A stretch of DNA of 64,000 nucleotides from Prosthecobacter debontii (GTDB taxonomy: Bacteria; Verrucomicrobiota; Verrucomicrobiia; Verrucomicrobiales; Verrucomicrobiaceae), in assembly GCF_900167535.1 (NCBI RefSeq), contig NZ_FUYE01000001.1:62001-126000 (forward strand). The letters are read 5' to 3'. Positions within the stretch are counted from its first letter, which is position 1. Every line of letters starts with the position of its first letter. A model generated the notes under the pieces. It had not been told where the DNA came from, did no database searches, and saw only the letters and a list, made by a program, of their open reading frames with translations. A program made the position numbers and the translations under genes. Positions 1 through 64,000 of this stretch are shown here, piece by piece.

Positions 1-2
1 CA

Positions 3-3000
3 GATGGCAATTGGGGGGATGCAAGTCGTTGGACAGGAGCAACACCTTCTTCCACTTACCCTAGCGGTGTCGGAGCAACGGCCAGTGTGGTCCACGACAT
101 TGGGGCTACGCGAACGATTTCACTGGTCGATGGCTCGGGCAGTATCGACGTGACGCTCGGCACACTGAGGTTAGGGGACACCAATGCAACTCATGCGTTC
201 GTCCTAGGCTCTGTCAGCAGCGGTGGCAAATTCATCTTCGATAACGGTGGCCTTGGGGCGTTGCTGGATCACAGCGTCAAGACGGGTGGCACTACGACGG
301 ATCCGAATAAGAATCCTAACAGTGGAGATCGCATCGATGCTCAAGTTTTGCTCAATGACGACCTGACCATCTTTGCCAACACCAACATTGAATTTAGGAA
401 TCTGTGGACGGCTGCTGGCCATGACATCACGCTAACCGGAGCAGGGCGAGTTTACTGGAATGCCAACAATACCAGCACGGCAAAGGGCACTCTCTCGGGC
501 ATGGGCAATCTCTACATTTACAATGGCGAGGCTCGTTTTGATGGTATTGCAGGCACGGCGGATTCTAATGTTATTGATGCGCCGGAGATTTATATCGGAG
601 ATGGCTTGGTCACGACGGGCAATACGGGTTTCCGCACCTTACCCCGCCTTTATCTGGTCAATACTGAATCCACGCTGACTTCGGATCTCTTCCTCAATGG
701 GGGCATGCTGGTCTCTGACCTTGGTAACCTGACGCCCGTCAATGGCGATGGCATGGTGATCCTGAGTGGTAACTTACAAATCACAGGGGCAGCGGCCACG
801 AATATCATCGATGTCAATGACACCAGCACCTCGGTCGCAGGAACGCCGGAGGTTCATTATGTAACGGGAGTCATCAGTGGCACGGGTGGATTCAGCAAGG
901 TCAATATTGGTAGTCTGAACCTCCAGGCTGACAACACGATCCAGGGTGAGATTTATGTGCAGCGTGCTGGACCCGGAGGGGCGGCTTTGACGGCTAAAGG
1001 TGGTCTCACGCTCTCGGGGGCGGACGGTGCCTTCTCTGCGGCTTCAAAATTAATCATGAGCCGCGATGGCAGCTTCTATCTGGATAACTCGAAGGCGGTG
1101 AATTTGAACCGTGTTACTGATACCGCAGAAATCATCCTGCGTGGCCAAGGGCGTCTTCGCATGGTGGGAAATGCCAGTGCAGCCACCTCGGAAACCTTGG
1201 GGGCGCTGACGGTTGAGACAGGGTCTGGCAAGATCAACTTTGATCTGGATGACACCACACCGCAGTCCACCACACTGACCTTCAGCAGCTTTAATCGTAG
1301 CGTGGGTGCCATCGCGCAGTTTCAGGTGCTGGATAACACCCCCGGTGCCTTTGGCTCCTATCTGGGCGGCAATGCCAGACTCAACATCGCGGATCAAGGA
1401 GCCTCTGCTGTGCTAAAAGGCGGCGGTGGTGCTAATGGCAGCACGAATCAAACGCTGGTGATCGGTGCCTTTGGAGGGGTCAATAACATCTCCAATCACT
1501 TCATGACCTTTGATAAGACGAATCCGACGGAATTGCGTCCGCTCGATTTCGATACGGAGTATCTCAAGAGTTCCACCCTGGTGGATGGCGGTGTGATCCA
1601 TACCATCAACCCCACCACATTGGGAACGTTGGATCAGAACCTGATGATCAACTACAACGTGGATCGTGATGGCGATGTGAATTGGTATGAAGCTCGTCCG
1701 GTGCGGATGACCGCTAACTCGGCCGTCAATTCGCTTCGATTCGGTGTGAATGTGCCCACTGCGGCGAGCAACAGCCAAAACACCAATGAAATCGGCGCGG
1801 CCCTGGTGCTCAATCCGGGGGCGGTTCTGTATCTTGGCGATTCCCTGGCTGCTAACACGGGTCTCTCGGGGAATACCGATGGCTCAGGCATGGTCCTCTT
1901 CGGAAGGGATGTCACGGGCACGAACCCTGGAAGGAATCAGTTTATCGCGGGCGGTATTTTAGACTTCGGCAGCCGCGAGGCCATCTTCGTCAATGAAAGT
2001 GGTAACAGTGCCTTCATTCGTTCCGAAATTCGAGGCACAGGTGGTTTCACCAAAGCGGGTGCACAGACGATCTATCTCGATAACTCGAACAGCTACTCCG
2101 GCCCAACTAACATTGCAGAAGGTCTCTTGGTGTTGCGTGATCAACATGCACTGGGGAATTCGAACATCGTCAATATCCAAGGCTCCGGCAGTCTTTATCT
2201 TGATCTCGGGACTAATATTGTAAGTTCCGTCTCAGGTGGCGCGGCTCCAGACCTCTATGTGGGGGTTACGGATGCCAGCCGCACGATTCTTTATAGCAAT
2301 GGCACCAACAATACCTGGGGTGGCAACGTCATCATCGATGCGGTCGATAGCTCAGGTAACTGGGTCTTCGAATCCCGTATTGGCACAAATGCCCTGGCGA
2401 CCTTGAACATCAATGGTGATATCTATTCCAACGACATCGCCAATCCGATCAATACCGATACGGCCCTGAATGATGCACGACTGCTGACGACCAACGGGAC
2501 GAGCGCCACGGGAGGTATCATCAACCTCAACGGTCAATTCAAGGATAACATCAATGGTGCTGCAGGTGGAGGCTTGCCCATCAATTCGAATGTGGAAAAC
2601 CAAGTCCTGCGATTCCAGATCCGTGGCAGTAATGAGCTGGTCGTGAATGCCCGCCAGCAGTGGGACTCGGCAGGGCGTATCTATGTGGAGCAGGGTATCC
2701 TGCGTTATGAAGGTGATGGCAACTTCTTCACCGATGGCGCAGCAGCGGCCACCACGACAGGCAATGGCCAGAGTGGTATTCGCATGGGTGGCACAGCGGG
2801 CGGCACTAACAATGGCACCGCGAATAACGCCATCATCCTGACCAAACCAGGGCAGGTGCTGAACATCAGTCGCATTGATATCGGCGGCGATGGCAGCAAT
2901 AATTTTAATGCTCTCGGCAATACAATGCTGGCGGGCACGAACACCTCTGGCACGGTCACTTTCGGTAATGGTGATGAGCGGATTCTTTTCACGCAAGCCA

Positions 3001-6000
3001 GCTCGACGAACGGTGTGGGCTTTAATCGTGATCTATCCGTTTATGCGGCGGAAGGTGGCACCGTAGATCTGAATTTCTGGCTGGATGACCAGGGGGGCAA
3101 TGTCTCTTCCTGGTTGACCAAGATTGGCCGTGGGACAGTCAACTACAACAGCCGCAATAGCAGCCAGGCATCGGATGTGGAAGGTGTTTTCCTTTCGGGA
3201 GGTTTGCTGAGGCTAACGAATTATACACTCGGAACGGGTGTCCGCTTTGCCACCGGAGCACGCACCATTTTTGGGGGTGGTGGCCTGGAAATGGATGGGA
3301 CGGCAACGAGCAATCGCACAGAAAACCTCACGGGTGATGTGCGCATCATGGCGGGTGGCACGGATGTGATTGTCAGTTCGGCGGCTGGGCGGACGACGAC
3401 GCTGAATATTGGCGCCACGACAGCGACCTTTACTCGTGAGTCGGGTGGCACGCTGGCTTTGGTGGAAAATACCAATGGTGGTGTGGCCTCGGTGATCACC
3501 CTCAATGGTGCCACTGCGCCTGCGGCCGGATCTTTGATTGCCTACTCCTCATACGGTAGCGGCATAGGCACAGCCTTTGCCACGGACTTTGCAATGAGAG
3601 CGGATGCGTTGGGGAATATCACCGGCTTTAGCGGTGCTACCCGTCAGAATGAAGATAATACTTCGCTCTGGACGAACGGTAACGATATCAGTGAAGGAGC
3701 TTCAGGCTTTGGCGCAGCAACGACCAATGCTGGTGCAAGCATCAACAGCCTTCATTTCGATGCCAATGTCGCTAGCACTGTGAATGTGGATGCGGGAGGA
3801 CTGACCATCACCAGTGGTGGCCTTCTCATCAGCTCAGGGATTGATGTGTCTACCTCAACGAAAACAATCACTGGAGGCACCCTTTCTGCCGGCGGCGGAA
3901 ACGATCTCATCATTCATCATTATGGAGCGGGAACCCTCACCATCGAATCCGCTATTGGAGGCGCTTCTTTGGTGAAAACAGGCACGGGGGACATGGTCTT
4001 GACGGCCATGAATACCTACACGGGTAACACTTACTTTAACGGAGGCAGTGTCTCCATCTCCTCCCAGTCTGCTTTGGGTGTAACGCCAGTATCGCTCACA
4101 GCAAACAATCTTTACTTCAACGGAGGCACTCTTCACACCTCTGCGGACATGAGCCTGGATGCAAATCGCGGAATTCTGTTCGGCGGTAATGGTGGAGCGA
4201 TTGATGTGGAGGCTTCCACAACTCTGACGGTCAATGGTCAAATGGCCTCGGAGGCCAGTGTTTTTGGGTATGTCTCGAATGTGGCTGTGGGGCGTTTGGA
4301 TAAGCTCGGAGCAGGCACATTGGTGCTTACTCAATTTGATAACGCCTACAACGGACTCACCGATATTCGTGAAGGTACATTGATCTGGGCTCCTGGCGTC
4401 GAGGGTTCCACCACACGCTCTCCGTTCGGGTCCAACAGTGCTTTCTTGGATGGAACCATTGTCCGTAGTGGTGCTACCTTAGAGATCGCTGCCACGGGAA
4501 CCTCGACCAACCAAACCACGACGATGCAAGAGTGGTTTACCTTCGAAGGCGGCAGCACGCTGAATGTCTCTCTGCTTGCGGCCAATGATCGTAACCTTGT
4601 ACTGAACGGTGTGATCAAACTCGATAGCCTGGGGCATATAGGCACGCTGGATGGCATTTCTACTGCAGACACCATTGCTGGCGCAACGACGATCAATGTC
4701 GGACGCCGAACCACTCACTTGAATAATGCCGGTGGGTATCTGACGGGCGATGGCGGGATCACCAAAATTGGTGCTGGTGCCCTGGCCTTCCGTGAGAATA
4801 ACCCTGAGTGGACTGGGCAGCTCATCGTCAATGAAGGGCTTGTGGAAATTTACAGTGCTGGATATGCCCTCGGCACAGGCACGATGCCGATCATCCTGGG
4901 GCATAACCTATCTGCCGAACTCGCAGGTGAGGCAGTCAGTGGCAATACGACAGTTCAGCTGTTCTTCCGTGATGAGGGAGGTTACCGAGATGTCTCGACC
5001 ATCACCCAGGACATCATCGTGCGTGCAGATGAAGGCGCAGGCACCCAGGCGAAGCACATTGGAGCCCGCTACATGGCCGATGTGGATGTAGTCAATTTTG
5101 CCGGGAATCTGACACTCAACGATGATGTCACCTTCTTTTACCAAGATGACGTGAGGAACTCCACTGACCAGTTTAATGAAACAAGTTCGAGCACGGCGGC
5201 TGCCAACACGCGTAACGATACGCGTTCTTATGGTGCCGCGCTGAATGTGGAAACGATTTTCATCAATTTTGATGGCGACATCATCGGTTCGAAGAGCATC
5301 ACCACTCGTGTGGATCAAGGTGGGAATGGAAATGCGACCAATGGGAGTATCACCGGTGCCAATGATGACTTTGTGCTGCGGCCTGTGTTTGGTCTCAATG
5401 GCGATAACTCGGCTTGGACAGGCTCGCTGACGCTGGGAAATACCAGCAGTGATGTGGACCGCGAGCATCTTGTCCGCTTCGGCCAATCGTCCAGCATCTC
5501 ATCGGCTAACGATGTGATTATGCATCACAATGCCTCTCTACAGGCGGGTGGTCAAAACATCACCATCGGCAGTTTGATCAATCCCACAGGGGCCGCCACG
5601 ATCGATAGCTACATTGAAAATGCCGCTACCTCACCAGGGGTGATTACCATCAATCAGCTCACGGACGCCACCGTCGGCATCATCTTCCGTGATGGCATCA
5701 ATTTTTTCCAGCTTCAGGCGGGTGAAGTGGATGCTTCACTGTCCATTGTGAAGACGGGGGGAGCGATGCTGGAATGGCTGAAAGGAAACAGCTATTCGGG
5801 CTCCACCACGATTGATGCTGGCGAACTGAAACTCAGTTACGGGGCAGATGCATCGATGCTCGCAGACTCCGCCTCACTGATCATTCGTGATGGGATGTTG
5901 AATCTGGCGGGAACGGTTGCCCATCAAGAGATCGTCAGTGGCACCACCATTGATGGAAATGCCCGCATCATTCGTTCGGCCGGCAGTTCGACGATCCAAC

Positions 6001-8777
6001 TCAATGCGATAAACTACATCAGCGGCACCCTTCACATCAGTGAGGATAACATTGCCACCACAGATACCTTAAACGATCCGACAACAGGCATCATTGGTGT
6101 CTGGGCTACGGTGGGTGGAAGTTGGGCGGTGAATGCCACCAATTCCGTTGACGGCGCACTGGTCGGTCTCACGACGTTTTCGGATGTAAATCGCCTCGGC
6201 GGAGTGATTCCAGATGGAGCGGCGCTGAATGTTCGTATCATCGAGGCTGGCAGTTCTGGTCCTGTCACGCTTGGCGCAGGAACAACGGTGATCAATACCT
6301 TGCTCCAAGGTGCTAGCGGTGGCGCGGGTGTAGAAGCTGCATTCGTGCAGATAGGCGCGACAGAGACGCTCCGAATCGCTTCGGGTGGGATTCTGCTGCC
6401 TTCGACCAGTTCAGCACTCACTTTCGGTGGCACGGGTGCTTTGACGGCAGGCGTCAATCTGAACGATGACGCGGTTCTGAATCTCCAGAACGAAAGCGTG
6501 ACTGAGGCTCTGACGGTGGGAGTCAGCATCACTGACAACGGCACGGGCCAGGTCGGTGTGGCAACGCCTGGAGTTGGAAACGTGATTTTCACTGGCACTA
6601 ATAGTTACTCCGGACAGACTCAAGTGACGTGGGGGACTTTGTCAGTGGGTGATGGTGGAACAACGGGCACTTTGGGAACAGGGGCCGTCGAAGCCGCGGC
6701 AACGGGCACGCTTCGTTTTAATCGTTCAGATTCAGCACTCAGCATTGTTGGACCTGTGAATGGTGCGGGAACGGTCATTCAAACTGGATCAGGAACGACG
6801 ACGCTGAATAGCTCGACTGTGCTGAATGAGCTGAATTTCATTCTTGCTGGAGGAACGCTAGCGACGGGTGCGGATCAGGCGATCAATACGACTCGACCAT
6901 TGATCTTCGGTGATACTGTGGCCAGCACATCCGTCGGTTCACTGGATCTGACTCTGGGTAGTGCCACGGTGGGGGGGCTGCAGGTGCAAACCAACACCAC
7001 GACGGCGAACGAAATACTCATCGGCTCAGGCAAGACCCTTCAGGTGAATGGCAATGTTCTGATCGGTATCAATGTCGCTCCTAGCGGGACTGGAACTCCG
7101 GTTTTCCCGAACACTGCGCTGACCGTCTCTGGGGGTGGGCAGTGGGTGGTGAATAGCCTTGGAGGCAGCTTCCAGATTGGCGGTGGAACGGGCAGCGTGA
7201 ATGCCAACCGCGTGGTGGTTGATTTGTCTGGTTTGGCCAATTTCTCCGTGGATCTAGGCAGCTCCGGCACGTTCCGGCTAGGAGATGCCAATGGCAATTC
7301 TTCGGGTTCTGGTAATGCCACTTCCTCTCTGCTGCTGGCTGAGAATACCACCATCACGGCTTCGCTGTTGGGTATCGGTGATCGTCAAGGTGTGGGGGGC
7401 AGTAGCAATGCGCTAAGGATGGGAGCAGGCACGACTGTGTTTAATGTGAACACACTTTCGGTTGGTGATCGGGGCCAGCGTGGCACCGGCAGCCTGAACT
7501 TTGCCGGGAGCACTGGGACGCTGAAAGTGCGTGCTGCCGATGGGGTTGGCCGAACGGTGATGCACGTCCTGAGTTCCTCGGCGGGCACAGGTTATGATCT
7601 TTCAGGCACCGTGAACCTTCTGGGGCACGATGCGGATTTACTACTCAGCACTTTGGAGATCGGTATCCGCACCAATGGTAACGGGTCGGGCATCGGCACG
7701 TTCTCTTTTGATCAAGGGACACTGGACGTCACTTCTATCTCCATCGGCAGGAAGACAGGAGGTGCGGGAACGGAGAGCGATTCGGTGGTGGGCACGCTGA
7801 ACATCGGTGGCGGCACGGTGATTGTTGGGGAGGGCGGCATCGCGATGGCTGAAAATAGCTCGACGGGAACCTCGCCCTCCAGTGGTGTGCTGAATTTCAC
7901 AGGCGGTGACATTCAGATCGGTGGAGACATCCTTAAAATCGGCACCACAGGGGCGGCTGCCGCTTCAGCGACTCTGAATCTCACGGGCACTGCGGTCCTG
8001 GATATGACTGGGCATGCCATCGGCTCAGTTTCGCAGCCTTTGGATTCTTTGATTCTCGATAGCGGCACACTCAAGAACGTGAGCCAGATCAATGGCGGAA
8101 CGACAGGCCTTATCACGGCGGGTAATGGCGGCACCTTGATCCTGGCCGGCAATAACAACTACAGCGGGGGAACCCAGATCAACACAGGCACCTTGCTGAT
8201 TGCTAGCGCAGCCACTACCGGTTTCGGAAATGTCGCGGTGAATGCGAATGGGGTCCTTGCAGGTGTCGGCACCGTGCGTGGAGATACGACCATTTCCCTG
8301 AATGGAGCTGTCAGTCCGGGTTTGGGCGCTGGCACTGTCGGCACGCTGACCTGGGCTTCGGGGATGGACTTGAGCTTTGAATCCGGTTCCAGCGCGAGCT
8401 TCCTGCTCGGCTCGACCTCGGGTGTCAGTGATCAACTTGCCAGCGAAGGGCTGGGCACGCTGACGCTGGATGCAGGCACCACCTTCAATGTGACGGGTTG
8501 GGACTCGGCTTATGTGCCCAACGGTGGCGACTCCTGGCAGATCTTGGATTGGGGAACTATCACTGGAAGCTTTGAAGTGGGAACCAACTTCCGCTCATCA
8601 GGTTCAGGTGGTGGGGATCTCTTCTTGCCAGACTTAGGAGGCGGTCACTTCTGGGATGTTTCGAACTTTATGAGCGCAGGTGTTATTACCGTGGTGGCCA
8701 TTCCTGAGCCTGGTCGTGTTTCCTTCCTGCTTGTGGGAGGTTTGTTGTTGATGATGCGCCGTCGGCGTAAGTCGTGA
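3..8777 (+). CDS. Giant PEP-CTERM surface protein with autotransporter-associated beta-strand repeats (5' end outside window)
   Basis: The reading frame is open to the left edge, so the start codon and signal peptide lie outside the window; a GTG at 87 is in frame but is not a credible start. The first visible residues contain DGNWGDASRWTG, which resembles the Trp-rich segment that opens proteins of this class. At least 2,900 residues follow, Gly/Thr/Asn/Ser-rich, with recurring units of the form SYSG-T-I-x-GxL (near 2090, 4010, 4340, 4800, 5800, 6600 and 8150), the signature of autotransporter-associated beta-strand repeats, which form a long beta-helix. The C-terminus reads IPEPGR, about 12 hydrophobic residues, then RRRRKS: a classical PEP-CTERM signal, so I infer export and exosortase processing at the envelope. 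There is no outer-membrane barrel domain, so this is not a true autotransporter. No exosortase gene is in the window. Exact function is unknown; adhesin or surface-layer role is inference. Confidence 0.9.
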   Translation, partial: DGNWGDASRWTGATPSSTYPSGVGATASVVHDIGATRTISLVDGSGSIDVTLGTLRLGDTNATHAFVLGSVSSGGKFIFDNGGLGALLDHSVKTGGTTTDPNKNPNSGDRIDAQVLLNDDLTIFANTNIEFRNLWTAAGHDITLTGAGRVYWNANNTSTAKGTLSGMGNLYIYNGEARFDGIAGTADSNVIDAPEIYIGDGLVTTGNTGFRTLPRLYLVNTESTLTSDLFLNGGMLVSDLGNLTPVNGDGMVILSGNLQITGAAATNIIDVNDTSTSVAGTPEVHYVTGVISGTGGFSKVNIGSLNLQADNTIQGEIYVQRAGPGGAALTAKGGLTLSGADGAFSAASKLIMSRDGSFYLDNSKAVNLNRVTDTAEIILRGQGRLRMVGNASAATSETLGALTVETGSGKINFDLDDTTPQSTTLTFSSFNRSVGAIAQFQVLDNTPGAFGSYLGGNARLNIADQGASAVLKGGGGANGSTNQTLVIGAFGGVNNISNHFMTFDKTNPTELRPLDFDTEYLKSSTLVDGGVIHTINPTTLGTLDQNLMINYNVDRDGDVNWYEARPVRMTANSAVNSLRFGVNVPTAASNSQNTNEIGAALVLNPGAVLYLGDSLAANTGLSGNTDGSGMVLFGRDVTGTNPGRNQFIAGGILDFGSREAIFVNESGNSAFIRSEIRGTGGFTKAGAQTIYLDNSNSYSGPTNIAEGLLVLRDQHALGNSNIVNIQGSGSLYLDLGTNIVSSVSGGAAPDLYVGVTDASRTILYSNGTNNTWGGNVIIDAVDSSGNWVFESRIGTNALATLNINGDIYSNDIANPINTDTALNDARLLTTNGTSATGGIINLNGQFKDNINGAAGGGLPINSNVENQVLRFQIRGSNELVVNARQQWDSAGRIYVEQGILRYEGDGNFFTDGAAAATTTGNGQSGIRMGGTAGGTNNGTANNAIILTKPGQVLNISRIDIGGDGSNNFNALGNTMLAGTNTSGTVTFGNGDERILFTQASSTNGVGFNRDLSVYAAEGGTVDLNFWLDDQGGNVSSWLTKIGRGTVNYNSRNSSQASDVEGVFLSGGLLRLTNYTLGTGVRFATGARTIFGGGGLEMDGTATSNRTENLTGDVRIMAGGTDVIVSSAAGRTTTLNIGATTATFTRESGGTLALVENTNGGVASVITLNGATAPAAGSLIAYSSYGSGIGTAFATDFAMRADALGNITGFSGATRQNEDNTSLWTNGNDISEGASGFGAATTNAGASINSLHFDANVASTVNVDAGGLTITSGGLLISSGIDVSTSTKTITGGTLSAGGGNDLIIHHYGAGTLTIESAIGGASLVKTGTGDMVLTAMNTYTGNTYFNGGSVSISSQSALGVTPVSLTANNLYFNGGTLHTSADMSLDANRGILFGGNGGAIDVEASTTLTVNGQMASEASVFGYVSNVAVGRLDKLGAGTLVLTQFDNAYNGLTDIREGTLIWAPGVEGSTTRSPFGSNSAFLDGTIVRSGATLEIAATGTSTNQTTTMQEWFTFEGGSTLNVSLLAANDRNLVLNGVIKLDSLGHIGTLDGISTADTIAGATTINVGRRTTHLNNAGGYLTGDGGITKIGAGALAFRENNPEWTGQLIVNEGLVEIYSAGYALGTGTMPIILGHNLSAELAGEAVSGNTTVQLFFRDEGGYRDVSTITQDIIVRADEGAGTQAKHIGARYMADVDVVNFAGNLTLNDDVTFFYQDDVRNSTDQFNETSSSTAAANTRNDTRSYGAALNVETIFINFDGDIIGSKSITTRVDQGGNGNATNGSITGANDDFVLRPVFGLNGDNSAWTGSLTLGNTSSDVDREHLVRFGQSSSISSANDVIMHHNASLQAGGQNITIGSLINPTGAATIDSYIENAATSPGVITINQLTDATVGIIFRDGINFFQLQAGEVDASLSIVKTGGAMLEWLKGNSYSGSTTIDAGELKLSYGADASMLADSASLIIRDGMLNLAGTVAHQEIVSGTTIDGNARIIRSAGSSTIQLNAINYISGTLHISEDNIATTDTLNDPTTGIIGVWATVGGSWAVNATNSVDGALVGLTTFSDVNRLGGVIPDGAALNVRIIEAGSSGPVTLGAGTTVINTLLQGASGGAGVEAAFVQIGATETLRIASGGILLPSTSSALTFGGTGALTAGVNLNDDAVLNLQNESVTEALTVGVSITDNGTGQVGVATPGVGNVIFTGTNSYSGQTQVTWGTLSVGDGGTTGTLGTGAVEAAATGTLRFNRSDSALSIVGPVNGAGTVIQTGSGTTTLNSSTVLNELNFILAGGTLATGADQAINTTRPLIFGDTVASTSVGSLDLTLGSATVGGLQVQTNTTTANEILIGSGKTLQVNGNVLIGINVAPSGTGTPVFPNTALTVSGGGQWVVNSLGGSFQIGGGTGSVNANRVVVDLSGLANFSVDLGSSGTFRLGDANGNSSGSGNATSSLLLAENTTITASLLGIGDRQGVGGSSNALRMGAGTTVFNVNTLSVGDRGQRGTGSLNFAGSTGTLKVRAADGVGRTVMHVLSSSAGTGYDLSGTVNLLGHDADLLLSTLEIGIRTNGNGSGIGTFSFDQGTLDVTSISIGRKTGGAGTESDSVVGTLNIGGGTVIVGEGGIAMAENSSTGTSPSSGVLNFTGGDIQIGGDILKIGTTGAAAASATLNLTGTAVLDMTGHAIGSVSQPLDSLILDSGTLKNVSQINGGTTGLITAGNGGTLILAGNNNYSGGTQINTGTLLIASAATTGFGNVAVNANGVLAGVGTVRGDTTISLNGAVSPGLGAGTVGTLTWASGMDLSFESGSSASFLLGSTSGVSDQLASEGLGTLTLDAGTTFNVTGWDSAYVPNGGDSWQILDWGTITGSFEVGTNFRSSGSGGGDLFLPDLGGGHFWDVSNFMSAGVITVVAIPEPGRVSFLLVGGLLLMMRRRRKS

Positions 8778-8789
8778 GTCGGTGAACGA

Positions 8790-8817
8790 AAAGGGGCGGT
8801 CCAATGGCCGCCCCTTT
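8790..8817. terminator. Bidirectional rho-independent terminator
   Basis: A perfect 10-bp stem (AAAGGGGCGG / CCGCCCCTTT) with an 8-base loop sits 12 bases after the PEP-CTERM gene and 26 bases after the stop of the convergent nucleoside hydrolase gene. The A and T ends of the stem give a short T tract in both directions, so it can serve both genes. Confidence 0.85.
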
Positions 8818-8843
8818 GAGTTTAAAGATCAGGTTTGATCAGC

Positions 8844-9857
8844 TTACTTGGCAGGTGGTTCCACACAAAGCTGCACAATCGCTTCACGCACTCGCGAAGC
8901 TTGCTCGGGAGACATGACTAAATACCGGTGGCGGCCTTTGCCATCCTTCGTGGGACGATACCATGTGGCGCCGTTATCTTCCACGGTCACACCGCCACCA
9001 GGGGAGAGATCAAAGTAACCGCGATCTGGATAGATGACGTAGAGGACAGCCGTCGGGTCCCATGTCGGACGATCATGGGGAGGTGGATTGTAGAGATAGT
9101 AAGCTTCCTTCAGCGGGTGATGTTTCACATACTCAAAGTCCTTCTCGATGCTCACATGCGGATAGGCGGCGGCGACACCGATCTCATAACCACTCCACAC
9201 GATGGGGGTGGGCCAGTGAACCGCCAGCTTCTGAGCGGCTGGGATGTCTTTGATCACATTGTATTCCAGATGGCGCGTATTCCAGTTCACCGTCTGGAAA
9301 GCACCTGCCATGATGGCGAGCACCGTGACTTTCTTTTTGATCAAGTCGCGACCACTGAGCGGTGAATGCTCATCTGCTTGGGAGTCTAGCAGGCGCGAGA
9401 AGTTGGTAAAGAAGCCGACCTGAGCCAGGGCCACAGAGTTGTCAGGCTGAGCTGCCAGCAGCTTACGGATCAGACCGACAGCTTCCGGGGCATCCGCACC
9501 GCTGAGGAGGTCATGGGGATAACGGAAGCTGCCATCTGCATTCTTTTCATCGGCCAGCAGGTTGAATCTGCCGGGTTCTGGAGTGGCTCCATTTCGCACG
9601 ACACCGATGGGAGTGTCGGGATAGCCATGGAAGGTGTTGATGGCGTCAACGAAGGCTGCGGCCTGGGGATGATCCTTGGTGATCGTCACTGCAAGCAATT
9701 CACAAGCGCCACGCTTTTGCAGGTTGTGAATCATCTCCAGAGCCATCACGTCGTCCACGTCATTACCCATATCGGTATCGAAGATGAGCTTGACGGGAGC
9801 GGCTTGAGACCAACTGCCAAGGGCAATCAGAAGCAGGGGGAATAAAGTTCGTTTCAT
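8844..9857 (-). CDS. Secreted nucleoside hydrolase (paralogue 1, last gene of the locus)
   Basis: Inosine/uridine-preferring nucleoside hydrolase superfamily, 337 aa. A signal peptide (about residues 1-19, ending SQAA) is followed by the diagnostic Ca-binding motif IFDTDMGNDVDDVMAL. The late motif WDPTAVLY supplies the C-terminal Asp ligand. Enzymes of this fold split the N-glycosidic bond of ribosides to free ribose and base; the signal peptide puts this one in the periplasm or outside. It is the last of three tandem paralogues behind a ribose-type transporter, with a 26-base gap to the one upstream, and ends at the shared terminator. It is closer in sequence to paralogue 3 than to paralogue 2. 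Substrate is not provable here, since the superfamily also contains members that act on other ribosides. Confidence 0.88.
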   Translation of the reverse strand: MKRTLFPLLLIALGSWSQAAPVKLIFDTDMGNDVDDVMALEMIHNLQKRGACELLAVTITKDHPQAAAFVDAINTFHGYPDTPIGVVRNGATPEPGRFNLLADEKNADGSFRYPHDLLSGADAPEAVGLIRKLLAAQPDNSVALAQVGFFTNFSRLLDSQADEHSPLSGRDLIKKKVTVLAIMAGAFQTVNWNTRHLEYNVIKDIPAAQKLAVHWPTPIVWSGYEIGVAAAYPHVSIEKDFEYVKHHPLKEAYYLYNPPPHDRPTWDPTAVLYVIYPDRGYFDLSPGGGVTVEDNGATWYRPTKDGKGRHRYLVMSPEQASRVREAIVQLCVEPPAK

Positions 9858-9883
9858 GCAGGGTTGGTTGGGTTGGGTGAGAT

Positions 9884-10903
9884 TTAGCGGGTTCTTTTGG
9901 AAGGTGGTGCGGCCATCAGTTCACCGATAATCTTTTGCAAAGCGGAGGGACCGTTTTTGATTTTCACGTAGCGATGCGGGCGCGGCCAATCCCGTGACCA
10001 TTCGGTGTGACCATCGGAGTCCACGATCACGCGCCCTTTATCCACCACGTCCCAAAGTTCGGGTTGGGGACCTCGCACGGCGAGTAGCACGGTGGCTTGA
10101 TCATGGCTGGGTTTGCCGTGTTCCAGCGCAGGTTTGCCATGATGCATGCGCAGCTCGAAAGCTCGCCTCACCGGATTATTGGAGGGGGTAGCCTGAAGCT
10201 CTGAGCCCGTGATGAGGGCTGCGCCGATTTCATACCCCTGCCACAGGAGCGGACCTCGCCATTCATTGACCACGCTGACAGCCGCCGGTGGGTCGAGCTT
10301 GATGTTGGTTTCAGGATTGGCGGTGCGTGGAAAACCGCCGCCCATGATGACGGTGAGCTTCACCTTTTTCATCACCAACTCGGTGCCGGAAAGCGGGCTG
10401 AATTCATCGGCCTTAGAATGCCATAGATCTTCCAGATTGCTTAAAGCTCCGACGCTACAAATCACCACGCTGCCGTCAGGTTGCGCAGCTAAAGTCCGGC
10501 GGTAGATGGCCAGAGCATCAGGCATCTCGTCATCGGGTTTCGCTTGATGAGGAAATTCATCGCGCAGGGCCGGCGTGTAGCTGCTGGCTCTCCCCCCTGA
10601 AATCTTGGCTCCATCTTTGTCTGTGCCGATGGGGATGTTGCCCCGTCCATAGTAGGTGTTGATGGCGGCACATGCGGCGGCAGACGCATTGCCCGGGCAT
10701 TTGCGATTGGTCACCTCCGCCAAGATTTCAGCTTCACCGCGGTCAGCTAAAGCATGCAGCACGGCTAGGGCTCCGACGTCATCGCAGTCATTCGCCATGT
10801 CTGTGTCAAAGATCACTTTGACCGGTTCGGCTGTTGCCAAAGACGCTGACACGCAGAAACTGGTGAGAATGCACAATAAGTTAGGCTTTGGCATGACGAT
10901 CAT
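9884..10903 (-). CDS. Secreted nucleoside hydrolase (paralogue 2)
   Basis: Same superfamily, 339 aa, with a signal peptide ending near SLATA and the Asp cluster IFDTDMANDCDDVGAL. The C-terminal ligand region reads SHDQATVLL. It is the most divergent of the three: after the first strand it has a Cys-containing segment (TNRKCPGNASAAACAA) where the other two carry a PQ-AAFVDA motif, which may mean a different base or sugar preference. The ATG overlaps the TGA of the upstream hydrolase by 4 bases, so the two are probably translationally coupled. An ATG three codons further in (10894) is an equally possible start. Confidence 0.86.
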   Translation of the reverse strand: MIVMPKPNLLCILTSFCVSASLATAEPVKVIFDTDMANDCDDVGALAVLHALADRGEAEILAEVTNRKCPGNASAAACAAINTYYGRGNIPIGTDKDGAKISGGRASSYTPALRDEFPHQAKPDDEMPDALAIYRRTLAAQPDGSVVICSVGALSNLEDLWHSKADEFSPLSGTELVMKKVKLTVIMGGGFPRTANPETNIKLDPPAAVSVVNEWRGPLLWQGYEIGAALITGSELQATPSNNPVRRAFELRMHHGKPALEHGKPSHDQATVLLAVRGPQPELWDVVDKGRVIVDSDGHTEWSRDWPRPHRYVKIKNGPSALQKIIGELMAAPPSKRTR

Positions 10904-11913
10904 TTTCTGGGAGGTTGAGCCGTCAGGTGAACCATCGCTTCCAGCGCACGAGCTCTTTGAGCGGATGTCAGAGTGAGAAAGCGGTCGCGCGGTGTGGAGC
11001 TGTTATCTTTTTTGGGAAGGGTGAAACGTGTGAAACCATCGTTTTCCACCGACACCCAACCACCTTTCGAAAGCCCGAAAATATCGCGATCAGGAAACAC
11101 AGCATAGAGGACGCTGCTTTGATCCCAGCAAGGTCGGTCATGCTCAGGACCACTGTGGAGCAGGTAGGCTTCTTTGACGATGTGATGCGGCACGTAGTCA
11201 AAGTCCCGCGCGATGCTCTGGCGTGGATAGGGGAGGGAAACTCCGATTTCATAACCGCTCCAGACAACCGGCACTTCTTGAGGCCAATCACGTGCCACCG
11301 TTTGCATGGCAGCAATGCCGTTGATGACGTTGGCTTCCAGGAAATGATTGTTGGCGTCGATCGTTTCAAAAGCGCCAGCCATGATGGATAGCAGCTTCAC
11401 CTTTTGCCGGATCAGAGTAGGACCGTCGAGAGGAGATACGGTATCGGCTTTAGATCGCAGCAGATTGGCCATGTTGGAAGCGATGCCGACACTGACAAGG
11501 CTGACGCTGCCGTCCGGCTGAGCGGCGAGCAATTGTCGGAGCAATGCCACCGCTTCAGGCACATCGTCATTGCTGCGGATGTTGTGGGGATAATTAGCAG
11601 AATCGGCGAGCTTCAAATAACGACTCTCCCGTTTTTGCGCCGTTTCGTCTCGGGTGACACCAATGGGCAGATCAGGTCTCCCATAAAAGGTATTTTGAGC
11701 GTCCACAAAAGCCGCCGTCTGAGGATTCTGTTTGGAAATGGTGACACCTAGCAAGTGACAGGCTCCACGATCAGCCAGCGAATGCAGCATGGCGAGCGCC
11801 AGCACGTCATCCACATCCCCCGTGATGTCGGTATCGAAGATGATGCGAGGGATATCTCCGTGAACGGTGCTGATGGCCAAACAAGCCGCGAGAGTGGATA
11901 ACCAAGTTTTCAT
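10900..11913 (-). CDS. Secreted nucleoside hydrolase (paralogue 3, first of the trio)
   Basis: 337-aa nucleoside hydrolase family protein with a signal peptide (STLAACLAISTVHG), the Asp motif IFDTDITGDVDDVLAL and the late ligand segment CWDQSSVLY. It is similar along its length to paralogue 1, including the conserved VVWSGYEIGVSLPYP segment. Its ATG overlaps the TGA of the transporter permease by 4 bases, which ties the hydrolases to the transporter in one transcript. The expected role is to release ribose from ribosides outside the cytoplasm, for uptake by the adjacent binding protein and permease; that coupling is inference from order and overlap. Confidence 0.88.
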   Translation of the reverse strand: MKTWLSTLAACLAISTVHGDIPRIIFDTDITGDVDDVLALAMLHSLADRGACHLLGVTISKQNPQTAAFVDAQNTFYGRPDLPIGVTRDETAQKRESRYLKLADSANYPHNIRSNDDVPEAVALLRQLLAAQPDGSVSLVSVGIASNMANLLRSKADTVSPLDGPTLIRQKVKLLSIMAGAFETIDANNHFLEANVINGIAAMQTVARDWPQEVPVVWSGYEIGVSLPYPRQSIARDFDYVPHHIVKEAYLLHSGPEHDRPCWDQSSVLYAVFPDRDIFGLSKGGWVSVENDGFTRFTLPKKDNSSTPRDRFLTLTSAQRARALEAMVHLTAQPPRK

Positions 11914-12842
11914 GCTTTTCTCCTCCAGGTGTCCGCCAAGACGGCGGCAACAATGACTGCCCCAGTGACCACGCGTTTCATGGGTTCCGAGGCACCAATC
12001 TGCACGAGGCCTGCCTCCAAAGTGGCGATGATGAGCACCCCCAGAAAGCTTTTTACGACGGAGCCGCGACCTCCCATCAAACTGGTCCCGCCGACAACGA
12101 CCGCGGCAATGGCAGAGAGCTCGAATCCGACACCTGCATTGGGGTCCGCTGAACCGAGGCGAGAGCAGTTGAAGACTGCGGCTAGGCCTGTGAGAAGGCC
12201 TAACAGGGAGTGGGCAAGAATGCGGGGGCGATCCACGGGGACGCCCGAGACGAGAGCCGCTTCACGGTTGGCACCGATGGCAATGAGATGTCTGCCGAAA
12301 GCCATGTGCGAGAGCATGATTTGTCCGACAGCCACGATGACCAGCGAAATAACAAAGGCGGGTGAGATGACCAGCCCACCAATCGGTGCGCCAAGGGACT
12401 CGATGCTTGCACCGATGTATTTCGTTTGTGAATCGGTGGTGAGGAAAGAGAGTCCGCGTGCGATCTCCAGCATGCCCAGGCTGACGATGAAAGAAGGCAA
12501 GCGGAGTTTCACACTCACGGCTCCAGTGAGCCATCCCATGAAAGTGCCGGCAGCAAGGCTCACGGCCAGGGCACCGGGAAGCCCCCAGTGCTGATCGGCC
12601 ATCATGACTCCCACGATGGCACCACAGAATCCCAGCAAGGAGCCGACCGAGAGATCAATGCCGCCCGTGACCATCACCAAGGTCATCCCTGTGGCTACCA
12701 AGGCTAAAGCAGGGATACGATTCGCGACCGACCCCAGCGTGGCGGCGCTGAAGAAGCTATCCCGCATGCAACCGAAGAGCACGATCATGCCTGCCCAGAC
12801 GGCAATCAGAACGAAAAAATCTGCCCAGCGACGGAAGTTCAT
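11910..12842 (-). CDS. Ribose-type ABC transporter permease (RbsC family)
   Basis: About 310 aa, very hydrophobic, with the family hallmark GGIDLSVGSLLG near residue 60 and a cytoplasmic coupling-loop motif IGANREAALVSGV. This is the inner-membrane channel of a carbohydrate-uptake (CUT2) ABC importer. I chose ATG at 12842 (MNFRRWADFF); a GTG at 12857 that overlaps the TGA of the upstream gene would add five residues and is also plausible. The stop overlaps the start of the first nucleoside hydrolase. The ATPase that every such permease needs (RbsA type) is not encoded here or anywhere in the window; it must be supplied from elsewhere. Substrate ribose is inferred from family and neighbours. 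Confidence 0.9.
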   Translation of the reverse strand: MNFRRWADFFVLIAVWAGMIVLFGCMRDSFFSAATLGSVANRIPALALVATGMTLVMVTGGIDLSVGSLLGFCGAIVGVMMADQHWGLPGALAVSLAAGTFMGWLTGAVSVKLRLPSFIVSLGMLEIARGLSFLTTDSQTKYIGASIESLGAPIGGLVISPAFVISLVIVAVGQIMLSHMAFGRHLIAIGANREAALVSGVPVDRPRILAHSLLGLLTGLAAVFNCSRLGSADPNAGVGFELSAIAAVVVGGTSLMGGRGSVVKSFLGVLIIATLEAGLVQIGASEPMKRVVTGAVIVAAVLADTWRRKA

Positions 12843-12853
12843 GGGTGTGAGAG

Positions 12854-13789
12854 TCACTTGGAAATCACATCCACCGCCGTGGTCTGATCGGCGGGGTTTT
12901 CACCACCTTGGAGAACCTTCAGTGCGGCTTCGATGCCATACACTGCGAGTTGATCAGCATGCTGATCTGCGGTGGCGATGACACGACCATCTTCCAACAA
13001 GGGTTTGATGGCGCTGATGTTATCGAAACCGACAATGAGCACTTGGCCAGACTTGCCTGCCGATTGGACAGCTGCGGCAGCGCCGAGAGCCATGTTATCA
13101 TTGGCACAGAGCAGCGCTTTCACGTGGGGATGCGCACTGAGAATCCCGGCCGCGACCGTGTTGGCTTTTTCCATCTCCCACTGACCGCTTTGCGTGGCGA
13201 CGATGTTCATGCCTGCTGCCTTCATGGCATCCTCAAAGCCAGCCCGGCGTTGCTGGCCATTAAAGGCGGTGGTGACACCTTCAATAATGGCGACTTCATC
13301 TCCGGCTTTGAGTTTTTTGGCCAGGACATCTCCCACCTTCTTAGCTCCTTCGCGATTGTCGGGTCCGACGAAGGGGACGTTTAACCCCGCTTGTTTCAGC
13401 ACGTCGGCATCCAGCTTGTTATCAATGTTAATAACGAGAACTCCCGCTTGTTGAGCACGCTTCAGGGAAGGCACCAGGGCTTTGGAATCCGCCGGGGCGA
13501 TAATGAGGGCCCTGGCTCCTTGAGCGACCATTTGTTCGACAAGGTTCACCTGCTCGGAAAGGTCGGTTTCGTTTTTGATGCCACTGACCAGAAGCTCATA
13601 GTCGGCAGCATGCGCAGCCTGATGCTTCTTGGCTCCCTCTGCCATGTTGCTGAAAAATTCGTTCGCCAGGGATTTCATGACCAAGGCGACCTTGGGTTTA
13701 CCTGAGCTGGAATCGGAGGTGGAAGCCGGTTTGCAAGCAATGAGGCTGAGGGCCAAAAGGGGCAGCAGGAGACGTGAGGTGAGTTTCAT
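12854..13789 (-). CDS. Sugar-binding lipoprotein of ribose-type ABC transporter (RbsB family)
   Basis: 311 aa, type 1 periplasmic binding protein. The N-terminus has a lipoprotein-like signal (LLALSLIACKPA, lipobox LIAC), so it is probably membrane-anchored through that Cys. Typical RbsB features follow: VALVMKSLANEFFSNMAEG, a Gly-Ala-rich IIAPADSKALVP segment, and INIDNKLD and NDNMALGAA in the second lobe. It delivers the sugar to the permease encoded immediately downstream. It is the first gene after the LacI-family regulator; a perfect operator palindrome lies 10-26 bases upstream of its ATG. No strong ribosome binding site is visible there, since the space is filled by the operator. Confidence 0.9.
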   Translation of the reverse strand: MKLTSRLLLPLLALSLIACKPASTSDSSSGKPKVALVMKSLANEFFSNMAEGAKKHQAAHAADYELLVSGIKNETDLSEQVNLVEQMVAQGARALIIAPADSKALVPSLKRAQQAGVLVINIDNKLDADVLKQAGLNVPFVGPDNREGAKKVGDVLAKKLKAGDEVAIIEGVTTAFNGQQRRAGFEDAMKAAGMNIVATQSGQWEMEKANTVAAGILSAHPHVKALLCANDNMALGAAAAVQSAGKSGQVLIVGFDNISAIKPLLEDGRVIATADQHADQLAVYGIEAALKVLQGGENPADQTTAVDVISK

Positions 13790-13796
13790 GGCTGGA

Positions 13797-14885
13797 TTAG
13801 CGCAAACGTTTGCGCAAAGGAGTTCTTTCGGTCAATCTTATTCTGTTGGAACCTGCCAGCGGCGCGACCGAGGCGCGTTGGATCAGGGTGACAGGGAGAA
13901 GAATCTCCTGCTTATGAGAATTCAATGGGGTGCGCGCGAGCTGTTGAAACAGTAGATCCATGGCGGTCTCAGCCATCTTCTCCACAGGCTGTGAGAGGGT
14001 GGTCAGCGGCGGATCCACCAACTCTGCCCAGGGCTGCTCGTCGAAGGAGATGAGCGAGACATCATCCGGCACCTTGAGTTTCAGATGGCGCAGAGCCTGC
14101 AAGGCTCCGAGGGCGATGAGGTTTCCTAAGGCCATAATGGCCGTGGGCCGTGGGTTTGACTGGCTGAAGAGTTCATGAACAGCCGAACGTCCGGTTTCGA
14201 TGGCGTAGTCATGACCGATCACGAGCTTGGCATTCACGGGGACTCGGGCTTCTTGGAGCGCCTGTTGATAACCGAGCACGCGTTGCTGATTGGCGGATGA
14301 AGCAGGTAACCCTTGGAGACAGACGATATGGCGATGCCCCTGTTCGAGGAAGTGTTGCACGGCTGCCTTGGAGGCTTGTCGGTTATCACTGGTGACACAG
14401 GGGCCTGCATAGCCTGTGGGCACGCGATCGAGCAGGACTAAGGGCCAGTTCTCAGATCCCGTCTGGTGAAGGTGATCCCCGCTAATCCCCACCGGTGCGA
14501 CGACGAGGCCATCCACACGACGGCTGCGCATGAGCTTCACGGATTCCGCTTCGACTTCGACATTCTCCTGGGAGTCCGCCAGTAGCACCGAGTAGCCCTT
14601 GGCTCTCGCGAGGTGCTCGATGTGGCGTGCTAATGAAGCAAAGAAGGGGTTGGAGACGTCTGGGATGATCAGGCCGATGGTCTGTGTGGTGCGCAGGCGT
14701 AGCCCTCTTGCCACTTCGTTCACGACGATGCCTTGCTGGCGTGCGGCGCGCATCACACGCTCCTGGGTATCTGTGCTGATGCGATAGGCTGCGGCCTTAC
14801 CACTGAGCACTCGAGAGACGGTGGAGACGGAGAGTCCGGTGGCCTCAGCCAGATGTTTCAGACCGTCTTGGGGGAGGGAAGCCAT
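13797..14885 (-). CDS. LacI-family transcriptional regulator
   Basis: 362 aa. The N-terminal helix-turn-helix reads LAEATGLSVSTVSRVLSG (about residues 12-29), followed by a hinge and IGLIIPDVSNPFFASLARH, the start of the sugar-binding effector domain that runs to the end. The C-terminus is short and basic (TPLRKRLR), and those last codons coincide with the operator palindrome. It lies between the ThuA-like gene (9-base gap) and the transporter genes (7-base gap). It probably represses the transporter-hydrolase genes and responds to ribose or a riboside; the ligand is inference. Autoregulation would need another operator upstream, and I saw none that convinces. Confidence 0.92.
   Translation of the reverse strand: MASLPQDGLKHLAEATGLSVSTVSRVLSGKAAAYRISTDTQERVMRAARQQGIVVNEVARGLRLRTTQTIGLIIPDVSNPFFASLARHIEHLARAKGYSVLLADSQENVEVEAESVKLMRSRRVDGLVVAPVGISGDHLHQTGSENWPLVLLDRVPTGYAGPCVTSDNRQASKAAVQHFLEQGHRHIVCLQGLPASSANQQRVLGYQQALQEARVPVNAKLVIGHDYAIETGRSAVHELFSQSNPRPTAIMALGNLIALGALQALRHLKLKVPDDVSLISFDEQPWAELVDPPLTTLSQPVEKMAETAMDLLFQQLARTPLNSHKQEILLPVTLIQRASVAPLAGSNRIRLTERTPLRKRLR
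13800..13815. promoter_or_regulatory. LacI-family operator embedded in the 3' end of the regulator gene
   Basis: GCGCAAACGTTTGCGC is a perfect 16-bp palindrome with the central CG and AAACGTTT core typical of LacI/PurR/RbsR operators; it matches the PurR-type half-site GCAAACG. It begins at the base next to the regulator's TAA stop (13797-13799) and encodes its terminal Arg-Lys-Arg-Leu-Arg residues. It ends 10 bases before the start codon of the binding-protein gene, so it can control an internal promoter for, or read-through into, the transporter and hydrolase genes. The likely binder is the regulator it lies in. Confidence 0.8.
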
Positions 14886-14894
14886 GATGGGAGC

Positions 14895-15803
14895 TTACTT
14901 CTTCGCGGCTGTTTTTTTCAGGAAGACTTTGCGGTCCCAGTTCTTCGCCAGATCTTCGGGAGTGGTCTCGGATGAGGCTCCGCCCGCAGGCACCTCCAGC
15001 TTACTGGTCCAGAGGATGCCATTCAGCAGTAGCTTACGTTGGTTAGGCTCAGACCAGTTGCTGTGCAGGTCACAGCCCGTGAAGCCGAAGCTGCGTCCAC
15101 CGTTCGGGCGTTCATAAGCCCAGGCCACGGTTTCAGCACGTCCGGCATGGCTTTTGGCATCCTCCGTTTTGCGACTGCTGTCGGGCATGGGGCAGGCCAG
15201 GAGGGAAGTGACTCCTGTTTGGGCAAAATGAAGGTTGTAAAGCCACCCATCTTTAAGCAGTTCAAAAGGGACGATACCCTGATTCACTGCATGAGTAGGC
15301 ACGGCATTAAACTTCACGTCCCAATGACCGCGACAGCCGATGTCACTCTGAAAAGCGGCACCGAACCAATTTTGAAAATCGGTTGCTCGGTCTGCGTGAC
15401 AATCAATCGCTTGATGGAGAATGACGAAGCCAGTCCCCGCATCCGCAAGAGCTTTCATGCGTGCCCAGCGCTCGGGCGCGAGGAAGGCCAGCTTATCGCC
15501 GCCATCCATGTAGATGACTACACTGTGTGCTCCCTCCAGCACAGCCTCATTCTTCGGCCAGCCATCGGCCACCATGACGGGGGCGACCCCCGGCACGCTT
15601 TTCAGCCAGTCCGCCATTAAAGAGCAGCCGGCGAAGTATTCGTGCTGCCCAGGTTTGTTACTGGGGGAACCTGCAAGCAGAACGATCTTGGCTTGAGAGG
15701 GATCGGTGGGGAGACTTTCCAGCGGCACCTGCTGCTGCTCACCGGTCAATTCCGCTTGGGCCGCGGAGGTGAGAAGAAGGGAGAGGAAAAGGAAAGGGCG
15801 CAT
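14895..15803 (-). CDS. Secreted ThuA-like domain protein
   Basis: 302 aa with a clear signal peptide (FLFLSLLLTSAAQA). The body resembles the ThuA-like (trehalose-utilisation type) family with a class I amidotransferase-like fold: an early IVLLAGSPSNKPGQHEYFAG segment, then YMDGGDKL and GTGFVILHQAIDC, and a late GRSFGFTGCDLHSNW segment typical of these proteins. Such proteins are abundant in Verrucomicrobiota and Planctomycetes near sugar-catabolic genes, but their reaction is generally not known. It is the first gene of the run with the LacI regulator, transporter and nucleoside hydrolases, 80 bases downstream of the helicase gene, so it probably starts the transcript. The Lys-rich tail (KKTAAKK) is unremarkable. 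Confidence 0.8.
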   Translation of the reverse strand: MRPFLFLSLLLTSAAQAELTGEQQQVPLESLPTDPSQAKIVLLAGSPSNKPGQHEYFAGCSLMADWLKSVPGVAPVMVADGWPKNEAVLEGAHSVVIYMDGGDKLAFLAPERWARMKALADAGTGFVILHQAIDCHADRATDFQNWFGAAFQSDIGCRGHWDVKFNAVPTHAVNQGIVPFELLKDGWLYNLHFAQTGVTSLLACPMPDSSRKTEDAKSHAGRAETVAWAYERPNGGRSFGFTGCDLHSNWSEPNQRKLLLNGILWTSKLEVPAGGASSETTPEDLAKNWDRKVFLKKTAAKK

Positions 15804-15883
15804 GACAGAGAGCGTGAATGATGGCTTGGGTATAAAGCAAGCATCAAACGCTGCTAAGGCATGAGCCCTTCCAGAAACTGGGA

Positions 15884-17344
15884 TTAACGCCCGGATAAAC
15901 GCCGCCAGATGCTGCGCTTGGCAGGTTGCTCTTGCGCTGGCGCAGGTGGTTTACCCTGGCCATCGGCTCGTGCGGGGGGGCGCTGCTGGGGTTTGGATTT
16001 CTGCTGCCCGCGTGGGTCGCGTCCGCCGGATTGCGGCCGTCCCTGCTTGTCTGCGGAGGGTTTGCCGCCCTGCTGACGTGGAGGGCCTCCTTGTTGTTCG
16101 CCTTGGCCTTTTTGATCCCCTTGACCTCCCTGCGGTTTGCCTCCACGGCCCTGACCCTGAGGGCGGGCGCGAGGATCGCGATAACGCGGTGGTTCTTCTC
16201 CACGTGGAGGAGCTGAGGCGGTGTAATCAAAGCCGTCCGCTTTCTTGCGAACCAGACCTCGACCGATGAACTTCTCCAGGGCACGAAGAGAGGCCTGATC
16301 CTCAGGGCTGATGAAGCTGATGGCATCACCGATGGCTTGAGCGCGTCCGGTGCGGCCGATGCGATGCACGTAATCCTCGGCATGCATGGGGAAGTCGTAG
16401 TTCACCACATGGGAGATGCCATCCACGTCAATGCCACGTGCCGCGATGTCGGTCGCCACGAGCACACGCACTTCTCCGGATTTGAAGTCGGCCAGCGCTT
16501 TGAGGCGTTGATTCTGGGAGCGGTTGGCATGCAGGGTAGCGCACTTGACGCCGGTCTGTTCCAGCTTGCGTGCGACTCGGTCAGCCCCGTGCTTGGTGCG
16601 GGTGAAGACGAGCACCATGTTCAGGGAGTCATCGCGTAACAAGTGATTCAGTAAGGTGATCTTCAAGTGCGCCGGGACTTCATACACCCACTGAGCGACG
16701 GTTTCTGCAGGATTGGACCGGCGGCCGATCTGCACGGTCTTCGGGCGATGCTGAAACTCGTGCGTGAGGGCTTCGATCTCTTTGGAAAGCGTGGCGGAAA
16801 AGAGCAGGGTTTGGCGCTTTTTCGGGAGCTGTTTGACGATGCTTTTAATGCTGGGCAGGAAACCCATGTCGAGCATGCGGTCGGCCTCATCGAGCACGAG
16901 ATTTTGTAGGCCGCTGAAGTCGCCATAGCCCTGGTTCATGAGATCTAGCAAGCGGCCAGGCGTCGCGATGACGATGTGGCAACCGGAACGGAGGGCCTGG
17001 ATCTGAGGGCGCTCGCCCACGCCGCCGAAGACCTTGGCAATCGTCAGGGGAAGATGCTTGGCATAGGCCAATACATTTTCTTCGATTTGTACGACCAACT
17101 CACGGGTGGGAGCTAGGATGAGGACCTGGGTGCCACGCCGCTGGGGCTGCATGGCCAGACGTGTGAGGATAGGGAGCGTGAAGGCGGCTGTCTTGCCTGT
17201 GCCGGTCTGGGCGATGCCAATGAGATCGGTGCCCGCGATGATGGGCGGAATGGCGGCGGCTTGGATCGGCGTGGGTTCGGTGTAACCCGCTTCGGCGATG
17301 GCTTGGAGAATTTTGGGATCGAGACCCAGTGCTTTGAAAGGCAT
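15884..17344 (-). CDS. rhlE: DEAD-box RNA helicase, RhlE type
   Basis: 486 aa from the ATG at 17344 (MPFKALGLDPKIL), the natural family start; the frame is open for another 121 codons upstream but those residues are unlike any helicase. Motifs in order: Q motif GYTEPTPIQ, Walker A AQTGTGKT (about residue 45), PTRELV, LDEADRMLDMGF (about 150), SAT (FSATLS), ARGIDVDG, HRIGRTGR. After residue about 385 comes a low-complexity Gly/Gln/Pro/Arg/Lys-rich tail ending IWRRLSGR, an RNA-binding extension typical of RhlE proteins. It unwinds RNA using ATP, in ribosome assembly or cold adaptation by analogy. It is transcribed divergently from the membrane-protein gene at 17490. Confidence 0.93.
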   Translation of the reverse strand: MPFKALGLDPKILQAIAEAGYTEPTPIQAAAIPPIIAGTDLIGIAQTGTGKTAAFTLPILTRLAMQPQRRGTQVLILAPTRELVVQIEENVLAYAKHLPLTIAKVFGGVGERPQIQALRSGCHIVIATPGRLLDLMNQGYGDFSGLQNLVLDEADRMLDMGFLPSIKSIVKQLPKKRQTLLFSATLSKEIEALTHEFQHRPKTVQIGRRSNPAETVAQWVYEVPAHLKITLLNHLLRDDSLNMVLVFTRTKHGADRVARKLEQTGVKCATLHANRSQNQRLKALADFKSGEVRVLVATDIAARGIDVDGISHVVNYDFPMHAEDYVHRIGRTGRAQAIGDAISFISPEDQASLRALEKFIGRGLVRKKADGFDYTASAPPRGEEPPRYRDPRARPQGQGRGGKPQGGQGDQKGQGEQQGGPPRQQGGKPSADKQGRPQSGGRDPRGQQKSKPQQRPPARADGQGKPPAPAQEQPAKRSIWRRLSGR

Positions 17345-17489
17345 CGCTGAGGATGCACGGGATTGGGCCAAGTGCGAGTGGTTGTTTTGATCTCCGGGTG
17401 GGAGAACCGATGAAAATTGTAACTGGCAAGAGTCGATTTTTTGGCATTCTTGAACCCTGTCGGCTCCGAACCCTTCAGAGATCTTGGTC

Positions 17490-18809
17490 ATGAACACACG
17501 CCTTCTGAAATCCGCCTGCCTTGCGTTACTCCTGGGGCCTTTTATCGTCGGTTCCACGATGGGGCAGGACGTCATGGCCTCACCCGAGGCTGAATCCGTA
17601 GCGAAGAAGCTGCGCTCGGATATGATCGTTCCCGGGGTCGCTCTGGCTGAGGGGGTCTCCGAGATCACCGGCGTGGCCATCAGCCCGTTGCTGGGCATGA
17701 GCGCCATTGGGGCCTGGAAATATTACGACACGGTTCCGGAGATGCGGGATCGTTTGCCTTGGTATTGCCATCCGTATGCCTGGGGCACAGGTTTGGCGAT
17801 CATTGGCATGTGCTTTTTGAAGGACTTTCTCGGCGCAGCCGCTCCGGCCTTGGTGAAGAAGCCCTTGGATTTTGCCGAACTGTTTGAGGATAAGGCCAGC
17901 GCCCTCGTGGCAAGCACAGCGTTTGTGCCCTTGGTGGCCTTGGCGATGTCGCAGATTCAGAGCATCCAGCCGCAGGCCATGGATGGCATGGCGGCTTCAG
18001 GTTTGGCCATGCTACCGCTCGGCAGTGCGCTGGGTGCGACCCTGAACACCCCCTGGCTGACGGTGCCTGTCTCCGTCTTCATTTTCATCGCGGTGTGGTT
18101 GAGTTCACATGCCATCAACGTGCTGATCGCTTTGTCGCCTTTTGGGATTGTGGATGCCGGCTTGAAGCTGACCAAGCTTGGGCTTCTAGCCATCGTGACG
18201 GGGAGTGCGGCCTTGATTCCTTACAGCCCGATTCCTGCGTTGGTGGTATGCTCCATCATCATTCTGGCCGGTCTGCTGATGGCGGGTTGGTCTTTCCGAC
18301 TCACGCTGTTTGGCACGTTGATGGGCCGCGATTTTCTCCTGAACAAACGTGCCGAGAAAGCCGACCTTGATCAGGGTGTGAAAGGCTTCTTGGCGCGTCG
18401 GACTCAGAGCGTGCCTGTGCGCACCTGGGGTAGGCTGGACCACGATGAATCTGGCGCGGTGTGTTTCCATTATCGCCCCTGGCTGGTCCTGCCTGAGAGA
18501 AGGCTGCCGCTGGTGGCTGAAGGTGTGGTGATGTGCCGTGGCATGATGCATCCGAGCGTGGCGCATCGTCCTGATGCAGACACACGCTTACGCAGTTCGA
18601 TCATCCTGCTGCCGCGTTATCGTAAGCTGGAGGAATCCATCGCCACCAAGTTCGGCTGGCAAGAGATCACGGACAGCGCCCTGCTGCGAGGTTTCAAAGC
18701 CATTCGCCAGTGGCTGGTGGAGATGCTTTCCCGCAGGGAAGAATCTGGTGGAAGCACGCTCGGCGACCTCGGCATAAGGCGCAAGGCCTCGATCATCTCT
18801 TGCTGGTGA
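17490..18809 (+). CDS. Multi-pass membrane protein of unknown function
   Basis: 439 aa from the ATG at 17490; a TTG two codons upstream is in frame but less likely. A signal-like N-terminus (ACLALLLGPFIVGSTMGQ) is followed by a segment ending in about six hydrophobic stretches: ITGVAISPLLGMSAIG, AWGTGLAIIGMCFL, a VASTAFVPLVALAM region, VPVSVFIFIAVWLSS, LGLLAIVTGSAALI and LVVCSIIILAGLLMAG. The last 140 residues are soluble and basic, with repeated Arg/Lys clusters. I do not recognise the family. It is divergent from the helicase gene (145-base shared promoter region) and 40 bases ahead of the Nif3-like gene, so those two may be co-transcribed. Confidence 0.8.
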   Translation: MNTRLLKSACLALLLGPFIVGSTMGQDVMASPEAESVAKKLRSDMIVPGVALAEGVSEITGVAISPLLGMSAIGAWKYYDTVPEMRDRLPWYCHPYAWGTGLAIIGMCFLKDFLGAAAPALVKKPLDFAELFEDKASALVASTAFVPLVALAMSQIQSIQPQAMDGMAASGLAMLPLGSALGATLNTPWLTVPVSVFIFIAVWLSSHAINVLIALSPFGIVDAGLKLTKLGLLAIVTGSAALIPYSPIPALVVCSIIILAGLLMAGWSFRLTLFGTLMGRDFLLNKRAEKADLDQGVKGFLARRTQSVPVRTWGRLDHDESGAVCFHYRPWLVLPERRLPLVAEGVVMCRGMMHPSVAHRPDADTRLRSSIILLPRYRKLEESIATKFGWQEITDSALLRGFKAIRQWLVEMLSRREESGGSTLGDLGIRRKASIISCW

Positions 18810-18849
18810 ATGCTCGTTGATGCAGGCTAATTAAAATCAACCCTGGCCC

Positions 18850-19608
18850 ATGAATCTACCCGACCTCACCGCTTACCTCGATACTCTTTTGCGCATCCGC
18901 GAACTGCCGGATTATTCCAATGCGGTAAACGGACTGCAACTGGCCAATCGCAAAGGTGAGGTGACGAAGATCGTGGCTGCGGTGGACGCGACGCTGCCCG
19001 TGGTGAAGAAGGCCATCGCGGCGGGGGCAGATCTGCTGATCGTACATCACGGCATGTTTTGGAGTGGGCTCCAACCGTGGACCGGAGCCACGTTTGAGCG
19101 CATGAGCTTGGCCTTGGAAAATAACCTCGCCATCTACAGCGCGCATTTGCCTTTGGATGTGCATCCCGACCTCGGAAACAATGCGCAAATTGCAAAGGCT
19201 ATGCAGTTGGTGCCTAGCGGTGGTTTCTTGGATTATAAGGGGATGTCTGTTGGTGTGACCTGCGAGTCTGCTTTGTCATTGGAGGAAGTGGTGTCGAGAT
19301 TTACCAGCGCCTTGGATGGTGGTCGAGTGCATGTCTGTGCAGGTGGGCCGAAGATCACGCGCAAGATTGGCATTTCCTCGGGTGGTTCGGGCTCGGAAGT
19401 CGCCGCAGCGGCGAAGGCGGGCGTGGATACTTTCATCACGGGGGAAGGCCCGCACTGGAGTTATACCTTGGCTGAAGAGTTGGGCATCAACGTCCTGTAT
19501 GGGGGACACTATGCGACGGAGACCTTTGGTGTGAAGGCTCTCGCTCAACACCTCCAGGGGCAGTTTGATTTGCCCTGGCAATTTGTGGATCACCCGACTG
19601 GGCTTTGA
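18850..19608 (+). CDS. Nif3-like dinuclear metal centre protein (GTP cyclohydrolase 1 type 2 family)
   Basis: 252 aa, the usual length for the short form without the central insert. Metal-site motifs are in place: LIVHHGMFW (about residue 65), a following SAHLPLDVHPDLGNN segment, and the late GHYATETFGV pair of His and Glu ligands. NAVNGLQLA near residue 25 is also characteristic. Members form hexameric toroids with two metal ions per subunit. The biochemical role is uncertain despite the cyclohydrolase name, and neighbouring genes give no further clue. Confidence 0.92.
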   Translation: MNLPDLTAYLDTLLRIRELPDYSNAVNGLQLANRKGEVTKIVAAVDATLPVVKKAIAAGADLLIVHHGMFWSGLQPWTGATFERMSLALENNLAIYSAHLPLDVHPDLGNNAQIAKAMQLVPSGGFLDYKGMSVGVTCESALSLEEVVSRFTSALDGGRVHVCAGGPKITRKIGISSGGSGSEVAAAAKAGVDTFITGEGPHWSYTLAEELGINVLYGGHYATETFGVKALAQHLQGQFDLPWQFVDHPTGL

Positions 19609-19613
19609 TTAAA

Positions 19614-19684
19614 CAACCACGGAACATGCTGAATACACGGAAAGTGTTTTTAGATTTCCGTGTGTTTCGTGTCTTCAGTGGTTG
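19614..19684. repeat. 71-bp imperfect inverted repeat in intergenic space
   Basis: The outer arms CAACCAC (19614-19620) and GTGGTTG (19678-19684) and the inner arms ACACGGAAA (19635-19643) and TTTCCGTGT (19655-19663) are perfect complements. The 14-base segments between them pair only partly, and the loop is 11 bases. It occupies nearly all the space between the Nif3-like gene and the glycosylase gene, ending 3 bases before the glycosylase start codon. Similar ACACGGAA-rich inverted repeats are scattered in many environmental bacterial genomes, so this may be a dispersed element rather than a terminator; there is no T tract after the stem. Confidence 0.7.
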
Positions 19685-19687
19685 CTC

Positions 19688-20293
19688 ATGATGGCTTTCC
19701 TCAATTCAGATTTCTTTAAGCGTGACGTGCTCACCGTCGCCCATGACCTGATTGGTGTGGAGTTGGTCTGGGAGGGATGCTCGGGCGTCATCGTGGAGAC
19801 GGAGGCTTATGCTGTAGAAAATGACCCCGCTTGTCACACTGCGTCGCGCCCCAGCGCCCGAGAGTTTGTCAGGACCCAGACACCGGGCACGGCTTACGTC
19901 TATTTCAACTACGGCATGTATTGGCTCTTCAACCTGCTGGTGAAGGGAGGAGATCGAGATGGCTTGATCTTGATTCGAGCCTTAGATCCGAGGCAAGGCA
20001 TTGAGGAAATGCAGGAGCGGCGGCAGAAGCAAAAGCTCACCGATCTCTGCTCTGGCCCGGGGAAGCTGGCCGTGGCTATGGGCATCGGTGGCGTGCATCA
20101 CGGCACGCCGATGACGGGTAAGCAGAGACCTAAACTCTGCGGCTTACGGGCGCGTTCAGAACCCGTCGAGGTCGTGGCGGATGTGCGTGTGGGCATCAGC
20201 CAAGCGGTGGATTTCCCCTGGCGATTTCTTGCCCGTGACAACCCGCATGTGAGCGTGAAGCACGGGCGTGTGAAATTGCCGCCCGTTAGATGA
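19688..20293 (+). CDS. DNA-3-methyladenine glycosylase (AAG/MPG family)
   Basis: 201 aa from ATG 19688 (a second ATG follows at once). Family features: an N-terminal FLNSDFFKRDVLTVAHDLIG, the catalytic IVETEAY with its Glu near residue 40, GTAYVYFNYGMYWLFN for the base-flipping core, and LCSGPGKLAVAMGI. It removes alkylated purines such as 3-methyladenine from DNA, starting base-excision repair in the cytoplasm. The start lies directly against the inverted repeat, so that repeat would be in its 5' leader. The stop overlaps the convergent small membrane protein gene by 8 bases. Confidence 0.93.
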   Translation: MMAFLNSDFFKRDVLTVAHDLIGVELVWEGCSGVIVETEAYAVENDPACHTASRPSAREFVRTQTPGTAYVYFNYGMYWLFNLLVKGGDRDGLILIRALDPRQGIEEMQERRQKQKLTDLCSGPGKLAVAMGIGGVHHGTPMTGKQRPKLCGLRARSEPVEVVADVRVGISQAVDFPWRFLARDNPHVSVKHGRVKLPPVR

Positions 20294-20525
20294 CGCCGCC
20301 GCCGAGGAAGAGGCGAAGGGCTGCGATGAAGGCCACGGCCAAGTTGATGGTTAGGCCGATCTTGCGCTGCGGGAAGGCTCCGAAGATAATGCCGATCAAG
20401 CTGCCGAAAAGAGTGACCCACAAGGTCCATCCCAGCAGTGGAATGAGCCCTGGGACGAGCAACACCGCGCACAGCACGCCGATAAGAACAGAGATGGTTT
20501 GCATGACGAACGGAAAGTCATGCAA
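20286..20525 (-). CDS. Small hydrophobic membrane protein, unknown function
   Basis: 79 aa, almost entirely membrane: ISVLIGVLCAVLLVPGLIP, LWVTLFGSLIGIIFGAF and a third stretch ending FIAALRLFLGGGVI, split by the basic loop PQRKIG. An internal ATG at 20504 (MQTISVLIG) is an alternative start. Its last 8 bases overlap the end of the glycosylase gene on the other strand. The clean membrane pattern makes it likely to be real, but I do not recognise a family. Confidence 0.6.
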   Translation of the reverse strand: MHDFPFVMQTISVLIGVLCAVLLVPGLIPLLGWTLWVTLFGSLIGIIFGAFPQRKIGLTINLAVAFIAALRLFLGGGVI

Positions 20526-20596
20526 ACCGCTCGAACCGCAAAGATAAAATGGGCGCAGTTTTGTAAAGAAGGGCAGGCGTCGCCCTCTGGCTTGAA

Positions 20597-21703
20597 TTAG
20601 CAGAAGTGTGCGCCGCTGGTATTTACATGCAGCGAGTAGAGTGACTGGCTGGCGGTGATGAACAAACGGTTACGCTTCGGACCGCCAAAGCAGAGGTTAC
20701 TGCCGGTTTCGGGGAGCCTGATGAGGCCGATGCGTTGACCTTCGGGAGAGAAAATATGCACACCATCGAATCCACCCCCAGCCCAGCCTGCAGAAGCCCA
20801 TACATTGCCGTCCACATCGCACCGAACGCCATCGGAACCGCCTTTGCCTGAACGCAGTATCCCTTGGAGAAGTAGCGTGGGAGGAATCGGCTGGACACGC
20901 TTATTGGGTTTTTGGCTATCGGGACTAACTGGCGCCGACTTGTCGATCTTCATCGCTGCAAACTCCTTGCCCTCCCCCAGCTTCAAGCTGTCTTTGACAT
21001 CATAAACCCGGATATTCTTGGCATCGCTCGTGTCCACGATGTAGAGTTTCTTGTAGTCAGGGCTGAAACACAATCCGTTAGGCTTGCCTTCGGCTTCGGT
21101 CACCTTTTCGACCTTGCCGCTGGGATCAATGCGATAGACCGCTTCTTTGAGTTGGAGTTCGCCTTTATTCCCCTCGTAGTCTCCCATGCTGCCGTAGCCA
21201 GGGTCAGTGAACCACACGCCGCCATCGGGATGCACCACCACGTCATTGGGGGCATTGAGCGGTTTGCCTTCAAACTCGGAGGCCAGCACCGTGACTTGGC
21301 CATTGAGTTCATAACGCACCACACGGCGGTTGGCATGTTCGCATGAGATTTGGCGCCCTTGCAGGTCAAAGGTATTGCCGTTGCTATTGCCCGAGTTGTT
21401 GCGCATCACGCTCACATGACCGTCCTCAGGCAGGTAACGCATCTGGGCGTTGTTGGGGATGTCACTCCAAACGAGGTAATTACCCGAGCCATTCCAGGCC
21501 GGACCCTCAGCCCAGAGCATGCCGGTATGCAGACGGCGGAGGGGGGAGTTGCCTTGGATGTATTTGCCAAAGGAGGGCTCGAGGGCAATCACATCCGGGT
21601 CGGGGTAGCGCTCAGGCACTTGCCCCGTCCAATCACGAGCGATGGCGGAGGCGGCGGCGCTGCTGGCAAGTGTGGTCAGGAAAGTGCGGCGGGATGTGTT
21701 CAT
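20597..21703 (-). CDS. Secreted SMP-30/gluconolactonase-type beta-propeller hydrolase
   Basis: 368 aa from ATG 21703. The frame continues upstream, but those residues overlap the cyclase gene and are not credible. The N-terminus MNTSRRTFLTTLASSAAASA is a twin-arginine signal. The propeller has the family landmarks: EGPAWNGSGNYLVWSDIPN, LNAPNDVVVHPDGGVWFTDP (metal-site Asn and Asp), PNGLCFSPDYKKLYIVDTSD, and a late GSDGVRCDVDGNVW. Family members hydrolyse sugar lactones with a bound divalent cation; a Tat signal suggests folding and metal loading before export. It lies 26 bases after the triterpene cyclase gene on the same strand, so the two may share a transcript, though no functional link is obvious. 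Confidence 0.88.
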   Translation of the reverse strand: MNTSRRTFLTTLASSAAASAIARDWTGQVPERYPDPDVIALEPSFGKYIQGNSPLRRLHTGMLWAEGPAWNGSGNYLVWSDIPNNAQMRYLPEDGHVSVMRNNSGNSNGNTFDLQGRQISCEHANRRVVRYELNGQVTVLASEFEGKPLNAPNDVVVHPDGGVWFTDPGYGSMGDYEGNKGELQLKEAVYRIDPSGKVEKVTEAEGKPNGLCFSPDYKKLYIVDTSDAKNIRVYDVKDSLKLGEGKEFAAMKIDKSAPVSPDSQKPNKRVQPIPPTLLLQGILRSGKGGSDGVRCDVDGNVWASAGWAGGGFDGVHIFSPEGQRIGLIRLPETGSNLCFGGPKRNRLFITASQSLYSLHVNTSGAHFC

Positions 21704-21729
21704 GGTGGGATGCGCGTGGTTGTAGAGAC

Positions 21730-23517
21730 TCAGGAAACGGAGGGCAAGACCGCTTTTGCACGATGAAGTGCTTGGAGTGTCCAGACCACAGGATAGAGTT
21801 TCTCGTGATACCACAGTCGAGCGAAGTAAAGACCGATGGGAGAGGGTGGAAACTGAGTGCCTTTTTGAGTGGCGTTGCTGAGCCATTCGACGGCTCGTTG
21901 CGCGGGTTCTATCGCTAAGTCTCCCTGTTGCAGTAAAGCATTCAAGGCGACGGCGGTTTCTTCAATGGAGGAGGGGGCGTTTTTGTCTCCTCCCCAGCTT
22001 CCATCAGGCTTTTGTGCGGAGATCAAGTAACGACGGCCACTTTGAATCAAGTCTTGGGCCTGGCTGGCCAGAGACGCCGTGCCGCTGAGATAAGCCACGA
22101 CCTGAGCCGTTCCATAAACAGGATTGTTTTCATCAGGCGTGTGTTCATTGCCGAACCACAGTGGAATCCAAGAACCTTCGGGACTCTGATTTTTACGCAA
22201 GTAACTCAAAGCGTGGCGGGTCGCTCGATGAATCTGCAGCTTCAAGGATTCAGGCATCTCCTTCTCCCATAGCCACCACGCCAGAAGCGCATGGGCGGTG
22301 AGCTCGGGCGTGCTGCGATCAAAGGGGAGCGTTCCCCAGCCCCGGCAAAAGGTCGGAATACCGCCATCGCGATTTTGCAGATCCAGCAGCCAAGTGATGC
22401 CCTTTGCTGCGGCGGCTGCATTGCGGGCGGCATCGTCACCCGTCAGTTTCATCGCAATCAAGGCCCCAGCAGTATCATCCGCATCCGGGACGCCACCGGG
22501 GAGGTCGGTCCAGGCCCAACCTCCGGGAGCGGCATTGGTGAAGGGGTGAATCGTTTGATATTGTTGGTTAGACACCCATTCGCGAACGTAAGTGTCTATG
22601 CTTCCAAGCGCCTTGCTGGCAAGCGTAGTCCCCCAAGTGGCGAGGTTGGTGTCGATGGGCCAGCTCCCATCGGCTCGCACGGAGCGAAGAAGGAATTCGA
22701 CAGCGCCAGGGATGCAAGGATGATCTTTCTCCCCGGCGGAGGCGAGGGCCATGGTGACAAAGCTGGTTAGGGGTGTCGCTTCTAGATAACCCCCGCTGGA
22801 GGGCTGCAGGGTCTTGAGCATCGGTCGAATCCTTCCCCATGTGGCCGCGCGCAACCAACCCAACGGATTCCACCACGCAGGTGGGGCGTTTTTAAACCGG
22901 GCATACCCAATGGCGATCAGGGCCGGGAGGGCGTAGCTCACCACTGGAAGCCCGATGGCACCGAACCATGAGCGCGGCAGGGCTGCCAATTCGAAGGGTA
23001 GGGGAAGCACGCGTCGCCACGCGTTTTTCCCCATCGTCCCGCCTATGGTGCAGAGCATGAGGATGGGCACGGAAAAGGTCTTGTCCTTGCCATAACGAGC
23101 GATGACGGCCTTGGCGATGTCATCTGGTTGAAGAGAGCCGACCTGCGTGGTGATCCAGGTTTCGCAGGCAAGCATGGCAGGGACACGCTGCGTCGTGTCC
23201 GACAGTGAGGAGGCAGTGCGGCGCGTCCCGACCAGAGTGAGCGCACTCCAGCAAAGAAGCGTGGTGGAAAGGTTGCTCTTGCTGATCGCCGTATCGCCCC
23301 AACCGCCATCGGCATTTTGGTGAGCGACCAGCCAGGCTGCGCCCGCTTGAATCAAAGTCTCATGCTTCGCTGCATCCACGCCGTGTAGTGCCACGATGGC
23401 GGTGGCGGTGGATAAGGCGCTGCTGGATAGCTCGCCCTCCCAATGCCCCGCGGCATTGCGTAGGGCAAGGAGGTGGGCCTCAGTATGGGCCAGCGTTTCG
23501 TGAACAGAATGTAACAT
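21730..23517 (-). CDS. Squalene-hopene cyclase-like triterpene cyclase
   Basis: 595 aa from ATG 23517. An in-frame TTG at 23556 would leave only 11 bases to the divergent neighbour, so the ATG is preferred. The protein has the two alpha/alpha-barrel repeats of terpene cyclases with QW-type motifs: HQNADGGWGD, RADGSW, DLQNRDGGIP, NQSPEGSWIPLW and QKPDGSWGG. The catalytic acid motif appears as VPDADDTAG near residue 344, matching the DxDD of class II cyclases such as squalene-hopene cyclase. It is somewhat shorter than typical hopene cyclases (about 630-680 aa). No squalene-synthesis or hpn genes are nearby. It most likely cyclises squalene or a related isoprenoid at the inner membrane; the product is not certain. 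Confidence 0.82.
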   Translation of the reverse strand: MLHSVHETLAHTEAHLLALRNAAGHWEGELSSSALSTATAIVALHGVDAAKHETLIQAGAAWLVAHQNADGGWGDTAISKSNLSTTLLCWSALTLVGTRRTASSLSDTTQRVPAMLACETWITTQVGSLQPDDIAKAVIARYGKDKTFSVPILMLCTIGGTMGKNAWRRVLPLPFELAALPRSWFGAIGLPVVSYALPALIAIGYARFKNAPPAWWNPLGWLRAATWGRIRPMLKTLQPSSGGYLEATPLTSFVTMALASAGEKDHPCIPGAVEFLLRSVRADGSWPIDTNLATWGTTLASKALGSIDTYVREWVSNQQYQTIHPFTNAAPGGWAWTDLPGGVPDADDTAGALIAMKLTGDDAARNAAAAAKGITWLLDLQNRDGGIPTFCRGWGTLPFDRSTPELTAHALLAWWLWEKEMPESLKLQIHRATRHALSYLRKNQSPEGSWIPLWFGNEHTPDENNPVYGTAQVVAYLSGTASLASQAQDLIQSGRRYLISAQKPDGSWGGDKNAPSSIEETAVALNALLQQGDLAIEPAQRAVEWLSNATQKGTQFPPSPIGLYFARLWYHEKLYPVVWTLQALHRAKAVLPSVS

Positions 23518-23567
23518 GCGTATGGCTGATTGTTCGTGCCTGTGGGCTCCGTTCAAGAAGAACCACC

Positions 23568-24839
23568 ATGAGATTTATCCTGCTCCCCGTTCTTTTGATT
23601 GCCATGACGGCTGCCGCCGACGAGCCCCGCTGGTACAAAGGCAACACCCACACGCATTCCCTGTGGAGCGATGGCAATGACTTTCCGGAGATGATCTCGG
23701 CTTGGTATAAAGATCATGGCTATGACTTCCTTTGCATGTCGGATCACAATACGTTGGCCGAGGGAGATAAATGGGTGGCGGAAGCGACGATCGAAAAGAA
23801 AAAAATGACCCTGGGCAAGAAGGTCATCGATAAGTGCAAGGCTCGTTATGGTGACGACTGGCTCGTCACCCGCACGGACGAAAAAGGCGGCCTGGAGGTG
23901 AAGTTGAAGACGTTAGAGGAGTATCGCGGCAAATTGGAGGAGCCGGGCAAGTTTCTGCTCGTCCAGGCGGAAGAGGTCACAGGTGGTTTTGCCAAATCAC
24001 CCATCCATATCAATGCTCTCAACATCACCGAGGCGATTGAGCCGGTGAAAGATCTGGTTTCAATCCGGGAAACCATCCGCAAGAACCTGCAAAATATCGC
24101 TGCTCAAGCGGCCAAAACGGGCCGTCCTATCATGGCGCATGTGAATCATCCCAACTTCCGTTGGGGCATCAGTGCTGAGGATTTGGCCCATGTGATTGAG
24201 GATAAGTTTTTCGAAGTGTACAATGGTCACCCCATGACTTATCCCGAGGGCGATCCTCTGCGTGCGGATACTTCCACGGATCGCATGTGGGACATCGCCA
24301 GCACCATCCGTCTGGTGGAGCTGAAGCAGCCTCCGCTTTACGCTTTGGGCACCGATGACAGTCATCACTATCATGGTGGCACAGCGACTTCTGGACGTGG
24401 TTGGGTGATGGTGAAGTCGGATAAGCTCGACCCGAATGCCTTGGTGGAGGCCATGCAGCGGGGTGACTTCTATGCGTCGTGCGGTGTCACCTTGGAGGAT
24501 GTGAGTTTTGATCCAGCTACGCGCAAACTAACCGTCAAAATCAAAGGAGAACCCGGGGTGAAATACACCACGGAGTTTCGCGGCACTCCGAAAAACTATG
24601 ATCGTGCAGTGAAAGAAGTGCCTGCCCCTGCGGATGACAACTACCCCGTTCGTCTAAAGCACAGTGAGGATGTGGGTAAGCTGCTGGCCAGCAGCGAGAG
24701 CCTGGAATCCAGCTACCAGATGACGGGGGATGAACTGTATGTGCGTGCGATCATCATCTCCGACAAGGTGATGGATAACCCCGCTACCCCGGGGCAACTC
24801 CAAAAAGCCTGGACGCAGCCCGTGGGCTGGCAGCCTTAA
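23568..24839 (+). CDS. Secreted PHP-domain metallohydrolase
   Basis: 423 aa from ATG 23568, the first start that gives a signal peptide (MRFILLPVLLIAMTAAADE). The PHP-type metal motifs follow directly: GNTHTHSLWSDG and CMSDHN, then a later MAHVNHPNF and LGTDDSHHYHGG. PHP domains are metal-dependent phosphoesterases; this long secreted form is common in Verrucomicrobiota and Planctomycetes and its substrate is unknown. The last 120 residues form a beta-rich appendage. The gene is divergent from the cyclase with 50 bases between starts. Confidence 0.85.
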   Translation: MRFILLPVLLIAMTAAADEPRWYKGNTHTHSLWSDGNDFPEMISAWYKDHGYDFLCMSDHNTLAEGDKWVAEATIEKKKMTLGKKVIDKCKARYGDDWLVTRTDEKGGLEVKLKTLEEYRGKLEEPGKFLLVQAEEVTGGFAKSPIHINALNITEAIEPVKDLVSIRETIRKNLQNIAAQAAKTGRPIMAHVNHPNFRWGISAEDLAHVIEDKFFEVYNGHPMTYPEGDPLRADTSTDRMWDIASTIRLVELKQPPLYALGTDDSHHYHGGTATSGRGWVMVKSDKLDPNALVEAMQRGDFYASCGVTLEDVSFDPATRKLTVKIKGEPGVKYTTEFRGTPKNYDRAVKEVPAPADDNYPVRLKHSEDVGKLLASSESLESSYQMTGDELYVRAIIISDKVMDNPATPGQLQKAWTQPVGWQP

Positions 24840-24891
24840 CAGCATACCGTGGGTTGCCTTTGCGGCAGCATCGTGCCATCGTGCATGTCTG

Positions 24892-25698
24892 ATGGGTGCA
24901 CTGTATGGTTTTTTGGCGATTCCTGGCCGCTCCTTACTGAACTTCCTGGGCTATCTTGGGCAGTTGGGGGCGTTGCTGGGAGAACTGTGGCAGTCTGTCA
25001 CGAAAGGCACGTTGAGACTGCGTCTGATGGCCGAGCAGATCGTCACGATCGGTTACGGTTCCCAGGCGGTGGTGCTGGTGACCGGGGCATTCACGGGAGC
25101 AGTGTTCACGGCGCAGTCGTATTTCAAATTCAAGGACTTTGGCATTGAGTCCACGGTCGGGGGCATTGTGAGTGTTTCCCTCTGTCGTGAATTGGGACCT
25201 GTCTTGGCGGGCCTGATGGTCACGGGTCGAGTCGGCGCGTCCATGGCGGCCGAGATTGGCACCATGAAGGTCAGTGAGCAGGTCGATGCCTTACGCGTCA
25301 TGGGGGCTCATCCGGTGGACTATCTCGTGCTACCGCGCTTTTTGGCCATGATGATCTCCATGCCGCTGCTGATTGCGGAGTGCATCGTGTTTGGTCTGGC
25401 GGCTTCCGTGATCGTGGGCACAGGGGTCTTTGAGATTCCCTTCGCCTGGTTCTGGGAGCATGTACGGGATCACACGAACCTCGAAGATCTGAGCTTTGGG
25501 ATGATCAAGGGGTTTGTGTTCGGTATCCTCATCGTGCTCATTTCCTGTCACCAAGGTCTCATCGCTTCGAATGGAGCTGTTGGTGTCGGATTAGGCACGA
25601 TTCGTGCCGTGGTGTTTTCCTCGTTGGCCCTGCTGGTGGCTAACTTCTTCCTGACCATGCTTCTGAATTATTTCTTCCCCCTGGGGACTGCTCTGTGA
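24892..25698 (+). CDS. mlaE: Mla-type lipid ABC transporter permease (MlaE family)
   Basis: 268 aa with the conserved core SLCRELGPVLAGLMVTGRVGASMAAEIGTM (positions about 95-125; central residues ELGP and GR-GA) and SEQVDALRVMGAHPVDYLV, the strongest signature of MlaE permeases. It is the inner-membrane subunit of the system that moves phospholipids between inner and outer membrane. The ATPase gene starts 4 bases after its stop and the MCE gene follows, the usual E-F-D order. The presence of the system fits a diderm envelope. Confidence 0.93.
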   Translation: MGALYGFLAIPGRSLLNFLGYLGQLGALLGELWQSVTKGTLRLRLMAEQIVTIGYGSQAVVLVTGAFTGAVFTAQSYFKFKDFGIESTVGGIVSVSLCRELGPVLAGLMVTGRVGASMAAEIGTMKVSEQVDALRVMGAHPVDYLVLPRFLAMMISMPLLIAECIVFGLAASVIVGTGVFEIPFAWFWEHVRDHTNLEDLSFGMIKGFVFGILIVLISCHQGLIASNGAVGVGLGTIRAVVFSSLALLVANFFLTMLLNYFFPLGTAL

Positions 25699-25702
25699 CG
25701 CC

Positions 25703-26470
25703 ATGCATGTGCCTAGCAATCCAGACGTTCCCTTCATCCGTGTCTCCGGGCTCAAAAAGAGCTTCGGCGAGCAGAAGACTCTACAGGGAGTGGATCTCAC
25801 CATCAGCCATGGCGAAACGTTGGTGCTGATCGGACCGAGCGGCGAGGGCAAAAGCGTGCTACTGAAGCATATCATCGGCCTGTTGCACCCTGATGAAGGG
25901 CATGTGGAATTGGATGGCGTGGATCTTTGCAGCATGAATGAGCGCCAGATGGTTAAGTTCCGGCGGCGCATGGGCTACCTCTTTCAAAATGCGGCGCTGT
26001 TTGATAGCCTGACTGTGGCTCAGAACGTGGCGTTTCCTCTGAAAGAAGCGGGTGTCACGAACAAAGACGAGATCGACCAGCAAGTGCATGAAGCTCTGGA
26101 GTTGGTCGAACTGGAAGAGCATAAAAATAAAATGCCCATCAACCTCTCGGGGGGGATGCGTAAGCGTGTAGGCATCGCTCGAGCCATCATCTGCCGCCCG
26201 GAATGCGTGTTGTATGATGAGCCCACGGCAGGTCTGGATCCGATCGTTACCGATGTGATCGATCAGATGATCATCCGCCTGCAAAAACGTTTTCGTGTGA
26301 CCAGCATCGTGATCACCCATGACATGAGCAGCGTGTTCAAGATCGCGGATCGTGTCGCCATGCTCAAAAACGGCGTGATCTCTTTCCTCGGCACTCCTGA
26401 GGATTTGCGCCAATCCCCTGATCCCGACATTCAAAATTTCATCGCCGGACGCTCCGGTATGTGTGCTTAG
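25703..26470 (+). CDS. mlaF: Mla-type lipid ABC transporter ATPase (MlaF family)
   Basis: 255 aa. Walker A GPSGEGKSVLLK (about residue 48), Q-loop LFQNAALFDSLTV, signature LSGGMRKRVGIARA, Walker B CVLYDEPTAGLDP and the switch His in VITHDMSS. The LSGGMRKRVG signature and ALFDSLTV after the Q-loop are typical of MlaF rather than general ABC ATPases. It powers lipid movement with the permease and MCE protein encoded on either side. Spacing is 4 bases upstream and 6 bases downstream. Confidence 0.94.
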   Translation: MHVPSNPDVPFIRVSGLKKSFGEQKTLQGVDLTISHGETLVLIGPSGEGKSVLLKHIIGLLHPDEGHVELDGVDLCSMNERQMVKFRRRMGYLFQNAALFDSLTVAQNVAFPLKEAGVTNKDEIDQQVHEALELVELEEHKNKMPINLSGGMRKRVGIARAIICRPECVLYDEPTAGLDPIVTDVIDQMIIRLQKRFRVTSIVITHDMSSVFKIADRVAMLKNGVISFLGTPEDLRQSPDPDIQNFIAGRSGMCA

Positions 26471-26476
26471 ACCTGT

Positions 26477-27514
26477 ATGACTAAAGATCGTAAAACCGAA
26501 ATCCTCGTGGGGTTATTCCTCCTCGTAGGCCTGCTGATGCTGGGCGGCATCATTCTGGAGTTTGGCAGCTTGCGCACGTTGTTTCGGGATACCTATGAGC
26601 TTCGTGTGGCTTTCCCCAATGCGGCAGGCATCAAAGAAGGTTCTCCCGTTTTCCTGGGCGGTTCCAAGGTGGGCAAGGTGAAGAAGCATCCTGAGCTGAA
26701 TGACACCTTCACAGGGGTGGTGATGACGCTGGAGATTTTTGACGATGTGGATATTCCCGTGGACGCTACCTTTGGCATCGGTTCCAAAGGTCTGATGGGA
26801 GATGCCCTGGTGGAGATCAAACCCAGTGGCAAACAGACGGATCAGTTTCTCGCCCATGATTATGACAAGATCATCGACGGTAGCCAATCCGGCGGATTGT
26901 CCGATCTGCAGGGGCAAGCCGAGGTGGTGGCAAAGAAGGTGGATTTAGTGTTGGATGATATTCGGACCGCGTTGGTGGATGTGAAAGCCGCCATGGGGAA
27001 AGTGAATCAAGAGGCGCTCTCAGACACGACCATTCAGGATTTCAAAAAGAGCATGGAGCACCTCAGCAACACCATGACGCGGATCGACACCCAAGTGCTG
27101 GGTGACGAGAATACCAAGAACCTGAAGGCCGCTATCCTGGATATCAAGGAGGCGGCAGCGAGCTTTAAAACCTCCGCTAAAAACATCGAGGCAACGACGC
27201 AGAAGCTCACCCCGATCGTGGAGAAGCTGGACCCGGTGATCACGAAGGCTGACAGAGCGATGGCTACCGCAGATGAGTCCCTGCAATCCATCAAAAAAGC
27301 GGCGGATAGCTTCTCGGTCGCCGCCCGCAATATTACCACGGGGAAAGGCTTGCTCGGGGCCTTGATGAATGACCCAGTGCTCAAGGACGACTTCAAAGAT
27401 CTAATCGGCAACCTCAAGCGCAACGGGGTGCTGTTTTATCGTAACAATGCCGAGAAAGAGCGCGCGCGTCAGGAGGCTGAGCGGCAAGTGCCCTTGTCAC
27501 CTCTCCGTCGGTGA
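26477..27514 (+). CDS. mlaD: MCE-domain substrate-binding protein of Mla-type transporter (MlaD family)
   Basis: 345 aa. One N-terminal membrane anchor (ILVGLFLLVGLLMLGGIIL) leads into an MCE domain at about residues 38-116 with GIKEGSPVFLGGSKVGKV and GIGSKGLMGDALVEI. The rest (about 140-300) is a long helical, coiled-coil-like segment, longer than the E. coli MlaD tail, ending in a basic stretch. MCE proteins form the periplasmic ring that carries lipid between the membranes. No auxiliary lipoprotein or MlaBC gene follows; the operon stops 6 bases before the convergent dinB. Confidence 0.92.
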   Translation: MTKDRKTEILVGLFLLVGLLMLGGIILEFGSLRTLFRDTYELRVAFPNAAGIKEGSPVFLGGSKVGKVKKHPELNDTFTGVVMTLEIFDDVDIPVDATFGIGSKGLMGDALVEIKPSGKQTDQFLAHDYDKIIDGSQSGGLSDLQGQAEVVAKKVDLVLDDIRTALVDVKAAMGKVNQEALSDTTIQDFKKSMEHLSNTMTRIDTQVLGDENTKNLKAAILDIKEAAASFKTSAKNIEATTQKLTPIVEKLDPVITKADRAMATADESLQSIKKAADSFSVAARNITTGKGLLGALMNDPVLKDDFKDLIGNLKRNGVLFYRNNAEKERARQEAERQVPLSPLRR

Positions 27515-27520
27515 GCGTTT

Positions 27521-28600
27521 TCAGAAAGGCAGCCGCAATTGATGGCTCGACGGAGGCACGAGAGTCGAGACACCGATGCCGATGAGGCGCAGCGGGCTGG
27601 TGACGAGGTGATGCCTAGCCAGTAAGAAGCAAGCAATGCGGTAGATCTCGTTCTCTGAGGTCACGGGATCATCCAGGCGAGTCTGACGGGTGAGCGTGGT
27701 GAAGTCGCTGTAGCGCACTTTCACCTGCACGGTTAGAGCACCGAGATCATGCTTTGAGAGCGTCTGGGCCACATCCAGCGCCATTTCCTTCAAGGCGGCC
27801 TTCAGGGTAGGGCGGTGCTCCGTATCCTCAAGGAAGGTGTTTTCGGCACTGATGCTCTTACGCTCGTCGCTCAGATCCAGAGGCCGATCATCGATTCCAA
27901 AAGCCCGGGCTTTCAGCTTTTCGGCAAACGAACCAGCCACCTCGCCCAAGGGAAGTGTGGTGTCTTGGAGATCGCCGATGGTTTTCAAACCCATCGCTTC
28001 AAGCCCACGTGCAGTCACGGGGCCAACGCCGTGAATGGTGCCGATGGGCAGCGGCCGAAGAAAGGCGACCCTATCACGATCAAAGATCAGGGTCAGCCCG
28101 TCTGGCTTTTGATAATCACTGGCGAGCTTGGCCAGAAATTTGTTCATGCTGATGCCGATGCTGGCGGTCAGTTGGCAGTCGTGCTTGATTCGTTCCTTGA
28201 TGGTTTCGGCGATGGGATGCAGGGCTTCAATGGCCGTGTCTTGCGGCAGTCGTTCATAGGCCAAAGCGCTGACATCCAGATAGGCTTCATCCACGGAGAC
28301 TTGTTCGATGAGCGGGGTGAATTCCTTCAAGATGGCCATGATGCGTGCCGACTCCGCTCGATAGACCTCCATGCGAGGTCGCACAAAGATGCCCTGCGGG
28401 CAGAGGCGCCCCGCCGTACTCGAGGGCATGGCGGAGCGGACCTTGAATTTCCGCGCCTCATAACTGGCTGCACAAACCACTCCACGCTGATCTGGAGGGG
28501 AACCGACAATGACTGGTTTGCCTCGGTATTCTGGATGGTCACGCTGCTCCACGGAGGCGTAAAACGCATCCATGTCCATATGCATGATGACTCTGGGCAT
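27521..28600 (-). CDS. dinB: DNA polymerase IV (Y family)
   Basis: 359 aa, the usual length. The N-terminus MHMDMDAFYASVEQRDHP carries the first metal-binding Asp and the steric gate Phe-Tyr; SVDEAYLDVSA has the catalytic Asp-Glu. VSPASY-type fingers are seen as VVCAASYEARKFKVRSAMP, and GIHGVGP-type helix-hairpin-helix as IGTIHGVGPVTARGLEAMG. The little-finger domain occupies the C-terminus, ending LRLPF, consistent with a beta-clamp-binding tail. It performs error-prone translesion synthesis. Its start lies 178 bases from the decayed zinc-ribbon remnant. Confidence 0.95.
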   Translation of the reverse strand: MPRVIMHMDMDAFYASVEQRDHPEYRGKPVIVGSPPDQRGVVCAASYEARKFKVRSAMPSSTAGRLCPQGIFVRPRMEVYRAESARIMAILKEFTPLIEQVSVDEAYLDVSALAYERLPQDTAIEALHPIAETIKERIKHDCQLTASIGISMNKFLAKLASDYQKPDGLTLIFDRDRVAFLRPLPIGTIHGVGPVTARGLEAMGLKTIGDLQDTTLPLGEVAGSFAEKLKARAFGIDDRPLDLSDERKSISAENTFLEDTEHRPTLKAALKEMALDVAQTLSKHDLGALTVQVKVRYSDFTTLTRQTRLDDPVTSENEIYRIACFLLARHHLVTSPLRLIGIGVSTLVPPSSHQLRLPF

Positions 28601-28777
28601 GCCTGAGTGAAGAAGAAACGAAACCTATCAGATCCCTGCGTTACAGCCGCGCATCACAAGGGGCAGCAATGCCGTGCCTGCGATGGAGATGAGCAAGGAA
28701 GTGAGGCAGCCAACCCAGTTGGAGAAGAAAATCAATATCGGGTTATATCGCAGGGCCTTTCAGGCTCGGCCTTGCGT
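28601..28777. other. Intergenic space upstream of dinB, no supported gene
   Basis: This holds the dinB promoter region. A 61-codon frame on the plus strand has no recognisable sequence, starts with MKKKRN immediately after the dinB start, and runs into the zinc-ribbon remnant, so I do not call it. I saw no obvious SOS box (CTGT-N8-ACAG) by eye. Confidence 0.5.
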
Positions 28778-28870
28778 GTAGGTCAAATCTGAACTGAGCA
28801 CCGAAGGGGAGCTACGCATGGCCAAGACCTTCGCGCTGGCGACGCCGCTGCGAAGGTCATCAAAGTGGGT
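28778..28870 (-). pseudogene. Decayed copy of the 3' end of the zinc-ribbon gene at 35030
   Basis: From 28779 to 28847, 55 of 69 bases match 35031-35099, and 42 of the first 47 match, in the same orientation. Read on the minus strand it encodes KVLAMRSSPSVLSSDLT, against KDLAMRSAHSVLSSDLT in the intact gene. The stop codon TAG has become TAC, an in-frame TGA at 28871-28873 cuts it off upstream, and the zinc-binding part is missing. Most differences are at third codon positions, so the copy once evolved as coding sequence. It marks the far side of the LysR-to-NAD(P)-protein cassette. Confidence 0.75.
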
Positions 28871-28897
28871 TCACACACTCCCTGTGCGGGCCACTTT
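28862..28897 (-). terminator. Possible terminator hairpin
   Basis: AAAGTGG and CCACTTT pair around an inner CACA/TGTG pair. It lies 12 bases past the stop of the small gene at 28909, but no clear T tract follows, so termination is only a possibility. Confidence 0.3.
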
Positions 28898-28908
28898 AAA
28901 CAGTTGCG

Positions 28909-29175
28909 CTACCTTTTTGCAAAGCGGACCCAATAGCCGATGGCAACAGCTATCAGGAGGCTGACGAGTACGGACCCGCTAAGCAGCGAGTCCAACGAGC
29001 AAGGCATGACAAGGCTTTTGGGGCCGACAAAGAGGATCACCTGTCTGCCTGGGGCGATGCGGTGCCCAAATTCTAACATCACAACCCTATCGGTCTCCCA
29101 GACACCCCACCCCACTCCATGTGCCGAAGCCGTCCATTCACAATGAACCCGAGGCGTTGGAAGATAGGCTAGCAT
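28909..29175 (-). CDS. Small hypothetical protein with C-terminal membrane helix
   Basis: 88 aa from ATG 29175 (a TTG just upstream is also in frame). It has no recognised domain; the visible feature is one C-terminal hydrophobic segment, SGSVLVSLLIAVAIGYWV, followed by the basic end RFAKR. It is 24 bases downstream of the LysR gene on the same strand. It could be a real short gene or a remnant, since it lies beside the decayed zinc-ribbon copy in what looks like a junction region. Confidence 0.4.
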   Translation of the reverse strand: MLAYLPTPRVHCEWTASAHGVGWGVWETDRVVMLEFGHRIAPGRQVILFVGPKSLVMPCSLDSLLSGSVLVSLLIAVAIGYWVRFAKR

Positions 29176-29199
29176 CAATGTTTTGGTAAAGGCTGCCCA

Positions 29200-30084
29200 T
29201 TAGCGCGTCTTCTTGACCAGCTCCACAAACTTGACCAGCGCCGGGCTCTGGCTGCGACGGAGCCAGGCGAGTTTGTATTGGTATTTCGGCAGGCGACCTT
29301 TCATGGGTAGAAACCGAACGCCGGGGGTGGCGAACGAGGCGATTCGGGCAGGAAAAAGAGAGACCCCAAATCCGGCAGCGACATAGTTCAGGACGGTGGC
29401 GGCGCGGTCGGTTTCACGGGCGATGCGCGGCTGGAATCCGGCGTTTTCGCAGAGCTTCATGAGCCAGGGATTGAACACGGGCGCATTGGCCTGCGCAGTG
29501 AGGTAAAAAGCCTCATCCTTGAGATCCGCCAGCCCGACGGTGGATTGTTTGGCCAGCGGATGATTGGATGGGATGGCGGCCATCAGGTCGTCTTCGGCGA
29601 CAACTATCATTTCCAAGCCCGGGTCAGGTGACTCCACGGCAAAGCCGATAAAACCGCAGTCGAGATGACCGGAATGGATTCGTTCGCGTTGCGGAGTCGG
29701 ACCGAGCTCGCTGAGAATCAGATCGACCGATGGATATTGCGCCCGGTAAGTTTGCAACAGGTGCGGCAGCAATGAATGGCTCAGAGTGCCGATGAAGCCA
29801 ATGCGCAAGGTTCCAGTCTCGCCACGCGCCCGGCGTTGCGCTTCTGCCACGGCATCGCGTGTATCTTCCAGGATCAATCGCACTTTCGAGAGAAAGAGTG
29901 TTCCGGCTTCGGTGAGGGCCACACCGTGGGTGCTTCGCTCCAGCAGCTTGACTTCCATTTCGAATTCCAGGTCGGCGATGGTGCGGCTGAGCGCGGATTG
30001 AGCGACGTGGAGCTTCTCTGCGGCCCGGCTGTAGTTCAGTTCTTCGGCGACGGTTTGAAAGGAGCGGAGATGACGCAGTTCCAT
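29200..30084 (-). CDS. LysR-family transcriptional regulator
   Basis: 294 aa. The N-terminal winged helix-turn-helix reads ELNYSRAAEKLHVAQSALSR with the following DLEFEMEVKLLER, the standard LysR opening. The effector domain begins at TLRIGFIGTLSHSLLP and resembles the BenM/CatM-type aromatic-response regulators (HSGHLDCGFIG). It is divergent from the DJ-1-like gene with 140 bases between, containing two palindromes. By the usual LysR logic it controls itself and the plus-strand genes at 30.2-35.0 kb in response to a small organic inducer, not identifiable here. Confidence 0.93.
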   Translation of the reverse strand: MELRHLRSFQTVAEELNYSRAAEKLHVAQSALSRTIADLEFEMEVKLLERSTHGVALTEAGTLFLSKVRLILEDTRDAVAEAQRRARGETGTLRIGFIGTLSHSLLPHLLQTYRAQYPSVDLILSELGPTPQRERIHSGHLDCGFIGFAVESPDPGLEMIVVAEDDLMAAIPSNHPLAKQSTVGLADLKDEAFYLTAQANAPVFNPWLMKLCENAGFQPRIARETDRAATVLNYVAAGFGVSLFPARIASFATPGVRFLPMKGRLPKYQYKLAWLRRSQSPALVKFVELVKKTR

Positions 30085-30097
30085 GCGGTGAACGGTT

Positions 30098-30112
30098 ATC
30101 TAAAAAATAGAT
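30098..30112. promoter_or_regulatory. Probable LysR-type operator 1
   Basis: ATCTA-AAAAA-TAGAT is a perfect 5-bp inverted repeat with 5-base spacer, fitting the T-N11-A box of LysR regulators. It lies 14-28 bases upstream of the LysR start codon, where binding would allow autorepression. Confidence 0.6.
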
Positions 30113-30118
30113 CACGGC

Positions 30119-30135
30119 AATAGAATCGTTCTATT
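30119..30135. promoter_or_regulatory. Probable regulatory palindrome 2 in LysR/DJ-1 intergenic region
   Basis: AATAGAA-TCG-TTCTATT is a perfect 7-bp inverted repeat. It follows operator 1 by 6 bases and lies about 90 bases upstream of the DJ-1-like gene, so the pair could act as recognition and activation sites for the divergent LysR protein. Confidence 0.55.
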
Positions 30136-30224
30136 TCAACTATAACCAATATTGAATCACTCTGACGACGTGATGAATCCACAACGGACGGATCCTAACA
30201 ACAAACGACTCAGAAAATAACATC

Positions 30225-31022
30225 ATGAAAACTGTGACTTCCCTCTTCACCGCCAGCGTTCTCAGTCTGCTCCCCCTCTTCAACGCAACAGCCCAGGACG
30301 CCAGCGCCCGCGAGCTCGACATCATCAACCAGCTCTCCACCCAGCCCGTGGCGTCCACGCTGCCGGTGACGGGTTTCCTCAATGCTCCCGGGAATGAAAA
30401 GGTGAAGGATTTTTTCCTGACTCCGGTGAAGGACACCACTGCGCTGAAGGGCAAACGCATCGCTGTTCTGGTCGCCGATGGCTTTGAAGAGATCGAACTT
30501 ACCGGGCCGGTCTGGTTTTTCCGCTCGCTCGGAGCGCAGGTCGATATCGTGTCACCGAAGTTCGTGGCTCCTCCTGCCCGCTACGGACTCAGCGTCCCGG
30601 AAATGGCGAAGACTCACGTGATGGCCATCCAATACTTGCAGCCCGTTGGCTGGATCAAAGTGGATCGCCGTGCGAATGAAATCAAAGTGGACGAATACGA
30701 TGCCGTTTTCATCCCCGGAGGTGCATGGAACCCGGACAACCTTCGTTACGACAAGGACGTCATCCAGTTCCTCAAAGACTTCAGCCGATCTGGCAAACTC
30801 ATCGCCGCCATCTGCCACGGCCCCGTTGTGCTGGCTTCTGCGGATTTGCTGAAAGGCAAAAAACTCACGGGCTACTGGAATATCCAGGTCGATCTCACCA
30901 ACGCGGGTGGCACCGTTTTGGAAGAACCTGTCGTCGTGGACGGCAACATCGTCACCAGCCGCCACCCTATCGATGTGGCTGATTTCTCCATCGCCGTGAA
31001 GGATTGGCTGCTGGCCAAATGA
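30225..31022 (+). CDS. Secreted DJ-1/PfpI-family protein
   Basis: 265 aa with a signal peptide (LFTASVLSLLPLFNATAQ). The DJ-1/PfpI domain spans about residues 75-262: RIAVLVADGFEEIELTGPVW, then VFIPGGAWNPDNLR and IAAICHGPVVLASADLL, where the Cys of ICHGP is the family's reactive nucleophile. Members are glyoxalases, deglycase-like enzymes, chaperones or proteases; export is unusual for them. It is the first plus-strand gene after the LysR regulator, and the other genes of the cassette suggest handling of reactive carbonyl or oxidised compounds. An extra 50 residues precede the domain. Confidence 0.88.
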   Translation: MKTVTSLFTASVLSLLPLFNATAQDASARELDIINQLSTQPVASTLPVTGFLNAPGNEKVKDFFLTPVKDTTALKGKRIAVLVADGFEEIELTGPVWFFRSLGAQVDIVSPKFVAPPARYGLSVPEMAKTHVMAIQYLQPVGWIKVDRRANEIKVDEYDAVFIPGGAWNPDNLRYDKDVIQFLKDFSRSGKLIAAICHGPVVLASADLLKGKKLTGYWNIQVDLTNAGGTVLEEPVVVDGNIVTSRHPIDVADFSIAVKDWLLAK

Positions 31023-31157
31023 GCCTCCCACAAATGAAAGCCACTCATCGTCTGGCTGTGAGGAAAATCGCTTAACACAAACGCTCCTGGCACACCTGAT
31101 GTTTACTTAACGTCATTTTGCATCAACCAAGTCGCCCCGTCTCATTTCTTCCGCATC

Positions 31158-32258
31158 ATGAAACCGAAACTCTTCACGCCGATCCAGCTCAAAGGCATCA
31201 CCCTGCGCAACCGCATCGCCATGTCGCCCATGTGCCAATACACTGCGGTGGATGGACTGCCCACCGACTGGCATCCTGCCCACTATCAATCACGTGCCCG
31301 TGGCGGAGCGGGGTTGGTGGTGGTGGAGGCCACCGCTGTCAGCCCGGAAGGACGCATCACGCCGGGATGTCTCGGGATCTGGAGCGATGAACATGCTGCC
31401 GCGCTGAAACCCATCGCCGATGGCATCAAATCCGGCGGAGCGGTCCCGGGCATTCAGATCGGCCACGCCGGACGCAAGGCTTCCGCCAACCTGCCCTGGG
31501 AGGGCGACAACCACATCTCTGCTGACGATCCCCGTGGCTGGGAACCCATCGCGCCAAGCGCGATTGCCTATGGCGGTGATCTTCCCCGCCTCCCTCATGA
31601 GATGACCAAGGCGGAGATCGAGCGTGTGAAGGCTGACTTCGTCGCCGCTGCCAAACGCGCCCGCGACATGGGTTTTGAGTTTCTACTTCTACACTTCGCC
31701 CACGGGTATCTCGCGCAAAATTTTCTCTCCCGCTGGTCAAACCAACGCACCGATGAATACGGCGGCAGTGCCGAAAACCGCGCCCGCTTCATGATTGAAA
31801 CCCTCGAAGCCGTCCGCGCTGTCTGGCCTGAACATCTGCCGCTGGCAGCCCGGCTTGGCGTGATCGAGTTCGATGATCGCAACGAGGAAACCTTGGCGGA
31901 GTCCATCGCCCTGGCGAAGCGTTTCAAAGAACTCGGTCTCGACTTCCTCGATGTCAGCATGGGTTTCTCCATTCCAGATGCAAAAATTCCCTGGGGGGCT
32001 GGACAGCTTCGCGAAATCTCCAAGCGTGTCCTTGCCGAAACCGGCCTGCCCGGCTCCACCTCCTGGAATATCAACAGCCCGGTCCTCGCTGAGGCGATGC
32101 TCCAGGAAGGCGCGGGTGACCTCGTCATGATCGGTCGCCCCCTGCTGGGGAATCCCCATTGGCCTTTCGCTGCCGCGCGCGAACTCGGCCTTGAAAATCC
32201 CACCTCAGTGCTGCCGCCCTCCTACGCGCACTGGCTGTCCCGCTATCACTTCGCATAA
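31158..32258 (+). CDS. Old Yellow Enzyme family NADH:flavin oxidoreductase (YqjM class)
   Basis: 366 aa. The YqjM-type signature is SPMCQYTA, with the redox-tuning Cys near residue 25, followed by IQIGHAGRKAS, the substrate-binding His pair in LHFAHGYLAQNFLS, and RTDEYGGSAENRARF. The C-terminus has GAGDLVMIGRPLLGNPHW for FMN phosphate binding. These cytoplasmic FMN enzymes reduce the C=C bond of alpha,beta-unsaturated carbonyls using NAD(P)H. It starts 135 bases after the DJ-1-like gene and precedes the cupin gene by 61 bases. Confidence 0.93.
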   Translation: MKPKLFTPIQLKGITLRNRIAMSPMCQYTAVDGLPTDWHPAHYQSRARGGAGLVVVEATAVSPEGRITPGCLGIWSDEHAAALKPIADGIKSGGAVPGIQIGHAGRKASANLPWEGDNHISADDPRGWEPIAPSAIAYGGDLPRLPHEMTKAEIERVKADFVAAAKRARDMGFEFLLLHFAHGYLAQNFLSRWSNQRTDEYGGSAENRARFMIETLEAVRAVWPEHLPLAARLGVIEFDDRNEETLAESIALAKRFKELGLDFLDVSMGFSIPDAKIPWGAGQLREISKRVLAETGLPGSTSWNINSPVLAEAMLQEGAGDLVMIGRPLLGNPHWPFAAARELGLENPTSVLPPSYAHWLSRYHFA

Positions 32259-32319
32259 ACCGTACCCAACCGGGCAACGTCATTCCCGCAAACAGCAACC
32301 ATCCTCCAAAAACAAGTCG

Positions 32320-32901
32320 ATGAATACTCAATCCCACCCATTCAGGCGTATCGTGACAGGGCATGATGCCGCAGGACAGGCCATCATTCTCTCCGAAGCG
32401 CCCCCCACGCGTTCACAGTTGGTGGGAGGTCCCGGCGGCCCCACTTTTTTTGAAGTGTGGCAGACCCTGGAAACTCCCGCACTCATCCATCCGCAGCCCG
32501 AAGAACCGGAGCAGGCCGGACTTGTACTGGCTCCGCCATCGCATGGGACCAGAATTCGCGTGATCGAGTTCCCTCCCGAGGGCGAAGAAATCCGTCAACT
32601 CACGGCAGCCGCCGCTCAGGAAAAGTTTCAATCCATGAGCGGAGGTCATGCCGCCACCGCCCAGGCAGGAGCTCCGCATCCCCTAATGCACCGAACTCAA
32701 ACGGTGGACTATGGCATCGTGCTTGAGGGTGAGATCACACTGGTGGTCGATCACGGAGAAACCACGATCCGGGCGGGGGACATTGTGATTCAAAACGGCA
32801 CCAACCACGCTTGGGCAAACCGCTCGGGAAAAATCTGCCGCATGGCCTTTGTCCTCATCAGCGGACAATACGCCGCAGAACTCAGCCAACCTCAACTCTG
32901 A
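32320..32901 (+). CDS. Cupin-domain protein
   Basis: 193 aa from ATG 32320; the frame is open upstream into the preceding gene, but the ATG gives a natural start. The C-terminal half is a single cupin barrel: DYGIVLEGEITLVVDHGE, then AGDIVIQNGTNHAW, with the two cupin motifs in order. The first His of motif 1 is replaced (YGIVLEGE), so metal binding may be weaker or absent. Relatives sit in aromatic or lactone degradation clusters. Six bases separate it from the next gene. Confidence 0.85.
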   Translation: MNTQSHPFRRIVTGHDAAGQAIILSEAPPTRSQLVGGPGGPTFFEVWQTLETPALIHPQPEEPEQAGLVLAPPSHGTRIRVIEFPPEGEEIRQLTAAAAQEKFQSMSGGHAATAQAGAPHPLMHRTQTVDYGIVLEGEITLVVDHGETTIRAGDIVIQNGTNHAWANRSGKICRMAFVLISGQYAAELSQPQL

Positions 32902-32907
32902 CAAGCC

Positions 32908-33474
32908 ATGCGCAGTCCCCCCATCCATCCGGACACGTTGAGTCCCGAACTCCGCCAGGTGCATGACGAGATCGCCAGCCTAGTTGGTCGCAGTCAGGGC
33001 CAAGTGACCATGCTCGATGCCTCTGGCGCCTTGACGGGCCCGTTCTCGCCCATGCTGAGGCACCCCCAGTTCGGCATACCTGCGCTGACCTTTCTTCGCT
33101 CGTTAGACCATCACGCCACGCTCGACAAGGCCGTGCGCGAGGTCGCCATCCTCACCGTAGGAGCAGCCTACGGCGCACGTTTTGAACTCTACGCTCACGA
33201 GATCATGGCGGCGGCCTTTGGGCTTTCACCGGATGTGATCGCCACCCTGGCGGCAGGAGGCCGCCCCTATGGGTTGTCCCCGCAGCAAGCTGTCGCCCAT
33301 GACATTGCCCATGCCCTGGTCTCCGGCCATGTGATCCCCGAGTCCACTTATCAGCACGCCACGCGCCTGCTCGGCAGTGATGCCGTGGCGGAACTCTTTT
33401 TCCTGATCGGCGGATACAGCCTCATCGCCACTCTGCTGAATGGCTTCGATGTGCCAGCTCCAGAAAGGTCATGA
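32908..33474 (+). CDS. Carboxymuconolactone decarboxylase-like protein
   Basis: 188 aa of all-helical CMD fold: LDKAVREVAILTVGAAYGARFELYAHE (about residues 72-98; key E-I--V and FE--AHE), then IATLAAGGRP and a second helical half with ELFFLIGGYSLIATLLNGF. It lacks the CxxC of AhpD-type peroxidase helpers, so it belongs with the gamma-carboxymuconolactone decarboxylase side of the family. It is tightly coupled to the cupin gene, a pairing frequent in catabolic operons. Actual substrate unknown. Confidence 0.87.
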   Translation: MRSPPIHPDTLSPELRQVHDEIASLVGRSQGQVTMLDASGALTGPFSPMLRHPQFGIPALTFLRSLDHHATLDKAVREVAILTVGAAYGARFELYAHEIMAAAFGLSPDVIATLAAGGRPYGLSPQQAVAHDIAHALVSGHVIPESTYQHATRLLGSDAVAELFFLIGGYSLIATLLNGFDVPAPERS

Positions 33475-33521
33475 GTCTCTTTTTTAACACCGCTCATTGA
33501 ACTCGGATAACCCTCAAGAAA

Positions 33522-34283
33522 ATGAAAACACCAAATCAAACCTACCTCTTAATTCACGGGGCCTGGCAGGCTCCCTATGTCTGGAACCAGGTCAGCTCCG
33601 ATCTACGCCAACAAGGCCATCAAGTCATCGTCGTTGAGCTGCCAGGACACGGCGCTGACCACACCCCTGCGTATGCTCTGAGCCTGGATATTTACCGGGA
33701 CAAGGTCATCGAAGCAATTGCAAAAGCTGAAGGAGAAGTGATCCTGGTCGGCCACAGCATGGCGGGCATGGTCATCACCCATGTGGCCGAAAGTGTGCCT
33801 GATAAAATCAGCAGGCTCGTTTACATCGGGGCCTTCCTTCCGGCCTCAGGGCAATCGCTGACGGATCTGGCCTACTCCGATCCCGATTCAAAACTCGGCC
33901 CCGCATTGATCCCATCGACCGACGGTCTGACACTCGATGTCGCCCGCGATCAATTGGTGGACCTTTTCATCAGTGACGGCTCACCCGCCGAGCAGGAACG
34001 TGTGCTGGCCAACTATCGGCCCGAACCCGCCATTCCCTTCACCAACCAGGTCACGCTCACCACCGAAGGCGCAGGCTCTGTCGAAAAAGTGTATGTTAAA
34101 ACACTCAACGACATCGTCATCTCTCCCGGTCTGCAAGAACGCATGATCGCCGCTGCGGGCATCGAAAGAGTCTATGAGCTGGAATCCAGCCACTCACCTT
34201 TCCTCTCGCAACCGCAAGAGGTCGTAAAAGTGTTTCTGGAAATCGGAAAACCAGCCAAGCTCATCAGTGCTGGAGTCGTGTAA
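33522..34283 (+). CDS. Alpha/beta-fold hydrolase (esterase-like)
   Basis: 253 aa. Oxyanion motif LIHGAWQAPYVWNQV, nucleophile elbow VGHSMAGMVITH (Ser near residue 79), acid in the KTLNDIVISPGLQ region, and catalytic His in LESSHSPFLSQP. The sequence resembles the small salicylate-esterase/hydroxynitrile-lyase-like branch of the superfamily, also present in bacteria as pyrethroid-type esterases. It follows the CMD-like gene by 47 bases. No signal peptide, so cytoplasmic. Confidence 0.9.
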   Translation: MKTPNQTYLLIHGAWQAPYVWNQVSSDLRQQGHQVIVVELPGHGADHTPAYALSLDIYRDKVIEAIAKAEGEVILVGHSMAGMVITHVAESVPDKISRLVYIGAFLPASGQSLTDLAYSDPDSKLGPALIPSTDGLTLDVARDQLVDLFISDGSPAEQERVLANYRPEPAIPFTNQVTLTTEGAGSVEKVYVKTLNDIVISPGLQERMIAAAGIERVYELESSHSPFLSQPQEVVKVFLEIGKPAKLISAGVV

Positions 34284-34382
34284 TGCGATGGCTTTTGGCA
34301 TACCGCTTTCCGAAAGCACAAAGAAAGTCCGGCACAGACGATAACAACAAAAGTGGTGCTTCACGCCGCACTCCGAACATTT

Positions 34383-35021
34383 ATGAAAGCCTTGATCATT
34401 GGTGCCACCGGGGCCACGGGAAAAGACCTCGTTGAAGTGCTGTTAAAAGACCCGCATTACACAGAAGTCGTGGCTTTCGTGCGCAGACCCAGCGGGCGGG
34501 CGCACCCCAAATATAGCGAGGTCATCACCGATTTTGAGAAGTTGGAGAACGTCGCCAGCTTGATCCGAGGAGACGTTTGGTTTTCGTGCCTCGGAACCAC
34601 TCGGAAAACAGCGGGTTCCAAGGCCAAACACTGGCACATCGACTATGACCTGCCCGCAAAATTCGCTGAAATCGCCAGACGAAATGGAGTTGTCAGAGCA
34701 GTCCTGCTGTCCGCCTATGGCGCATCCAGCACGAGCCGAGTGTTTTATTCCAAACTGAAAGGCACGCTCGACGATCACATTGCCGCTCTTGGCTTTGAAC
34801 CATGCATCATTTTCAGGCCGGGCTTTTTGATTCGTGAAAACACCGACCGTCCAAGCGAACTCATGATCGCCAAAGCGTTGAAGATTTTGAACGGACTTGG
34901 CCTGCTCAAAAAATTCCGCCCATTGCCGACCTCAACCTTGGCTGAAAAGCTGGCCAAAGCGCCCCAAGTTTTCACCTACGGAACCCACATCATCGAATTG
35001 GATGATGTCTTCCATGTTTGA
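34383..35021 (+). CDS. NAD(P)-binding oxidoreductase-like protein (atypical short-chain dehydrogenase)
   Basis: 212 aa from ATG 34383; a GTG ten codons upstream is in frame but lacks support. The N-terminal MKALIIGATGATGKDLVEVL is a Rossmann nucleotide-binding motif (GATGATG), followed by VAFVRRP. Then WFSCLGTTRKTAGSKA, typical of the HIM/TIP30-like group of atypical short-chain dehydrogenases. YSKLKGTLDDHI holds the Tyr-x-x-x-Lys pair. It is the last plus-strand gene of the cassette, 8 bases from the 3' end of the convergent zinc-ribbon gene. Confidence 0.88.
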   Translation: MKALIIGATGATGKDLVEVLLKDPHYTEVVAFVRRPSGRAHPKYSEVITDFEKLENVASLIRGDVWFSCLGTTRKTAGSKAKHWHIDYDLPAKFAEIARRNGVVRAVLLSAYGASSTSRVFYSKLKGTLDDHIAALGFEPCIIFRPGFLIRENTDRPSELMIAKALKILNGLGLLKKFRPLPTSTLAEKLAKAPQVFTYGTHIIELDDVFHV

Positions 35022-35029
35022 AAACCGGT

Positions 35030-35266
35030 CTAGGTCAAATCCGAACTTAGCACCGAATGGGCGCTGCGCATGGCCAAATCCTTGGCTTGGGCCACGACAC
35101 GCACGGGGGTGGCGTCGAATTTGTAAGCGTGGCAGCTCGGGCAGGTGACGGCGCGTGTCACCACGATGGAGCCACACCCTTCGCATACTTTGTATTGCTC
35201 AGGATGGGTGGTGATTTTTTCGGCTTGTTTCAGCCGCTGGTCCTTAGACTCGTCAGGGGCGCTCAT
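35030..35266 (-). CDS. Small zinc-ribbon protein
   Basis: 78 aa. One zinc ribbon is formed by CEGCG and CPSC about 15 residues apart (about residues 28-46), flanked by a charged N-terminal helix and the tail LAMRSAHSVLSSDLT. The function is unknown; such small ribbons often bind nucleic acid or another protein. Its 3' end adjoins the LysR-to-NAD(P)-protein cassette, and a decayed copy of that same 3' end occurs at 28778-28870. Confidence 0.82.
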   Translation of the reverse strand: MSAPDESKDQRLKQAEKITTHPEQYKVCEGCGSIVVTRAVTCPSCHAYKFDATPVRVVAQAKDLAMRSAHSVLSSDLT

Positions 35267-35328
35267 GAATGTTCTTGTTTGCTCATGTTACGTCTCAGCC
35301 TCTCAAAGCGCAACGCTGTGCCCTAAGT

Positions 35329-36414
35329 TTATTTGCGGGGGCGGACCTTAATTTCCACACGGCGGTTCAGGCTCTGCTCCTCAACAGTGCCAGTGGTGGT
35401 CACGATGGGCTTACTTTTGCCCATGCCCATGGCCTGGACACGGTCTGTGCCCAGACGCAGGGAATTGCGCAGCCATTCCACCACGGCATTTGCACGGCGC
35501 ATGCTGAGCTGAAGGTTAAAATCATCCCCGCCGAAGCTGTCGGTATGGCCCTCAATGATGAAAAGGGAATCTGGGTTTTTCTGGATGAGGAAACCCAGCT
35601 TCATCAGGCTAAGACGAGCACCTTCAGCTAGCTGATCGCTACCGTATTCAAAGAGGAGGTCCGTCGGCATCAGGATCGGGGCTGTGCTGCCGCCCATCGC
35701 CCCGCCTCCACCGAGGAGGTCGTCCAGATTACTGTAACCCTTCACCCGGCTCCCCACACCGTCGCCATCGCCCTGGGCTTTGACCTGGTCCAGCAGCTTC
35801 ATGTCCACCTCTCCGCCATCGGCGGGGTCGAGCCCGCCGGCGTCGATCAGCATCTGTTTTTCAGACACGGGCTTGGACAGCACATCTCGGCGCATGCTGG
35901 CCATCTCAGTGGCGAGATCAGGGGTGGCAATGGCCTGGGGCGCGAGAAGCGCGGCCATGTCGGGCATTTTGCCCCCAGGGGTTTTGCCATCACCCAAGTC
36001 ACCATTGCGGATGAAGTTGGTCACTTCTTTGACGTTCGGTGTGAGGTCGATCTCCTGGTTTTCAGGGATCATGGCGGCCTTGTCAAAGTTGTCCAAATTC
36101 GGCTCAAAGGATTTGATATCCGGCTGATTCCCCGGGGCGATCATCTCGGGAATTTCCTGGATGGCTTTCTGTTCTTGCAGGAGCTTGGGGTCAATCTTGA
36201 TGCGCTCCGGGACCTTGGCTGCCACCTGTTGTTGGGGGATGCTATGGCCGAGGAAAACACTGATTTTGTCAAAGCTCACATACAGCAGTCCATGGAGTAG
36301 GAAGGACAAGATCAGGGCAAACATGATCCACCACTTCAGGCTCCAGTCTTCACGGGAGCGAAAAGAGGAGCGCGGAGTGCTGCTCCAGACGGGGGATTGA
36401 GAAACATTGGCCAT
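35329..36414 (-). CDS. OmpA-family peptidoglycan-binding protein with inner-membrane anchor
   Basis: 361 aa from ATG 36414 (MANVSQSPVW). An uncleaved membrane helix (WWIMFALILSFLLHGLLYV) lies near residue 35, followed by a Pro/Gln/Asp-rich linker of about 180 residues. The C-terminal OmpA/MotB domain starts near residue 245: FIIEGHTDSFGGDDFNLQLS, RANAVVEWLR, GMGKSKPI and NRRVEIKV. The topology resembles MotB or a TolA-like scaffold rather than an outer-membrane porin, but there is no MotA/ExbB partner nearby. It probably tethers the inner membrane to peptidoglycan. Confidence 0.9.
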   Translation of the reverse strand: MANVSQSPVWSSTPRSSFRSREDWSLKWWIMFALILSFLLHGLLYVSFDKISVFLGHSIPQQQVAAKVPERIKIDPKLLQEQKAIQEIPEMIAPGNQPDIKSFEPNLDNFDKAAMIPENQEIDLTPNVKEVTNFIRNGDLGDGKTPGGKMPDMAALLAPQAIATPDLATEMASMRRDVLSKPVSEKQMLIDAGGLDPADGGEVDMKLLDQVKAQGDGDGVGSRVKGYSNLDDLLGGGGAMGGSTAPILMPTDLLFEYGSDQLAEGARLSLMKLGFLIQKNPDSLFIIEGHTDSFGGDDFNLQLSMRRANAVVEWLRNSLRLGTDRVQAMGMGKSKPIVTTTGTVEEQSLNRRVEIKVRPRK

Positions 36415-36537
36415 GAGGGCAGGGAACAGTAACACGCCTTCCGCGTTCAGGAAAATTCAAAGTCAGTTTTGCTTTTTCCTGAGCAAAATGGGTGCCGGGA
36501 TGAACTTCCAGACGTTCCCATACGTCAGAGAATTCGA

Positions 36538-37836
36538 ATGTCAGTCATTCGCTCCAGCCTTTTTCTTTTGATGCTGCTGCTCGGATTACCTCTCCGGGCA
36601 GCCCAGCAGTGCTTGGTTATTGGAGATAGCCTGACGAAGGAATACGAGGTGGAGTTTCCCCTGTTGTTCCCTCAGAACCCCGCTTCCTGGGATTCCCGAA
36701 ACTGGGCTGAAATCTTGCACGAGCGCCGCAACACTTGGTTCGATCTCGGGAACTTCAGCGGTTACGCGGATAGCCGTGCGACCGGTCACGAATACAACTG
36801 GGCGATTCCTGGAGCGACCACAGGCGAGATCAAAAATCTGCTGAGAAACTTCGGGTTCCTGCTGGAAATCAGCAGTCAGATCCGCAGTGGGGCTGAACGG
36901 GTGGTCATCTTTGCAGGCGGCAATGATGTGGATAGCTATTATCGACAGATCTACGACGGGCAGTCTCCAACCAGCTTCACCCGCTCGACCCGGGACAACC
37001 TGCAATGGCTCGTGGATTACGTGCGGGGGCTCAAATCCTCCCTGCCGATCGTGCTCGTCTCGGTGCCACACCTGGGCTGTGCCCCAGATGTGCAAGCTCA
37101 GTGTCCGACGGACCCTGTGAAAACGGCTCGGGTCACAGCGGCGCTGGATGATCTGAATGCGCAACTGGCCACATTCGCCCAAACTCGAGGAATCGCTTTC
37201 GTGCCCGGGGTTTATCAACTGACCAAGGACATGATCTCTCTACCGTTTCGTATTGGCGGCATTGAGTTTTATCGGCAAGCCGATGCAGATTCCCGCCCGC
37301 GATACGCTTTCTCAGGCGATGGTTTTCATCCAGCGGTGAGTCCCCAGGCAAAAATCGCGCAGATGATCATCGACGCCTTCGTGAGTCGTTATCCCACGAC
37401 GAAGATAACGGCACTATCGGATCGGGAAATCATCGAGCAAATCCTGGGACTGAATTCAGATTTGCCCTTTCAAGAGTGGATGGCCACGCAGGACGTTCCT
37501 GAAAATCAGAGGGGAGTGGAGGATGATCCCGATGGGGATGGTCTGATCAACTTGATCGAGTTCGTTCGTGCGGATGGGAATGCGGCACAAGCAACCTCCG
37601 TGGCTTGGCCGACTCCCCGTGTGGACCGCAGCCAGTCTCCCTCTCAAGTGGTCTGGACGGTTCCGATGCGGCCTGAGTCCATAGGGTGGGCTACCGCACG
37701 GTTTATGCAATCGAGTGACTTGGTGTCTTGGCAAACCATGAATGCCAGCCAAGTCACAATCAGCAGTGAAGGGGCTCAAACGGTCCGGTTTCCCCTGTCA
37801 CCACGAACTTTCGTGAGGTTGGAAATTTCACGATGA
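36538..37836 (+). CDS. Secreted SGNH/GDSL hydrolase with verrucomicrobial C-terminal domain
   Basis: 432 aa from ATG 36538, which gives a signal peptide (SLFLLMLLLGLPLRAAQ). Block I LVIGDSLTKEYE holds the nucleophile Ser31, AIPGATTGEI block II, FAGGNDVDSYYR block III with Asn, and SGDGFHPAV block V with Asp and His near 261-264. It is an extracellular esterase or lipase-like enzyme. From about residue 320 comes an appended domain with DDPDGDGLINLIEFVRADG, a Ca-binding-like loop, then a beta-rich end with SSDLVSWQ. The same type of domain ends the NHL-propeller protein at 53271, and I infer a surface or secretion role. The gene meets the next one tail to tail with 3 bases between. Confidence 0.88.
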   Translation: MSVIRSSLFLLMLLLGLPLRAAQQCLVIGDSLTKEYEVEFPLLFPQNPASWDSRNWAEILHERRNTWFDLGNFSGYADSRATGHEYNWAIPGATTGEIKNLLRNFGFLLEISSQIRSGAERVVIFAGGNDVDSYYRQIYDGQSPTSFTRSTRDNLQWLVDYVRGLKSSLPIVLVSVPHLGCAPDVQAQCPTDPVKTARVTAALDDLNAQLATFAQTRGIAFVPGVYQLTKDMISLPFRIGGIEFYRQADADSRPRYAFSGDGFHPAVSPQAKIAQMIIDAFVSRYPTTKITALSDREIIEQILGLNSDLPFQEWMATQDVPENQRGVEDDPDGDGLINLIEFVRADGNAAQATSVAWPTPRVDRSQSPSQVVWTVPMRPESIGWATARFMQSSDLVSWQTMNASQVTISSEGAQTVRFPLSPRTFVRLEISR

Positions 37837-37839
37837 TCG

Positions 37840-38373
37840 CTATCGGGAGGCCCTCCTCAGTTCGCTGGCTTTGGCACGTAGCTCGGCGGCTTGTTGAGCC
37901 AAGGCGGCCGTTTCTGGCTGGGTGGCATAAGCTTCCTCTTTTTTCTTCATGTAGGCAGCTCCGGCGTTGGCGGAAACTTCCATGAGTGCAGCGATTTCAG
38001 GCACTTTGCGGCCTTCTTCGGTGATGTGATTTTCGGCTTTTCGATAAGCGTCTTGGGCAGCCTGTTTGCCTGCGGCGTCCTGCTTGCCGATGGCGGTGGT
38101 CAGTTGGTTGAAGGCTGCATCTCTTTGCGCTCGTGCTTCAGCGAGGGCGGAGTGAGTCTTGAGTGCTTCTTGGACGCTGCGTGATGCTTCACGTGATTGC
38201 TCCAGCAGTGCTTTCAGTTCTGGCACTCGTTCCTCGATCTGAGGGAGCTTTTCATACATTTCGCGCTCCAACTTAAAGGCTTCGCGACTCATTGCTCGGG
38301 CTTCGTCTTTCGAGTCGGCTTGAGCCGGGCTGAGACTGAGAAGGAGGAAAAGCAGGGCTGGAAGCAACTTCAT
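37840..38373 (-). CDS. Secreted helical protein, unknown function
   Basis: 177 aa with a signal peptide (LLPALLFLLLSLSPAQA). The mature protein is almost entirely charged alpha-helix, rich in Ala, Glu, Lys, Gln and Arg in heptad-like order, with a probable coiled coil across residues 25-175. No domain is recognised. It is convergent with the SGNH hydrolase and divergent from the pectate-lyase-like gene. Confidence 0.72.
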   Translation of the reverse strand: MKLLPALLFLLLSLSPAQADSKDEARAMSREAFKLEREMYEKLPQIEERVPELKALLEQSREASRSVQEALKTHSALAEARAQRDAAFNQLTTAIGKQDAAGKQAAQDAYRKAENHITEEGRKVPEIAALMEVSANAGAAYMKKKEEAYATQPETAALAQQAAELRAKASELRRASR

Positions 38374-38481
38374 AGAGGTTGGGAATGAAGGGTGGTTACT
38401 CCTTTAACTACCCCCTTTGTATGCGAAGGTTTCTCCAAGGTCTTTGCTAGGAGGTGGGTCTTGACTTCGTTTGGGGGCTGT

Positions 38482-39732
38482 ATGCCTAACAAATTTTTGA
38501 TAGCGACCCTGCTGAAGTGCTGTGTTTTCGGCTGTTACGGCCTCCACGCTCAGGAGTTGGCTTTTGAGGGAGCGGCCGGTTTCGGTGCTTTTTCACGAGG
38601 GGGTAAGGGCGGTGTCGTGATCGAGGTGAATCGGCTGGATGATGATGTGAAGGCTCCCCAGCCAGGCATGCTGAGGTGGGCCGTTCAGCAGAAAGGACCG
38701 CGCATGATCCACTTTACGCAGGCGGGCACCATCCACCTGCTCGATACCTTGGAAATCCGAGAGCCCTTTTTGACCCTGGATGGTCGGGATGCTCCAGGTC
38801 AGGGGGTGTGCATTCGTGGGGGAACCTTGGAATTTAAAGATACCCACGATATCATCCTGCGTTCTTTCCGTGTCCGCCTAGGGGATGAAACGACGAAGCG
38901 CCGAAATCGTGAGCAAGGGCTGAAGCGGCCGAAGAATTCGAATGGTCTGGATTGTCTTTCTTTCTCACGCTGTCGGGATGTCATTGCCGATCACATCTCG
39001 GCTTCATGGTCTTGCGACGAGGTTTTTAGCGTGGTGCATTGTGAAAATGTCACGGTGCAGTGGTGTCTGATTTCTGAACCGTTGACCAATCCCGAACTGC
39101 ACCCTTACGGCGATAATCATGCCTTTGGTTTCAATGCCAGTGCATCAACGCTGAGTGTTCATCACTGCCTATTTGCTCGATACGTCATGCGCGGACCTCA
39201 ATTCGAGGCCAATGATCTGCGCAAGGAGGATGCGTATGAGGTCAAGATGGAGGCCGTGAATAACGTGATGTTTGATTATCAGAAATCAGGTTCACGCTAC
39301 ACCACGGGTGTCGAAGATCATCGTGATGCGGCAGCGGGTAAACACTACGCCTTTCAATTCATGGGCAATGTTTATCTGGGTGGAGCGGAACCTCCTGCGA
39401 TCCAAGCGGTGATGAAGCACGAGGTTCACTCCGGTGTGCGTGTGCATGTGGATGATCCGTCACTCATCCAGCTCAGTGATAGCAAGGGCAGGGAAGGTTT
39501 CATCAAGGAGGTGCAGGCTCAGCAGCAATCAGCGCCCTTGTTTGCTTCACCCAGACTTCAGGCAGACCCCGTGTCCACCGTTCTGGAGAGGGTTTTGGCC
39601 TCCGTGGGTTGTTCTCATGTATGTGATGCGGTGGATACACGTGTTTTGGCGGCGGTGCGCAATCGTGATTGGCATAAGCCGATCCGGTCGCAGAACGAGG
39701 TGGGTGGATGGCCGGACTTGCAGGGAAACTGA
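38482..39732 (+). CDS. Secreted pectate lyase-like protein (PL1-type beta-helix)
   Basis: 416 aa from ATG 38482 with signal peptide (IATLLKCCVFGCYGLHAQ). The mature start AFEGAAGFGAFSRGGKGG and PGMLRWAVQQKGPRMIHF are the usual opening of PL1-like lyases, and NGLDCLSFSRCRDVIADHIS followed by SWSCDE continues the beta-helix. A strong AGGAGG at 38449-38454 stands 6 bases before an in-frame TTG at 38461, so translation may start there, adding seven residues without spoiling the signal peptide. The family cleaves pectin-like polyuronates by beta-elimination, so plant or algal polysaccharide use is likely. No other pectin genes adjoin. Confidence 0.85.
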   Translation: MPNKFLIATLLKCCVFGCYGLHAQELAFEGAAGFGAFSRGGKGGVVIEVNRLDDDVKAPQPGMLRWAVQQKGPRMIHFTQAGTIHLLDTLEIREPFLTLDGRDAPGQGVCIRGGTLEFKDTHDIILRSFRVRLGDETTKRRNREQGLKRPKNSNGLDCLSFSRCRDVIADHISASWSCDEVFSVVHCENVTVQWCLISEPLTNPELHPYGDNHAFGFNASASTLSVHHCLFARYVMRGPQFEANDLRKEDAYEVKMEAVNNVMFDYQKSGSRYTTGVEDHRDAAAGKHYAFQFMGNVYLGGAEPPAIQAVMKHEVHSGVRVHVDDPSLIQLSDSKGREGFIKEVQAQQQSAPLFASPRLQADPVSTVLERVLASVGCSHVCDAVDTRVLAAVRNRDWHKPIRSQNEVGGWPDLQGN

Positions 39733-39763
39733 GGATCGAGATTTCTCCGGTTTAGCGTCTGTC

Positions 39764-39789
39764 CTGAGGCCATCCTTGGCGTGCCTCAG
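39764..39789 (+). terminator. Hairpin after the pectate-lyase-like gene
   Basis: CTGAGGC and GCCTCAG form a perfect 7-bp stem with a 12-base loop, 32 bases past the stop. There is no T tract, so this may end transcription only weakly. Confidence 0.35.
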
Positions 39790-39936
39790 ATCGTTGCATT
39801 CTTGCCGCGATCTTGAGCCTTCCTGGCTGCAGAGGCGATTCGTTCTTGAGGTGAATTTGCCTGGCCGAGAGAGAGATGAAATTTTTTTTGCAGAATCTGC
39901 GCAAGTCTTCGGAGTGACCTGCATCTGCGGTGTGAA

Positions 39937-39953
39937 GGGCGGCCTTTCCGCCC
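39937..39953 (+). promoter_or_regulatory. Hairpin in the leader of the secreted protein gene at 39984
   Basis: GGGCGG and CCGCCC pair around CCTTT, 31-47 bases before the ATG. It may be a leader structure; no regulator is suggested by the sequence. Confidence 0.3.
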
Positions 39954-39983
39954 GCCGAATCTCAAAATCGAACTCACACTCTT

Positions 39984-41066
39984 ATGAAACGCAGAATTGC
40001 TATCCTGACCATCGCCGCCAGCCTGTTGACCTCGATGGTTTCCACCGCCTCCGCTCAGACTCTTCGGCTGGTCAATCAGATCAATGAGATCATCCCTAGC
40101 CAAGCCATGGCGGGACAAACGATCACCGTGAAGATTAGCAACACGGAGGTGAACTTTAACAGCATCATCAAAGATTTCCGTTCTCCGAAGCTTCAAGAAA
40201 TCATTGCTCGCTTCCCACGCGTTCCTAGTCTGGAGACGAAAATCTTCTTCACCGGCACCCGCTCAGGCACTTTTGTGGAAGGTCTGAATGTCCGCCGTGT
40301 CGATGCCAGCACCTACACCGTGCAGGTGCCTACGACCGCACGCACTGGGCCGATGAAGCTCCAGCGCGGAATCGCTAGCAGCACCTCCACGGTTCGCTTT
40401 ACGCTGGCGACAGTCGGCTTCACCTTTGTGAACCTGAGTCAGTTCAACGTGGTGAGCTTGAAAGTAGACAATGTCGAGCGCTTGGCTCCAGGCCAAACGA
40501 TTGCCGCTGTGCCGCATACAGCTCCAAATGTGAATGTGCTCGATGTCGGCACGCCTTCCGGTAACCGCACGATTCAAGTGACGATGGGGCGTAACGCTGC
40601 AAGTCCAGTCCTGGTTCTGTTTTTCAATGCCCGTCAAGCACAGACGCTGATCAGCGCCAACGAAGGCTTCCGCAATCCGATCCTGCTGAACCCGATGCTG
40701 GCTGGTGAGTATTTGGCTTCTTCTCCCAATACTGTGTCCGTGGTCGGCACTAGTCGCACGGTGAGCTGGCAGGCCGTCGAAGTCCAGGCTGGCCCAGGCG
40801 GTGCGACGGCTGTGATCCACGGTTTCGACTTCACCTTCAACAGTGCGAATGGAACCACGACCTTCAGGCATTGGATCGGTGACCGCCCGAATGTGGTGGC
40901 TCAGGGCACGGTGTCAGAACCTACCGCAGCCCAGTGGGGGGTGAATCCTGCTGCGATCAACCTGAACCTGCGCCGCAGTAATAACACCGCTTACACGACC
41001 CTGGTTGTCGATCTGTCCAATGCCCGCTTCAGCGCCACCGATGGGTTGAGCTACGAGATGCAGTAA
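39984..41066 (+). CDS. Secreted beta-rich protein, unknown function
   Basis: 360 aa with an excellent signal peptide (RRIAILTIAASLLTSMVSTASAQ). The rest is Thr/Asn/Val-rich and predicted beta-structured, with no motif I recognise and no C-terminal anchor. It ends 20 bases before a strong terminator and has 251 bases of upstream space, so it is probably a single-gene transcript. Likely periplasmic or secreted; no function can be assigned. Confidence 0.78.
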   Translation: MKRRIAILTIAASLLTSMVSTASAQTLRLVNQINEIIPSQAMAGQTITVKISNTEVNFNSIIKDFRSPKLQEIIARFPRVPSLETKIFFTGTRSGTFVEGLNVRRVDASTYTVQVPTTARTGPMKLQRGIASSTSTVRFTLATVGFTFVNLSQFNVVSLKVDNVERLAPGQTIAAVPHTAPNVNVLDVGTPSGNRTIQVTMGRNAASPVLVLFFNARQAQTLISANEGFRNPILLNPMLAGEYLASSPNTVSVVGTSRTVSWQAVEVQAGPGGATAVIHGFDFTFNSANGTTTFRHWIGDRPNVVAQGTVSEPTAAQWGVNPAAINLNLRRSNNTAYTTLVVDLSNARFSATDGLSYEMQ

Positions 41067-41085
41067 TCGGAGCCCATGTTCCAAA

Positions 41086-41131
41086 AACCGCCCAATTTCA
41101 GACAAAGTCTGGGATTGGGCGGTTGGCTTTT
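41086..41131 (+). terminator. Rho-independent terminator
   Basis: AACCGCCCAAT and ATTGGGCGGTT form a perfect 11-bp stem, with an inner CAGAC/GTCTG pair in the loop, followed by GGCTTTT. It closes the secreted-protein gene. Confidence 0.88.
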
Positions 41132-41418
41132 GGTTGGGACGCTTCAGTGAAGAGACTCTGTTGAGACTGGTCGGTTTGTTTTATCTCGCAACACGACGGA
41201 ATTTTTTTGCCCTCTAGCGCGATTTTAATTTTTAACCAGCGAGTCATGGTGTCGAAGGGGTTTGTTGCCTTCAAAACCGAGATTCTGACGACAGGATAAG
41301 ACCAGAATTTCTTCTTTTTAAACGCATAGAGCGAGTGAGTTTTCCTAGTGTAAAGTGGGTTTAAAGTCTGAGGTATTCTTGGGTTGAACACCCCGATTTA
41401 CGAGGGAGAACCTCTTCC
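41132..41418. other. Intergenic region upstream of gltB
   Basis: About 290 bases with AT-rich patches around 41200-41240 and 41310-41380 and no credible frame. It would be the place for enhancer sites of a sigma-54 activator, but I could not pick out a convincing NtrC-type dyad by eye. Confidence 0.5.
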
Positions 41419-41434
41419 TGGCATTCTCCTTGCT
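41419..41434 (+). promoter_or_regulatory. Sigma-54 (-24/-12) promoter of gltB
   Basis: TGGCAT-TCTCC-TTGCT matches the consensus TGGCAC-N5-TTGCW at all but one position, with exact spacing between the GG and GC elements. Transcription would begin near 41445, leaving a leader of about 70 bases before the gltB ATG. Nitrogen genes are classic sigma-54 targets, which supports the call. Confidence 0.7.
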
Positions 41435-41466
41435 TGCGGATTTCTTCCGAAGGTACAAACTACCCG

Positions 41467-41506
41467 CCCCTCCGACCAGGCGGTTGTCGTCTGGTGGAGG
41501 GGTTTT
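41467..41506 (+). promoter_or_regulatory. Terminator-like hairpin in the gltB leader
   Basis: CCCCTCCGACCAG (41467-41479) pairs with CTGGTGGAGGGG (41491-41502), 12 pairs with one bulged G, and TTTT follows at once. The descending arm contains GGAGGGG, the only purine-rich tract before the ATG at 41514, so the hairpin would also hide the ribosome binding site. It could act by attenuation, by translation control, or both. Confidence 0.65.
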
Positions 41507-41513
41507 CTGCCCC

Positions 41514-44500
41514 ATGAAACACCCATTCTACGACCAGGATATCCCCAATGAAGGCTCGCTCCACCGCATGGATTTGGAACGCGACGCGTGTGGCGTCGGC
41601 TTTGTGGCGAATATTCATGGTAAACGTAGTCGTGACATTTTAGAGATGGCCATCTGCGGCGTCTGCAACGTGCAGCACCGTGGAGCTGTGGACGCTGACC
41701 GCGTGACAGGTGACGGCGCAGGCGTGCTGACCCAGATCCCCCACAAAGTGCTGATGCCCGAAGTGGAAAAAATGGGTCACAAGCTGGAGCATGAGATGGA
41801 TCTGGCCGTGGGCGTGTTTTTCCTGCCGAACGATGAGACCCAGCGTCTGAAGATCCAGCTCGTGGCTGAGGGTATCCTGCGTAACCGCGACATCAAAGTC
41901 CTCGGCTGGCGCGATGTGCCGGTGAACCCGAATGAGCTGGGGGAAAAAGCCCGCCGCACCATGCCCTTCATCCAGCACCTCTTCATGGAGCGTCCTGAAG
42001 GCATGGATGACAACTCCTTCGAGCGTCAGCTCTACCTTGTGCGTCGTGAGCTGCGTATCAAGGCGAAGGAAGCGAAGCTGGCAGAGTTCTACATCGCCTC
42101 GATGTCGCACCGGACGATCGTTTACAAGGCGCTGCTGTTGCCTTCCTCCTTGGAGAAGTTTTACACGGACCTCCAGAGCGATGATTATGAGACCTCTCTG
42201 GCGCTCTTCCACCAGCGTTTCTCCACGAATACCTTCCCGACCTGGGCGCTGAGCCATCCTTTCCGCATGCTGGCGCACAACGGGGAAATCAACACCGTGC
42301 GTGGCAACCGTAACTGGCTCTCCAGCCGCGCCAGCGACTTCGAGCACGAAGTGTGGGACGGTGAAGAGTGGCTGCTGAAAGATCTGGTGGATGCCAACAG
42401 CTCGGACTCCGCCAGCCTCGACCAAGCCCTGGAACTTTTGGTGCTCAGTGGTCGCTCCCTCACTCATGCCATGGGTATGCTGGTGCCGAGCGCTTATGGC
42501 ATCGATCCGACAACCTCTGCTGACCTGAAGGCTTTCTACGAGTATCACGAGTGCTTTAGCGAGCCTTGGGATGGTCCTGCCGCCATGGTTTTGACCAACG
42601 GCCTTAGCGTGGTGGCCAGCCTGGACCGTAACGGTCTGCGCCCAAGCCGCTGGAAGTTGACCGAAGATGGTGTCTTTGCCCTCGGATCTGAAGTGGGCAT
42701 CATCGCTATTGATGACGCAAAAGTGCTCAAGAAAGGCCGTCTGGCTCCAGGTGAAATGCTGGAGGTTGATATCTTGAAGGGCAAAGTCCGCTTCAATGAA
42801 GAGATCAAAACGGCCCTGGCTAGCCGCCAACCCTATGGCGAATGGCTGAGCAGCCGGAAGAATCTGACGGCACAGTCTCCCCAGACTCCCAAGGAAGAAC
42901 TGGACATCCTTTCACTGTCTCAGCGTCAGGCTGCTTATGGTTGGACGAAGGAAGAGATCGATTTCTCGCTCGTGCCCATGCTGCAGAAAGGTGAGGAAGG
43001 CATCTACTCCATGGGGGACGATGCATCTCTCTCCATCTTGAGCACTCGCCCGCGCCTGTTGACGACCTACTTCAAGCAGCTCTTCGCCCAGGTGACTAAC
43101 CCACCGATCGACCCGATCCGTGAGCGTGCCGTGATGAGCCTGGACGTAGTGCTCGGCTGGCAGCGAAACTGGTTAGGCGAAACGCCTGAGCACGCCAGTG
43201 TGGTGCATCTGACCTCGCCGTTCTTGTTTGAGAATGAGCTGTCTGACATCAAAGCTCTGCCTAACTTCCCCCATCGCGTTCTGGATACCACTTGGCCGAT
43301 CGCTGAAGGCCCTGCTGGGATGAAGAAGGCCCTGGATCGCCTTTGCTATGAGGCTGAGGCGGCCGTGAATGATGAAGTTCGCATCCTGATCCTCAGCGAC
43401 CGTGCGGTGGACGAAGGTCGTGCGATCATCCCGGCTCTGTTGGCGACTGGTGCGGTGCACCATCACCTAAATCGGAAGCAGGTGCGCATGCGTTTGAGCC
43501 TCGTGGTGGATACCGGTGAAGCCCGGGATACTCACCAGATGGCTTGCTTGTTCGGCTTTGGTGCCAGCGCCGTTTGCCCTTACCTGACCTTCGATACCAT
43601 CCAGGAAGTGCTGGAGAATGACAAGACGGCTCGCAAGCCCGTGCTTGAAGGGGTGGAATATGGCAAGGCTCTGACCAACTTCCGCAAATCTCTGGAAAAG
43701 GGTGTGCTGAAGATCATGAGCAAGATGGGGATTTCCGTCCTCAGCAGCTACACGGGTGCGCAGATCTTTGAAGCTGTCGGTATCGGCAGTGATGTCATGA
43801 CCTATGCCTTCACTGGCACGCCCAGCCAGATTGAGGGGATCGGATTCACCGAAATCGCTGAAGAAGCCCTGGCCCGCCACGCACTCGGTTTTGCCCAGCC
43901 TGTGCCAACGCAGGAAGAAGCCGCGAGCAATGTGGACCTCGGTGACCCTGGTTACTACCGCCCACGTCAGAAAGGTGAGATGCACGCCGTCACCGGTCCG
44001 GTGATCAAGAACTTCCACACGTTCGTGAAGAGCGGCAGCCCCGAAGACTACAGCAAGTATGTCGAGGCTCAGTTGCAGAACAGCCCTGTGGCATTGAAGG
44101 ACCTGCTGGACTTTGTGCCGAGCGGTGATGGTCCGATTCCGATTGATGAAGTCGAGCCGATCGAAGACATCCGCGTCCGTTTCACGACGGCAGCCATGTC
44201 TCTGGGGGCCATCAGCCCTGAGGCTCACGAAGCTCTGGCCATCGCCATGAACCGTATCGGCGGTAAGTCGGACTCTGGCGAAGGCGGTGAAGATCCAAAG
44301 CGCTTTAAGCCGTATGAGAACGGCGACTGGGCGAACTCCAAGATCAAGCAGGTGGCCTCCGGACGTTTCGGCGTCACGGCTGAATACCTGGCCAATGCGT
44401 GGGAGCTGGAAATCAAAATGGCTCAGGGAGCCAAGCCGGGTGAAGGTGGTCAGCTGCCAGCCATGAAGGTGAACCGCATGATCGCTCGTCTGCGTAACAC

Positions 44501-46109
44501 CACCCCTGGCGTCATGCTCATCAGCCCGCCTCCGCACCACGATATTTACTCCATCGAGGACTTGGCTCAGCTCATTCATGACTTGAAGGAAGCGAACCCT
44601 CGTGCTCGCGTTTGTGTGAAGCTCGTTGCAGAGTCAGGCGTCGGCACGGTGGCCGCTGGTGTGGCTAAGGCCAATGCGGACATCATCCTGGTCTCCGGAC
44701 ATGATGGTGGCACTGGTGCTAGCCCGCTGAGCTCCATCAAGCATGCTGGCCTGCCTTGGGAGCTCGGTTTGGCCGAGACCCAGCAGGTGCTTATGCTCAA
44801 TGGTCTGCGTGAGCGCGTGACGCTGCGCACGGACGGTGGTTTGCGCAATGGACGTGACATCGCCATCGCCGCGATGCTCGGTGCTGAGGAGTTTAACTTC
44901 GGCACCATCGCCCTGATCGCTCTGGGTTGTGTGTATGTGCGTCAGTGCCACTTGAACAACTGCCCGGTCGGCGTTGCGACGACCGATCCGAAGTTCCGCT
45001 CCAAGTTCAAAGGCAAGCCTGAGCATGTCGTGAACTTCTTCAATGGGGTTGCCCAAGAAGTGCGTGAGATCATGGCTCAGCTTGGCGTGTCCAAAATGAA
45101 TGACCTGATTGGACGCCCTGAGTTCCTGCGTCAGCGCGAGGTTCCAGGCCACAAGAAAGCGAACATGATCAACCTCAGTCGCGTGCTGAAGGACGTGGGT
45201 AAGGATCTCGGTCAAGACGCACCAAGGATCTGTCTGATGAACCAGAATGACGGTCTCGACCAGCACCCGCTGGATGACCGCCTCATTCAGGATGCTCAAT
45301 TCGCCATCAGCGATAAGCGCAAGGTCAAGCCGGTCCGCTACAAGATCAAAAACACCTTCCGTAACATCGGCACCAAGCTCAGCGGTGAGATTGCCTTCCA
45401 TCACGGTAATCATGGTCTGCCTGATGGCAGCGTGGACGTCACCTGTGAGGGTAGTGCTGGCCAGAGCTTTGGCACCTTCCTCTGCGGCGGCGTGAAGCTG
45501 ACTCTCATCGGTGAAGGCAACGACTACGTCGGTAAGGGCCTTTGCGGGGGTGAGATCATCCTCAAACCAAGCCCGAGACTGAACCCCGCCTGCAAGAGCT
45601 GGGAAAACAGCATCATGGGCAACACGGTGATGTATGGAGCTACCAGCGGACGCCTGTTCGCGGCAGGTCGTGCGGGTGAGCGCTTCTGTGTGCGTAACTC
45701 AGGAGCGACGGCCGTCGTCGAGGGCATTGGCGACCACGGTTGTGAATACATGACTGGTGGCGTCGTGGCCGTGCTCGGGTCCTTTGGCAAAAACCTCGGC
45801 GCCGGTATGAGTGGCGGCGTGGCTTACCTCTTGGATGAGGCAGGCGACTTCGATAAGCTGCACAACCCCGAGATGATCAAAGGTGAAAAGCTCAGCGACC
45901 CTGAAGACATCAATCAGCTCAAGAAGTTGATCAGTGATCACCTCGAGAAGACCGAAAGCCTGCGTGCCAAGGACATCTTGGAAAACTGGGCCTCTTTCGA
46001 GCCGCTCTTTGTCAAGGTCACCAGCAAAGCCGAGCCTGTGCAAGTGCCCGCTGAAGCCGAGGAAGATTCGGCGGGGCAGCCCCAGCCTCCACTGGTGAAG
46101 AATGACTGA
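41514..46109 (+). CDS. gltB: Glutamate synthase large subunit
   Basis: 1,531 aa from ATG 41514; the frame is open upstream but only into the leader hairpin. The class II glutaminase domain starts after a 25-residue propeptide, leaving Cys26 of ERDACGVGF as N-terminal nucleophile. The FMN/synthase domain follows, with the 3Fe-4S cluster in CVYVRQCHLNNCPVGVAT near residue 1140, then a C-terminal GxGxG beta-helix (about 1285-1450). The enzyme makes glutamate from glutamine and 2-oxoglutarate. Its small partner, gltD, is not adjacent and the gene ends at its own terminator, so the subunit must be encoded elsewhere or the enzyme is of a ferredoxin-using type. The last 60 residues are acidic and Pro-rich. 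Confidence 0.96.
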   Translation: MKHPFYDQDIPNEGSLHRMDLERDACGVGFVANIHGKRSRDILEMAICGVCNVQHRGAVDADRVTGDGAGVLTQIPHKVLMPEVEKMGHKLEHEMDLAVGVFFLPNDETQRLKIQLVAEGILRNRDIKVLGWRDVPVNPNELGEKARRTMPFIQHLFMERPEGMDDNSFERQLYLVRRELRIKAKEAKLAEFYIASMSHRTIVYKALLLPSSLEKFYTDLQSDDYETSLALFHQRFSTNTFPTWALSHPFRMLAHNGEINTVRGNRNWLSSRASDFEHEVWDGEEWLLKDLVDANSSDSASLDQALELLVLSGRSLTHAMGMLVPSAYGIDPTTSADLKAFYEYHECFSEPWDGPAAMVLTNGLSVVASLDRNGLRPSRWKLTEDGVFALGSEVGIIAIDDAKVLKKGRLAPGEMLEVDILKGKVRFNEEIKTALASRQPYGEWLSSRKNLTAQSPQTPKEELDILSLSQRQAAYGWTKEEIDFSLVPMLQKGEEGIYSMGDDASLSILSTRPRLLTTYFKQLFAQVTNPPIDPIRERAVMSLDVVLGWQRNWLGETPEHASVVHLTSPFLFENELSDIKALPNFPHRVLDTTWPIAEGPAGMKKALDRLCYEAEAAVNDEVRILILSDRAVDEGRAIIPALLATGAVHHHLNRKQVRMRLSLVVDTGEARDTHQMACLFGFGASAVCPYLTFDTIQEVLENDKTARKPVLEGVEYGKALTNFRKSLEKGVLKIMSKMGISVLSSYTGAQIFEAVGIGSDVMTYAFTGTPSQIEGIGFTEIAEEALARHALGFAQPVPTQEEAASNVDLGDPGYYRPRQKGEMHAVTGPVIKNFHTFVKSGSPEDYSKYVEAQLQNSPVALKDLLDFVPSGDGPIPIDEVEPIEDIRVRFTTAAMSLGAISPEAHEALAIAMNRIGGKSDSGEGGEDPKRFKPYENGDWANSKIKQVASGRFGVTAEYLANAWELEIKMAQGAKPGEGGQLPAMKVNRMIARLRNTTPGVMLISPPPHHDIYSIEDLAQLIHDLKEANPRARVCVKLVAESGVGTVAAGVAKANADIILVSGHDGGTGASPLSSIKHAGLPWELGLAETQQVLMLNGLRERVTLRTDGGLRNGRDIAIAAMLGAEEFNFGTIALIALGCVYVRQCHLNNCPVGVATTDPKFRSKFKGKPEHVVNFFNGVAQEVREIMAQLGVSKMNDLIGRPEFLRQREVPGHKKANMINLSRVLKDVGKDLGQDAPRICLMNQNDGLDQHPLDDRLIQDAQFAISDKRKVKPVRYKIKNTFRNIGTKLSGEIAFHHGNHGLPDGSVDVTCEGSAGQSFGTFLCGGVKLTLIGEGNDYVGKGLCGGEIILKPSPRLNPACKSWENSIMGNTVMYGATSGRLFAAGRAGERFCVRNSGATAVVEGIGDHGCEYMTGGVVAVLGSFGKNLGAGMSGGVAYLLDEAGDFDKLHNPEMIKGEKLSDPEDINQLKKLISDHLEKTESLRAKDILENWASFEPLFVKVTSKAEPVQVPAEAEEDSAGQPQPPLVKND

Positions 46110-46140
46110 TCGAGGTCATCCCTTCGCATCGTAAAATCTA

Positions 46141-46179
46141 AAACCCCGCTTTTCTGGTCGCCAGGAGAGCGGGGTTTTT
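46141..46179 (+). terminator. Rho-independent terminator of gltB
   Basis: AAACCCCGCT pairs with AGCGGGGTTT over 10 bases, with a further weak inner stem, and a T tract follows. It lies 32 bases after the stop. Confidence 0.9.
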
Positions 46180-46240
46180 CTTGCTTCGGCCTGAAGAACC
46201 GGCCTGATGCGCGTTTTCTTGGTCTTCTTCGACTCCAGCT

Positions 46241-47113
46241 CTAATGGGTCAGAGCGTAGAAGATGATGTTGATGCCGAGTGGGTAAGCATACTTCTCGGA
46301 GAACTCGCGGAAATACCAGGGGTCGGTGCCTTCCTCCTCCCAGCCATCACCCAGATCCGTGTTATGGCAGATCATCATGACGATGCGTTTTTGATCATCG
46401 AAAATGGCCCGATAGTGAGCAGTCTGTGCATCTGGCCGCTCGGCGGTAATTCCTTGAGAACGCCCTGCCATGGCAAAGCCGACGCTGGGGATTTGAGGTT
46501 TGACCTTGAGCGGGAAGACCATGTGGAAAATCTCATGCTCCAAAGGGAGCTCAATGGGTTCTCGATCTGGGAAAATTTGCTTCAGGGCGAGGTAAAACGT
46601 GTCCCACTCTTCTTCCCCCCAAAAATCGTCCACCATGATGAATCCTCCGTTCAGCATGTACTCACGCATGGTTTTGGCATCATCGTCTGTGAGGCTGATG
46701 TGCCCTGGCTCAATCATGTAGATGAAAGGATAATGCCGCATTTGCTCGGCATTGATGTCCACAACGGCACCTTTGGGGCTGACCTGCAGCGAGGTGAGTT
46801 GCTGGAGGCGATAGCTGAAGTTCAGATCCGCATCCGGGTAATCGGTGGTCCACTTGCCACCTCTTCGCCGACCCCAACCCCAACTTTCCGAATTGTAGCG
46901 CAGCCTAGCGAAAACAAAGACATCGTTAGGCAACTCCTTGCTGACGGGCCATGTCGGGAAATCCATGAACTGACCTCCGCGACCTGCCTCACGAGGGTCT
47001 TCAGGCACCGAGCCGTCTTGAATCCCGAAGTTGGTGGGTGAAACCGCCGCTTCATCCGCTGCCAAACCCCAGCCGAGTAGGCCGAGGGCGAAGAAAGCGG
47101 GCAGTAGTTTCAT
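46241..47113 (-). CDS. Secreted DUF4159-type protein
   Basis: 290 aa with a signal peptide (FFALGLLGWGLAA). The body matches the DUF4159 layout: FARLRYNSESWGWGRRR, a DADLNFSYRLQQLT segment, then YPFIYMIEPGHISLTDDDAK and GGFIMVDDFWGEEEWD, with the C-terminal HNTDLGDGWEEEG and YPLGINIIFYALTH. DUF4159 proteins are common in Verrucomicrobiota, Planctomycetes and Myxococcota, often near MoxR ATPase and BatA-like genes. None of those partners is here. Function unknown. Confidence 0.83.
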   Translation of the reverse strand: MKLLPAFFALGLLGWGLAADEAAVSPTNFGIQDGSVPEDPREAGRGGQFMDFPTWPVSKELPNDVFVFARLRYNSESWGWGRRRGGKWTTDYPDADLNFSYRLQQLTSLQVSPKGAVVDINAEQMRHYPFIYMIEPGHISLTDDDAKTMREYMLNGGFIMVDDFWGEEEWDTFYLALKQIFPDREPIELPLEHEIFHMVFPLKVKPQIPSVGFAMAGRSQGITAERPDAQTAHYRAIFDDQKRIVMMICHNTDLGDGWEEEGTDPWYFREFSEKYAYPLGINIIFYALTH

Positions 47114-47194
47114 GGCGGAGCAAGGGTGGATTTTACTGGACAGCCATTCTCTAGAACAGCAAAACCGCGTCCAATCTTCCTGACTTTCGATGTC

Positions 47195-48298
47195 TCAGGT
47201 TCCCGGTTTGCCTAGAACGGATTCGATAATCGAGTAAGCCTCATAGCGCTCCGAGTCTGGAAAATCATGCTCTGCATCGGGGTGTCGCACCGTGACATGT
47301 TCTTCCAAGCTGCGCCCGAACAGGGAGTAAACGGCACGCGCGGCCTCAGTGACTCGGTCCACGCTGTCCCACTTGAAATTGCTATCATGCAGAGGTGCAT
47401 TCACAAAAAAGCGCCGTGGCGCCAGGCAGGCGACCAGTTCGTAAAAGTCGAAAGGTAGTTCCTGCGGGCGTCCCAGATAATCGCCCATTTTCGGCATGTA
47501 GCGTTCCTGTACCCACCCCTTGAGATTGCCTTCTTTGTAGTCGAGCAGGGAATCAAAACCGCAACTGGACACAACCACCTTGAGCCGACTATCCATCACT
47601 GCCGTAAAGATGCTGTTATGCCCGCCGAGCGAGTGGCCGATGGTGCCAAATCCGACTTCTTTTTTCACATGAGGCAGACTCTCCAGCAGATCCAGCCCAC
47701 GCATGTTATCCCAGATGGCTTTCATCGTGCCACTGATGAATCCGAGTGCTTTCAGATCGGGCTGATACTCCGCCAGCAGAGGGTAACTGGGGGCCAGGGT
47801 GACAAATCCGCGCTCAGCTAACTCTGACGCATACTGACGGTGGGGTTTCCCACCCAGACCCACGACCACTCGGTGGCCAATGACATTTTCAGTGGGGTGC
47901 AGACATAGCACTGCGGGGGCGGGGATGCCTTGGAGAGCGGCTTTGGGAAGGCACAGGTAAGCAGGCACCCAGCCGCTGGGGCTGGACTGATAGCGGATCA
48001 GTCTCCTGATGTAGCGGCCACAGTCCACTTCTTCAATGACCTCCACATTGAGCGCACCACGCTGATTCTCGCCCGGAAGTTGACCTGCGACGGATTCAAA
48101 AGCGCGAATGGCCTCGCGACGCCGGTGTTCCCATTCCTTAGCTGAGGTTGCCTGCTTTAGAATTCCATCCGCCCCGCGATACTCGAGTAAGTGAGTGCGG
48201 CTGAGCCCCCGGAGCTTTGGAACGTTCTCCGCAGCGGCAGAGGCCCGATCAAAACTCATTCCCAAAAAGAAAAGCATAAGAGCACAAGCATGTTTCAT
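47195..48298 (-). CDS. Secreted alpha/beta hydrolase (acetylxylan-esterase / dienelactone-hydrolase-like)
   Basis: 367 aa with signal peptide (CALMLFFLGMSFDRASAAA). Catalytic triad candidates are clear: Ser in TIGHSLGGHNS (about residue 217), Asp in APLHDSNFKWDS and His in PDAEHDFPDSERY. A Pro-Ala-rich loop with VLCLHPTENVIGH precedes the nucleophile. It acts on esters outside the cytoplasm; the family includes polysaccharide deacetylases. It is divergent from the DCC-family gene (86 bases between starts). Confidence 0.85.
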   Translation of the reverse strand: MKHACALMLFFLGMSFDRASAAAENVPKLRGLSRTHLLEYRGADGILKQATSAKEWEHRRREAIRAFESVAGQLPGENQRGALNVEVIEEVDCGRYIRRLIRYQSSPSGWVPAYLCLPKAALQGIPAPAVLCLHPTENVIGHRVVVGLGGKPHRQYASELAERGFVTLAPSYPLLAEYQPDLKALGFISGTMKAIWDNMRGLDLLESLPHVKKEVGFGTIGHSLGGHNSIFTAVMDSRLKVVVSSCGFDSLLDYKEGNLKGWVQERYMPKMGDYLGRPQELPFDFYELVACLAPRRFFVNAPLHDSNFKWDSVDRVTEAARAVYSLFGRSLEEHVTVRHPDAEHDFPDSERYEAYSIIESVLGKPGT

Positions 48299-48384
48299 GA
48301 CGAATCAGGATTTCTCAGCATACGTGCAGCTAGAGGCGGACCTTCCTCAGGTTCCGCTGGCATCTCTTGAATTTCGTCGCCCTC

Positions 48385-48795
48385 ATGTCCTCCACCTCGT
48401 GGTCCCATCTCCTTCTTTTTGATGGCGTCTGTCATCTATGCGATGGAGCTGTTCAGTTCATCCTCCGGCATGATCAGCAGGACAAAATTCATTTTGCCTC
48501 CATTCAGTCTGAGCTAGGCAGCCGCCTCTATCGTGAGCATGGTCTTGATCCCGATACGCCCCAGAGCATGCTCCTCATCACTCCCGACGGAGTCCTCCAA
48601 GAGAGCGACGCAGCGCTGGAGATTGCGCGACTGTTGGATTGGCCTTGGTCACTCGCTGGCCTTCTTCGCCTGATCCCTCACTTCTTACGCGATCCTGTTT
48701 ACCGATTCATCGCCAGCCACCGGTATCAGTGGTTCGGTCGTCATGAACAGTGCATGCTGCCCAAGCCTGAGTGGCGTCAGCGGTTTCTGGGTTAG
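48385..48795 (+). CDS. DCC-family thiol-disulfide oxidoreductase-like protein (YuxK type)
   Basis: 136 aa from ATG 48385; a TTG six codons upstream is in frame but weak. The family's name motif is present as FDGVCHLCDGAVQFI with CxxC, and a late FGRHEQCMLPKP completes the conserved set. Proteins of this class are small, cytoplasmic and thioredoxin-like in pattern; function poorly known. It is divergent from the secreted hydrolase. Confidence 0.85.
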   Translation: MSSTSWSHLLLFDGVCHLCDGAVQFILRHDQQDKIHFASIQSELGSRLYREHGLDPDTPQSMLLITPDGVLQESDAALEIARLLDWPWSLAGLLRLIPHFLRDPVYRFIASHRYQWFGRHEQCMLPKPEWRQRFLG

Positions 48796-49280
48796 GTTGT
48801 TTTAATCGATCTTTGCGAGATCAGGGTTACCTCTTGGTTGTGTATTGCCTATCGACACCAGCCGGTGGATACGCCGTTGCTTTATTGTTGCGCCAGAGTT
48901 CCCTTCACATAGGCACGGCATATCCTGAGGGCAGTTGGAGCAATGATCAAAAGGGGGGAGAGGTGAAATTTGAAACCTGACAATCCGATAATGGAAGGGG
49001 TCCCAAAATGAAAAAGGAACGAAATTTCAAATGCTGATCCCCAAATTAAAAGTAAATCAACGTTTTTGCTTCGTGTGGGCTGACAAGAAATAAGAAAAAA
49101 AATTATGTCTGAAGCTGGAGGACCTATTTAGTTTGCTTGAATCTGCAATAAGCATTTTTTTATTTTATTTCGTTGCATCACAAAGTGCGAAGGAATAAAA
49201 GTTGCGGCTAGAGATTCTCTTCGAGGGTCTGTCTTCTGTTTCTTGGCCGAAACATCAGTCTCTTCTCACTTCTCCCGAAC
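48796..49280. other. Intergenic region, 485 bases, AT-rich promoter zone of the surface-protein operon
   Basis: No credible gene. 49000-49200 is markedly AT-rich (TTTTTTTATTTTATTT near 49156) relative to its surroundings and probably holds the promoter of the five-gene run that starts at 49281. A short GATCT/AGATC hairpin near 48809-48823 may end the DCC-family gene weakly. Confidence 0.5.
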
Positions 49281-50306
49281 ATGAATACTACTGCCTCTTG
49301 CCTCCTACTGGCTTTGTTTTCGCCTATGGTGGCTATAGCTCAATTGACTGTTTATAGCGAAATCGCGGGGTTCGACACAGTCACGGTCACAGGAACGGGA
49401 GGTGCTGAATCTAAGCTGACTTTCGCGGGAACTGAATTTTTGCAAACAGCGAAATATTCAGGAGTCGCGTCGGCCTTGGCAAGCAACACGATTACAGACG
49501 CCTCTGCGGCTTGGACAGATGATGAATTCAACGGTGACAGTGGATCTCACTATGTTGAGATTGTCAGCGTCAATGGTTCAAAAACAGCCGCCGGGGTAGG
49601 GGCCACCCGAACGATCATCAGAACTACGTCTAATACGATTACGTTAGAATCTGGTTTACCAGCAGGGCTAGGATCGCCAGTGGAGTTTCGAATTATCAGT
49701 CATTGGACTTTGGCAACCATTTTTGGCAGCACTAATACAGCAGGTTTGCAGGGCGGATCCGTGGTTTCTGCAGACCACGTCCAATTGTGGAACGGAACGG
49801 GTTACGATAGCTACTATTATCAGACGGCCGGTATTGGAGGCGCAGGTTGGCGAAAAGTGGGGAATCAATCCTTGGATGCCAGCAACACGGTCATCCGCCC
49901 CGATCAAAACGTCATCATCAAGCGTGTCGGCGGCGCAAGTGTTTCTCTCGTGCTCAGCGGCTGGGTGAAGACAGGCCCGAGCTCCTTGGACATCGTGCCT
50001 GGATTCAATTTTGTGCCGAACCCTTACTCTGTGGCAATGACTCTTGCGAGTTCCGGCTTGTATAACGGAAATGCGGTTACGGGGATCGCTGGAGGCAATG
50101 TTTCCTCGGCTGATCAAGTGCTGCTGTGGAATGGGACTCGTTACGAGACCTATTATTATCAAAATGCAGGCATCGGGGGCACGGGTTGGAGAAAGGCGGG
50201 AGAGCAATCTGTGGATGCCAGCGGTGCGACCATCTTGCCAGGGAGTGCAGTTATCTTACGTCGCAAGAATCCAGCCGGATTTACCTGGGTCATGCCACAA
50301 CACTAA
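49281..50306 (+). CDS. Secreted TIGR02597-like surface protein
   Basis: 341 aa with signal peptide (LLALFSPMVAIAQ). The C-terminal two thirds is a tandem duplication: ADHVQLWNGTGYDSYYYQTA in the first half and ADQVLLWNGTRYETYYYQNA in the second, each with GIGG-GWRK and a VDAS/LDAS segment. This arrangement, with a FVPNPYSVAMTL strand between halves, fits the verrucomicrobial TIGR02597 paralogous family, recalled from general knowledge rather than a search. Function unknown. It is the first of five co-directional genes; the next starts 14 bases downstream. Confidence 0.8.
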   Translation: MNTTASCLLLALFSPMVAIAQLTVYSEIAGFDTVTVTGTGGAESKLTFAGTEFLQTAKYSGVASALASNTITDASAAWTDDEFNGDSGSHYVEIVSVNGSKTAAGVGATRTIIRTTSNTITLESGLPAGLGSPVEFRIISHWTLATIFGSTNTAGLQGGSVVSADHVQLWNGTGYDSYYYQTAGIGGAGWRKVGNQSLDASNTVIRPDQNVIIKRVGGASVSLVLSGWVKTGPSSLDIVPGFNFVPNPYSVAMTLASSGLYNGNAVTGIAGGNVSSADQVLLWNGTRYETYYYQNAGIGGTGWRKAGEQSVDASGATILPGSAVILRRKNPAGFTWVMPQH

Positions 50307-50320
50307 GCAGCAATCTGATT

Positions 50321-53161
50321 ATGAAATTCAGGACTCTTCTTTTCATCATTGCGGCTTCGTTCGCGTCCACCGCTCCTGCGGCGACAATCAATTGGTCCGC
50401 TAGTGTCAATCACGGCTTCAGCCTGGAAAACCTTGACGCTTTGCCCGTGGGTTCGCTAGTGCGTCTCGGGTGGTTTCGTGATCCGACCAGCGGTCAGCAA
50501 CTGACAGATTCACAGATCCAAGCGCTCAAAAAGACACCTTTGGAATTGGATAGCCGATTTGTGGAAGCAGGTCGCACGACCATTGGCGCAGGTTTTGACC
50601 CTGCCGTGGCTGGCCACTTTGCTGCTGTGAATATCGTCGATACCAGTGAGACGGGCCTTAATTTGGCAGGCAAGCAGATGTACATCTGGGTGCTGAATGC
50701 GGCGACTGTAGGTGCGGCAACTGAGCAGGCCATCCTCTATTGGAATATTGCCGACACGACGAGTAATCCCGATGGAATGGCAGACAAGCCCGGAAATTCC
50801 TGGCGGTTTCCCACGGAAGCCGCTTATCCAGTCTCTACGACGATCGACATCAACGATCTAACAATCGGTGCAGGCGGACCTTTAGCCTCCGGTGCTCGCC
50901 TTGTCGTTGGGAAGTATCCCAATGGAACCTCGCCCACGACAGGGATTTCTAACTTCGGCCTTTCTGCATTGGATCAACCCTTGGACGTGGTCACCCCGTC
51001 AATGATCGCGGGTGGTTCTGTTGGAGTTAGATACGACCAAAAGCTTACGGCTGTAGAGGGGTCTCTCGAATATAAATGGTACCTAATCGGTGGAAAGTTG
51101 CCAAATGGCCTCTCGATGAACATTGACGGGGAGATTTATGGCTTGCCGACTTTCGCAGGTATTTATGACTTCATTCTCCAAGCCGTGGATGGTGTATCAA
51201 GCCCCGTCAGTAGATCCATCACGATTGTGATCGCGAGCACGCCACTCGTGATCACGACCAACTCTGAGCTGTCTGACGCAGGTTTGGACGCCTTTTACTC
51301 CGTTCAGTTGATCTCCAAGGGGGGCACAGGACCTTATGAATGGACATTGATCGATGGCACCTTGCCAAACGGCATGACTTTGGATGAAGATGGACTTTTG
51401 ACGGGTACGCCGACTGCCGCAGGCGTGAATGAGTTCACTATTGAATGCGCTGATGCCGGTGGTCTTAAAGTCGAGCAGACTTTCCGGCTTAACGTTAGGG
51501 CTGTTGAAATCGTTTCAAATGCGACCCTCAACAACGCCTTCTTGAATGTGCCGTTTTCTCAAGCTCTCATCGCGCGAGGAGGTAAGGGCGCTTATACGTG
51601 GTCTTTGAAGTCAGGTGCACTGCCTGATGGTATGAATCTGAGCTCGCTCGGGGTTCTGAGCTTCACTCCTGGAGCAACAGGAACCTCCAGCTTCACTTTA
51701 GAAGTCAAAGATCAGAATGATGCCACAGCCACTCAAACATTCACGTTGAATGTGCTAGGTCTTCTGGCGGTTCCAGAAGTGAACACTCCCTCCTTTGATC
51801 CAGTCGATGTCGGAGAAGAATTCTATTATCAGCTCACGGCATCGAACTATGCCAAAAAATTCAGCGCTAAGGGCCTGCCTTCGGGCCTCAAGTTAAATGC
51901 TGTTACAGGGGAGATCAGGGGCCGCCCAAAAATCGCAGGTCAGTTTTCGGTGAAAATTACTGCGTCCAATGAAGCAGGGACCGGCCCGATTCTCACCGCA
52001 GGGTTACAGGTCGGTGCGCTTCCTGAGGGCGTCGTTGGTACCTTCCTGGGTAGTGTGGCTCACAACATTAGTATGAACGGTAATCTGGGTGGACGCATCG
52101 ATCTCACGACAACGAAAGTCGGTGGATACACCATCAAACTCACGCAAGGTGGCAAAGTCTCCACCTTTTCGGGAGCGATGACCGTGGTCCGCAATCAGAC
52201 TCCGAAAATTGAGGCCATTTCAAAAGGAGTTGAGGTCGAGTTGATGTTCGATGTCGCCAATGATTTGCTGACAGGCACAGTTACCAACTTGAGCAACGGT
52301 TCGAGTGCGTCGATTGCAGGTTGGAGGCATGTTTGGAACAAGGCGACGAAGCCAGCGAGCACGCGTGAGGGCTATTACAGCATGGGCATCGAAATTGACG
52401 ACAACACAGCGACCCCTGGAATGCCTGAGGGCAGTGGCTTTGCCAGATGTGTGGTTGGACTTGACGGTAAACTGAAAATCACTGGTAAGACAGCAGATGG
52501 TAACGCTGTCACGACCGCTGGTTTTATCGGGCCTAACGGTGAAGCGCTTTTGTATCAAGTTCTCTACGGGAAGCTAGGTTCGTTGGCTGGTCGACTTACC
52601 ATCGTTGAGGACGAGAACGGATTGTACTACGATAACGTGATCACGGGTATCTTGACGTGGCTGAAACCGCCGACGAAGACTCGCATCTATCCCGCGGGAT
52701 TTGGGCCATTCTCCATGGATGTCTATGGCAAATATCTCGCACGTGATTCTAACTTCTGGGGGCTTACAGGAATGCCTAATCCGGCAGGATCTGCGGCATT
52801 GAAGTTTTTCGGCGGAGGGTTGTCTAGCGCGGCAATCGACCCAAGTGTGGCAGCTTTCACCTTCACGAATGCGGGTAAGGTTGTGATGCCACTTGCAGGA
52901 GGTGTGGACAACCCCGGACGAACCAGCTTGGTGATTCCTTTCAGTGCTGCGCCTACCGCAACCAACGGCATGATCAGGGGTAGTTTCAGACTGATCGATG
53001 GCCTCCTGGTGAGAAATGTGAAGTATGAAGGTATGATCATCAGGGCTCCAAACAGCACGGACAAGGCCTGTGGTTTCTTCCTCCTTCCTCAAATTCCAAC
53101 GGGATCTGAGAAGCCTAAAACCAGCCCGATTTTGTCGGGTCAAGTAACGATCACACAGTAA
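50321..53161 (+). CDS. Secreted protein with four putative-Ig repeats
   Basis: 946 aa from ATG 50321, which gives a signal peptide (LLFIIAASFASTAPAA); the frame is open upstream into the previous gene. Four Ig-like He_PIG-type repeats occupy about residues 226-565, with landmarks GKLPNGLSMNIDGEIYGLPT, GTLPNGMTLDEDGLLTGTPT, GALPDGMNLSSLGVLSFTPG and GLPSGLKLNAVTGEIRGRP. The last 380 residues form a beta-rich region with GYYSMGIE, SGFARCVVGLDGKLKITGK and a LYQVLYGKLGSLAGRL segment that recurs in verrucomicrobial extracellular proteins. It is probably a cell-surface adhesin or scaffold. Confidence 0.87.
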   Translation: MKFRTLLFIIAASFASTAPAATINWSASVNHGFSLENLDALPVGSLVRLGWFRDPTSGQQLTDSQIQALKKTPLELDSRFVEAGRTTIGAGFDPAVAGHFAAVNIVDTSETGLNLAGKQMYIWVLNAATVGAATEQAILYWNIADTTSNPDGMADKPGNSWRFPTEAAYPVSTTIDINDLTIGAGGPLASGARLVVGKYPNGTSPTTGISNFGLSALDQPLDVVTPSMIAGGSVGVRYDQKLTAVEGSLEYKWYLIGGKLPNGLSMNIDGEIYGLPTFAGIYDFILQAVDGVSSPVSRSITIVIASTPLVITTNSELSDAGLDAFYSVQLISKGGTGPYEWTLIDGTLPNGMTLDEDGLLTGTPTAAGVNEFTIECADAGGLKVEQTFRLNVRAVEIVSNATLNNAFLNVPFSQALIARGGKGAYTWSLKSGALPDGMNLSSLGVLSFTPGATGTSSFTLEVKDQNDATATQTFTLNVLGLLAVPEVNTPSFDPVDVGEEFYYQLTASNYAKKFSAKGLPSGLKLNAVTGEIRGRPKIAGQFSVKITASNEAGTGPILTAGLQVGALPEGVVGTFLGSVAHNISMNGNLGGRIDLTTTKVGGYTIKLTQGGKVSTFSGAMTVVRNQTPKIEAISKGVEVELMFDVANDLLTGTVTNLSNGSSASIAGWRHVWNKATKPASTREGYYSMGIEIDDNTATPGMPEGSGFARCVVGLDGKLKITGKTADGNAVTTAGFIGPNGEALLYQVLYGKLGSLAGRLTIVEDENGLYYDNVITGILTWLKPPTKTRIYPAGFGPFSMDVYGKYLARDSNFWGLTGMPNPAGSAALKFFGGGLSSAAIDPSVAAFTFTNAGKVVMPLAGGVDNPGRTSLVIPFSAAPTATNGMIRGSFRLIDGLLVRNVKYEGMIIRAPNSTDKACGFFLLPQIPTGSEKPKTSPILSGQVTITQ

Positions 53162-53270
53162 ATGCGGACCATGGGCTGGTGGGAATGTCTCATCAGCCTT
53201 CACTTCAAGCTGGGCCGGAGTTTCACAGGATGTTCTGAGGCCAGCAACCAATCTCTCCCGAAAATTACTC

Positions 53271-56200
53271 ATGATGACCTCATCCGCCTCGTGTGCTATG
53301 GCCATTGGCAGCCTGATGCTCTCCTTCCGCAAGCAAGCGGGAGCTTGGATGATCCTCTGCATTGTGGCGTGTCTTCCACAGCCTGAGGCCAGTGCTGCAC
53401 CCTCCGCCTTTGGCCCACCGGATGGCCAGGGAGTCTTTGATATTACGGCAACTGTGCCTCCGGGGCATGGCACGGGCTTTTTCGAGATGTCCACGGACGC
53501 AAACTTCGGTCTGGAAGTGACCACGAAAGCGGGCGTCCCAGAGACATCTGGATTGGCGGATGGCGCCGCCGCCTTGGCTAAGTTCAGCAATCCGGCCGCT
53601 GTGGCTAAGGATGCCTCGGGCAATCTTTTCATCGCGGACAGTGGTAACAATTGCATTCGCATGGTGAGTCCTTCGGGTGTCGTGAGCACCATCGCGGGTT
53701 CATCGATCTATGGTTTTGTCGATGGTCTCGGGAGTGTCTCCAGATTTGCCTTTCCTTGCGGCGTGGCGGTGGGGCCGGATGACAATGTTTATGTCTCGGA
53801 TACCAACAACACCTGTATCCGTAAATTGATCCGCCCAGCAGTTGAAGGTGGTGCTTGGATGGTCACGACCCTGGCCGGCACGAACTCCTCAGGGTTCTTT
53901 GATGGCAGTGGCTCTGCAGCGCGCTTCAGTTCACCTCAGGGCTTGGTGGTCGCGGCGGATGGTAGCATATTTGTGGCCGATGCTGGTAACCACCGCATTC
54001 GCAAGGTAACCTCGGGCGGCAGTGTGACCACGTATGCAGGGACGGGTTCGGGTGGTGCTTTTGCTGACGGTGCAGCGGCCTCCGAGGCTCGCTTTAATTC
54101 TCCTTATGGCGTGGTTCTGGACAGTGCAGGCAATCTTTTTGTGGCTGACCGTTTGAACCATCGAATTCGTAAGGTCACTCCTGGTGGTATTGTGAGCACC
54201 TACGCAGGCTCAGGATCTGCAGGTTCCGCCGATGGCACACTCTTGGCTGCGACATTCAATGGCCCTGTCGCCCTCGCGATCGACGCTTTTGACACCTTGT
54301 ATGTGTCGGATGAAAACAATCACAAAGTCCGTCGGGTGTCGCCAGCTGGTGGTCCTGATGAGGTGACATCGGTTGCTGGCAGTGGTGTCGAGGGGTTTAC
54401 CAATGATCGGGCCGAATTGGCCGAGTTTAATTTCCCTGCTGGTTTGGTGGTCGCGGATACCGGCGATATTATTCTCGCGGATAGTGAGAACCATTGCCTG
54501 CGTAAGATCACTGCGACGGTGGCTGTGGCTGCGGTGGGAAATCCCACTGTTCCTGAAGTCAAAGCGACCATCAATCCCGCGGCTCTTGGAATCCCTCCGG
54601 GCACCTATTATTTCCGCTGGAGAGCAGGCGACTGGACGGCTCAAAACGAGGGCCTGAACAAATACATCACGACCGTCGTGCCTGGAGTGGTCACGGCGGC
54701 TGCTAATCCTGTGAATGCTGGAGAAGCGACGCTGAATGCGAAGGTTAACCCACGAGGTCTGCCCGTCACTCAGGTGAAGTTTCAATACACCACCGATGAA
54801 GATTTCCTAGCCCCATTGGAAGCTTCTGGCTCGCCTCTTCCAGGCAGTGGCAGTGCCGATGAGGATGTCTCATACGTGCTTTCTTATCCGACCAACACTT
54901 TGCCTGGCACCGTCTATTATTTTCGGGCAGTCGCCATCAATGATTATGGCACCGCTGTCGCGACGGATATTCTTTCCTTCACCGTGCCCACCACGAAGGT
55001 GGTGACTGAAGCGGCCACCAACATCATCCGCACAGGTCTGCTTAGCCACGAAGCAACCTTGAATGCTACGATTGATCCGAAGGGAAGTGCGATGACGGTT
55101 TCCTTTGAATATTCAACGGAGCCTTTGTTGTTTGATGCGTGGCAGGTCAGCACGGCCATCCCTTCTCCGAATGCCAGTGGTGCGCGCGGTTTGGCGGTCG
55201 ATTCGACCGGTCATGCTTACTATTCACGCCGTGAATTGCATCGGATCGATCAGTCTCCATCCGGCCCTAGCATTGGTTCGGGGGCCGCTGGCTTTGTGAA
55301 CGGTGATTTTACCACCGCTCAGTTTGATAACCCCACGGCAGTTGCGCTTTATAACCCAGACGTAGCGACCAAAATCCTGTATGTCGCGGATGAGTTTAAC
55401 CATTGCGTCCGCAAGGTGGACCTGATCAATGGAACGGTCACTACCTACGCCGGTTCCGGGATTGCAGGCTACGTTGATGGCGCGGCGGCTTCGGCCCGCT
55501 TCCTCTATCCTTCGGGTGTGGCTGTGGATGCTGCGGGTAACGTTTATGTGTCCGATACAGGCAACCATCGGATCCGTAAGATCAGTGTCGGGACAGATAC
55601 GGTCGTGACCATTGCTGGCACCGGTGTCGCGGGGCTCACGGATGGCCCTGGTGTAGCCGCTCAACTCAGATCCCCCACCGCTCTGACAGCTGCACCTGAT
55701 GGCACGCTCTACGTGGCGGACACGGGCAATCATCGCATCTGCAAGATCACCACGGGTTATGATGTCACGGGCATCGCTGGTGATGGCACGGCGGGTTTTG
55801 CAGACGATACCGATAGCGATCCTACCACCTATTCACGGTTTTCTTCGCCCAGTGGCATCACGTTGGATTCGGCCGGAGTTCTTTTCGTTGCTGACCGTGG
55901 CAACCATCGCGTTCGTCGGATCGCTGTGGATGGTACTGTGACAACCATCGCCGGATCTGGCATTGAGGGTAAGATTGACTCTCCGACGACGGGAACGGGT
56001 TTGATTCCTGCGAAGGCTACCCGCTTTTCGTCACCGACGGCCCTTGGTGTGGATGGTTCAGGCAATGTGTTCGTCACCGAAGAAGGTTCCAATCAGGATG
56101 TGAGGAAAATCTCTCCGATCCCTGTGACGACGGTCACGGTCACCCCTGATTTGATTGCGCATGGTGATCAAGCGGCGAGCAAGGCAACACTCGTCCTCTC

Positions 56201-58244
56201 GCCTGGAACGACCTATTATTATCGAGCTGTGGGCGACAACCGATTGGACGGGGTGATTCAAGGCGAGATCGAGAGCTTCACCACTTATACCGAGCCTGCC
56301 ATCAATGTTTATGACGGGGCGACCACGAGTGCTCCCGTCTTAAGTCAGCCTCAGACAACCACCATTGATTTTGGTATCATGGCAATCGCCACGGATACGG
56401 TTCGGCAATTCACCATTTCCAATGATGGTGGCTGGCCGCTGACAGTGAGCTCGATTGATGTTCCTGCTGGATACACCTATACCGGAACGATTTCCGTGAT
56501 TCCTCCAGGTGAATCTCGCACCTTCTCCGTGACGATTACGGCTGCATCTGCGGGCATTTATTCGGGCAACGTCGTGGTCAGTTGTGACGATCCGACACGC
56601 CTCAGCTTTGTGTTCCCGATCACGGGTAAGAAGGTCAATCCTCCGATCATTCACTCCGTTGAACTCCAAAACCTGACTCTGACGCCGACGGGTGCAACGC
56701 TGGTGGCTGACGTGGATCCGAATGGCGCGGAAACCACCTTTGAGTTTGAGGTTTCACCCGGACCGGATTTTGAAGGCGTGCGGGTGACGACGACGGCTGG
56801 ATCAACTTCTGGTTATGCCGATGGTACAGGTGTTGCCGCTCAATTTAACAATCCTAAAGGCTTGGTCGCCGATGCTGATGGAAATGTTTACATCGCGGAT
56901 ACGGCCAATCATCGGATCCGTAAAATGACACCCGAAGGAGTGGTCAGCACTGTTGCTGGCACTGGTGATGCGGGTTTTGGTAACGGCCCTGCTCTGGCCG
57001 CTCAATTCAATGAACCGATGGGTCTTGCGTTGGGAAGTGACGGCACGATTTATGTCGCCGATAGCAAGAACCATCGTATCCGGGCGATCTCCTCAGGCGG
57101 CACCGTGACAACTTATTCCGGCACTGGCGAAGCGAGCTTTACGGATGGTGTTCGTGACGCGGCTCGCTTTTATCATCCCGTGGGATTGGCGATGGATGCA
57201 GCGGGCATCCTCTATGTGGCTGATCGCGACAACCATCGTATCCGTAAGGTGGCCTCAGATGGGAGTGTGAGCACGCTAGCGATCTTAGATCCTGCTTCCA
57301 CACCGACGGGCATTACCGTCAGCGGAGATGGCTCTGTCTATGTCACAGACACGGCTGAGCATGTCGTTTATAAGATTACGAGTATCGGTGCAGTCACCAT
57401 CTTGGCAGATTTAGGAACTGGTATTCCCGCTGGCATTGTGGTGGACGATGCCTATGAAAAAATCTTTGTGGCCGACCAAGCGGCACACATCGTCCACAAG
57501 ATCACTCTGGATGGAACCGTGGCCACTTGGGCAGGCACCGGTGTTCAGGGCACGGTCGATAACCTCGGCACCTCAGCTCGGTTTGACACGCCTTATGCCT
57601 TGGCACTTCTGAAATCGAGACATGTAGCAGTGGGCCAACTCGGCAATTCGCTCCTTCGCCAAATCACCCCGACAGTAATCAAGGTGCCTGCAGCATCTGT
57701 CCTCACGGATCCAGGCGGGATTGTTTCGCTCGAAGTTACCGGTTTGGACCCTGGTATCATCTACTACTACCGTGCCATTGCGGTGAGCGTGGGGGGGCGC
57801 ACCATCAGCTCCACACCCCATCTTCCGGTGGGGACGGAGTTCACACTTTGGCAGATTGATCACTTCGGTGATGATGCCGCAGATCCCTCCATCGCCGGAC
57901 CCGGCGCGAATCCTACAGGTGACCACGTCTCGAATCTGTTGAAGTATGCATTGGGCCTTGATCCGAATGTTTACTTGCAGCCCAACGACCCCCGCTTGCC
58001 AACGGTCGGCTATGACACCACCGCCCCCGGCTACCTGACCCTCACGGTTCATCCTGATCCTGCCGTAACCAACGTCCGCCTCTTCTTTGAGTCTTCCGCG
58101 GATAAGGTCAATTGGTTCGAAAGTGATGTCATCACCACGACTGACATTTCGGGTAATCTGAAGGGAGCTCTGCCTTATGCGCTCCCGCAGAATCCGCCAC
58201 CGAAACGGTTCCTGCGCCTTGGCGTCCAACTCTTGCTGCCGTGA
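53271..58244 (+). CDS. Giant secreted NHL-propeller protein with ASH and C-terminal anchoring-like domain
   Basis: 1,657 aa; signal peptide (WMILCIVACLPQPEASAA, residues about 26-43), in the frame of ATG 53271. Three NHL-repeat arrays lie at about residues 83-412, 625-945 and 1169-1465, with units such as NLFVADRLNHRIRKVTPGG and VYVSDTGNHRIRKI. Between arrays are fibronectin-like pieces (ATLNATIDPKG, SFEYST, then GTTYYYRAV) that appear split by each propeller. An ASH-type domain spans about 1011-1120. The last 130 residues match the verrucomicrobial domain with GDHVSNLLKYALGLDP and SSADKVNWFES. It is likely a surface scaffold; binding partners unknown. Confidence 0.88.
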   Translation: MMTSSASCAMAIGSLMLSFRKQAGAWMILCIVACLPQPEASAAPSAFGPPDGQGVFDITATVPPGHGTGFFEMSTDANFGLEVTTKAGVPETSGLADGAAALAKFSNPAAVAKDASGNLFIADSGNNCIRMVSPSGVVSTIAGSSIYGFVDGLGSVSRFAFPCGVAVGPDDNVYVSDTNNTCIRKLIRPAVEGGAWMVTTLAGTNSSGFFDGSGSAARFSSPQGLVVAADGSIFVADAGNHRIRKVTSGGSVTTYAGTGSGGAFADGAAASEARFNSPYGVVLDSAGNLFVADRLNHRIRKVTPGGIVSTYAGSGSAGSADGTLLAATFNGPVALAIDAFDTLYVSDENNHKVRRVSPAGGPDEVTSVAGSGVEGFTNDRAELAEFNFPAGLVVADTGDIILADSENHCLRKITATVAVAAVGNPTVPEVKATINPAALGIPPGTYYFRWRAGDWTAQNEGLNKYITTVVPGVVTAAANPVNAGEATLNAKVNPRGLPVTQVKFQYTTDEDFLAPLEASGSPLPGSGSADEDVSYVLSYPTNTLPGTVYYFRAVAINDYGTAVATDILSFTVPTTKVVTEAATNIIRTGLLSHEATLNATIDPKGSAMTVSFEYSTEPLLFDAWQVSTAIPSPNASGARGLAVDSTGHAYYSRRELHRIDQSPSGPSIGSGAAGFVNGDFTTAQFDNPTAVALYNPDVATKILYVADEFNHCVRKVDLINGTVTTYAGSGIAGYVDGAAASARFLYPSGVAVDAAGNVYVSDTGNHRIRKISVGTDTVVTIAGTGVAGLTDGPGVAAQLRSPTALTAAPDGTLYVADTGNHRICKITTGYDVTGIAGDGTAGFADDTDSDPTTYSRFSSPSGITLDSAGVLFVADRGNHRVRRIAVDGTVTTIAGSGIEGKIDSPTTGTGLIPAKATRFSSPTALGVDGSGNVFVTEEGSNQDVRKISPIPVTTVTVTPDLIAHGDQAASKATLVLSPGTTYYYRAVGDNRLDGVIQGEIESFTTYTEPAINVYDGATTSAPVLSQPQTTTIDFGIMAIATDTVRQFTISNDGGWPLTVSSIDVPAGYTYTGTISVIPPGESRTFSVTITAASAGIYSGNVVVSCDDPTRLSFVFPITGKKVNPPIIHSVELQNLTLTPTGATLVADVDPNGAETTFEFEVSPGPDFEGVRVTTTAGSTSGYADGTGVAAQFNNPKGLVADADGNVYIADTANHRIRKMTPEGVVSTVAGTGDAGFGNGPALAAQFNEPMGLALGSDGTIYVADSKNHRIRAISSGGTVTTYSGTGEASFTDGVRDAARFYHPVGLAMDAAGILYVADRDNHRIRKVASDGSVSTLAILDPASTPTGITVSGDGSVYVTDTAEHVVYKITSIGAVTILADLGTGIPAGIVVDDAYEKIFVADQAAHIVHKITLDGTVATWAGTGVQGTVDNLGTSARFDTPYALALLKSRHVAVGQLGNSLLRQITPTVIKVPAASVLTDPGGIVSLEVTGLDPGIIYYYRAIAVSVGGRTISSTPHLPVGTEFTLWQIDHFGDDAADPSIAGPGANPTGDHVSNLLKYALGLDPNVYLQPNDPRLPTVGYDTTAPGYLTLTVHPDPAVTNVRLFFESSADKVNWFESDVITTTDISGNLKGALPYALPQNPPPKRFLRLGVQLLLP

Positions 58245-58261
58245 TCTGTAGAATTCCACTC

Positions 58262-60151
58262 ATGAAATGCTCCCCTAACTCGAACTTCTGGTCTGCCCTT
58301 GCAGTCCTGACGGCAGGCATTCTTCTGTCGGTTCCTGCTTGGGCTCAAGAAGTGACTCAATCGGTTACGCTCAATCCAGGTTGGAACTCCATATGGTTGG
58401 AGGTTGAGCCGACGGGGGCAGACGGTTACCAGAAAGCCCCCGAGGTGGTCTTCAATAACGCGGCGATCGAAATGATTGCCACCCCTAAGCCCCTGTCGAG
58501 CACGGCTGAATTCTTCGCGGAAGATCCTGGAACGATCGGCACATTCAATCAGGATGGCTGGCAGCAATGGAATAAAACCGATGCCCCTGGCACGAGCGAC
58601 CTCACCTTAGTTTTTGGGAATCGACCGTATCTGATCAAAGTGGCTCAAGGCACGGTGCCTTTTTCGATTCCGATCACTGGTAAGGTGCGCTTCTTCCGCC
58701 CAACTTGGACGCCTGATCGTTACAATCTGATTGGCTTCGGTTTGCAAGGAACACGCACCTTTAATGATTTCTTCGGTCCGTCTGGAACCAAGCATGCCGT
58801 CAGCAAGATCTTCCGCCTGAAAACCAATGGTGATTGGCAACTGGTGAATGGGAGTGACACGATGGTTTCCAATCAAGCGTATTGGGTCTTCTGCAATGGC
58901 GCCTCGAATTATATGGGCCCAGTGGCGGTTGATTTTGATTTTTCCAGCTCAGGCCGACTGGATTTTGGTGGTCCTTCAGATGCTCTCGAGGTCGGTCCTA
59001 GTGTTCCTCCTGTGGAACTCGATCTCAAAGAAATCGTCTTCACCAACCTCGGAACTACAAGCGCTGTGCCAGAACTCGATCTTGTGGCAGTCACTCCCGG
59101 TTTGGGGTCGTTGGCTCTCTTTGTGGTTAACCCATCCTCCACCGGCTTCGGCTACGTGCGGGGCAATCAGGTGGATACATCCGTGGCCGCTGGTTCGAGC
59201 GCGTTGGGAGAAACCGTTGCCAGTCAAACCACACGCACTCTGAGTCTTGGTGCTCAGCGTAACTGGACCACGGGTGGTGTTGGCCGCTTGAATCTCTATC
59301 GCGTTAAGACCAGTGCCACCGGCGCTTCCTTTTACCTGCCCGTCACAGCGACTCTCAATAACTCAGAATATACGGCGTCCACGACACCTCTTAGTCCAGC
59401 AAGCGAAAGAACGGGACTTTGGATCGGTGAGGTCATCGTTGATTCTGCGACCAGCATTGTCGAAAACGGCGCTCCCGTGAAACCCGCGGCGGTTAAAGCT
59501 CCCGCGCGCATTATCATTCACTACAATGGCACGACGGCACGTCTGCTTTCTCAAGTGACTTTGATGCAGACCAAGACGGCAGACGCCGATGTCGCCCCCA
59601 CGCCGGTGCTCGTCGTTGATCCAGCCAGAATTCCTTTCTTTGAAGGGATCAAGGAACGTAACGGCAAACGCGTGGGCGTGAGGATGGAGAGTGTGGCGTA
59701 TGACATGCCGCGCAAAATGGATGCGACCAGCCAGGCTGCCATTCTCAGTGATCCTGCTTATCCTGGGCTCACAGCTGCCGGCCTTCCGGCCTTCTTGGTG
59801 TCTCGCACCGTCCGCCCACCCTCTTTGAAGGAGGTCTATGCTCTGAGCGTGGATCTTGCTGGCACCCTCGGGGCGAGTGGCACTCTCTCTACGATTTCTG
59901 GTTCGTTGCATCTGGATCCGTTCCATCGCAGCAACCCCTTCCGTCATCCTTATCATCACGACCATTCCTTCGGTCCCTTCATCTATCGAGATTTGAAGAT
60001 CGATTTCGATTCCAATCAACCTCTCGGTGATGTTCTCCGCGGAACTTACACTGAGACGATCAAAGGACTCATCAATTCCAATTTGACCCTGACGGGTCGT
60101 GTTGAACTCCGGCGTGTCAGCACAGTCGCCACCCTCGAAGGAACCCCTTAG
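58262..60151 (+). CDS. Large secreted protein, unknown function
   Basis: 629 aa from ATG 58262, 17 bases after the NHL protein's stop; a GTG at 58241 overlapping that stop is less likely. A signal peptide (VLTAGILLSVPAWAQE) precedes LNPGWNSIWLEVEPTGADGY. The rest is beta-rich, with Asn/Pro/Thr loops and a His-rich stretch, RHPYHHDHSF, near residue 570 that might bind metal. No catalytic motif. It shares the operon with the neighbouring surface proteins. Confidence 0.8.
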   Translation: MKCSPNSNFWSALAVLTAGILLSVPAWAQEVTQSVTLNPGWNSIWLEVEPTGADGYQKAPEVVFNNAAIEMIATPKPLSSTAEFFAEDPGTIGTFNQDGWQQWNKTDAPGTSDLTLVFGNRPYLIKVAQGTVPFSIPITGKVRFFRPTWTPDRYNLIGFGLQGTRTFNDFFGPSGTKHAVSKIFRLKTNGDWQLVNGSDTMVSNQAYWVFCNGASNYMGPVAVDFDFSSSGRLDFGGPSDALEVGPSVPPVELDLKEIVFTNLGTTSAVPELDLVAVTPGLGSLALFVVNPSSTGFGYVRGNQVDTSVAAGSSALGETVASQTTRTLSLGAQRNWTTGGVGRLNLYRVKTSATGASFYLPVTATLNNSEYTASTTPLSPASERTGLWIGEVIVDSATSIVENGAPVKPAAVKAPARIIIHYNGTTARLLSQVTLMQTKTADADVAPTPVLVVDPARIPFFEGIKERNGKRVGVRMESVAYDMPRKMDATSQAAILSDPAYPGLTAAGLPAFLVSRTVRPPSLKEVYALSVDLAGTLGASGTLSTISGSLHLDPFHRSNPFRHPYHHDHSFGPFIYRDLKIDFDSNQPLGDVLRGTYTETIKGLINSNLTLTGRVELRRVSTVATLEGTP

Positions 60152-60158
60152 GACTCCC

Positions 60159-63100
60159 ATGATTTCCCCAGCAATCATTTCACATCCAGTTCACAGTGCG
60201 ATGAGATACCTCCCATTTCGAAACCTTTGGCAAATCCTCGGGGCTGCCCTTTTGCTGGCTGTTTTTGCCGGTGAAGCTTCTGCTGCACCCATCATTGGAC
60301 AGTCCGGCAATCCGGCTTTCGGCGATGTGCTCATGGGCTCGACGCTGGATCGGACTTTCACCATCACGAATACTGGTGATGCAGTAGCGAATATCAACAG
60401 TGTCAACGTCACTGGCTCGGGCTTCGCTTTACAGGGCGCGGCTCCGACTACGGTCGGCGCTTCAGGCGGAACTGCGACTTTTACGGTTCGATTTTCGCCC
60501 ACCGCCAGACAGGCCTATTCAGGGAGCGTCGTCATTACGAGTCCTGGTTCCACCGGTTCGCCGATTAACATCTCCTTGTCAGGCACAGGTGTGGCTCCTG
60601 AAATTGCGGTGAACCAAGGGGCTACCGTTTTGAGTTCGGGCTCGGGCACAACTAATTTTACAACGGTCACCCTCAACGGTGGTCCCAACACGGCCTCTAG
60701 CAGCCTCAGTTTCACCATTACCAATAGCGGCACGAGTGATCTCAGTCTCACGGGTAACCCTAACAGAGTTTCTATCGGGGGCTCCCATGCCAGCGATTTC
60801 AGTGTGACAACCCAGCCTGCGGCTACGGTGGCTGCGAATGGTGGCACCTCCGCTTTCACAGTGGTGTTTACTCCATCTGCGCGTGGCACTCGAACTGCCA
60901 CTTTAAGCATCGATAACGATGATCCAGATGGCGGCGAAGACCCCTTCACTATCAATATCAGTGGTATCGGTCAGGCTCCAGAAATTGCTCTGGAGCAGCC
61001 GTCGGGCACCGATATTGCCAATAACGGTAGCAGTAACTTCGGCGATGTCGTCGTGGGAGATACGGTTCAACAAACCTTTACCATCCGGAACTCGGGTAAC
61101 ATGAATCTGAATCTCTCGGGCAATCCACGGGTGACAGTGGATGGCACTCACTCGGTTGAGTTTAAGCTGCTGACCTTCCCCTCGGCGATTGTGGCAGGTT
61201 CAGGCGGCACCACGACTTTCGTGGTGGAATTCACTCCTGGCGGTCTGGGCACGCGCACTGCGGCCTTGCATATCACCAACGACGACCCGGATGGTTCGGA
61301 AACACCTTTCAATATCTCTTTGAGTGGAAACGGCACGGCTCCACCAACGGGCACTGACGGTTTTGGTTATGTCTTCAACAAGATTCCGGCCACGGCCATG
61401 ACCCTCAAGGAGACAGATCCAGATGTGGTCAATGCCGGCGCATCGCTGCAAGGGGATGATGTCGCTCAAGTCGTCAATTTGGGCTTCAGCTTTTCGTTCT
61501 ATGAAAACGTCTATACCAACTGTTCCGTCTCGACCAACGGTCTCATCACCTTTGGAGGCTCTTCGACACGTTATACACCTGACCTGACCTTCCCAAATGC
61601 GAACGCGCCAGATAACTTGATCGCTCCGTTTTGGACGGACTTGCAGACCAAAGCTGCCAGCAAGATCCTCTACACCACCCGAGGAACGACGCCTAACCGA
61701 GTGTTCATTCTCGAATTCCAGAACATGGCGGAATACAACAATGACAGCGCCAATGTTTCTTTCCAGGTTCTGCTTTATGAAGGGAGTAACGCTATCGAGT
61801 TCCAATACAAGGCCTTCAGCGGCTTTTCTCCCTCACGGTCGATTGGGGTAGGAATCGAGGACTCGGCCCACATCAATGGCATTGCCGTTCCATTTCCAAC
61901 CTCTTTCCCGACGGCTTATAAATTTAGCCGTCCTGTCATCGTCAAGGTCGAGAGCAATTACATTCAGCCTGGCAGTGCGACTCCTGTTCCAGTTGGCACG
62001 CCCTCTATCGGTCTTAATCCTGGGATTGGAACCACCAAAGAGCCTTATGAATCCACAAAGAGGTTTGAAGCCCCCAGCTACATCTATCTGAGCCGCTCAT
62101 TTGCTGAGTTACCCGGAGCTGGTGACGTTAACGATCCGAATCCGAACAACATCGCTTGGTATCGTCTCTCCAATGATGGTTATGCCATCAATGGACAGAC
62201 TGTGCAAGGCGCACGCACCTTTGTGGAGGTGACCCTCAATCGCGATATGACATTCGTCTGGCGATGGGAGCTCGAATATGCGGTCAATATCAAGTTCGCT
62301 GGCGTGGGTAACCCAGTGCCAATCGCAGGACGCTCATGGTATAAGGTGAACAGCCCTCTGACAGCTTCGGTGGATACTTTGGTGGATAGTGAGTCCACGG
62401 GGGTGCGGCTTAAAACCATCGGCTATCAAACCACCACCTATGGCCCTTCGGGTCCAGGAACTCCGGAGCAAACTTTGTTTGCTGATAATCCAACACTGAG
62501 CGTGGGAACCCGCTCCAGCACGAAACCCCTGACCATCGTTGCTCCTCTCGAGATCGATTGGCTCGTGAGTGGTCAGGTGCGCTACCGTTTCAATGCGACC
62601 TCCAATGTCAATGGGCAGGCAGATACGCCCTTTGATGGCTTACCCTTTGTGCGGGTTTACAACGGAACCGCCACGCCCGTCACCACCTATGGTAGCGGCA
62701 GTACCACCGATGTCTGGATCAATGTCGGAGCAGACCGTCCTAGCAAAGTCGAGGTCGGAGCCTTTTACCGGACGGCTGACGATGCCTTCACCTTGACCGA
62801 TTTCATGACTCCTCCTGGAGGTGACCTTGCCCCGTTGGGGACGGATATTTCTGGAATGGAAGATTTAACCATTCCAGAACGCCCACCTCTCACTGGTAGC
62901 CGAAAGGCCCGCGTTTACACCTTGAGCTGGGGAATGACCACTCGTCCATCGCCGACGGAAATCCGCTGGATTTATCAGCCTACGATCTTCCGTGCCGAAG
63001 TTCCCTTGGGCATGCCGTTTGATCCGACACAAACGATTCCGCCTCTGATTCGCACCGTGGCACCATTGACAAATCGTGTTCTCAGTGATGCGGGTCCCGT

Positions 63101-64000
63101 CGAGACTTCGTTCCAGCCTGTGGGAGACTTCCCAACGGGCAAGAAATCTGCCGGTGCAGCTCTTCGTTGGGACAAGGTGGATCTTAAACTCTACCCAGTT
63201 CATCCCTCGTCCAATCGCCTGACATGGATGGACAAGAATGACCAAACCAAGAGCTACAACATTGAAATTGTCAGTGGTTATCCTGGTCAAACAGTCAACC
63301 TGACTTCCGAGCGCGAGACAGCGGATGGCACCCGTGAAGGGACGGCTCCTCTTTACGTCACACAGACAACGCTGCCGACCATTGATGTAACTAACCCTGG
63401 GGTTGGATTCCCTGGGCAGGCAGGAAACGCTCACTACAATCACTTGTTTGATACCTCCGTGGTACGGCGCCCACCGACGAAGCTGGATCTCAATCAGACC
63501 GATGAGTGGAAATTCCAAGAGGTGAGCTATACGGATAACGGCACGGACGGCACGGCTACCGTTGCTGACCCTGGTGTGCCTTTTACTGTGGCGTCTGCTG
63601 GCAGAAGCGTTCTGCTTTACAGTTATCGTCCAAATCCTGACGAGATCGCCGACGGTAACCTCAGCCGTGAAAAACTGGCGGTGCGTGTGATTCGCTCGTC
63701 ATTGATTACCCAACCTCAAATGGTTCAGGCCGATAGCTCCAAGCTGGTTTTAGGGAGGCGTGCCTTGGAATTGGGTGGCGGTTCAACAGCCAATCGTGGA
63801 GCCTTCGGCGTCGTTCAGCCCTCAAGCGCGGGCACCGCCAATGTGGATCTAGGCACAAGTTTCCTGATGGATTTCTGGCTGAATCTGAAGGGCCTTCAGG
63901 ACATCCCCGTGACCCTCACCAATTGCGTCACGAACGGCACGGACACCGTGACTTGCTCGAGCACATCAGGTCTCGTCGCAGGGATGAGCATCAGTGGAGC
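60159..64000 (+). CDS. Giant secreted protein with ASH repeats (3' end outside window)
   Basis: The frame from ATG 60159 (AGGA 5 bases upstream) stays open to the right edge, more than 1,280 codons. ATG 60201 is an alternative that begins the signal peptide more closely (ILGAALLLAVFAGEASAA). Three ASH-like Ig domains follow at about 60285-60590, 60591-60970 and 60971-61340, with NTGDAVANINS, ITNSGTSDLSLTG and IRNSGNMNLNLSG strands. Then comes a nidogen-like segment with VNLGFSFSFYENVYTNCSVS and NLIAPFWTDL (about 61440-61640), and long unrecognised beta-rich stretches with scattered short motifs. Giant proteins of this kind occur in Verrucomicrobium-like genomes. The end of the gene and any anchor are unseen. 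Confidence 0.85.
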   Translation, partial: MISPAIISHPVHSAMRYLPFRNLWQILGAALLLAVFAGEASAAPIIGQSGNPAFGDVLMGSTLDRTFTITNTGDAVANINSVNVTGSGFALQGAAPTTVGASGGTATFTVRFSPTARQAYSGSVVITSPGSTGSPINISLSGTGVAPEIAVNQGATVLSSGSGTTNFTTVTLNGGPNTASSSLSFTITNSGTSDLSLTGNPNRVSIGGSHASDFSVTTQPAATVAANGGTSAFTVVFTPSARGTRTATLSIDNDDPDGGEDPFTINISGIGQAPEIALEQPSGTDIANNGSSNFGDVVVGDTVQQTFTIRNSGNMNLNLSGNPRVTVDGTHSVEFKLLTFPSAIVAGSGGTTTFVVEFTPGGLGTRTAALHITNDDPDGSETPFNISLSGNGTAPPTGTDGFGYVFNKIPATAMTLKETDPDVVNAGASLQGDDVAQVVNLGFSFSFYENVYTNCSVSTNGLITFGGSSTRYTPDLTFPNANAPDNLIAPFWTDLQTKAASKILYTTRGTTPNRVFILEFQNMAEYNNDSANVSFQVLLYEGSNAIEFQYKAFSGFSPSRSIGVGIEDSAHINGIAVPFPTSFPTAYKFSRPVIVKVESNYIQPGSATPVPVGTPSIGLNPGIGTTKEPYESTKRFEAPSYIYLSRSFAELPGAGDVNDPNPNNIAWYRLSNDGYAINGQTVQGARTFVEVTLNRDMTFVWRWELEYAVNIKFAGVGNPVPIAGRSWYKVNSPLTASVDTLVDSESTGVRLKTIGYQTTTYGPSGPGTPEQTLFADNPTLSVGTRSSTKPLTIVAPLEIDWLVSGQVRYRFNATSNVNGQADTPFDGLPFVRVYNGTATPVTTYGSGSTTDVWINVGADRPSKVEVGAFYRTADDAFTLTDFMTPPGGDLAPLGTDISGMEDLTIPERPPLTGSRKARVYTLSWGMTTRPSPTEIRWIYQPTIFRAEVPLGMPFDPTQTIPPLIRTVAPLTNRVLSDAGPVETSFQPVGDFPTGKKSAGAALRWDKVDLKLYPVHPSSNRLTWMDKNDQTKSYNIEIVSGYPGQTVNLTSERETADGTREGTAPLYVTQTTLPTIDVTNPGVGFPGQAGNAHYNHLFDTSVVRRPPTKLDLNQTDEWKFQEVSYTDNGTDGTATVADPGVPFTVASAGRSVLLYSYRPNPDEIADGNLSREKLAVRVIRSSLITQPQMVQADSSKLVLGRRALELGGGSTANRGAFGVVQPSSAGTANVDLGTSFLMDFWLNLKGLQDIPVTLTNCVTNGTDTVTCSSTSGLVAGMSISG

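Follow-up and report, generated by a model that had tools for sequence, protein, structure and literature searches.

The window, that is, the whole stretch of 64,000 nucleotides of Prosthecobacter debontii DNA analysed here, harbors a gene for the large subunit of glutamate synthase, gltB, preceded by a region in which the following features were recognized or predicted (positions are those of the window):

41086 to 41124, + strand: terminator-like hairpin, 3' of the upstream gene 39984-41066 and before the predicted gltB promoter
41419 to 41434, + strand: predicted sigma-54 -24/-12 promoter, with TGGCAT at 41419-41424, a 5-bp gap and TTGCT at 41430-41434
41445, + strand: predicted transcription start (+1), placed 12 nt past the C of the -12 GC from the usual sigma-54 geometry
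41452 to 41464, + strand: small 4-bp hairpin (GGUA-CAAAC-UACC) in the predicted fold, close to the 5' end expected for the transcript
41466 to 41503, + strand: strong leader hairpin of 16 bp, from minimum free energy (MFE) folding, ending 10 nt before the gltB ATG
41514 to 46109, + strand: gltB, glutamate synthase large subunit, 1531 aa (ATG at 41514, stop at 46109), from Pfam, NCBIfam and solved-structure matches

The encoded protein displays the Pfam domains GATase_2, Glu_syn_central, Glu_synthase and GXGXG, scores 1719 bits against the NCBIfam equivalog of the large subunit (cut-off 1047), and is aligned over nearly its full length by solved glutamate synthase chains. The gene upstream of it encodes a protein without Pfam family; as the terminator-like hairpin lies beyond the end of this gene at 41066, gltB has an intergenic region of its own. 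No nitrogen gene was found among the eight neighbouring proteins scanned. Moreover, PF14691, which we take to mark the small subunit, GltD, matched 9 of 14 control genomes and gave no match in the P. debontii genome, so that the electron-donating partner of GltB is not evident.

In the intergenic region, a pattern scan of the window against the sigma-54 consensus TGGCACN5TTGCW retrieved TGGCATTCTCCTTGCT on the + strand at 41419-41434, which confirms the site with exact spacing and one mismatch that a preliminary description of this DNA had placed there. The -24 element ends in T instead of C, which is the single mismatch; both cores, GG (-24) and GC (-12), are intact and separated by the required 10 bp, and the site starts 95 bp and ends 79 bp upstream of the gltB ATG.

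Conservation of the site upstream of gltB

Taken singly, this match is no better than chance. The window contains six matches with at most one mismatch where 3.12 are expected, a number reached by 9 of 100 shuffles, and the genome-wide search for TTGGCACN5TTGCT with at most one mismatch showed no enrichment, with 31 matches against 43 for a reversed-pattern control. Such chance-level counts, in the window as in the genome, are what speaks for a fortuitous match in an intergenic stretch devoid of promoter function. What makes the gltB site convincing is its conservation in orthologs, not the single match.

A search of 68 genomes of the family returned 34 gltB orthologs (at least 69% identity over the N-terminal part, the window's own included), of which 31, again with the window's own, were examined as loci for the promoter comparison. 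The GG-N10-GC core is kept with at most two mismatches in 25 of these 31 orthologs and with at most three in 30, the one that fails the three-mismatch filter being L159. The distance of the sites from the ATG is between -90 and -113; L171 is the exception, with its site at -236 and an assembly gap in between. As controls, we used exact dinucleotide shuffles and reverse strands of the region -200 to -25: two or fewer mismatches were reached by 3.5% of the shuffles and by none of the 31 reverse strands, three or fewer by 12.9% and by 6 of 31, so that the five orthologs with three mismatches stand at a level that the controls also attain and are supported mainly by the position of their sites. 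The 31 orthologs are not all independent, for the same site occurs within L167-L169, in L161 and L162, and in L150 and L152. In the 30 accepted sites, a C after the GG, a T before the GC and a T after it are each present 30 times out of 30, a regularity that the mismatch filter itself favours. Conservation in relatives, which the preliminary description had proposed as a check, thus speaks for the site.

The reading frames found upstream of gltB vary between lineages, and the putative promoter has therefore stayed with gltB while its neighbours changed. A comparison of seven close genomes adds to this picture: the majority fraction per 15-bp block ranges from 0.26 to 0.61 between -330 and -106 (the two lowest and farthest blocks containing alignment-end gaps) and from 0.78 to 1.00 between -105 and the ATG, the conservation footprint starting, in these genomes, at the predicted -24 element. 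That the place and the core of the site are kept in orthologs despite different upstream genes, together with this sharp footprint, makes a chance match very improbable indeed; ortholog conservation, footprint and shuffle controls have largely refuted it already.

In several loci (L153-L155, L157, L158 and L014; L007-L009 are the same genes as L157, L155 and L158), a divergent gene, by eye dnaK, shares the intergenic region of gltB. There, a TTGGCA..TGCCAA dyad near dnaK resembles, by eye, a -24/-12 site on the dnaK strand with about two mismatches; a sigma-54 survey reports chaperone genes as enriched in other phyla (PMC12316311).

Beyond the family, only one of nine gltB relatives has a match with at most two mismatches within -200 to -40 (L019, at -103 from the match start); L017 and L018 have three-mismatch matches in the same interval, and L022 a two-mismatch match at -228. 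The gltB site is hence mainly a family trait. The family genomes also contain a second, distant gltB type (L244-L273; roughly 33-43% identity), and many of its loci, albeit not all, show a weaker GG-N10-GC core. Directly downstream of this core, a TTGATT-N17-TAAAT-like, sigma-70-like pair can be discerned by eye at many of them, and this second type suggests two overlapping promoters.

Sites at ammonium transporter and glutamine synthetase genes

The exact sequence TTGGCACN5TTGCT occurs at two sites only in the P. debontii genome, both near the starts of ammonium transporter (amt) genes (on C5 and C12), of which the genome encodes three. Both exact sites fall inside the longest open reading frame call, one about 100 nt and the other 34 nt from where it begins, and we therefore assume that translation presumably begins at a later ATG. 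A sequence with one mismatch, TTGGCACGATTCTTGGT (L183, about 2861-2877), is found downstream of the third amt gene, ahead of a small open reading frame. Inspection by eye of the open reading frames of 85-140 aa that surround the three amt genes showed no PII-like frame. The sole glutamine synthetase match of the genome is GlnII-like, with a score of 369 bits that lies below the cut-off of 500, and TGGCATAAACCATGCT is found upstream of it.

The same type of site recurs in the family. All 30 GlnII loci, that of P. debontii included, have a core match with at most two mismatches no farther than 400 bp upstream of the match (5.5% of shuffles, 0 of 30 reverse strands), and a core match with no more than one mismatch lies within 600 bp upstream in 24 of 29 amt loci (1.2% of shuffles, 0 of 29 reverse strands), these 30 and 29 loci being the best-scoring among the matches listed and some of the stretches including coding sequence. 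Since this type of site is also found at amt and glutamine synthetase genes, the nitrogen link of gltB is supported, and control by nitrogen status, which had been put forward as probable from the gltB site, gains weight from these genes, the response itself being inferred.

These sites also bear on the possibility that the conserved block upstream of gltB serves another DNA-binding protein as operator, or belongs to a sigma-70-type promoter (e.g., with a TTGC-type -35 element and a weak -10 element downstream). Such a reading can invoke the dyad TTGGCA-N11-TGCCAA that spans the site in some orthologs (L145, L146), the weak TTGC..-N16/17-TAGTTT-like pair that, by eye, follows it in the L165-L170 group, and the pair noted above downstream of the core at second-type gltB loci. 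However, the dyad is not kept across orthologs, whereas the GG and GC at 10 bp are; the same core is found at GlnII and amt genes; and a strict consensus scan found no sigma-70-like match on the + strand of 41050-41650. We thus regard this alternative as quite improbable; the stretch upstream of gltB is very likely a genuine sigma-54 promoter, one of the type also present at the amt and GlnII genes in relatives.

RpoN, candidate activators and the proposed nitrogen signal

The presence of rpoN, another check that had been proposed, was verified: the P. debontii genome encodes two rpoN genes (L001 and L002, equal to L179 and L174), each with the activator-interacting (AID), core-binding (CBD) and DNA-binding (DBD) domains. 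In the family, at least one rpoN match was obtained in 63 of 68 genomes, the five genomes without a match being draft assemblies of 52-93% completeness. The second rpoN lies near a response-regulator activator and a histidine kinase, and a second full-length copy is found in a few close relatives only (G018, G033, G068 and G076).

As for enhancer-binding proteins, the AAA+ family PF00158 has 15 matches in the genome, seven of them long; weak matches to this family are unspecific, as all 14 control genomes give matches. Six of the seven long proteins are response-regulator types with receiver domains and one is RtcR. The genome thus encodes at least seven activators, a count that leaves aside the shorter matches, including two pieces in one C18 frame. 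As to NtrC-like regulators, none of the seven reaches the cut-off of the ntrC model TIGR01818 (558.6 bits), the best, L172, scoring 450.4 bits and having no HTH_8 match. Histidine kinase domains are encoded in genes beside some of the activators, none of them assigned as NtrB. Upstream of -105, no conserved enhancer block was found in the seven close genomes, and exact 5-mer dyads were shared by six of 86 upstream regions at most, the most frequent being TGGCA-N7-TGCCA (six regions, the dnaK-adjacent group) and T5/A5 (six regions).

On the basis of these observations, RNA polymerase carrying RpoN would bind TGGCAT-N5-TTGCT, and an enhancer-binding activator would open the complex in an ATP-dependent manner, transcription beginning near 41445 and yielding a leader of about 69 nt. 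Together with the amt and GlnII-type glutamine synthetase genes, gltB would belong to a family-wide sigma-54 regulon of ammonium assimilation, and its expression would most likely track nitrogen status. The control by RpoN and an enhancer-binding protein claimed in the preliminary description is supported by the rpoN genes, the activator genes and the conserved site; the start site, the RpoN dependence, the identity of the activator and the nitrogen signal are inferred.

It is also conceivable that the promoter is sigma-54-dependent while gltB is independent of nitrogen status, being served by another activator or always on. In line with this, none of the activators can be clearly assigned as NtrC, the upstream comparisons revealed no conserved enhancer, and gltB is near constant in the verrucomicrobial methanotroph Methylacidiphilum: one study describes annotated NtrB and NtrC and a gltB equally expressed in all conditions (PMC5623727), and an earlier table gives gltB values of 1343, 1360 and 1355 (PMC3404531). 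Methylacidiphilum is, however, a distant lineage, and gltB shares its type of site with amt and GlnII genes, which nitrogen regulons usually include. We therefore consider a gltB indifferent to nitrogen as rather unlikely and retain the nitrogen-responsive reading.

Sigma-54 control of nitrogen genes is best known from Pseudomonadota, and gltBD of E. coli is mainly controlled by Lrp. The enteric NtrC/RpoN nitrogen regulon includes, in the portion of the source considered, glnAntrBC and glnK-amtB (PMC3224663). The P. debontii system resembles it in that genes for ammonium transporters and glutamine synthetase are preceded by sigma-54 sites, but differs from it in that gltB is included, that the synthetase is GlnII-like, and that no NtrC model match lies above the cut-off. 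For glutamate synthase under sigma-54, the one precedent that we found is a prediction in Geobacter sulfurreducens, where the relevant part of the source places a sigma-54 promoter upstream of the GOGAT operon GSU1235-GSU1239 and reports the RpoN promoter of glnB-glnA as mapped by primer extension (PMC2725144). There, as here, a predicted sigma-54 promoter stands ahead of glutamate synthase; Geobacter, on the other hand, belongs to another phylum and has its GOGAT genes in an operon, in contrast to the P. debontii gltB with its leader hairpin and no nitrogen gene among the eight neighbours scanned.

A cross-phylum survey likewise extends sigma-54 control beyond Pseudomonadota and names the Verrucomicrobiota class Opitutia, for motility (PMC12316311). 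In a term search of its main text, gltB, glutamate synthase and ammonium transporter do not occur, nor do gltB and glutamate synthase in the main text of a further sigma-54 survey (PMC3162934), and no paper among the matches listed from the open-licence literature deals with sigma-54 control of gltB in Verrucomicrobiota. The gltB promoter is thus a familiar kind of control in a new case from a little-studied group, to which the present analysis adds the regulon view and a leader hairpin.

The leader hairpin and the proposed regulon

The predicted fold of 41440-41530 has a free energy of -33.8 kcal/mol (z -3.1), a stability equalled by 1 of 200 shuffles, and the 10-nt linker between its strong hairpin and the ATG is pyrimidine-rich. 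Of the 31 orthologs, 20 have an MFE hairpin whose end falls 9-14 nt ahead of the ATG, and 16 different outer stems occur among them; in this count, L160 was excluded by hand and 10 further loci fall outside the 9-14 nt filter, and the arms are taken from the MFE fold of each sequence, so that pairing is partly obtained by construction. L144, L147 and L149 are also predicted to form the small hairpin at 41452-41464, which is not general.

As a set, the gltB leaders are more structured than those of GlnII: 17 of 30 (60 nt before the ATG) exceed their shuffles in stability with a z below -2, against 4 of 29 for GlnII, and among the controls this holds for 3 of 30 upstream and none of 31 coding stretches. 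In an alignment of eight sequences with one gap, 17 pairs are formed, of which two have both sides changed in one sequence and four are broken in one or two. RNAalifold on a 24-sequence MAFFT alignment did not recover the hairpin (3 pairs, -1.7 kcal/mol), a negative result that we read as a misalignment of stems that differ in length. Across the whole window, no Rfam family reached its gathering score, and the three sub-threshold matches in 41000-41700, to eukaryotic families with E values of 0.49-1.4, were dismissed as chance.

Several roles were considered for this hairpin. An attenuator was rejected as its general role, a UUUU at the stem end being present in just 10 of the 20 hairpin-bearing orthologs; a terminator scan of the + strand did not list the hairpin at 41466-41503. 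Sequestration of the Shine-Dalgarno sequence was discarded as a shared feature, the 3' arm containing GGAGG in the window and GAUGUGGC or GCGCGG in other lineages. A reading of the leader dyad as a DNA operator is disfavoured by arm sequences that vary between lineages, and these differing arms still fold. We take the leader hairpin as a probable RNA element, which probably acts after transcription start, on RNA stability or translation. A bolder proposal, to which we give little credence, would be that gltB is controlled twice in the family, by the sigma-54 nitrogen promoter and by a leader RNA element that responds to a nitrogen metabolite or an RNA-binding protein and thereby gates translation or the stability of the mRNA.

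Overall, judging from sequence comparisons, we hold it to be highly likely that 41419-41434 is a sigma-54 promoter of gltB, that it belongs to a nitrogen-responsive regulon of ammonium assimilation, and that it is followed by a partly conserved leader hairpin. One type of promoter would then mark the genes for ammonium uptake, glutamine synthesis and glutamate synthesis across an apparent family of Verrucomicrobiota, which provides a defined regulon for experiments in a group whose regulation has been little studied, while the leader hairpin would constitute a separate RNA element that is itself open to testing.
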